Assembly: GCA_903854185.1 (NCBI GenBank)
Contig: CAINVP010000023.1
Span: forward strand, 1 to 32,674
Direction of reading: 5' to 3'
DNA from: an uncultured Actinomycetes bacterium
GTDB taxonomy: Bacteria > Actinomycetota > Actinomycetes > Nanopelagicales > Nanopelagicaceae
DNA: 32,674 nucleotides
Below are positions 1-32,674 of this stretch, piece by piece (the first letter of the stretch is position 1; every line of letters begins with the position of its first letter). The notes under the pieces were generated by a model. That model had not been told where the DNA came from. It ran no database searches and saw nothing but the letters and a program-made list of their open reading frames with translations. The position numbers were made by a program, and so were the translations under genes.

Positions 1-882
1 GCCAATCAATCCAATGGCAAAGAGATCTTTTGCAAGCGTTCCCGCGAGCGGTTTTAACGCTGCCGCAGCTTGAGCCGCATCAGTGATATTGAAGGTGCCT
101 TCAGCATGAAGGGTCGCGGCGCATGTGATGATGACAAAGAAGCCAATGACACCTGTGAGAAGTGAACCAATCCACACATCGGCACGGAGTAACTTCAAAT
201 CATCACGGGTGAGTCGTTTATCAACTGCATAGGACTGGATAAATGCCAGTCCCCACGGAGCTAACGTTGTTCCAAGTGTTGCTGTTGCAATATAAATCGC
301 ATCCCGATTGAGTGGCATCGTCGGTACGACCATGCCGTGAAAGGCACTGCCCCAGTCAGGATGTGCGAGGAAACCAGCAATCACATATGCAATGAAGACG
401 CCGGCGAGAGCAAAGAAGACCTTCTCAACACGAGCAAATGAACCTCGAAGTACGAGTGCAGAGACAACAATCGCTGCGAGTGGAACAGTGAGATATCTGG
501 AGTAACCAAAGAGTTGACCCGCTGCCGCAATTCCTGCGAACTCAGCTGTCATCGTTCCAATATTTGCCAGGACGAGGGCGCTCGCACTGAGCACGCCAGA
601 ACGGGCACCATATTTCTGGCGGACCAGTCCTAAGAGTCCTTGGCGAGTAACAACACCGATTCGCGCTCCTAAATCCTGGAAGAGGATAAGTGCGATGGTG
701 GAGATGCCGAGCGTCCAAATAAGTGAATAACCATACTTTGCACCTAGCTGGGAGTAGGTCGTGATACCAGCCGGATCATCATCAGAGAGACCAGCTAGAA
801 CTCCCGGTCCCATGACGCCTAGAAATGCTGCCAGACGAAGCTTCTTTACGCTCTTCTTCGCCTTCTCTTGCTTAACCGCCAT
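1..882 (-). CDS. NRAMP/SLC11-family divalent metal transporter, 3' end cut by window edge
   Basis: Manual minus-strand translation from ATG at 882: MAVKQEKAKKSVKKLRLAAFLGVMGPGVLAGLSDDDPAGITTYSQLGAKYGYSLIW...TATLGTTLAPWGLAFIQSYAVDKRL...; open to position 1. TM1 and TM6 align with NRAMP proteins. Not in the ORF track because it is open at the edge. Confidence 0.88.
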   Translation of the reverse strand, partial: MAVKQEKAKKSVKKLRLAAFLGVMGPGVLAGLSDDDPAGITTYSQLGAKYGYSLIWTLGISTIALILFQDLGARIGVVTRQGLLGLVRQKYGARSGVLSASALVLANIGTMTAEFAGIAAAGQLFGYSRYLTVPLAAIVVSALVLRGSFARVEKVFFALAGVFIAYVIAGFLAHPDWGSAFHGMVVPTMPLNRDAIYIATATLGTTLAPWGLAFIQSYAVDKRLTRDDLKLLRADVWIGSLLTGVIGFFVIITCAATLHAEGTFNITDAAQAAAALKPLAGTLAKDLFAIGLIG

Positions 883-2210
883 TAGAGCGAACCACCCTGT
901 GCAAAACCACGATTCTCCGTGGAAGTTAATGAGTCAACTAGATCATCAGCGAGGATTCGACCGACTGGCTTTGATTTCTCATCTGTAACAATGATGGATG
1001 AGCCGCGGTTATTAATAAATTCTTCAACGACTTCATCAAGTGGAGTATCGATTCGAACTGCTGTTGGATACGGCGGTCCAACAAGTGTGGCTACTTCACT
1101 AGAAGCCTTTCCCGCAACGAGCTCAATGGTCTGAATGTGGTCGACCAATCGCCCTTTGAGATCGACAACCACAACTCCATCCGAGATATCTCGTTCGCGA
1201 TTATCTACAAGAAGTTTCAACGCACTCGCAATTGTGTCGCTCTCTTTTACTACAAGCATATGAGTCGTCATCATTCCGCCGGCAAGGGTTTCATCGAATG
1301 AGACGAGCTCGCGAAGTTGAGAAGCTGTGCCCTTCTCCATTGCATTGAGAATGGATTCACGGTGCGTATCATCGAGATCACGCAGCACTTCAGCAGATTC
1401 ATCCGGTTCCATACGAGAGAGCAGCTCTGCTGAGTGTTCAGTCGTGAGGCCACGGATCAACCCCTGCAATTCATCATCTTCCATCTCTTCCAGTGCATCC
1501 GCGGCCAGATCTGGATCGAGCATCTTGACCAGTGCGCTCTGTTCGCGTCCTGCAAGATCTTCAATCAGGTCAGCCAAATCTGCCGGGCGAAGTTGACTGA
1601 GCTTTGAGCGAGAACCTGAGGTGCGGACTACTCCCGAACTGTCAGCAAGTGATGCCACTGTCGCCCAGTCAACAACACGCTCTGGTGTTGGGCGCCGACT
1701 AAATGAGCCCGGGAAAATTCTGCGAAGGAAGGAGACGAATGAGATATCTACTCCGACGACCCGAATCTCTTTATCTAACGGGGCTAGGTAGAGGTCAGAG
1801 GAGCGAACCACTCGGAGGCCATCGACATCGACAATCTGATGATCTAACACATCTGCATCAAGCAAAGATTCGCCATCGCGACGAACATAATCAGTAAGGT
1901 TGATGGTCGTTGACGAGAGTCGGATCTCATTATTTGTAAGGGTGGAGATACGGGCGCCGTTAATAAAGGATTTGCGAGCGCCTACTTTGACAATCAGTCC
2001 AGAAACCGGTGGATAGGTCTCTTCACCGTGGCGAACGACGACATCAACCAGCTTGCCGATATCTCTACCGTTCTCATCTCGAACTGGGCAACCAATCAGA
2101 CCAGCAAGTGAGACAAGTGATTCACGAATGCTCTTACGCGCCAGGACGGAATCGCGTCGCCCAACGATGCGCTTAGCCGCGCGGATTGGGGCTGCGGCTT
2201 GGCTCTTCAT
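882..2210 (-). CDS. Soluble PRC-barrel + MgtE N-terminal domain + CBS-pair protein
   Basis: 442 aa; N-terminal PRC-barrel-like segment (LIGCPVRDENGRDIGKLVDVVV), MgtE_N superhelix repeats (LEEMEDDELQGLIRGL...SRMEPDESAEVLRDL), LAGGMMTT motif and two CBS motifs; no hydrophobic TM region. Stop overlaps the start of the NRAMP gene (TAATG). Confidence 0.87.
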   Translation of the reverse strand: MKSQAAAPIRAAKRIVGRRDSVLARKSIRESLVSLAGLIGCPVRDENGRDIGKLVDVVVRHGEETYPPVSGLIVKVGARKSFINGARISTLTNNEIRLSSTTINLTDYVRRDGESLLDADVLDHQIVDVDGLRVVRSSDLYLAPLDKEIRVVGVDISFVSFLRRIFPGSFSRRPTPERVVDWATVASLADSSGVVRTSGSRSKLSQLRPADLADLIEDLAGREQSALVKMLDPDLAADALEEMEDDELQGLIRGLTTEHSAELLSRMEPDESAEVLRDLDDTHRESILNAMEKGTASQLRELVSFDETLAGGMMTTHMLVVKESDTIASALKLLVDNRERDISDGVVVVDLKGRLVDHIQTIELVAGKASSEVATLVGPPYPTAVRIDTPLDEVVEEFINNRGSSIIVTDEKSKPVGRILADDLVDSLTSTENRGFAQGGSL

Positions 2211-2233
2211 GGGCCAATCCTAAGCGTTTGCCC

Positions 2234-3364
2234 CTAATTGGTGTGGAGTGAAAGGGGTACGCCCACGATTGATTTAGGGCGAACCATTAACTTCTCGAGG
2301 AGTTCATAGATCGCCTTGCTGGCTGGGGCATCAGGACGAGCGAGAGTGATGGGATCGCCCTCATCCCCACCTTCACGAAGGTGAACATCGAAGGGAATTG
2401 AGGCTAACAATGGAACTGGTGCACCGACGAGGGTGGTCAGGCGATGTGCAGCTTCTGCACCGCCGCCGCTTCCGAAGATAGAGAGCGCCTCGCCGCAATG
2501 TGGACATGGCGTATCGCCCATGTTCTCAACAACGCCAAGAATGTGCTGCTTGAGCTGATGCGCAATGCGACCGGCACGTTCTGCAACCTCTGCTGCTGCC
2601 ACTTGCGGAGTTGTGACAACGAGAATCTCTGAAGCTGGGATGAGTTGCGCAAGGGAGATAGCGATGTCACCCGTTCCAGGTGGCAAATCCAGAAGCAAGA
2701 GGTCAAGATCTCCCCAGTAAGCATCACTTAAGAGTTGCTCCAGAACGCGGTGAAGAAGTGGTCCGCGATAGGCAACCGGATCAGAGCGCTCTGGTTTGAA
2801 CATCTCCATCGAAACTATTTTCACACCAAATTTTTCAACTGGGATAAAGGTCTGATCAATAGCAGTGGGACGCTGCCCAAGCACGCCCATAAGTCGTGGC
2901 ACAGAGTGGCCATAGACATCGGCATCCAAAATTCCAACTTTAAGTCCTTTAGCCGCTGCAGCCACTGCCAGATTTACCGTGACGGAAGATTTTCCGACGC
3001 CACCTTTTCCAGAAGCGATACCAAGAACCCTAGTAAGAGAGTCCGGCTGTGCGAACGGAATAAATTTCTCTTTACCGCCACGAATGAGGGAACGAACATT
3101 TGCACGTTGCTCTTCGCTCATAACGCCGAACGAGAGGTTGAGATCCTTAACGCCCTTAACGCCCATGACCGCATTAGTAACATCGGTGCGCAGGCGATCT
3201 TTCATTGGGCAACCAGAGATGGTGAGGAGAACGTTGAGAGTGACCTTGCCGCCCTTCTCTTCCAGGGTATCGACCATGCCAAGTTCAGTAATCGAACGAT
3301 GAAGCTCTGGGTCAATGACCTTGCTTAGGGCCTCGCGAAGTTCAGTTGTGAGATCTTTACTCAT
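2234..3364 (-). CDS. mrp: Mrp/NBP35 (ApbC) family P-loop ATPase, Fe-S carrier
   Basis: 376 aa; N-terminal DUF59/MIP18-like domain, Walker A GIASGKGGVGKSSVTVNLA, CPHCG motif. Confidence 0.93.
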   Translation of the reverse strand: MSKDLTTELREALSKVIDPELHRSITELGMVDTLEEKGGKVTLNVLLTISGCPMKDRLRTDVTNAVMGVKGVKDLNLSFGVMSEEQRANVRSLIRGGKEKFIPFAQPDSLTRVLGIASGKGGVGKSSVTVNLAVAAAAKGLKVGILDADVYGHSVPRLMGVLGQRPTAIDQTFIPVEKFGVKIVSMEMFKPERSDPVAYRGPLLHRVLEQLLSDAYWGDLDLLLLDLPPGTGDIAISLAQLIPASEILVVTTPQVAAAEVAERAGRIAHQLKQHILGVVENMGDTPCPHCGEALSIFGSGGGAEAAHRLTTLVGAPVPLLASIPFDVHLREGGDEGDPITLARPDAPASKAIYELLEKLMVRPKSIVGVPLSLHTN

Positions 3365-3672
3365 AGGAGATCTGGATCAATCTTGGCGCTCTTGCCGATC
3401 TCTTTAATCTCTTCCGTAGGATTGGCTTCATCTAGCGCATTTCCAATCGTCTTCTTAATGAAATTCTTTGGGCGAAGATCTCCAACTTCAAGATCCTGAA
3501 ATTCTGGCCCGAGGCTATCTTTCAACTCACTCGTTGCATTATTGGCAATCTCTTTAAAGCGCTTGATCCACTTCGCTGCATCACGAGCTACATGCGGAAG
3601 GCGATCTGGACCAATCAGAAAGAGAGCAATCACACCAAGTGCGATGAACTCCCCCGCGCCGATATTGAACAT
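3361..3672 (-). CDS. tatB: Sec-independent protein translocase subunit TatB
   Basis: 103 aa; MFNIGAGEFIALGVIALFLIGPDRLPHVARDAAKWIKRFKE, one TM plus amphipathic helix; 4-bp ATGA overlap with mrp. Confidence 0.85.
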   Translation of the reverse strand: MFNIGAGEFIALGVIALFLIGPDRLPHVARDAAKWIKRFKEIANNATSELKDSLGPEFQDLEVGDLRPKNFIKKTIGNALDEANPTEEIKEIGKSAKIDPDLL

Positions 3673-3688
3673 GGTTGGAAGCCTACCT

Positions 3689-4819
3689 CTACTGCTTGGA
3701 AGCGACCAAAGTTAGTGAAAAGACCTTCTTAGTTCTGCCTCGAAGCACGGTGATGGAGACCCGTTCGCCAACGCTGTGCGACCGGATGGCCACAACTAAC
3801 TCATCAGAGTTTGTGATCTTCTTCCCTGCAAATTCGGTGATGATGTCACCTGGCTTTATGCCAACCTTTGCAGCGGGGCTGCCAGCGAGCACGCCCCCAG
3901 CAATCGGTGCCACTCGGGCGCCATCGCCTTGATAGGTAGTATCAATCTTTACTCCCACAACTGGATAGGTCGCCTTTCCAGTCTTAATGAGTTGATCGGC
4001 AACCTTCTTCGCCTGATTAATTGGAATGGCAAAGCCGAGGCCGATGGAACCAGATTGTGATGAAGCGAAGGTGCTGGTGGTATCAAGCGATGCGATTGCT
4101 GAGTTGATTCCGATAACGGCACCTGTCATATCCACGAGCGGCCCACCTGAGTTACCAGGATTAATAGCTGCATCGGTCTGAATGGCATTGATAAAGGAGC
4201 TCTGAGTCGATGAACCCGTTGAGACGGCACGATCTTTTGCAGAGATGATTCCAGAAGTGACGGTGCCGGCAAGGCCGAGGGGTGAACCAATTGCAATCAC
4301 ACTATCTCCGACGACCACTTTCTCACTATTGCCAAAGGTGAGAGCTGGTGCGCTCGATACATCAATTTTTAATACTGCAATGTCATATTCTGGCGCACGA
4401 CCAATAACATTTGCCGGGTAACTTTCGCCACTTGAGAGTGTGACCTTAATCTGACCACCACTTGTCGCCGCAGATTCAATGACGTGATTATTTGTAAGAA
4501 TGTAACCGTTGCTATCGATAAAGAACCCAGAGCCAGTATCGGCAGCTTGCGCACTCGATGCATCGATATTAACGACGGAGGGCGAGACCTTTGCCGCGAT
4601 TGCCGCAATCGAACCTGGAGCACGCTCAATCGCTGACTGAGTTGAAACGACATTCGCACTATGAACGTTGAGTAACCGATCTAGCCCCGCACCAGTTGCG
4701 CCGGCGAAGAGCGCAATGGCAAGTGCGATGCCTACTGACAAATTTCGCGGGCTCTTCTTCGGCTCCTGGGAGAAGGCTGCTTGGTGTGAACTCATCCACC
4801 ACGGCTGTTCATTACTCAT
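3689..4819 (-). CDS. HtrA/DegP-like trypsin-type serine protease with PDZ domain
   Basis: 376 aa; N-terminal TM; catalytic triad motifs TNNHVIE, YDIAVLKID, NPGNSGGPL; C-terminal PDZ (VLAGSPAAKVGIKPGDIITEFAGKKI). Confidence 0.93.
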   Translation of the reverse strand: MSNEQPWWMSSHQAAFSQEPKKSPRNLSVGIALAIALFAGATGAGLDRLLNVHSANVVSTQSAIERAPGSIAAIAAKVSPSVVNIDASSAQAADTGSGFFIDSNGYILTNNHVIESAATSGGQIKVTLSSGESYPANVIGRAPEYDIAVLKIDVSSAPALTFGNSEKVVVGDSVIAIGSPLGLAGTVTSGIISAKDRAVSTGSSTQSSFINAIQTDAAINPGNSGGPLVDMTGAVIGINSAIASLDTTSTFASSQSGSIGLGFAIPINQAKKVADQLIKTGKATYPVVGVKIDTTYQGDGARVAPIAGGVLAGSPAAKVGIKPGDIITEFAGKKITNSDELVVAIRSHSVGERVSITVLRGRTKKVFSLTLVASKQ

Positions 4820-4836
4820 GTGCTGATTTTAGATAG

Positions 4837-4861
4837 CGCGAGGGGGGCGTGTCGCCCCGCG
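4837..4861. promoter_or_regulatory. GC-rich inverted repeat upstream of htrA
   Basis: CGCGAGGGGGGCGTGTCGCCCCGCG: GGGGCG-TGT-CGCCCC core (4844-4858); 5 bp upstream of a TAAAAT box (4826-4831, minus) that is 6 nt from the htrA ATG. Confidence 0.5.
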
Positions 4862-4883
4862 TTGCCTAGAGATTACTGTGAGA

Positions 4884-5534
4884 TTAACGCTTCGTCGCCA
4901 AGAGAACGCCTGCACCCAGAGGAAGTACCGTCGAACTCCATCTGGAATCCTCTTTAATGGCTCGGATGGCATCGCGACGGGAAACTGAATCGAAGTCACG
5001 TTGAGTGGGGTCAGCAACCTTGCCGCCATCGAGGGCATAATCAATGACGAGCGTTCCGCCTTCCTTCAACATCCGGTAGCTCTCATGCACGATGTCGAGC
5101 AGATCCGGTGCAACGCGAACGACCACCAAGTCATAGTTTGCATCAGCTAACTTTGCGATGATGTCGATGACATTTCCCGTGATTAATCTGAAACGCTGAG
5201 CGCCGATACCGCTTTCATCAAAGATAGCGCGAGCATTTGTCGCATGTTCCCTCTCGGTATCGATACTCGTCAGGACAGCATCAGCGGGCGCGCCTTGAAA
5301 GAGCCAGAGTCCGCTCACGCCAGAACCAGTCCCAATTTCGACAATCGACTGGGCTTTGCAATTTGCGGCAACGAATTGAAGGAGGCCTCCTACGGCCGGA
5401 GTTGGATCAATTGCGCCGACCTCCACACCGTTGGAGCGCGCTTGTTGCATGAAGAAATCTTCACGGACATAACTTTCAGCGAAGGCTCCCATGTCGCCAC
5501 GATTTGTTAAAGCGGTCATAGTGATGAGATCCAT
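4884..5534 (-). CDS. SAM-dependent O-methyltransferase (family 3-like)
   Basis: 216 aa; IVEIGTGSGVSGLWL SAM motif, SIDTEREH, TLVIDYALDGGKV. Confidence 0.87.
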   Translation of the reverse strand: MDLITMTALTNRGDMGAFAESYVREDFFMQQARSNGVEVGAIDPTPAVGGLLQFVAANCKAQSIVEIGTGSGVSGLWLFQGAPADAVLTSIDTEREHATNARAIFDESGIGAQRFRLITGNVIDIIAKLADANYDLVVVRVAPDLLDIVHESYRMLKEGGTLVIDYALDGGKVADPTQRDFDSVSRRDAIRAIKEDSRWSSTVLPLGAGVLLATKR

Positions 5535-7075
5535 TCAGTAAGAAGGCGAACACCGAAGCCGGTTCCACCTTTCACATACTCGCCCGCATCCACCTCAGAG
5601 CGACCCGTGCCAGCGATATCAAGATGAACCCAGGTGCGCTTTCCAACGAACTCTTCCAAGAAGAGTGCGGCGGTCACAGAGCCGGCGCTAAAGCCATCTT
5701 TATCTGCAGTGTGGTTGATATCTGCGATATCAGAGTGAAGTGAGGATTTGTAATCATCGATGAGCGGCATATGCCAAACTCGATCACCGGAGATCTCTCC
5801 TGACTCGTATAACTTTTTCGCAACTTTCTGATTGCGGGTATACATCGCTGCATACTGACGCCCGAGTCCAAGAGTTGCTGAACCGGTGAGTGTCGCAATA
5901 TCTACAATGTAATCTGGATTGAGTTTGAGATCTGCATATGCCAGACCATCGGCTAACACGAGCCGACCTTCTGCATCCGTATTGAGAACCTCAACCGTCT
6001 TTCCACCAAAGTGAGTAATGACATCTGATGGTCGTTGCGAGGTAGCAGAAAGTGCATTCTCTGCGCACATCATTAGCGCGGTTACTCGTACCTTGACGCC
6101 GAGTTCAGCAAGGGCGAGAACCGTTGACATAACAGCCGCAGCTCCAGCCATATCGCTCTTCATGGCCATCATGGTGTCGTACGGGCGTTTCAAGCTAATT
6201 CCACCCGTATCAAAGGTGATGCCCTTACCCACGATGACCACGTGCGGAATCTTTGTGCCGCGAGGCTTATATGAAATCTCAATGACTCGCGGGCCAGGCT
6301 TGGGAGAAGAGTTTCCAACCGCGCGCACTCCACCGAATTCGGCGAGCTCTTTTCCTGCTCGAACGTGAACAGTGAGGGCGGAATTCTTTGCCTTTGCTAC
6401 CGCGCTCTTTGCGAACTTCGCTAGGTACTCTGGATTTTTAATATTTGATGGCGTATGAACCAGATCGCGGGTATTCCATACCGCCTCACTGACTATTCGC
6501 GCAGCTTCTAGGTCGGCCTCGAGTGAAGGGATTTCTCGCTCTGCGATAATCGAGAGATGAGCGACCTTCTTCTTTGGATCGCTCTCACTCTTTAAGTTCC
6601 ACGTGTATTGAGAGAGAAGGAGAGCACTGACAAATGTTGAAATCTGCTTTGAAGCAGTGAACTCTTTTGGTAATCCCAATGCAACACTTTTGCCGCTTAG
6701 CTTTACCTTGCGCCCAATCGCGGCACCCGCTTTACGTATCGCATCTCTAGAGCTATCGCCGGTACCCACTAAATAGATGCGGGTAACTTTTGGGAAGTTC
6801 TCTCCTGAATACGTTATTTCGAGAATCTCACCTGCCTTGGCGGCGAACTCTGGCCACTTTCCCATCTCTGCCTCGAGTTCGCTTGATCCGGACTTCCCTA
6901 AAAATTCGGACAGCGCGGATTTAGCCATCTTCTTCTCAGGCGTCACACCGATAGCGAGCGCATCGATCTGGCCAAAGCCGATACCCTTTCTACTCTTAGC
7001 GCTGGTTGAGGTTTTCTCAACAGCGAGAGAGAGAAGGTCGATTAGGGGCATCTCCTTGGAGTGGCTGCTTTTCAC
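5516..7075 (-). CDS. pepA: Leucyl aminopeptidase (M17)
   Basis: 519 aa; VGKGITFDTGGISLKRP, KSDMAGAAAV, NTDAEGRLVLADGLAYA; GTG start. Confidence 0.95.
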   Translation of the reverse strand: MKSSHSKEMPLIDLLSLAVEKTSTSAKSRKGIGFGQIDALAIGVTPEKKMAKSALSEFLGKSGSSELEAEMGKWPEFAAKAGEILEITYSGENFPKVTRIYLVGTGDSSRDAIRKAGAAIGRKVKLSGKSVALGLPKEFTASKQISTFVSALLLSQYTWNLKSESDPKKKVAHLSIIAEREIPSLEADLEAARIVSEAVWNTRDLVHTPSNIKNPEYLAKFAKSAVAKAKNSALTVHVRAGKELAEFGGVRAVGNSSPKPGPRVIEISYKPRGTKIPHVVIVGKGITFDTGGISLKRPYDTMMAMKSDMAGAAAVMSTVLALAELGVKVRVTALMMCAENALSATSQRPSDVITHFGGKTVEVLNTDAEGRLVLADGLAYADLKLNPDYIVDIATLTGSATLGLGRQYAAMYTRNQKVAKKLYESGEISGDRVWHMPLIDDYKSSLHSDIADINHTADKDGFSAGSVTAALFLEEFVGKRTWVHLDIAGTGRSEVDAGEYVKGGTGFGVRLLTEWISSL

Positions 7076-7107
7076 ACTTCAGACGCTAACGAATAAAGGG
7101 GTGGTTT

Positions 7108-8100
7108 GTGAACTTGTGGGAGGGTGTCGCGCATCTCGTTAGCCATTCCGCCCTCGGGGCAGGATGGCGCGAGCAGTTGCTCAATATCCTCATGCCTATC
7201 TTCTTCTTCTATGTTGGCCAAGAGATTCGCCTCGCCACAAAAGAGAGTAGTTCCTCGTTGCTCTCACCGGTATTTGCTGCGATTGGTGGAATGGCCATCC
7301 CGGCTGCGATCTTTCTCGCCTTAGCTGCAACCTTTAGCCTTCCGGCTCGCACCTTCGGCGTTGTGATGGCAACCGATCTTCCCCTGGTACTTGCAGCACT
7401 TGCGCTCTTTCCAAAGGCGACGAGCGCCAAAGTTCGCCATTACATTCTCGTCTTGGCTGTGGCCGATGATGTGGGCTCCATCATTGTGTTGGCACTCGGA
7501 TTCAACAAAAACTTCAGCGCTGCGTGGATTACCGCCCAGGTTGCACTCATCGCCCTGCTCTATCTGGCTCGGAAGAAGTCGATCGCCCTGCCACTTGTTC
7601 TGGTGGGCTGGTGGATCTCACTGCATTCGGGGTTTCAGCCAACTGTTATCGCAGCGCTCATGGGTGTAATCGTTACAACATCGAATAAGCGTTTCTTAGT
7701 AGTCCTAGAGCGCATCTCATATTTCATCTGCATCCCACTATTTCTCTTTGCGCTTCTTAGTAGCGGCCTAACACTCCATGGTCTCTCAATTACTTCGATG
7801 AATTCATATTCCTATGCGCTACTTGCCGCCCGCATCATCGGTAAACCTATTGGGATATTTTTCGGCGCATGGGTAGCGCAGAAATTTTGGCGCGCACAAG
7901 GTTTAGCGATGAAGGATCTCTGGCTAGTAGGGACGCTAAGTACCTTTGGACTTTCCGTATCGTTGCTCTTCTTGCATATTGCAACGAAAGATCCGGAAGT
8001 AATTGCCCACGCAACGACCGCCATTATTTATATTAATATGCTAGCGGCACTTGCCGCGACGTGCTGGCGTTACTTCTTAACGAGGGCTACTGCCGCCTGA
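7108..8100 (+). CDS. nhaA: NhaA-type Na+/H+ antiporter, N-terminally short
   Basis: 330 aa; LMPIFFFYVGQEIRLA, FAAIGGMAIPA, VMATDLPLVLAALALF, VLAVADDVGSIIVLAL (double Asp), IIGKPIGI. Begins where E. coli NhaA TM2 begins; in-frame TAA at 7087-7089. Confidence 0.88.
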   Translation: MNLWEGVAHLVSHSALGAGWREQLLNILMPIFFFYVGQEIRLATKESSSSLLSPVFAAIGGMAIPAAIFLALAATFSLPARTFGVVMATDLPLVLAALALFPKATSAKVRHYILVLAVADDVGSIIVLALGFNKNFSAAWITAQVALIALLYLARKKSIALPLVLVGWWISLHSGFQPTVIAALMGVIVTTSNKRFLVVLERISYFICIPLFLFALLSSGLTLHGLSITSMNSYSYALLAARIIGKPIGIFFGAWVAQKFWRAQGLAMKDLWLVGTLSTFGLSVSLLFLHIATKDPEVIAHATTAIIYINMLAALAATCWRYFLTRATAA

Positions 8101-8249
8101 AGAACATTGCCAAGATTTGTTGCTTCCTCGAAATTAAGTTCAACTACGAGCCGGCCGCCACCCTCTAATGGGATTCGCATAACGAGACTGCGGGCTTCCT
8201 TTGTGACTTCCATTGGACCGTCACCAGTTCTAGGTTTCATCGCTGCCAT
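8070..8249 (-). CDS. DUF3117 family small protein
   Basis: Manual translation (59 aa, not in ORF track): MAAMKPRTGDGPMEVTKEARSLVMRIPLEGGGRLVVELNFEEATNLGNVLQAAVALVKK. Matches the conserved actinobacterial DUF3117 pattern. Overlaps the nhaA 3' end antisense by 31 bp. Confidence 0.88.
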   Translation of the reverse strand: MAAMKPRTGDGPMEVTKEARSLVMRIPLEGGGRLVVELNFEEATNLGNVLQAAVALVKK

Positions 8250-8326
8250 AAGGAGAAGTATCCCGTATTAGCGGGTAGGTAGGGAAATCGAGGCGGAAGT
8301 TGTGTGTAAAAAGCGGCTGTTTTGGG

Positions 8327-8524
8327 CTATTCCTGCACTGCTTGTAGGGCTTGCAAGATCCGAGCCCGACCGCTAGCGATGACGGAAGATACGGCTCTCT
8401 CTGGTACTCCTAGGGCGCTAGCAATTTCTGCTGCCGAGAGTGACTTTAAATAATGCATCGTGAGTATCGCTCGCTCCTCTTCAGGCAGGCTTGCGAGCAG
8501 CTGCGAGATCGATGGCGAGGACAC
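8327..8524 (-). CDS. Free-standing sigma-70 region 4-like HTH mini-protein
   Basis: 65 aa, GTG start: LASLPEEERAILTMHYLKSLSAAEIASALGVPERAVSSVIASGRARILQAL resembles sigma region 4.2; no region 2 adjacent. Confidence 0.7.
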   Translation of the reverse strand: MSSPSISQLLASLPEEERAILTMHYLKSLSAAEIASALGVPERAVSSVIASGRARILQALQAVQE

Positions 8525-8553
8525 GGGTTTAGGCTACTAGCAGGGCCGTGCTT

Positions 8554-9102
8554 CTAGTGACTTTCAAGCGCGTTAAGCGCATCTGAAACCGTCGTAGTCC
8601 AGGAAATTAACTCGCTCTGACCACTCTTCATCAGATTTAACTTTGTGAGATGGTCAAGTGCTGCCTGAAGCGGTAGGTATGCCCCAATCGAATCACAGAC
8701 CACGATCGGCTTGTTATGAAATTTCAAGTAACGCCCAACCCAAATCTCGAAGAACTCTTCAAGAGTTCCGATTCCACCTGGTAAAGCGATAAATGCATCT
8801 GCTAACTCTTCTAACTTTCCTTTACGCTCTCGCATATCCTTAACAATAAACATCTCAGTCGCATCTCTATCTTCAAATTCGTGGTTCAACAGTTTTGAAG
8901 GGATTACACCGATTGTCTTTCCGCCGTGATCGCGGGCGCCTCGAGCCACAGCGCCCATCATGGAGATTGAGCCGCCACCCCAGACCAGATCCCAACCCCG
9001 TTCGCCGATTCCTTTACCGAGCTCGTAAGCTAAATCAATCAGCTCTTGTGAGATGGAGGGAGATGAGGAGCAATAAACACTTACGCGAAGTTGAGACGAC
9101 AT
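8554..9102 (-). CDS. LOG family protein (TIGR00730, putative nucleotide phosphoribohydrolase)
   Basis: 182 aa; VYCSSSPSIS, LVWGGGSISMMGAVARGA, MRERKGKLEELADAFIALPGGIGTLEEFFE (PGGxGTxxE). Confidence 0.92.
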   Translation of the reverse strand: MSSQLRVSVYCSSSPSISQELIDLAYELGKGIGERGWDLVWGGGSISMMGAVARGARDHGGKTIGVIPSKLLNHEFEDRDATEMFIVKDMRERKGKLEELADAFIALPGGIGTLEEFFEIWVGRYLKFHNKPIVVCDSIGAYLPLQAALDHLTKLNLMKSGQSELISWTTTVSDALNALESH

Positions 9103-9110
9103 AGGGCGAA

Positions 9111-9116
9111 ATTGTA
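9111..9116 (-). promoter_or_regulatory. -10-like TACAAT, 8 nt upstream of LOG gene ATG
   Basis: Minus strand TACAAT-TTCGCCCT-ATG. Confidence 0.5.
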
Positions 9117-9136
9117 GGCGTTTACCGCCTTCAGGG

Positions 9137-9142
9137 TAAGTT
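9137..9142 (+). promoter_or_regulatory. -10-like TAAGTT, 7 nt upstream of dapD ATG
   Basis: TAAGTT-ACCGTCT-ATG. Confidence 0.5.
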
Positions 9143-9149
9143 ACCGTCT

Positions 9150-10067
9150 ATGAGAAGCGCATACGGCTACGGACTCACAACTCGCGCAGCGAATGGTGAC
9201 CATTTAGAGACCTTCTATCTCACACTCGGATTAGGTGAGTTAGCTGGCACCACTGCACCACATCGTTCACCGCTTGTAGTGAATGATGAGATTCGCTCTG
9301 TTACCCGCGAAATTACCGATATTGAAATTGATCTTGATTCGCCACCTAAGAGTCCAGAAGATGCTTACCTTCGCCTCCACCTTCTCTCCCACCGTTTCAT
9401 TCAGCCTCATGGTGCAAATCTTGATGGCATCTTCGGATTGCTAACAAATGTTGCATGGACAAGTGCTGGTCCAGTCTCACTCGTTGATTACCCTGCAACA
9501 CTTGCAAAGCTCCGTGCCCACTACGGAGTCCTGACGGTTTACTCTGTCGATAAGTTCCCTCGCATGGTTGATTATGTAATCCCAGAAGGTGTTCGCATCG
9601 CAGATGCAGATCGCGTTCGTCTTGGTGCTCACCTAGCAAGTGGCACAACTGTTATGCATGAGGGCTTCGTCAATTTCAATGCCGGCACTCTCGGCAAGTC
9701 CATGGTTGAGGGACGCATTAGCGCTGGTGTCGTCGTTGGAGATGGCAGCGATATCGGTGGCGGAGCCTCCATCATGGGAACACTCTCCGGTGGCGGAAAA
9801 GAAGTTATCTCTATCGGAGAACGCTCACTACTCGGGGCAAATTCTGGACTCGGTATCAGCCTGGGGAATGACTGCATCATCGAATCCGGCGTCTACATCA
9901 CTGCAGGATCCAAGATTGCACTCCCTGATGGCAGCGTAGTTAAAGCGCGTGAATTAAGCGGAGCAAACAATTTAGTCTTCAGACGCAACTCAGTAAGTGG
10001 CGCGCTAGAAGCGATCCCAAAGACAGGACAATGGGATGGGCTTAACTCCATCCTCCACGCTAATTAA
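9150..10067 (+). CDS. dapD: 2,3,4,5-tetrahydropyridine-2,6-dicarboxylate N-succinyltransferase
   Basis: 305 aa; actinobacterial DapD pattern with left-handed beta-helix hexapeptides (GISAGVVVGDGSDIGGGASIMGTLSGGGKEVISIGERSLLGANSGLGISLGNDCIIESG). Confidence 0.92.
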   Translation: MRSAYGYGLTTRAANGDHLETFYLTLGLGELAGTTAPHRSPLVVNDEIRSVTREITDIEIDLDSPPKSPEDAYLRLHLLSHRFIQPHGANLDGIFGLLTNVAWTSAGPVSLVDYPATLAKLRAHYGVLTVYSVDKFPRMVDYVIPEGVRIADADRVRLGAHLASGTTVMHEGFVNFNAGTLGKSMVEGRISAGVVVGDGSDIGGGASIMGTLSGGGKEVISIGERSLLGANSGLGISLGNDCIIESGVYITAGSKIALPDGSVVKARELSGANNLVFRRNSVSGALEAIPKTGQWDGLNSILHAN

Positions 10068-10085
10068 TTAAATTACGCCGTAGGT

Positions 10086-10853
10086 TTAGGCATAATAAGT
10101 TTCAACTCCTCCATGCCCGCTGCACATTCCACTGTGCTTTGTGGCGAATGAATAAGTGCCATCTTTGCACTTTCCAGTTGCACCGACTGGTCTGGAAGGA
10201 GAAATTGCTGGGTCAGGGGTTGGTGTTGGGGTGACTACCGGAGTTGGTGTTGGGGTGACTACCGGAGTTGGTGTTGGGGTGACTACCGGAGTTGGAATCG
10301 CTACTGGAGTTGGTGTTGGGGTGACTACCGGAGTTGGAATCGAAGTTGGCGATGGGACTCCCAAGACGTATTTGTAGTAAGCATCTATCCAGTTCGTAGC
10401 CAAGGCGCCTTGAGCTTCACTTAAGGGAATCTTCTTGGAACAGACTGAAAGGTGAAGTTTATTTTCTAATACATCTTTTTTATGTGCGCCCCAATCACCA
10501 TCCCAAAGCTCTGGCCATAAATTCCTCTGATCCTTTGGACTACCGCCAAGTTCTAGAGGAATGAGATGATCCTCCTCTACGAGTGAAGTTTGGGTGGATG
10601 CATAGCGTGAATAAGTCGACCCGAGTTGGACCTTCTTCAATTTTGTCGTGTAAGAAGAGGATGGGCGGATTTTCTTTGTGTATCCACTTACGCATATCGT
10701 TTTAGCGAGATTGGCTTGGGAAACCAAAGGATTCAGAGCTCCCGGAGTTACAGCATTAATTGGTAGCCACTCTGAAAGGTCTGTCGAGTTTCCGACATCA
10801 GGTAGAAACATAATGAGGACTGCTCCGAAGACGCCTATAAGCTTTAATTTCAT
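10086..10853 (-). CDS. Secreted HNH-like nuclease-fold protein with Pro/Thr linker and C-terminal DUF3761-like module
   Basis: 255 aa; N-terminal signal peptide; VEEDHLIPLELGGSPKDQRNLWPELWDGDWGAHKKDVLENKL (His-Asn-His spacing); (TPTPTPVV)n linker; C-terminal GKCKDGTYSFATKHSGMCSGHGGVETYY. Confidence 0.75.
   Translation of the reverse strand: MKLKLIGVFGAVLIMFLPDVGNSTDLSEWLPINAVTPGALNPLVSQANLAKTICVSGYTKKIRPSSSYTTKLKKVQLGSTYSRYASTQTSLVEEDHLIPLELGGSPKDQRNLWPELWDGDWGAHKKDVLENKLHLSVCSKKIPLSEAQGALATNWIDAYYKYVLGVPSPTSIPTPVVTPTPTPVAIPTPVVTPTPTPVVTPTPTPVVTPTPTPDPAISPSRPVGATGKCKDGTYSFATKHSGMCSGHGGVETYYA
10219..10332 (-). repeat. Four exact copies of a 24-bp unit (GTTGGTGTTGGGGTGACTACCGGA on + strand), three tandem, then an 18-bp variant, then the fourth
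   Basis: Copies at 10219-10242, 10243-10266, 10267-10290 and 10309-10332; multiple-of-3 length encoding the Pro/Thr/Val linker. Confidence 0.95.
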
Positions 10854-10929
10854 ACTAAAACCATATTCTGGAAGGCAGCAAAAGCCCCTTCATTTGTAGG
10901 CTATTTATAGCTATTTCAAAGACTAAAAA

Positions 10930-11841
10930 TTAACCGACCATCTCGCGATCGCGTTGAATGCCCGTCGGTTCGTGGGTGCAATTAAGGTTGCTTTCAATTT
11001 TGTGGCAGTCATCGCACAGTAGGACTAGTTCAGGGCAGGCGATGCGAGCGCAGTCATATATCCGCTTCGTCGCGCCACCACATTTCTCACACTCACCAAT
11101 CAGCTTTGTCTGATCGCTAAAGTCAATCGCCATTCGACCATCGAAGGTGTAAAGCGAACCTTCCCAGTAACTTTCATCGCCAAATTTCTTTCCGTAACGG
11201 GCGATGCCACCGTCAATCTGGTAGACCTCTGTAAAACCACGTTTCACCATAACCGCAGAGAGAATTTCGCATCGGATACCCCCGGTGCAGTAAGTAACCA
11301 CAGGGCGATCTTTCAGGTGATCAAACTTTCCACTTTCAATCTCACCGATGAAGTCACGAGAAGTTTCAACATCAGGGACAATTGCATTTTTAAACTTGCC
11401 AATCTTCGCTTCAAAGGCATTACGTCCGTCAAAGAAGACAATCTCCTCCCCGCGGGCTTCAACAAGCTTATTAACATCGTATGGCTTCAGATGCTTGCCA
11501 CCATTTACAACGCCATTTTCATCGACATCAATCTCATAAGGATTGCCAAAGGCAACAAGCTCAGAACGGACGCGAACTTTAAGGCGTGGGAAGTCATTTC
11601 CAGTTCCATCAGACCACTTGAAATCTATCTTTCTGAATCCTGGATAGACCTTTGTTGCCTTCACATATTTTTTGAGCGCTGACATATCCCCACCGAGGGT
11701 GCCATTAATACCTTGGTGGGAGATAAGAATTCTTCCCTTGATTCCGAGGGTCTCACAGAGTGTGTTCTGCCAGAGGCGGACTGCTTCAGGATCGGAGATA
11801 GGCGTAAATCCATAAAAGAGGATTACCTTCTGTAGCTCCAT
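10930..11841 (-). CDS. trhO: Rhodanese-domain tRNA uridine-34 hydroxylase (UPF0176/TrhO family)
   Basis: 303 aa; [27 protein letters not shown] (active Cys), C-terminal Cys-rich CEKCGG...[16 protein letters not shown]. Confidence 0.9.
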
Positions 11842-11850
11842 GTGAAAATC

Positions 11851-13059
11851 TTAATATCCGACGGAAGCGAGCTCAAACCATGAGGAGGGAATCTTCAACT
11901 TGCTCTTGAATGTGCCAACGGGGAGAGTCGCACTCACGCCCGCGCTCGAAGTTCCCACAAGAGTGAGCGCGCTATTTGTTGGAGAGCGGGTATCGATACG
12001 CAGATTCACGATATCTGTGAGCCCAAATGCGTTCGCCATATCTGACTGGTTAATTACGCGTTGCCAGTGGGAGTACGAAGGGTTGAGCACCAGGTCGAGG
12101 GAGTAAGGATCAGGAACACTTACTAGGTATGGATAAGCGGTTCCCCAAACGTCAGCGCTGTTAGCAGTGACTCCACCCGTTGATGCCGAGAAGAACGTGT
12201 TGATTGGTTGGCCGTTATAAAGAACTGCTAATCCGTGTGAGCTGTCGGCCGTTGTGGAATCAACTGCGGATTTCCACAGCGCTCCGTAGGTAGCCTCCAT
12301 CTCTTTTGACGCTCCAACATAATTTTGATCATAGATTGTGTTGTAGACATTGCAATCACAATCTTTCCGAAGCTTTCCGATACGTGACAGGGCATATGTT
12401 CGTGAAGCGATTGCTTGGGCTTGAAGTGAAGCACTCGGCCAAGACGAAGATACCTCGCTCACTCCGTAAATGTATTGGTTATGCAATTTCATGGTTGTTG
12501 TAAGTTCAATCTTTGGAGTTGATTTCGTTACTGGTGTTGCTCGCAAAGCAACAGAGCCATATTTGAGTACCAATTTATTCACCGTCAGATTCCCATCCCA
12601 GGTGAACGACCAAAGCGTTGATGCTGGCAAGATCACGGGCGCTTGCTTTGGTGCGACGATTGAAACTGAGATCACTTTCCCAACCATGGCAAACTTAAGG
12701 GTTGCAGTAAGTGGGATTTGCGTTATTGCCCCAGTTATATCTCCTTGATGAAGTTGGATTCCCATCGTTGAGCTTTTATCAGCCTTGAGCGAAAGGTAAG
12801 TCAATTGGTGCCCGATATTTACTCGAATATCCATGTCATCTTGCACCGGGGCAACTGTTGTTCCAGTGAAGTAGTAGTTCAAAATATCTGATGCGGATTT
12901 ACCTTCTAGTGCCATTCCTTTCGCGCCGATCTGGCTTAGTCCGACGCCGTGGCCATATCCAGATCCGGTAATAATAAAGTGCGCAGGAAGTGCATCGGCG
13001 AGGGCGGCAGGAGTAATCGAAAGGAGAGCGATGATGAGTAGAGCTAGCCGCTTCATCAA
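11851..13059 (-). CDS. SpoIID/LytB-domain secreted protein
   Basis: 402 aa; signal peptide; GSGYGHGVGLSQIGAKGMALEGKSASDILNYYFTGTTV near the N-terminus; later IYGVSEVSSSWPSASLQAQAIASRTYAL, FFSASTGGVTANSADVWG. Confidence 0.87.
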   Translation of the reverse strand: MMKRLALLIIALLSITPAALADALPAHFIITGSGYGHGVGLSQIGAKGMALEGKSASDILNYYFTGTTVAPVQDDMDIRVNIGHQLTYLSLKADKSSTMGIQLHQGDITGAITQIPLTATLKFAMVGKVISVSIVAPKQAPVILPASTLWSFTWDGNLTVNKLVLKYGSVALRATPVTKSTPKIELTTTMKLHNQYIYGVSEVSSSWPSASLQAQAIASRTYALSRIGKLRKDCDCNVYNTIYDQNYVGASKEMEATYGALWKSAVDSTTADSSHGLAVLYNGQPINTFFSASTGGVTANSADVWGTAYPYLVSVPDPYSLDLVLNPSYSHWQRVINQSDMANAFGLTDIVNLRIDTRSPTNSALTLVGTSSAGVSATLPVGTFKSKLKIPSSWFELASVGY

Positions 13060-14051
13060 TCTCCCGAGAGCAGATTACGTGGTGAGGTAATGAAGCCAAT
13101 TCCCCATGAGATGTGCATCGTTGCAAGTACTGCCGGAAGAATGATTTTCTCTGCCAGAGTCTTCCCAATTACAAGGGATCCAACTCCGATTGCAACAAGG
13201 TAAGTCGCGGCTGGAATAAAGAGCCATCGCGAGAGAAGAGCGCCAAGGAAGAGTGAGAGTGCGATAACGATTGTTGCGGCAGGCGGAGCTAAGTATCTGT
13301 AGTTCGCGGTGCCCTCGTGAGTCCGAATAACTTGGCGGCGCCATTTTCCATATTCAAAATACTGCTTTGCTAACGCCTTTAAGTGTGGGCGCGGGCGGTA
13401 GATAACTTCAAGTCGAGGATCGAACCAGATAGTCCCGCCCGCTTTACGCAGGCGAAAGTTCATCTCCCAATCTTGTGCTCGAACGAATCGCTCGTCGTAG
13501 CCCCCGATCTCAAGGAGCTTCGCCCGATTGAAAGTGCCTAAATAGACGGTATCTGATGGGCCGGCGGAGCCACCGACATGGAAGCGGGCGCCGCCGACTC
13601 CGAGAGGTGAGCGCATTGCTGTTGCGACCGCTCTCTCGAACGGAGTTCTTCCAACTGCAGCCATAACGCCACCAACATTTACCGCACTTGTCGCTTCCAT
13701 AATTTCTACGGCGTCGGTGATGTAACTCTTAGAAATTTCAGCATGGCCATCAATTCTGGCAATGATGGGATATCGCGATGCGTTGATGGCAATATTTAAT
13801 CCGGCCGCTGTCTTACCCGTCGGGTTAGAGAGCACTTTCACTTGACTATAACGAGTGGCTAACCCCTCAGCGATTTCCATGGTGCGATCTTTTGAAGGAC
13901 CAACAGCGAGAACAATCTCTAACGGCCCGGTGTAATCCTGCTCAAGAATCGCTTCAATCGCCGCAACGAGGTAGGGCTCTTCATTTAATATCGGTAGTAC
14001 AACCGACACACCCGTTACGCTCGAAGTCACAGAGAGAACTTTACCCTCCAT
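13056..14051 (-). CDS. Glycosyltransferase family 2 with C-terminal TM segments (ExoA-like)
   Basis: VSVVLPILNEEPYLVAAIEAILEQDYTGPLEIVLAVGPSKDRT; ARIDGHAE; QDWEMNFRLRKAGG; TM helices at C-terminus. ATG at 14051 preferred over TTG at 14054. Confidence 0.88.
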   Translation of the reverse strand: MEGKVLSVTSSVTGVSVVLPILNEEPYLVAAIEAILEQDYTGPLEIVLAVGPSKDRTMEIAEGLATRYSQVKVLSNPTGKTAAGLNIAINASRYPIIARIDGHAEISKSYITDAVEIMEATSAVNVGGVMAAVGRTPFERAVATAMRSPLGVGGARFHVGGSAGPSDTVYLGTFNRAKLLEIGGYDERFVRAQDWEMNFRLRKAGGTIWFDPRLEVIYRPRPHLKALAKQYFEYGKWRRQVIRTHEGTANYRYLAPPAATIVIALSLFLGALLSRWLFIPAATYLVAIGVGSLVIGKTLAEKIILPAVLATMHISWGIGFITSPRNLLSGD

Positions 14052-14061
14052 CAAGGTGGAC

Positions 14062-14067
14062 TATCAT
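14062..14067 (+). promoter_or_regulatory. -10-like TATCAT, 7 nt upstream of ugd ATG
   Basis: TATCAT-CTGAACA-ATG in a 23-bp divergent gap. Confidence 0.5.
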
Positions 14068-14074
14068 CTGAACA

Positions 14075-15388
14075 ATGGCTCTGAAACTCTCTGTTATTGG
14101 CACCGGGTATCTCGGTGCTACGCATGCTGCCTGCATGGCAAGTCTCGGCTTCGACGTAGTTGGCATCGATGTTGATGAATCAAAAATTTCACAGCTCAAG
14201 CTGGGGAAGGTGCCCTTCTTCGAGCCTGAATTAGAGCCACTTCTCGCCGAACAGATTGCTAGCGGTCGACTTACCTTTACAACGGATTTCTCCGCTATTG
14301 CTGATTGCGATGTCCACTTTATCTGCGTGGGAACTCCGCAGATGAAAGATGGTCTTGCTGCGGATATTAGTTATGTGAATGCCTCGTTGGATGCAGTTGC
14401 AAAGATTGTTAAATCCGGAGCCCTCGTTGTTGGAAAATCAACTGTGCCAGTGGGAACCGCGATGCGACTTCGAGAAAAGTTGCTATCGATAAATCCTGCA
14501 GCTGACCTTGCCTGGAACCCTGAGTTCTTGCGCGAAGGCTTCGCAGTTGAAGACACACTGCATCCATCCCGCTTAGTCGTGGGTGTGATGAGCGATAGCG
14601 CAGAGAATATTCTTAAGGAAGTCTATGCAGCGAACCTGGCTGAAGGAACTCCTTGGGTTCGTTCTGATCTTCCTACGGCAGAACTTGTAAAGGTTGCCGC
14701 GAACTCTTTCCTTGCAACGAAAATCTCCTTTATCAATGCCATGGCTGAGATTTGCGATGCTAGCGGTGCAGATGTAACGGTCCTAGCACAGGCGATTGGT
14801 TATGACCCACGCATCGGTAATAAGTTCTTACAAGCTGGTATTGGCTTCGGCGGCGGTTGCTTACCAAAAGATATTCGCGCATTCATGGCCCGCGCGGGCG
14901 AGCTCGGTGCAACCGAGTCATTAGAGTTCTTGCGCGAAATTGATTCAATCAACAATCGCTCACGGAATAAAGTTGTTGAGATGGCGAAGCGAGAGCTTGG
15001 CGGCTCCTGTGAGGGCAAACGCGTTGCCGTACTCGGTGCTGCATTTAAGCCTAATAGCGATGATATTCGTGACTCCCCGGCGCTTTACATCGCATCCCAA
15101 CTCAAGGTCGCTGGTGCAGACGTTGTTGTACATGATCCCAAGGCGATCGAGAATTCAAAGAAGAAGTACCCAGAACTCTCATATGTAGATAGCGTCGATG
15201 AACTCCTTGCTGGTGCTGATCTCGTTCTCCACCTCACTGAGTGGAAGCAGTACCGAGAGATTGATCCCGTTCATGCGAAATCCCTTGCACATGGTGCGAT
15301 TATTATCGATGGCCGCAACGCGCTCGATATGAACGCGTGGTCTAGCGCCGGCTGGCGCATTCACGCCGTAGGTAGGACTTCCCGCTAA
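14075..15388 (+). CDS. ugd: UDP-glucose 6-dehydrogenase
   Basis: 437 aa; VIGTGYLGATHAACMASLGFDVVGIDVDE; GFGGGCLPKDIRA (catalytic Cys); SPAL, HLTEWKQY. Confidence 0.94.
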   Translation: MALKLSVIGTGYLGATHAACMASLGFDVVGIDVDESKISQLKLGKVPFFEPELEPLLAEQIASGRLTFTTDFSAIADCDVHFICVGTPQMKDGLAADISYVNASLDAVAKIVKSGALVVGKSTVPVGTAMRLREKLLSINPAADLAWNPEFLREGFAVEDTLHPSRLVVGVMSDSAENILKEVYAANLAEGTPWVRSDLPTAELVKVAANSFLATKISFINAMAEICDASGADVTVLAQAIGYDPRIGNKFLQAGIGFGGGCLPKDIRAFMARAGELGATESLEFLREIDSINNRSRNKVVEMAKRELGGSCEGKRVAVLGAAFKPNSDDIRDSPALYIASQLKVAGADVVVHDPKAIENSKKKYPELSYVDSVDELLAGADLVLHLTEWKQYREIDPVHAKSLAHGAIIIDGRNALDMNAWSSAGWRIHAVGRTSR

Positions 15389-15898
15389 TTAAAAGCCGGT
15401 GCGCTTTCCACGGGAGGCGTTGAGGTTTCTCGCCTTCTCTAAGGATTCAACTCGGGCCTTCTCCATAAGACCGGCAACTTTCACACTTACTGCCGCATCT
15501 GAAGTTGCGAGAATTCGCGCTGCAAGTAGACCTGCATTCTTCGCATTACCAATACCCACTGTTGCTACGGGAATTCCTGCAGGCATTTGAACGATAGAGA
15601 GTAGCGAGTCCATGCCATCGAGATATTTGAGCGGTACTGGGACGCCAATCACAGGCAGGGTCGTCCCTGATGCAATCATCCCTGGCAAGTGTGCCGCTCC
15701 CCCTGCGCCAGCGATAATCACTTTAATACCTGAGCTCACCGCGCTATGGGCGAAGTTCAACATCTCATCCGGTGTGCGGTGAGCGCTCACTACATCGACG
15801 AGGTACTCGATACCGCATTCATCAAGAACATTTGCCGCCTCTTGCATAATTGGCCAATCAGAATCTGAACCCATGACAATCGCGACTGTCTTACTCAT
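15389..15898 (-). CDS. purE: N5-carboxyaminoimidazole ribonucleotide mutase
   Basis: [57 protein letters not shown]. Start placed at ATG 15898 (MSKTVA), 8 bp overlap with purK. Confidence 0.95.
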
Positions 15899-17006
15899 CG
15901 ATAGCTCCACTCATGTAGTCAACGGCATGAGCAACTTCGCTCTGCAAGAATTCTAAGTCATCACCAATCAAAGTGATATGGCCAATCTTTCTTCCGGGCC
16001 GCACTTCTTTCCGGTATTGGTGAAAATTGAGCGCGGGAGTGCGTGCCATGAGGTGAAGATAAGGCCGGTACATATCGGTTTTCTCACCACCGAGCAGATT
16101 TCCCATGACTGCCCACTCTGCATTTAAAGCCGTACTTCCAAGAGGCAGATCAAGAATCGCTCTTAGGTGCTGTTCAAATTGCGAGGTCTGCGAGCCTTCA
16201 ATCGTCCAGTGTCCAGAGTTATGTGAGCGCATCGCCAGTTCATTAACTATGAGTTCGCCGTCGACCTCGAAGAGCTCGACCGCCATTACACCGACCAACT
16301 TGACGCCATCTGCAATCTTTAGCGCAATCTCACTGGCGCGGACCGCTTGCGCATCCGAGATTCCTGGAATAGGTGTCACCGTCATTGTGCAGATGCCATC
16401 ACTCTGAACAGTGAGCGTAGGTGCCCATGTTGCCGCCTGCCCGTGTGGAGAACGGGCGACCATGATGGCGAGTTCACGAGTGAAGGGTAACTTCTCTTCA
16501 ATTAAAAGCGGTGCCCCAACTTTGCCACGTACCTCTCTCAACTCCTCCATCGAGTTCACAACAAAGACGCCACGTCCGTCATACCCACCCGAGGCGCTCT
16601 TTGCGATTAATGGGAATGACAATTCAGGAGTATGTGAATCAAAGATCTCCCAAGCAGGATTACGAATACTGAGTTCATCCATCTTTCTTCGCATCTCAAT
16701 TTTATCTTGCGAGTAAATGAAGGTCTCTGACCGTGGATAGACCTTCACCCCTGCGCTCTCGAGTGCTCGAATCACCGATTGCGGGACTAACTCGTGCTCG
16801 AACGTTACGACATCGCATGCCTTTGCAAAAGCAATCAGCTCTTCGCTCTTGGTGTAATCACCAACAATATGAGATGAAATTTGGGCGGCACTCTCAGAGG
16901 GTGCGCCTGCGAAAAGTTTGAGATTAATTCCAAGAGCAGTCGCAGGGGCGATTGTCATACGAGCCAATTGGCCAGCGCCGATGATTCCTACCGTGGGAAA
17001 GCTCAC
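15891..17006 (-). CDS. purK: 5-(carboxyamino)imidazole ribonucleotide synthase
   Basis: 371 aa ATP-grasp; [46 protein letters not shown]. Confidence 0.95.
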
Positions 17007-17015
17007 TCTGGAAGT

Positions 17016-17750
17016 TTACTTGAGATGAGTTATATCCCCGACGCTCACGGTTTGGCCGGAGTCCAGGATCAGCTCGCCCCGAGATGAGACTGATTGCGCC
17101 CTGCCCTCCCAGACCTCACCTGACGGCAGGAGTGCGCGGACTTTGGAGCCAATCGTCGATGAGCGGCGAGAGTACTCCGCGGTGAAATCTACTCCTGACT
17201 CCCATAGTTCGAGCTCCTTCTTAATCTGAGAGAGAAGAGCTACCAGTAAATCGTTTCGATCGGGGGCGTTGCCGGTTGCGATAAGGAGAGAGGAGGCCGT
17301 CGCTACTGGCAGTTCGTTCTGCTGCATCGCAACGTTAATTCCAATTCCTACAATCACACCATCTGCGGCAAATTCACAGAGGGTGCCTGAAATCTTTCCG
17401 GTTGCATGCAAGATGTCATTAGGCCACTTTGTTGAGAACTCATCTCCAAGGAGTTGGGCGATAGAACTACCGACAATCAATGCGGTTGCTCCCCACACAT
17501 CACGAGATCTCTTTGGTTCGTAATAGAAAGAGAGAAGTAGCGATGAAGATTTAGGTGCAATAAAAGTTCGATCGAGTCGACCTCGTCCTGCACTTTGAAA
17601 TTCTGCGAGCGCCACATCGCCTGTGCGCAGGTCAGCGCCACGTTGTGCAAGATAACTTTGCGTTGAATCAATTTCATCAAAGAGTTTTACTCGCCAGTAG
17701 GTATCTACTAGCGCGTAATTGATTTTTTCCTCGTTCAACAGCGGAATCAA
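17016..17750 (-). CDS. birA: Biotin--[acetyl-CoA-carboxylase] ligase, no N-terminal HTH
   Basis: 244 aa; FDEIDSTQSYL, QSAGRGRLDR, KWPNDIL, GIGINV. TTG start with an AGGTGAG Shine-Dalgarno-like sequence upstream. Confidence 0.92.
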   Translation of the reverse strand: MIPLLNEEKINYALVDTYWRVKLFDEIDSTQSYLAQRGADLRTGDVALAEFQSAGRGRLDRTFIAPKSSSLLLSFYYEPKRSRDVWGATALIVGSSIAQLLGDEFSTKWPNDILHATGKISGTLCEFAADGVIVGIGINVAMQQNELPVATASSLLIATGNAPDRNDLLVALLSQIKKELELWESGVDFTAEYSRRSSTIGSKVRALLPSGEVWEGRAQSVSSRGELILDSGQTVSVGDITHLK

Positions 17751-17818
17751 GCTATCTCACCTCTTAATTAGCGCATTTGGCTAGCAGTATTAGCGTAGAG
17801 GCTAGTACCGTAATCCCC

Positions 17819-19381
17819 GTGACTGACGATACTTCAACGACATCCGGAAAGATCAGCGACCTCAAGCGTCGTAATGATCTTGCACTTAACTCTGCAAAGC
17901 CTGAAGCGCTTGAAAAGCGAAGAGCTGCTGGCAAGAAGACTGCACGCGAGCGCATCAACCAGCTCGTGGATGAGGGATCGTTCGTTGAGTTTGATGCATT
18001 TGTAACCCATCACTCCACCGCCTTCGGCATGGATAAATCCCATCCGTATGGCGATGGCGTCGTTACAGGTTATGCAACGGTCGATGGCCGCACCATTGCT
18101 ATCTACTCCCAAGATTTTCTCGTTCTAGGCGGCAGCCTGGGCGAGGCGATGGGAAAGAAGATTGTAAAAGTTATGGACTTCGCACTTAAGAGCGGAATCC
18201 CACTCGTTGGTCTCAATGACTCAGGCGGAGCCCGTATCCAAGAGGGCGTCGCATCTTTAAGCCAGTATGGCGAAATCTTTAAGCGAAATGTCCGCTCATC
18301 TGGCGTTATCCCCCAGATCTCGGTCATCCTCGGACCATGCGCCGGTGGCGCTGTCTATTCACCGGCAATCACCGACTTCACCATTATGGTGAATGAGACC
18401 TCAAATATGTTTATCACTGGGCCAGATGTCATCAAGGCAGTGACCGGTGAAGAAGTTGCCATGGAAGATCTTGGTGGCGCATTTACCCACAGCTCGAAGA
18501 CCGGAAACTCCCACTACCTCGCCGAGAATGAAGATGACGCCCTAGATTATGTAAAAGCGCTTCTCTCCTTTTTGCCATCCAATAATTTGGATGACGCCCC
18601 AGTATTTGCGCCAACAGAATCCATGGATATCGCACCATCTGATCGCGCACTTGATTCATTAATTCCAGATAATCCAAATAAGCCGTATGACATGCGCGTT
18701 GTCGTGGAGGCGCTCCTTGATGAAGCCGACTTCCTAGAAGTTCATGCCCTCTTTGCCCCGAATATCTTGGTTGGGTTCGGACGAATCGATGGCCGTTCTG
18801 TTGGAATCATTGCAAATCAGCCGCAACAATTTGCCGGCACACTTGATATTGATGCCAGCGAGAAGGCGGCGCGCTTTGTTCGCCTCTGCGATTCATTCGG
18901 TATCCCAGTCGTCACCCTCGTCGATGTCCCTGGCTTCCTTCCAGGAACCGAGCAGGAGTGGGATGGCATCATCCGTCGCGGCGCAAAGCTCATTTATGCA
19001 TATGGCGAAGCCTCTGTGCCACTTGTTACTGTCATTACGCGCAAGGCTTATGGTGGCGCATATATCGTGATGGGCTCAAAACATCTTGGTGCGGATATCA
19101 ATTTGGCATGGCCAACGGCTCAGATTGCGGTCATGGGTGCACAAGGCGCAGTTAATATCCTTCATCGTAAGGAGATTGCGGCGGATGCAGCAAGTGCTCC
19201 GAAGTTGCTAGCAGAGTATGAGGAGACCCTCCTTAATCCTTACATCGCTGCCGATCGCGGATTTATCGATGCAGTGATTGAGCCACATCAAACTCGTAAG
19301 CAGATTACTCAAGCGCTCACTGCGCTCCGAAACAAGAGAGTTGATCTACCAACTCGGAAGCACGGAAATATCCCTCTCTAA
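17819..19381 (+). CDS. Acyl-CoA carboxylase beta (carboxyltransferase) subunit, propionyl-CoA type
   Basis: Track ORF from 17777 (TTG); GTG at 17819 ([18 protein letters not shown]) preferred. [72 protein letters not shown]. Confidence 0.94.
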
Positions 19382-19566
19382 TGAGCCCACAGAAGAAGTT
19401 CACCATCGTCAGCGGCACTCCTACCGACTCTGAGTTGCGTGCCCTTGAGCGCGCTTTAGAAGAGTTGGAGAAGAGCGCAAACCCACCTAAGGCTTACCGC
19501 TCGTCATGGGCTCGACTCAAGATTGCCAGCTCACTTCCACGTGACTGGGGTACCACTGCCTCATGA
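19381..19566 (+). CDS. Acyl-CoA carboxylase epsilon subunit-like protein
   Basis: 61 aa; FTIVSGTPTDSELRALERALEEL...SSWARLKIASSLPRDWG; located between the beta subunit and maf. Confidence 0.72.
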   Translation: MSPQKKFTIVSGTPTDSELRALERALEELEKSANPPKAYRSSWARLKIASSLPRDWGTTAS

Positions 19567-20168
19567 GTAACTATCGAGTTATTCTCGCTTCGGCATCTCC
19601 TTCACGAAAGCGCCTCCTCGAATCTGTCGGAATTACGCCAGAAATCGTTGTCAGCGGAGTCGATGAGGAGGATCCAGATCTATTAGCGCTTGCGCCTCGT
19701 GAGATGGTGATTGCGCTCGCAATTCTGAAGGCACATACCGCGAAAGCCTTATTGGGCGATACCGATGGGGCGCTGATCATCGGATGCGATTCAACATTTG
19801 AATTTGCTGGCCAGAATCTAGGAAAGCCACTCACTGCGGAGAACGCCGTTGCTCGAGCAAAGGCCATGCACGGGAAGAGTGGATATCTTCACACCGGCCA
19901 TTGCGTTATCGATAGTAAAGGTGGCTTTGAAGTCAGCGACCTTTCCACATCGAAGGTTACCTTTGCTGACATGAGTGATGAAGAGATTGAAAACTATGTG
20001 GCAACGGGTGAGCCGCTCAACGTGGCTGGCGGATTCACACTCGATGGCCTAAGCGCACCATTTATCACCCATATTGATGGTGATCCATCCGGAATTATTG
20101 GCCTCTCCCTTCCTACGCTACGTAAAATTATTATTAATCTCGGCCTGAAATGGAGTGACCTCGTATGA
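19563..20168 (+). CDS. maf: Maf-like nucleoside triphosphate pyrophosphatase
   Basis: 201 aa; [35 protein letters not shown]; 4-bp overlaps with both neighbours. Confidence 0.92.
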
Positions 20169-21895
20169 GCAAGAAGATTGAAGCGGTCTTGATCGCAAAC
20201 CGAGGTGAGATTGCTGTGCGCGTCGCACGCGCCTGCCGAGATCATGGCATCAAGAGCATCGCTATCTACTCTGATGAGGATCGCAATCACCTCCATGTCG
20301 CAACCGCCGATGAGGCATACGCACTCAATGGTCTCTCGGCTGCAGAGAGCTACCTCGATCAAGGGAAGATTTTAGAAATTGCCAAAAAATCTGGTGCAGA
20401 TGCAGTACATCCTGGTTATGGCTTCTTATCTGAGAATGCAGATTTTGCAGAGAAAGTAATCGCCGCTGGCCTCACCTGGATTGGGCCTTCACCTGCTGCG
20501 ATTCGACTGCTCGGCGATAAAGTCTCTGCGCGAAAGATTGCCGCTGAAGTTGGAGCACCGCTCGTTGCAGGAACAATCGATCCCGTCGATGAGCCAGAAG
20601 AGATTATCGCCTTTGCGAAGGAGCATGGCCTGCCAGTTGCCATCAAGGCCGCACATGGTGGTGGCGGGCGTGGACTCAAAGTTGCCCGCACATTAGAAGA
20701 GATCCCTGAACTCTTCGCCTCTGCTGTGCGCGAAGCAATCACCGGTTTTGGACGCGGTGAATGCTTCGTCGAGAGGTACCTTGATCGCCCACGACACGTT
20801 GAAACACAAGTCTTAGTTGATTCACATGGCAATGCTGTCGTAGTTAGTACGCGCGACTGCTCACTTCAACGTCGCCACCAGAAACTCGTCGAAGAAGCGC
20901 CAGCCCCATTCCTTACCGAAGCTCAGCGCGAGGAGCTCTACCGCTCTAGTAAGGCAATCATGAAAGCTGCCGGTTATGTAGGTGCTGGAACATGTGAGTT
21001 CCTCATTGGCGTGGATGGAACCATCTCTTTTCTTGAAGTGAATACCCGACTTCAGGTCGAACATCCGGTCTCAGAAGAAGTGACCGGACTTGACCTTGTT
21101 CGCGAACAATTCAAAATTGCATCAGGTGAAGCGATCAACCCCGTTGATCCCATTATTCGTGGCCACAGCATTGAGTTCCGAATCAATGGTGAGGATCCAG
21201 GAAATAACTTCCTTCCTTCCCTCGGAACGATCACCAAGTGGGAGGTCCCATCTGGTCCCGGTGTGCGCATCGACGCGGGCTTCGACCATGGCCACACCAT
21301 CGGTTCTCACTTCGATTCCCTGCTAGCGAAGTTGATCATCACTGCAGCAACCCGAGAAGAGGCAATCGCGCGTGCAAAGCGTGCGCTCAAAGAGTTTGAT
21401 ATTGGCGGGCTCGCAACTGCTCTGCCATTCCATCGCGCCATCCTTAACGACCCAAAATTCACAGAGGATTTCAAGGTTTATACGAGCTACATTGAGAATG
21501 AATTCGTCAATGAGATCCCTGCTTTCTCATATAAGGCAGGTGTTGCTGCAACTAAGGCAGCTTCACAGAAGGTAACCGCCGAAGTGAATGGCCACCGCTT
21601 TGAGGTTATTGTTCATAGTGAAGAGCCGGTGCAGAAGCGTCACCGCATCAAGAGCAATATCCTGGCTAAGGCCACGGGAAATACTCTCGACAGCCCAATG
21701 CAGGGCACGGTCGTAAAGATTGTGAAGTCCAATGGTGACCGAGTGAAGCCTGGTGATCTCATCGTTGTTCTTGAGGCGATGAAGATGGAGCAACCACTTA
21801 TTGCACATAAAGAGGGCACCATCTCGAAGTTACATATCAGCGTTGGACAGACTGTCTCAAGTGGGCAGAACCTATGCGTAATTGAGGATAACTAG
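20165..21895 (+). CDS. Acyl-CoA carboxylase alpha subunit (biotin carboxylase + BCCP)
   Basis: 576 aa; [49 protein letters not shown]-terminal [10 protein letters not shown] biotinylation site. Confidence 0.96.
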
Positions 21896-21907
21896 TAAAT
21901 TGCTCGC

Positions 21908-22720
21908 ATGAGCGATAACGCGTTATATCTAGATCCACTCGGTACGGCTGAAAGTGCGGCGAAACGGCTAGCTGAAATCACTGGAAAGTCATCCCATCAG
22001 GTTGCACTTGTGATGGGAAGTGGGTGGATTGGCGCAGCAGATTACTTAGGAACTCCAACGCATGAATTTCCCGCGACAGATCTACCCGGCTTTCTAGCAC
22101 CCACTGTTGCCGGTCATGGCGGCGTGATTCGTTCTTACACACTCGAAGGTCTCAATCTTCTCGTCTTTCTTGGACGCACCCACCTATATGAAGGTAAGGG
22201 GATTGAACCTGTTGTGCATGGAGTGCGCACTGCTGTAAAGGCTGGATGTCGAGTTGTTGTATTAACAAATGCTTGTGGTGGAATTAATCGCGAGTACCAC
22301 GTAGGGCAACCAGTGATTATCAGAGATCACCTCTCCCTTACTGGCGTATCCCCACTTATCGGGGCTGATTTTGTAGACCTCACAGATTTGTATAGCAAGC
22401 GCATCAGAGAGTTGGTTAAGAGTGAAGATAATTCGTTGGTCGAGGGTGTTTATGCTCATTGGCGTGGTCCTGCTTATGAAACGCCTGCTGAGATTCATAT
22501 GATGCGAACCCTTGGCGCTGACTTAGTAGGAATGTCGACCGTTCCTGAGGCGGTCGCTGCCCATGCGCTAGGAGCTGAAGTTCTGGGCATCTCACTGGTT
22601 ACTAATGCTGCAGCCGGTGTTACGGGCGAGAAGTTGAGCCATGAAGAGGTGATGGCGGCTGGTAAAGCTGCTGCTGGGCGGATGGGAGAGTTGCTCTCTC
22701 GAGTCTTGGTGAAGCTATGA
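21908..22720 (+). CDS. punA: Purine-nucleoside phosphorylase
   Basis: 270 aa; VALVMGSGWIGAAD, FLGRTHLYEGKG, TNACGGIN, GPAYETPAEIHMMRTLGADLVGMSTVPEAVAA. Confidence 0.93.
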   Translation: MSDNALYLDPLGTAESAAKRLAEITGKSSHQVALVMGSGWIGAADYLGTPTHEFPATDLPGFLAPTVAGHGGVIRSYTLEGLNLLVFLGRTHLYEGKGIEPVVHGVRTAVKAGCRVVVLTNACGGINREYHVGQPVIIRDHLSLTGVSPLIGADFVDLTDLYSKRIRELVKSEDNSLVEGVYAHWRGPAYETPAEIHMMRTLGADLVGMSTVPEAVAAHALGAEVLGISLVTNAAAGVTGEKLSHEEVMAAGKAAAGRMGELLSRVLVKL

Positions 22721-24336
22721 ACCAAGAGTTCATCGCAGAAGTTGAAGCATGGATTGCGCAAGACCCTGATCCACAGACCGCGGCCCAGTTGCAGTCATGG
22801 TTAGCTAACGAGGATGAGGTAAGCCTGCGCCAATGTTTTAATGGCTTTCTACAATTTGGAACAGCAGGCTTACGCGGTCCGGTAGGTCCCGGGCCATCAT
22901 GCATGAACCGCGCCGTAGTGCACCGCGCAGCAGCCGGAATCGCTGCTTATATGAAAGCACGTGGGCTCACGAGCGTTGTCATCGGAAGAGATGCCCGATA
23001 TGGGTCGGAAGATTTCGCTCACGAGAGCGCAGAAGTCTTCACTGGAGCAGGCATGAAAGTCTTCCTTCTTCCCCGGCCTCTGCCTACGCCGGTTCTGGCA
23101 TTTGCAGTAAATAACTTACGTGCCGATGTTGGAATTATGGTTACGGCGAGCCACAATCCCCCACAAGATAATGGGTACAAGGTTTATCTTGGCGGAACAG
23201 TTGATGGCGTTAGGTACGAGGGATCGCAAATCGTCCCACCAGCCGATATCGAAATTGCGCAAGAGATAGCAAAGATCGATCGACTCCAACCAAAAGGCGA
23301 GGGTTGGGAAGTACTCGACGAGAGTTGTTTTGCCGAATATGTCAGAGTGACATCATCGATCGCTCGCTCACACCATCCACTCAAAGTTGTCTATACGGCA
23401 CTTCATGGAGTCGGAAGCGAGACTATCGAAGCAGTCTTTTCCGCAGCCCACTTCTCTCCTATCGAATTTGTAGTGGAGCAGCGAGATCCTGACCCGGCCT
23501 TTCCAACGGTGAAATTTCCTAACCCAGAAGAGCCAGGAGCAATCGACCTCTCACTTGAATACGCCAAGCGCGTCGACGCAGATATTGTGATTGCAAATGA
23601 TCCTGATGCCGATCGATGCGCAGCAGCTATCAATGACCCAGTCGGTGGCTGGCGGATGTTAAAAGGTGATGAGGTTGGCGCGATCTTAGGTCACTATATT
23701 GCGACGACAATGAAGGAGAGCACCGAGGGGCGCGCCTTTGGAAATTCGATTGTCTCCTCCTCCATCCTGAGCAAGGTAGCGAAATACCATGGGATTGAAT
23801 TTCATGAGGTGCTTACTGGATTTAAGTGGCTGGCAAAGATTCCTAACCTTCGCTTTGGGTACGAAGAGGCGCTCGGATACGCCGTCGATGCTACCTCGGT
23901 CAATGATAAAGATGGCATATCAGCAGCGCTCATGATCGCCCAATGTGCAGCAGAACTCAAAGCACAGGGTCGAACGATGGCAGATTATCTTGATGAAATC
24001 GCATCCCTCTACGGTTTTCACACAACGGAACAAATCTCTATTCGAGTAGCAGATATTGCTCAAGTGGATCTTGTGCTCTCGAAGTTACGCGCTAACCCAC
24101 CAGCCTCCATCGCTGGTTCTGCCTGCACGCGGATTGATGACCTGATGGAACCCAAGGATGGGCTTCCCCCTACCAATGGTCTTCGCTACTGGTTCGGTGA
24201 GAATATTCGCGTCATCATCCGGCCAAGTGGGACTGAGGCAAAGATGAAGTGTTACATCGAGGTCTGCGCTGAGAAGAGTGGAGCGCAAGCGCTGCTTCAG
24301 TCGGTATCGCAGGATATGAGAGCGCTGCTTAACTAA
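22717..24336 (+). CDS. Phospho-sugar mutase (phosphomannomutase/phosphoglucomutase)
   Basis: 539 aa; FGTAGLRGPVGPG, VTASHNPPQDNGYKVY, NDPDADRCA, RPSGTEAKMKCYIEV. Confidence 0.94.
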   Translation: MNQEFIAEVEAWIAQDPDPQTAAQLQSWLANEDEVSLRQCFNGFLQFGTAGLRGPVGPGPSCMNRAVVHRAAAGIAAYMKARGLTSVVIGRDARYGSEDFAHESAEVFTGAGMKVFLLPRPLPTPVLAFAVNNLRADVGIMVTASHNPPQDNGYKVYLGGTVDGVRYEGSQIVPPADIEIAQEIAKIDRLQPKGEGWEVLDESCFAEYVRVTSSIARSHHPLKVVYTALHGVGSETIEAVFSAAHFSPIEFVVEQRDPDPAFPTVKFPNPEEPGAIDLSLEYAKRVDADIVIANDPDADRCAAAINDPVGGWRMLKGDEVGAILGHYIATTMKESTEGRAFGNSIVSSSILSKVAKYHGIEFHEVLTGFKWLAKIPNLRFGYEEALGYAVDATSVNDKDGISAALMIAQCAAELKAQGRTMADYLDEIASLYGFHTTEQISIRVADIAQVDLVLSKLRANPPASIAGSACTRIDDLMEPKDGLPPTNGLRYWFGENIRVIIRPSGTEAKMKCYIEVCAEKSGAQALLQSVSQDMRALLN

Positions 24337-25332
24337 CTACGGAAGAAATTTCACCTTACCCGTAAGCAAGGCGCTCTTCGCCTTGGCAAGAGCAGGCGCT
24401 GCCTTAGCCCCAAGCGCTGTCAGAGTTGCACTTATGCCCTTATTTTTTACATCATAATTTCGGCCGAATGCTGTTGCCGGGTCTCCAAATACCTCGGAGT
24501 AAGTCTGATTCTGTAAACCAGTTGCAATCGCATCATAGATTGCTGAGTTGAACGATTTATTGATTGTCCCAACGAGCATCTTCTTCGCGGCGGGACTCTT
24601 TAAGAAGAATTGCTCAGGAAGCACACCAATGAGTTTTACCGACTGCTTCTTATTATTGAGATTATCGAGATCGAGTACGACATCGTTAGAACTCGTCCAA
24701 GTGGAGTAAAGCGCATCAATTCCCATAGAGAAGAGGCGATCTACCTCTGAATTAGGTGTCGGATTCGTCGGGATCGATGACGCAACATTGATCCGGGGAT
24801 TTACTAGTTTTCCACCCTTGATAAAGGCTTTAATCTCTGCCTCGCCACCACTTTCCAGGAGAATGCCAATCGCACCTTTCTTCGATACTGAGGCGGCAAT
24901 AGCCCCAGCCAAGAAGGCAGATTGTTGGCTATCAAAGGCCATACTCTCCACGTTCAGGTTGGTTATTGAGGTGTCATCAATAATCGCAAATTGGGTAGTG
25001 GGATTCTCCAGGCTTACGGTGTTTACTGATTTTGAATATCCGTGACCAATCGCAATGATCATTGCATAATTTGCAGTCACGAGAAACCGGAGCCGGCGCA
25101 GCCGATCTTTCTCACTTCCATCGCTCACCATCTCGCGAATATCGAGGGGATTGATAGCAAACTTCTTCTTTGCAGCATCAACGCCCGCTCCAGCAGCATC
25201 ATTAATGGCGCCATCGCCACGTCCGCCAAGATCGTAGAGGATGGCAATCTTTGGAGTTGCCGCGTGCGAAGTTGGAGCGAGCAAAGAGGTTAAGAGCAGT
25301 GTTGCAAGAACCAGTACTGGCTTCTTAGCCAC
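24337..25332 (-). CDS. BMP family (Med/TmpC-like) substrate-binding protein
   Basis: 331 aa; signal peptide without lipobox Cys; IAILYDLGGRGDGAINDAAGAGVDAAKK, FAIIDD, QQSAFLAGAIAASVSKKGAIGIL. GTG start. Confidence 0.85.
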   Translation of the reverse strand: MAKKPVLVLATLLLTSLLAPTSHAATPKIAILYDLGGRGDGAINDAAGAGVDAAKKKFAINPLDIREMVSDGSEKDRLRRLRFLVTANYAMIIAIGHGYSKSVNTVSLENPTTQFAIIDDTSITNLNVESMAFDSQQSAFLAGAIAASVSKKGAIGILLESGGEAEIKAFIKGGKLVNPRINVASSIPTNPTPNSEVDRLFSMGIDALYSTWTSSNDVVLDLDNLNNKKQSVKLIGVLPEQFFLKSPAAKKMLVGTINKSFNSAIYDAIATGLQNQTYSEVFGDPATAFGRNYDVKNKGISATLTALGAKAAPALAKAKSALLTGKVKFLP

Positions 25333-26335
25333 GAGCTATCAACCCCATTGCTTCATAAGTCTTTGCAATGGTCTCTGATGCCACGGCATTTGCCTTCTCG
25401 GCTCCAGCCTTCATGAGTCGGGTGAGTTCGCCGGAATCCTCGAGCAGCTCTAACGTGCGAGCACGAATCGGCTTTAAATACTCGACTACAACTTCACCAA
25501 CAGCTCCCTTGAAATCACCGTAGCCCTTGCCATCAAATTCGGAGACAATCGCATCAATGGATGTACCGGAGATCGCGCTATGAATGCTGAGCAGATTTGA
25601 AATGCCCGGCTTCTCTTTCTCATCAAACTTCACTTCGCGACCAGCATCGGTCATGGCGCTCTTAAATTTCTTCATATTGGATTCAGGTGTATCGAGAATC
25701 TCGATGACGCCGGCCTGAGATGCACTGGATTTGCTCATCTTCGCAGTGGGCTCCTGGAGATCATTAATCTTTGCGCCAGACTTCAAGATATAGCCCTCTG
25801 GCACGATAAAGGTCTCACCAAATCGGGCATTAAAACGCTGAGAGAGATCGCGAGTGAGTTCGATATGTTGCCGCTGATCTTCACCCACCGGAACATATTG
25901 TGGTTGGTAAAGCAGAATATCTGCTGCCTGCAACATCGGATAAGTGAAGAGGCCGACCACTGTGCGGTCTGTTCCATTCTTCGCAGACTTATCCTTAAAT
26001 TGCGTCATACGCCCAGCCTCTCCGAAGCCGGTGAGGCACTCCATAACCCAACCGAGTTGGTTATGAGCAGGAACGTGTGACTGCATAAAGAGCGTGCTCT
26101 TCTGCGGGTCAATCCCGAGAGCAATTAACTGCGCGAAGGAGACGAGGGAGCGCTTGCGTAGAAGCGCCGGCTCTACTTCAACTGTGAGGGCATGGAGGTC
26201 AACGACGCAATAGAAGGCATCGTGGCTCTCTTGCAGCGCTACCCACTGATTAATTGCACCAAGGACATTGCCTAGATGGAAGGAATCATGAGTCGGTTGA
26301 ATTCCAGAGAGGGCTCTGGCTTTTGCGCTTGTCAT
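25325..26335 (-). CDS. trpS: Tryptophan--tRNA ligase
   Basis: 336 aa; SGIQPTHDSFHLGNVLGAI, PMLQAADILLYQPQYVPVGEDQRQHIELTRD, KMSKS. Confidence 0.96.
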   Translation of the reverse strand: MTSAKARALSGIQPTHDSFHLGNVLGAINQWVALQESHDAFYCVVDLHALTVEVEPALLRKRSLVSFAQLIALGIDPQKSTLFMQSHVPAHNQLGWVMECLTGFGEAGRMTQFKDKSAKNGTDRTVVGLFTYPMLQAADILLYQPQYVPVGEDQRQHIELTRDLSQRFNARFGETFIVPEGYILKSGAKINDLQEPTAKMSKSSASQAGVIEILDTPESNMKKFKSAMTDAGREVKFDEKEKPGISNLLSIHSAISGTSIDAIVSEFDGKGYGDFKGAVGEVVVEYLKPIRARTLELLEDSGELTRLMKAGAEKANAVASETIAKTYEAMGLIARG

Positions 26336-26341
26336 GGCGCC

Positions 26342-26347
26342 ATTCTA
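26342..26347 (-). promoter_or_regulatory. -10-like TAGAAT, 6 nt upstream of trpS ATG
   Basis: Minus strand TAGAAT-GGCGCC-ATG. Confidence 0.55.
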
Positions 26348-26354
26348 CGCAAAG

Positions 26355-27641
26355 TTAGATACTGCTGATGAGCAATTGCCCGGCTCGCTTGCCTTCTACG
26401 GTCAGCACCTCAATGCGACCCCCGGCAAATTCAACGACATCGTGAAGCTCCGCTATTCGACCAAGGGTATGCATGACATAGCCGCCAGCGGTCTCGTAAG
26501 GCCCTTTAGGCAGGGAGATTCCAGTCTGATCGAGTAGGTCTTCCAGCGAAATCAAGGCATCGACCTCGAACTCGCCGATGCGTGATTGCGGCGTTACTTC
26601 TGAATCCACTTCATCATACTCATCATGAATTTCGCCGATGAAGCATTCAACTAAATCCTCTAACGTAACGATGCCATCCGTACCGCCGTACTCATCCAAC
26701 ACGATAGCGATATGTGATCGCTTTGAGCGCATCTCAGAGAGGGCGGGAAGTACACCCTTAGTTCCGGGTAGATAGATGACTGGGCGCATAATTTCTAAAA
26801 TGAGTTTCTCGCCATCACTCTCTCGTAGCGCTAGCAAATCGCGAATATGAAGAAAGCCGATTACCTCATCGCTACTGCCACGAGTGACAGGGTATCGGGA
26901 GTGGCCACTCTCCAGCGCTTTCTTCTCGGCTTCGGCGATAGTTGTAGCAACATCGAGAAAATCAACTTCAACACGAGGAACCATAATCTCGTGTAGTGAA
27001 AGATCACTGGTATTAAATACCTCTTCCACAATATCTCGCTCTTCTTCGCTAAGCGCTGCATGTCCGACAACGAGATCCATCAACTCAGCTTCAGACATCT
27101 CACTTCGTGATTCATCTGATCGAAGCCCGAAGATTTTCACCACACCATCTGTGGATTTGGAGAGTAACCAGATAACCGGGCGAAAGACTCGAGCGATTCG
27201 GTCAATTGCACCAGCTGATGCGAGTGAGATTGACTCTGTTCTAAAGATTGCCAACCGCTTGGGGACGAGTTCGCCAAAGACAAGTGAGACATAAGCAATA
27301 ACAGTTGTTAAGCCGATGAGTGAGATCGTCGTACTAATACCGTGCGAAAGCCCACGGTCTTCTAGGTATGGAATAACAAAATCTGTACCGATGCGTTCCT
27401 GGCCCAGTGCAGCTGAGAGAAAACCGCAAAATGTTACGCCCACTTGGGCGGCAGCTAAGAAGCGATTTGGATTCTTCGAAAGCTCTGCAACCTTAGCCCC
27501 GCGCTTGCCTCTGCCCTCAAGTTGGCGAACTTGAGATTCGCGAAGTGAGATGAGTGCAATCTCTGCCGCGACAAAGATTCCGGCAACAAGAATGAAAGCT
27601 AAGACCAGGGCTATATCAAAAAGTAAGCGTGACATCATCAA
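26355..27641 (-). CDS. CNNM/HlyC-CorC family protein (DUF21 + CBS pair + CorC_HlyC)
   Basis: 428 aa; AAEIALISLRESQVRQLEGRG, EIMVPRVEVDFLDV, DEYGGTDGIVTLEDLVECFIGEIHDEYDE. Confidence 0.93.
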   Translation of the reverse strand: MMMSRLLFDIALVLAFILVAGIFVAAEIALISLRESQVRQLEGRGKRGAKVAELSKNPNRFLAAAQVGVTFCGFLSAALGQERIGTDFVIPYLEDRGLSHGISTTISLIGLTTVIAYVSLVFGELVPKRLAIFRTESISLASAGAIDRIARVFRPVIWLLSKSTDGVVKIFGLRSDESRSEMSEAELMDLVVGHAALSEEERDIVEEVFNTSDLSLHEIMVPRVEVDFLDVATTIAEAEKKALESGHSRYPVTRGSSDEVIGFLHIRDLLALRESDGEKLILEIMRPVIYLPGTKGVLPALSEMRSKRSHIAIVLDEYGGTDGIVTLEDLVECFIGEIHDEYDEVDSEVTPQSRIGEFEVDALISLEDLLDQTGISLPKGPYETAGGYVMHTLGRIAELHDVVEFAGGRIEVLTVEGKRAGQLLISSI

Positions 27642-27669
27642 ACTCCCTTATGCGGCAGTTTCAAGCTGA

Positions 27670-27948
27670 CTAAGCGAGAGTGAAGCCCGCAGTGCGATGT
27701 GATGTGCGAGCCTCGCGGAGACGACGCAGACGCTTTACCAACATTGGCTGGGCGAGCAACGCATCTTCTCTATCGATGAGGTTATTAAGCACTTGATAGT
27801 AGGAAGGAGGTGTGAGATTAAAGAGCTCTTTAATTGCGCCCTCTTTTGCTCCTGCATATCTCCACCATTGACGCTCAAAATCTAAGATGCAGATTTCGAG
27901 TTCTGAGAGAGTCTGTGGTCCCTCGCTCGCGAGTGGTGCGTTTTCCAT
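27670..27948 (-). CDS. DUF3263 domain protein
   Basis: 92 aa; LSELEICILDFERQWWRYAGAKEGAIKELFNLTPPSYYQVLNNLIDREDAL matches the actinobacterial DUF3263 pattern. Confidence 0.82.
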   Translation of the reverse strand: MENAPLASEGPQTLSELEICILDFERQWWRYAGAKEGAIKELFNLTPPSYYQVLNNLIDREDALLAQPMLVKRLRRLREARTSHRTAGFTLA

Positions 27949-27954
27949 ATCCGA

Positions 27955-27960
27955 ATCTTA
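27955..27960 (-). promoter_or_regulatory. -10-like TAAGAT, 6 nt upstream of DUF3263 gene ATG
   Basis: Minus strand TAAGAT-TCGGAT-ATG. Confidence 0.55.
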
Positions 27961-27997
27961 TGATGGCAACCTGACAATCCCGAGTATTTCGAGAGGA

Positions 27998-29350
27998 TTA
28001 GAGTGTGGCGAGAATCGCCTCTAAATCGCTCATCTGGGTCCACGGATTGACTATGGCAAATCTCAATATCGGCTGACCTCTATGGGCTGAAGGTGTGACA
28101 AATCCAATCTGATCGGCCAACAACTTATCGCTCCATTTTTGATACTCGTCCGCGCCCCAGCCGTTACGGGTGAAGGCGACGACGGAGAGATTCGGCTCCC
28201 GAAGCAAATTGAGATTCGGATGTTTCCTAATTTGTTCCGCAACTTCTTTTGCCAACTTTAAGGTCGCCTCCATCGCGACGATGTACTCGTTTACCCCATT
28301 TGCGGCTAGTGAGTACCAGAATGGCAACCCGCGTGGGCGACGGGTGAGGTGAATTGCATAATCAGATGGATTCCACTCATTCTCATTTTCAAGGACATCT
28401 AAGTACGAGGCGTGCTGGGTATGGGCACGCTTGCCCTTCTCGGGGTTGCGATAAAGAAGTGCACAGGCGTCATACGGCGCAAAGAGCCACTTGTGAGGAT
28501 CGACAATAAACGAGTCACATCGTTCAATTCCATTGAACTTCTCTCGTACGCTCGGCGCGCAGAGGGCGGCCAAACCATAGGCGCCATCAACGTGGAACCA
28601 GATGCCCCGGGCGGAGGCGGTATCTGCTAGCCCTGAGAGATCATCAATAATCCCAAGATTTGTTGTTCCAGCGGTACCGACCAAGGCAAAGACCTTCTCG
28701 CCCGGATGATTCGCTTCATACTCATCGATAGCCAGCGCCGCCGCCGGACCTTGAAGAATCAAATTATCGTCAGTAGGAATCAACAAGGTGCCGACATCCA
28801 TTACCTCAGCCGCGGAGACAATTGAGGAGTGCGACTCTCTGCTCGCAGCGATAACCCAGCGTCTCACATCACTAAATCGCTGACGTGCATCATGGCGAGC
28901 AGCGACGAGAGCAGATAAGTTTCCTAACGTTCCACCTTGGACAAATACCCCACCTGAACTCTTAGGAAGTCCTGCGAGATCTGCCAGCCAACGGAGCGCT
29001 TGGTTCTCTGCATAAACGGCGCCCGCTCCTTCTTGCCAGGAGCCCCCATACAACGCGCTCGCGCCAACGACAAGATCGAATAGGTTCGCATGCTCGCTTG
29101 GGGCGCTCGGGATAAATGCTAAATAACTTGGATGATCCGTAGAAATGCAAGCTGGGGCGAGAATCTCAGTAAATAACTTAAGTGCAGCTGAACCACCGAG
29201 GCCATCTGCGGTAATGGTCTCACCGGCAAGTGCGTATAACTCGGCTTCAGACATGGGATAGTCGAGTGGAGGATTACTGCGCATTCTCTCCAGGCTGTAG
29301 TCAAGGACCTCATGTGCAAGTGCCTCAACTTCAGGTGTGAATTCATGCAT
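27998..29350 (-). CDS. Group II pyridoxal-dependent decarboxylase
   Basis: 450 aa; VQGGTLGNLSALVAAR, GTAGTTNLGIIDDL, WFHVDGAYG, VDPHKWLFAPYDAC (PLP Lys). Confidence 0.92.
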   Translation of the reverse strand: MHEFTPEVEALAHEVLDYSLERMRSNPPLDYPMSEAELYALAGETITADGLGGSAALKLFTEILAPACISTDHPSYLAFIPSAPSEHANLFDLVVGASALYGGSWQEGAGAVYAENQALRWLADLAGLPKSSGGVFVQGGTLGNLSALVAARHDARQRFSDVRRWVIAASRESHSSIVSAAEVMDVGTLLIPTDDNLILQGPAAALAIDEYEANHPGEKVFALVGTAGTTNLGIIDDLSGLADTASARGIWFHVDGAYGLAALCAPSVREKFNGIERCDSFIVDPHKWLFAPYDACALLYRNPEKGKRAHTQHASYLDVLENENEWNPSDYAIHLTRRPRGLPFWYSLAANGVNEYIVAMEATLKLAKEVAEQIRKHPNLNLLREPNLSVVAFTRNGWGADEYQKWSDKLLADQIGFVTPSAHRGQPILRFAIVNPWTQMSDLEAILATL

Positions 29351-29461
29351 TCTTGGCTCTCCATCCGGGCGGGAAGGGTGAAACTTACCCGTAACAAGGA
29401 AACACTAGACTAGGCCAGTAATCAAGGCAGATAGTGAAGCGGGTAGTTCGAGGAGGATTTA

Positions 29462-30685
29462 ATGGCTAAGCCACGTGTTGTCATATTGGGCGGTGGCTTT
29501 GGCGGCCTAGCAGCGGCTAAGGCTCTCGGCAGTGATGCAGATGTAATAGTTATTGATCGCCACAACTTCCAGACATTCCTCCCTCTGCTTTACCAGGTAT
29601 CGAGCGCATCGCTCGCCGCAGATCACATTGCCTATCCCATTCGTGGCGCGCTACGCAAGACCAGTGGTCGCTTTCGTATGGGCTCTCCGATCTCGGTCGA
29701 TCATAAGAATAAGACCGTCAAGCTCGACTCATCTGAGGTCATCCCCTTCGATCACCTCATTGTTGCTGTCGGTTCTGCAACTTCCGACTTTGGTATTCCA
29801 GGCATCTCCGAGTTCGCATTTGGAATGAAGAGCATCCATGAAGCGCTCGAGATTCGCTCGGAGATTATGCGCCGCTTTGAAGATCTCTGCCGCTTCCAAG
29901 ATGACACCCGACTCTCCCTTGTTGTCGTGGGCGGTGGCCCAACTGGTGTTGAGCTTGCTGGTGCGCTCGCCGAACTAGTTCGAGGCCCACTTCGCAACGA
30001 CAATCTTCATGCCTCTAAGCACATCGATATCTCGATTCTTGAAGCTGGTCCACGATTGCTCCCAATGTTTGCACCGTCACTATCTGCGAGAACTGCAAAG
30101 GATCTCGAGAAGTTAGGCGTGAAGGTGCTAACAAATACTGCAGTTAAAGAAGTTGAATGGCGAAAGATTCACCTAGCAGATGGTAAGCAATTGAGCGCTG
30201 AAGTTATTATTTGGGCTGCTGGCGTTAAGGGTGAGCCTGTAATCAATAACTTAAGTCTGCCAATCGTGGGTAACCGCATCCAGACAGAGCCAACACTGCA
30301 AGTCACGAACTATCCGTACATCTGGGCAATCGGAGATTGCGCAGGCGTGATTGGTAATGATGGACGCCCGCTTCCCATGGTCGCACCTGTCGCAATGCAG
30401 CAAGGTCGATTCGTGGCTGATCAAATTCGCCTGGCGAAGAACTCAGCGCCACTTAAGAAGTTTGCTTATAAAGATAAAGGCTCCATGGCGACCATCGGTC
30501 GCCACAAGGCGATTGTGCAAGTAAAGGGAATTAAAATTGCCGGTGCACTTGCCTGGTTCATGTGGCTCAATCTCCACATTCTCTACCTTCTCGGTGGCCA
30601 GAAGAGAATTGGCACTATGGCCGATTGGACCTGGAACTATCTCACTTATGACCGCGGAAATCGGCACATTATGGATTCGCTCTAA
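29462..30685 (+). CDS. ndh: Type II NADH dehydrogenase-like FAD oxidoreductase
   Basis: 407 aa; RVVILGGGFGGLAAAKAL, FLPLLYQVSSASL, VVVGGGPTGVELAGALAEL, WAIGDCAG; Shine-Dalgarno GAGGAGG upstream. Confidence 0.92.
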   Translation: MAKPRVVILGGGFGGLAAAKALGSDADVIVIDRHNFQTFLPLLYQVSSASLAADHIAYPIRGALRKTSGRFRMGSPISVDHKNKTVKLDSSEVIPFDHLIVAVGSATSDFGIPGISEFAFGMKSIHEALEIRSEIMRRFEDLCRFQDDTRLSLVVVGGGPTGVELAGALAELVRGPLRNDNLHASKHIDISILEAGPRLLPMFAPSLSARTAKDLEKLGVKVLTNTAVKEVEWRKIHLADGKQLSAEVIIWAAGVKGEPVINNLSLPIVGNRIQTEPTLQVTNYPYIWAIGDCAGVIGNDGRPLPMVAPVAMQQGRFVADQIRLAKNSAPLKKFAYKDKGSMATIGRHKAIVQVKGIKIAGALAWFMWLNLHILYLLGGQKRIGTMADWTWNYLTYDRGNRHIMDSL

Positions 30686-30709
30686 CGCAAGTTCAATTGC
30701 GCGAGTTAG
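30682..30709. terminator. Weak imperfect hairpin between convergent ndh and metallophosphoesterase genes
   Basis: CTAACGCAA gttcaa TTGC gcga GTTAG: paired arms CTAACGCAA and TTGC...GTTAG with a 4-nt bulge; no U-tract. Fold judged by eye only. Confidence 0.3.
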
Positions 30710-30715
30710 GCCGAG

Positions 30716-32308
30716 CTAGCGAATCCAGAGGTATCTGTTGCGATCTTCCCGTTGGCCTAAGCCAATCTCAAGATCATGTTCGCCAGATCTGCGCTGCCAA
30801 TGATTGGCGCTCAGAATTCGTGAAATACCTGCCATATTTATTGGGTTCTCCAACTCTGCTGTTGCCTCATCGAGAGCAATAGGGCTCTGGTGATCAAATA
30901 CTGAAGTTGCGATTCCCAGTCGGTCGCCATCTTCGATAATCTCAACTAGACGTCCTTGTTGCGGCCAATCAATATTGGAAGCGGTTTGAATATGATAAAA
31001 ACCTTGCTTTGTGTCTTCATCTCCGACAAAGTCCACATGGTGTTCGTGGTTATGCCCTGCTAACCAGAGAATTATTCGATCATGCCTAAGGAGCTCTTCC
31101 CGCAACTCATCTTCACCCACTCGTCGATCAGTTCCAACAGGATGATAGAGATTGAAGAGAGTGAAAATTGGATGATGCGAAAGGAGAATGAAGTACTTGG
31201 GGGTTGGATCAGCTAGGACAGATTTCAACCAAACAAATTGGCTCTCATCAAGTGAACCTTGCCACCCACCATGGATATTCACAGTGTCCATTGAGATTAG
31301 TCGAACTGATTCGAGATCGCGATACCAATACTTGGTTCCAGTACGCACATTCTCTTCTGAGAGACCATGCCCATCATGTGCATCTGCGCACGAAGTGTGA
31401 ATCTTCGCCCAATCATCTGGCTTATTCAGTATCCGACGCTCATCCGGAGTGAGCGGTGATGTCTGACCACCATCAGGCGAAGGATATGTTGTTGGTCCAA
31501 CTTCAGTGAAATTACTAAAGAGGGCTTGAAGATTTATATCTGCAGAGAGTCCCGACAGGCGCCTATCACCAACTGCAAAAGCTTGAAGAATTTCATCAGG
31601 AGCAACAGTTCCTTGCAGAAGAGCATCGTGGTTGCCATGGGTAGCCAACCACTTGTGGCGAAGCCCTTGAGCTTGGAAGGGCTTGCGAACAGCGTCAGTT
31701 AGCCCCTTTATCGTGGGGAAACCATAAAGCGAACGGGGGAAATCGGGCTCCATGCCGGTGGGGGTTCCTTCAGGATTCCAATAGGAGCGGTCATACATCT
31801 TCGCGTCTGTAGATGCGACTCCCTCCCACTTTGTTGAATCCCCACTATCAGGATGAACCATTCCACCATCTAAGACTCCGAAGTACCAGCCCAATTCGTT
31901 CTGTTGGGCGTTATCGGTGACATCACCGGTAATAACTACTGCATCAATTGGACGATTGGTTACTGGTCCATACTCAATTGAGTTCACCGTGCGGACCATC
32001 GCTTCAAGTGTCTGCACTGTAAGAATTTCTTGCGCTCGATAGACGCCCACATACTTTACAACTTCCGACATCGGGTGATGCGGATCTCCAAAACGATCCA
32101 TGAGTTCAACTCGGGCTGGCGATTGGGCATCGCAGATATGAAGATCAGATAGATGGACAAGTGAGAGGATTGATTGAGCGGTCGGGCTTGGTTGATTCCC
32201 TAAGAGCGGCTCCCCTTCAACCAGCTCTAAATTTTTCCAGCCGTTTTCATTTGCAGCGCCTCGAATGATGCGTGCACTTCTCGTATCTTGGATTTCATCA
32301 TTACCCAT
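30716..32308 (-). CDS. Calcineurin-like metallophosphoesterase (TIGR03767-like)
   Basis: 530 aa; LVHLSDLHICDAQSP, VVITGDVTDNAQQNELGWY, THGNHDALLQG, ILLSHHPIF, WLAGHNHEH. Confidence 0.88.
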   Translation of the reverse strand: MGNDEIQDTRSARIIRGAANENGWKNLELVEGEPLLGNQPSPTAQSILSLVHLSDLHICDAQSPARVELMDRFGDPHHPMSEVVKYVGVYRAQEILTVQTLEAMVRTVNSIEYGPVTNRPIDAVVITGDVTDNAQQNELGWYFGVLDGGMVHPDSGDSTKWEGVASTDAKMYDRSYWNPEGTPTGMEPDFPRSLYGFPTIKGLTDAVRKPFQAQGLRHKWLATHGNHDALLQGTVAPDEILQAFAVGDRRLSGLSADINLQALFSNFTEVGPTTYPSPDGGQTSPLTPDERRILNKPDDWAKIHTSCADAHDGHGLSEENVRTGTKYWYRDLESVRLISMDTVNIHGGWQGSLDESQFVWLKSVLADPTPKYFILLSHHPIFTLFNLYHPVGTDRRVGEDELREELLRHDRIILWLAGHNHEHHVDFVGDEDTKQGFYHIQTASNIDWPQQGRLVEIIEDGDRLGIATSVFDHQSPIALDEATAELENPINMAGISRILSANHWQRRSGEHDLEIGLGQREDRNRYLWIR

Positions 32309-32310
32309 AA

Positions 32311-32674
32311 CTACCCCTGGAATTTTCCAATCTCTTCTCGGAGGGCATCAAGGCCCATGGGACCGATTCTCAAGGCATATGAATGGAATTTTTTAATATC
32401 GAATGCTGCACCGAGCCTTTTCTTAGCCTCATCGCGCACCTCAATCCAGACGCGTTCACCCACCTTGTAGGAGATTGCTTGTCCAGGCCAGGATAAGTAT
32501 CTATCAACTTCACTTGTTGCATATTCGCGATCAACCATTGCCTGCTCTACAAGTAAGTTAACTGCAGATTCTGCATCCCACGTACCGCCCGTGAAATTAG
32601 TTAGCTTTAGATGCATCCCGATATCGACTACAACGCGTGCAGCACGTAGCGCTTGACCAGAGAGAAATCCCAAC
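32311..32674 (-). CDS. DUF885 family protein, C-terminal fragment (5' end beyond window)
   Basis: Open to the right edge; RYLSWPGQAISYKVGERVWIEVRDEAKKRLGAAFDIKKFHSYALRIGPMGLDALREEI matches the DUF885 C-terminus. Confidence 0.83.
   Translation of the reverse strand, partial: LGFLSGQALRAARVVVDIGMHLKLTNFTGGTWDAESAVNLLVEQAMVDREYATSEVDRYLSWPGQAISYKVGERVWIEVRDEAKKRLGAAFDIKKFHSYALRIGPMGLDALREEIGKFQG

Follow-up and report, generated by a model that had tools for sequence, protein, structure and literature searches.

Two overlapping genes at the edge of a contig from an uncultured member of the Nanopelagicaceae (CAINVP010000023.1) probably encode a two-protein Mg2+ uptake system, in which a detached MgtE-type sensor would hold an NRMT-type NRAMP transporter inactive at high cytosolic Mg2+. 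We give this reading moderate confidence, and among the explanations weighed, gating of the NRMT by Mg2+ appears to be the best one for the sequence data. The window, i.e. the whole stretch of DNA that was analysed, comprises 32,674 nucleotides. Both the pairing and the gating idea have been published before (Shin et al. 2014, PMC4072509), and the window pair is a further example. The remark in the first-pass annotation that its author was not aware of experimental work on the pairing has to be corrected, since Shin et al. described and co-expressed such a pair. Our study adds data on co-occurrence, a survey of ligand positions, and the DUF1003, membrane-fused and PRC-only partners.

Layout of the locus

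The following features were annotated in the window.

1-882, reverse strand: NRMT-type NRAMP transporter, residues 1-294 of 418, the rest cut off by the contig edge (Pfam, structure-relative search)
259-270, reverse strand: NRMT metal-site motif TxxA in TM6, T205-T-L-A208 (alignment to EleNRMT)
766-777, reverse strand: NRMT metal-site motif DxxG in TM1, D36-P-A-G39 (alignment to EleNRMT)
882-886, reverse strand: stop/start overlap TAATG with a single shared base in the 882-884 region (sequence)
882-2210, reverse strand: sensor with two PRC-barrel-like regions, MgtE_N and a CBS pair, without TM segment (ORF, Pfam, hydropathy, AlphaFold2 model)
921-1274, reverse strand: CBS pair, residues about 313-430 (Pfam, alignment to Thermus MgtE)
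1290-1592, reverse strand: MgtE_N helical domain, residues 207-307 (Pfam, alignment to Thermus MgtE)
1650-1874, reverse strand: PRC-like beta region 2, residues about 113-187 (model strands 114-187; not Pfam-matched in the window protein)
1911-2108, reverse strand: PRC-barrel region 1, residues about 35-100 (Pfam PF05239 at 37-63; model strands 42-98)
2234-3364, reverse strand: mrp, ApbC-type P-loop ATPase, in a co-directional run with the sensor
3361-4819, reverse strand: tatB and htrA, in the run shared with mrp and the sensor; a context common to DUF1003-type loci

A soluble MgtE_N/CBS protein of 442 aa whose reading frame ends within the first codon of an NRAMP gene had been described from the letters alone, and reading frame, domains and overlap were all found as described. 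The stop codon of the sensor and the start codon of the transporter have one base in common (CTCTAATGGCG; in wider sequence context TCGCTCTAATGGCGG), which suggests that translation of the two is coupled. The transporter is incomplete in the window (294 residues) because the contig ends there (G000:C23:1). It was completed to 418 aa with contig C50 of the same assembly, which shares 130 identical overlapping bases. On C50 the NRMT gene is followed by an ORF for an EamA-like drug/metabolite-type transporter (L037:505 onward), recognised by eye only. On the other side, mrp lies 23 bases upstream of the window sensor, and it also neighbours sensor-DUF1003 pairs in other families.

The transporter is of the NRMT type

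The transporter matched the Pfam Nramp family with an E-value of 6.6e-66, which upheld its earlier assignment to this family. Its nearest solved relative was EleNRMT of Eggerthella lenta (7qia, E 6.6e-65), followed by the next NRAMP structure at 1.6e-21. A DxxG-TxxA/T signature replacing DxxN-AxxM marks Mg2+-transporting NRMTs, and the threonine of this motif is required for Mg2+ (PMC8806188). The window protein has the DxxG-TxxA site in common with EleNRMT, together with the helix-3 Glu and the lack of both TM6 proton-path histidines; the positions occupied by W and N in EleNRMT are W and I in the window. Among 146 collected reading frames of NRMT, 140 contain DAGG or DPAG, and almost all have TTxA-P-W. 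By its sequence the window transporter is an NRMT, and Mg2+ transport is predicted for it. The expression 'NRAMP-like pore' used in the first-pass annotation is better replaced by 'NRMT carrier'. In G051, an NRMT closely related to EleNRMT (E 4.7e-145 to 7qia) adjoins a 625-aa sensor with a membrane region of its own, whereas the window sensor is soluble.

A soluble MgtE-type sensor

Pfam matches in the window sensor covered PRC (37-63), MgtE_N (207-307, E 2.8e-22) and CBS, and no match to the MgtE membrane domain PF01769 was obtained. A 19-residue hydropathy scan revealed no TM segment. The second beta region is the equivalent of residues 119-160 of the G027 homologue, which Pfam does assign to PRC. 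Sequence searches with the sensor returned solely MgtE cytosolic domains and CBS proteins. The AlphaFold2 model, built with 45 homologues (mean pLDDT 87.7, pTM 0.80), shows two beta regions, a helical domain and a CBS pair. Over about 235 residues, its C-terminal half resembled MgtE cytosolic domains with target-normalised TM-scores of 0.82-0.89, values that refer to isolated domains; the structures compared included Mg2+-bound 2yvy.

The Mg2+-ligand residues of Thermus MgtE have been assigned (PMC5882242), and most of the positions in the N and CBS domains are conserved in the sensor. In MgtE_N, the Thermus residues E59, D91 and D95 correspond to D238, D270 and E274 of the window protein, and in the CBS pair D247 and D250 correspond to D423 and D426. 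At the position of D226 the window protein has R402, and it lacks the plug-helix ligands E258/D259. Among 30 soluble NRMT-linked sensors, an acidic residue was found at the positions of E59 in 29 (D/E), D91 in 27 (D), D95 in 30 (D/E), D247 in 30 (D) and D250 in 24 (D/E). In the same alignment the plug ligands are gone from the soluble sensors, except for D259 in two, and they are present in all 11 membrane-fused forms. This match is suggestive but not proof of Mg2+ binding, because acidic residues are common in MgtE_N and the CBS aspartate is frequent. The sensor shares the MgtE_N and CBS fold with the Thermus MgtE channel (PDB 2yvx, 2zy9, 2yvy), from which it differs by the missing membrane domain and plug helix, the additional PRC-barrels and the separate membrane partner.

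Conservation of the gene pair

The genes for sensor and NRMT were neighbours on a single strand in each of the 25 genus genomes, usually with mrp upstream, which indicates that the pairing is not due to chance. When genome contigs were scanned for NRMT, 80 loci were obtained from Actinomycetota, Chloroflexota, Dormibacterota, Bacillota, Pseudomonadota and others. In 66 of these loci a sensor gene immediately precedes NRMT on its strand, and in 3 it is adjacent in another arrangement; 7 loci were cut by contig ends and 4 had no sensor. The neighbourhood survey proposed in the first-pass annotation therefore came out in favour of a conserved pair. Of the 66 distant pairs 21 overlap, about 20 by 4 bases and one by 1 base. 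On one contig, two divergent sensor-NRMT pairs lie next to each other (L123:3-5617).

In a sample of 100 genomes spread over the phylum, with matches over 320 bits taken as clear NRMTs, 40 genomes encode a PRC-type sensor and 28 of those 40 also a clear NRMT. Conversely, a sensor is encoded in all 28 genomes with a clear NRMT, and none of the 60 sensor-free genomes has one, the best that they offer being two weak matches, at 214 and 247 bits. For this co-occurrence, Fisher p was 1e-15, or 4e-7 by family, neither value being corrected for shared ancestry. Genomes of the families f33, f36, f37 and f38 carry both genes or neither, and across at least 16 families the two were gained or lost together. 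A natural sensor-NRMT fusion was found in none of 80 + 50 loci; long ORFs resembling such fusions proved to consist of a sensor and an MgtE-like membrane region.

Gene order by itself cannot prove contact between sensor and NRMT. The operon might be shared for expression only, with the sensor acting elsewhere, for example together with the upstream mrp, or persisting as a relic. The close proximity of mrp to the window sensor and its presence beside DUF1003-type sensors would fit this explanation. Against it speak the presence of the sensor although mrp, tatB or htrA occurred in the flanks of 0 of the 80 scanned NRMT loci, and the joint gain and loss of both genes. We regard a purely transcriptional link as very unlikely.

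Other partners of the sensor family

In the class, sensors located away from NRMT adjoin a DUF1003 gene, which they usually overlap, with mrp following and tatB and htrA nearby. Among the full-length sensors of the phylum sample, 14 were adjacent to DUF1003 and 21 to NRMT. Rv1232c-Rv1231c of M. tuberculosis presumably represents this actinobacterial PRC-MgtE_N-CBS/DUF1003 pair. Pairs of this type resemble the window pair in sensor architecture, in the mrp/tatB/htrA context and in the overlapping or abutting gene for a membrane protein. They differ in their membrane partner, DUF1003, which has two TM helices and is of unknown function, and in their sensors, which form a clade of their own (support 100) in a tree of 58 sensors. 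The notion that the window sensor is a DUF1003-type sensor with a switched partner was rejected, since the tree groups it with the NRMT-linked sensors (100% SH-aLRT).

Both types of pair occur within one genome in G123 and G027, so the assortment of sensors follows the partner and not the species. In G027 an NRMT 66% identical to that of the window lies beside a 304-aa sensor without CBS (L032:7031-9180, G027:C1:235031-237180), in addition to a full sensor-DUF1003 pair. Mutual exclusion of NRMT and DUF1003 was considered and dismissed: it holds in the 41 relatives except G027 and fails in the wider phylum, where G042, G055, G098 and G111 combine an NRMT pair with an unlinked DUF1003. In the genus of the window, the NRMT-type pair occupies the neighbourhood of the DUF1003-type pair of related families, with rearranged gene order.

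A further group of sensors carries a membrane region of its own or leaves the place beside NRMT to PRC-only proteins:

L173, L162, L164, L166, L168, L174: PRC-MgtE_N-CBS fused to an MgtE-like membrane region
L190:2711-3313, L191, L193, L167:6254-6841, L169:873-1496: proteins of about 190-208 aa that consist of tandem PRC-barrels alone, encoded immediately after NRMT

In the phylum sample, 6 sensors continue into a C-terminal membrane region, and neither NRMT nor DUF1003 lies next to them. All 6 genomes encode NRMT at another site, where the next gene specifies a stand-alone tandem-PRC protein of about 190-200 aa. Seven further fused sensors, relatives of the E. lenta system among them, adjoin NRMT. 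Three of the fused sensors tested matched the MgtE membrane family, one of these below the cut-off. The Coriobacteriia-type membrane region (L175, L177) gave only a modest profile match to MgtE (hhalign 93%, 11% identity, with a mixed input set), and neither hydropathy nor Pfam established it as an MgtE remnant. That the fused forms represent ordinary MgtE channels is doubtful, as a residue-by-residue comparison of the L162 protein with Thermus MgtE showed that the pore aspartate (D432) is replaced. Every NRMT inspected in the phylum sample adjoins a PRC-containing protein, even if the MgtE_N/CBS part is encoded elsewhere, which suggests that PRC serves as a dock.

It is conceivable, and proposed here tentatively, that the PRC-MgtE_N-CBS family constitutes an exchangeable Mg2+-sensing subunit of several unrelated membrane proteins, either fused to an MgtE-like membrane remnant or paired with NRMT or DUF1003. 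In that case DUF1003 would have a so far overlooked part in Mg2+ transport or homeostasis, and within the genus of the window the NRMT pair would have taken the place of the DUF1003 pair at the same neighbourhood.

Proposed mechanism and previous work

In the two-protein system that we favour, NRMT would be the membrane carrier. At high cytosolic concentration, Mg2+ would bind to acidic residues between the MgtE_N and CBS domains of the sensor, which would become compact and in this shape keep NRMT inactive; falling Mg2+ would make the sensor release NRMT. The PRC-barrels most likely dock the sensor onto NRMT. Uptake by a carrier that runs on the membrane potential would load the cell with too much Mg2+ if nothing shut the carrier, in the way that cytosolic Mg2+ closes MgtE- and CorA-type channels. 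EleNRMT operates without proton coupling (PMC8806188), and a brake on uptake therefore makes sense. From the comparative data we infer contact between sensor and NRMT, Mg2+ binding by the sensor, inhibition at high Mg2+, docking via PRC, and Mg2+ as the main substrate.

According to Shin et al. (PMC4072509), most NrmT genes adjoin an MgtE-N-like gene, for which cytoplasmic feedback or a chaperone role was proposed. These operons contain the same adjacent genes as the window and were interpreted with the same regulatory idea. The window pair differs from them in lacking an M-box, and PRC-barrels, CBS, DUF1003 and membrane-fused forms are not mentioned in the accessible part of that paper. Two NrmTs of C. 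acetobutylicum transported Mg2+ without a partner gene, so transport does not depend on the sensor. When the A. capsulatum pair was co-expressed, Mg2+ rescue did not improve further. That assay looked for better rescue at low Mg2+, which a sensor acting as an inhibitor would not give, and its result is no test of inhibition. The literature searched, whose range excluded most subscription journals, contained no later functional study of the pair and no report of the DUF1003 pairing, the fused forms or the PRC-only partner.

The MgtE_N/CBS protein may alternatively be a Mg2+ buffer, a chaperone or an assembly factor of NRMT and not a gate. The chaperone was raised as an alternative by Shin et al. 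(PMC4072509), and an assembly factor would be compatible with tight co-translation as well as with the PRC-only partner beside NRMT in 6 genomes. A switch is indicated instead by the retained interdomain ligand positions, which are those that close MgtE, and control over a membrane protein by the occurrence of this sensor in a form fused to an MgtE-like membrane region. Thus, we consider a buffering or assembly role improbable. Counted against gating are the A. capsulatum co-expression, the Mn2+ behaviour of its NrmT, R402 in place of D226, and the four sensor-less NRMT loci. The first-pass idea of a separate sensor that regulates an NRAMP-fold transporter agrees with the comparative tests, namely neighbourhood, co-occurrence, the mostly kept ligand positions and the lost plug helix, but it was not an unstudied idea.

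Mg2+ physiology and riboswitches

The MgtE membrane domain PF01769 was found in 0 of 41 relatives, and no genus genome gave an MgtA-type ATPase above the cut-off. The genome that contains the window has CorA, as do some relatives. A complete CorA was not found in the genus genomes G002, G004, G010, G012, G015, G017 and G019, which are 95-99% complete. With MgtE, the MgtA type and complete CorA not found, a Mg2+ importer would otherwise be missing in these genomes. A CNNM/CorC-type domain (PF01595) is encoded in the window at 27057-27605 on the reverse strand, and CNNM occurs in 41 of 41 relatives, so NRMT is not the sole Mg2+-linked protein. The direction of transport by CNNM/CorC is debated.

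No M-box or other Mg2+ riboswitch was matched by Rfam in the window, and among 15 related loci an M-box was detected only in L098 (Alicyclobacillus). There it lies at 3614-3779 on the forward strand just upstream of a sensor-less NRMT, with a second, divergent NRMT-like gene nearby. In the operons described by Shin et al., an M-box lies upstream of a subset of NrmT genes only (PMC4072509).

These data also bear on the metal. The sensor could control uptake of Mn2+ or of a broader range of divalent ions, with NRMT being a Mn2+ transporter here and the MgtE-type domains answering to Mn2+. EleNRMT moves Mn2+ besides Mg2+ (PMC8806188), and the A. capsulatum NrmT, which has an MgtE-like neighbour, is described by Shin et al. 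as mainly a Mn2+ transporter that rescued Mn2+ transport, and Mg2+ transport only weakly (PMC4072509). On the other hand, DPAG/TTLA is the NRMT motif with the threonine needed for Mg2+ (PMC8806188), the L098 NRMT is placed under a Mg2+ riboswitch, and the set of Mg2+ importers in the genus is reduced as outlined above. On balance, Mn2+ as the regulated ion seems unlikely.

Implications

The role of the MgtE-like neighbour of NrmT was left open by Shin et al. (2014), and the comparative evidence makes this question testable. Should gating of NRMT by the sensor prove true, a sensing module would have left a channel and joined a carrier with another fold, and a regulatory domain would have outlived its own pore. 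The DUF1003 pairing provides a first functional lead for a widespread family of unknown function. In several nearly complete genomes of the genus, no classical Mg2+ importer other than NRMT was found, and hence the pair may be essential in those genomes.
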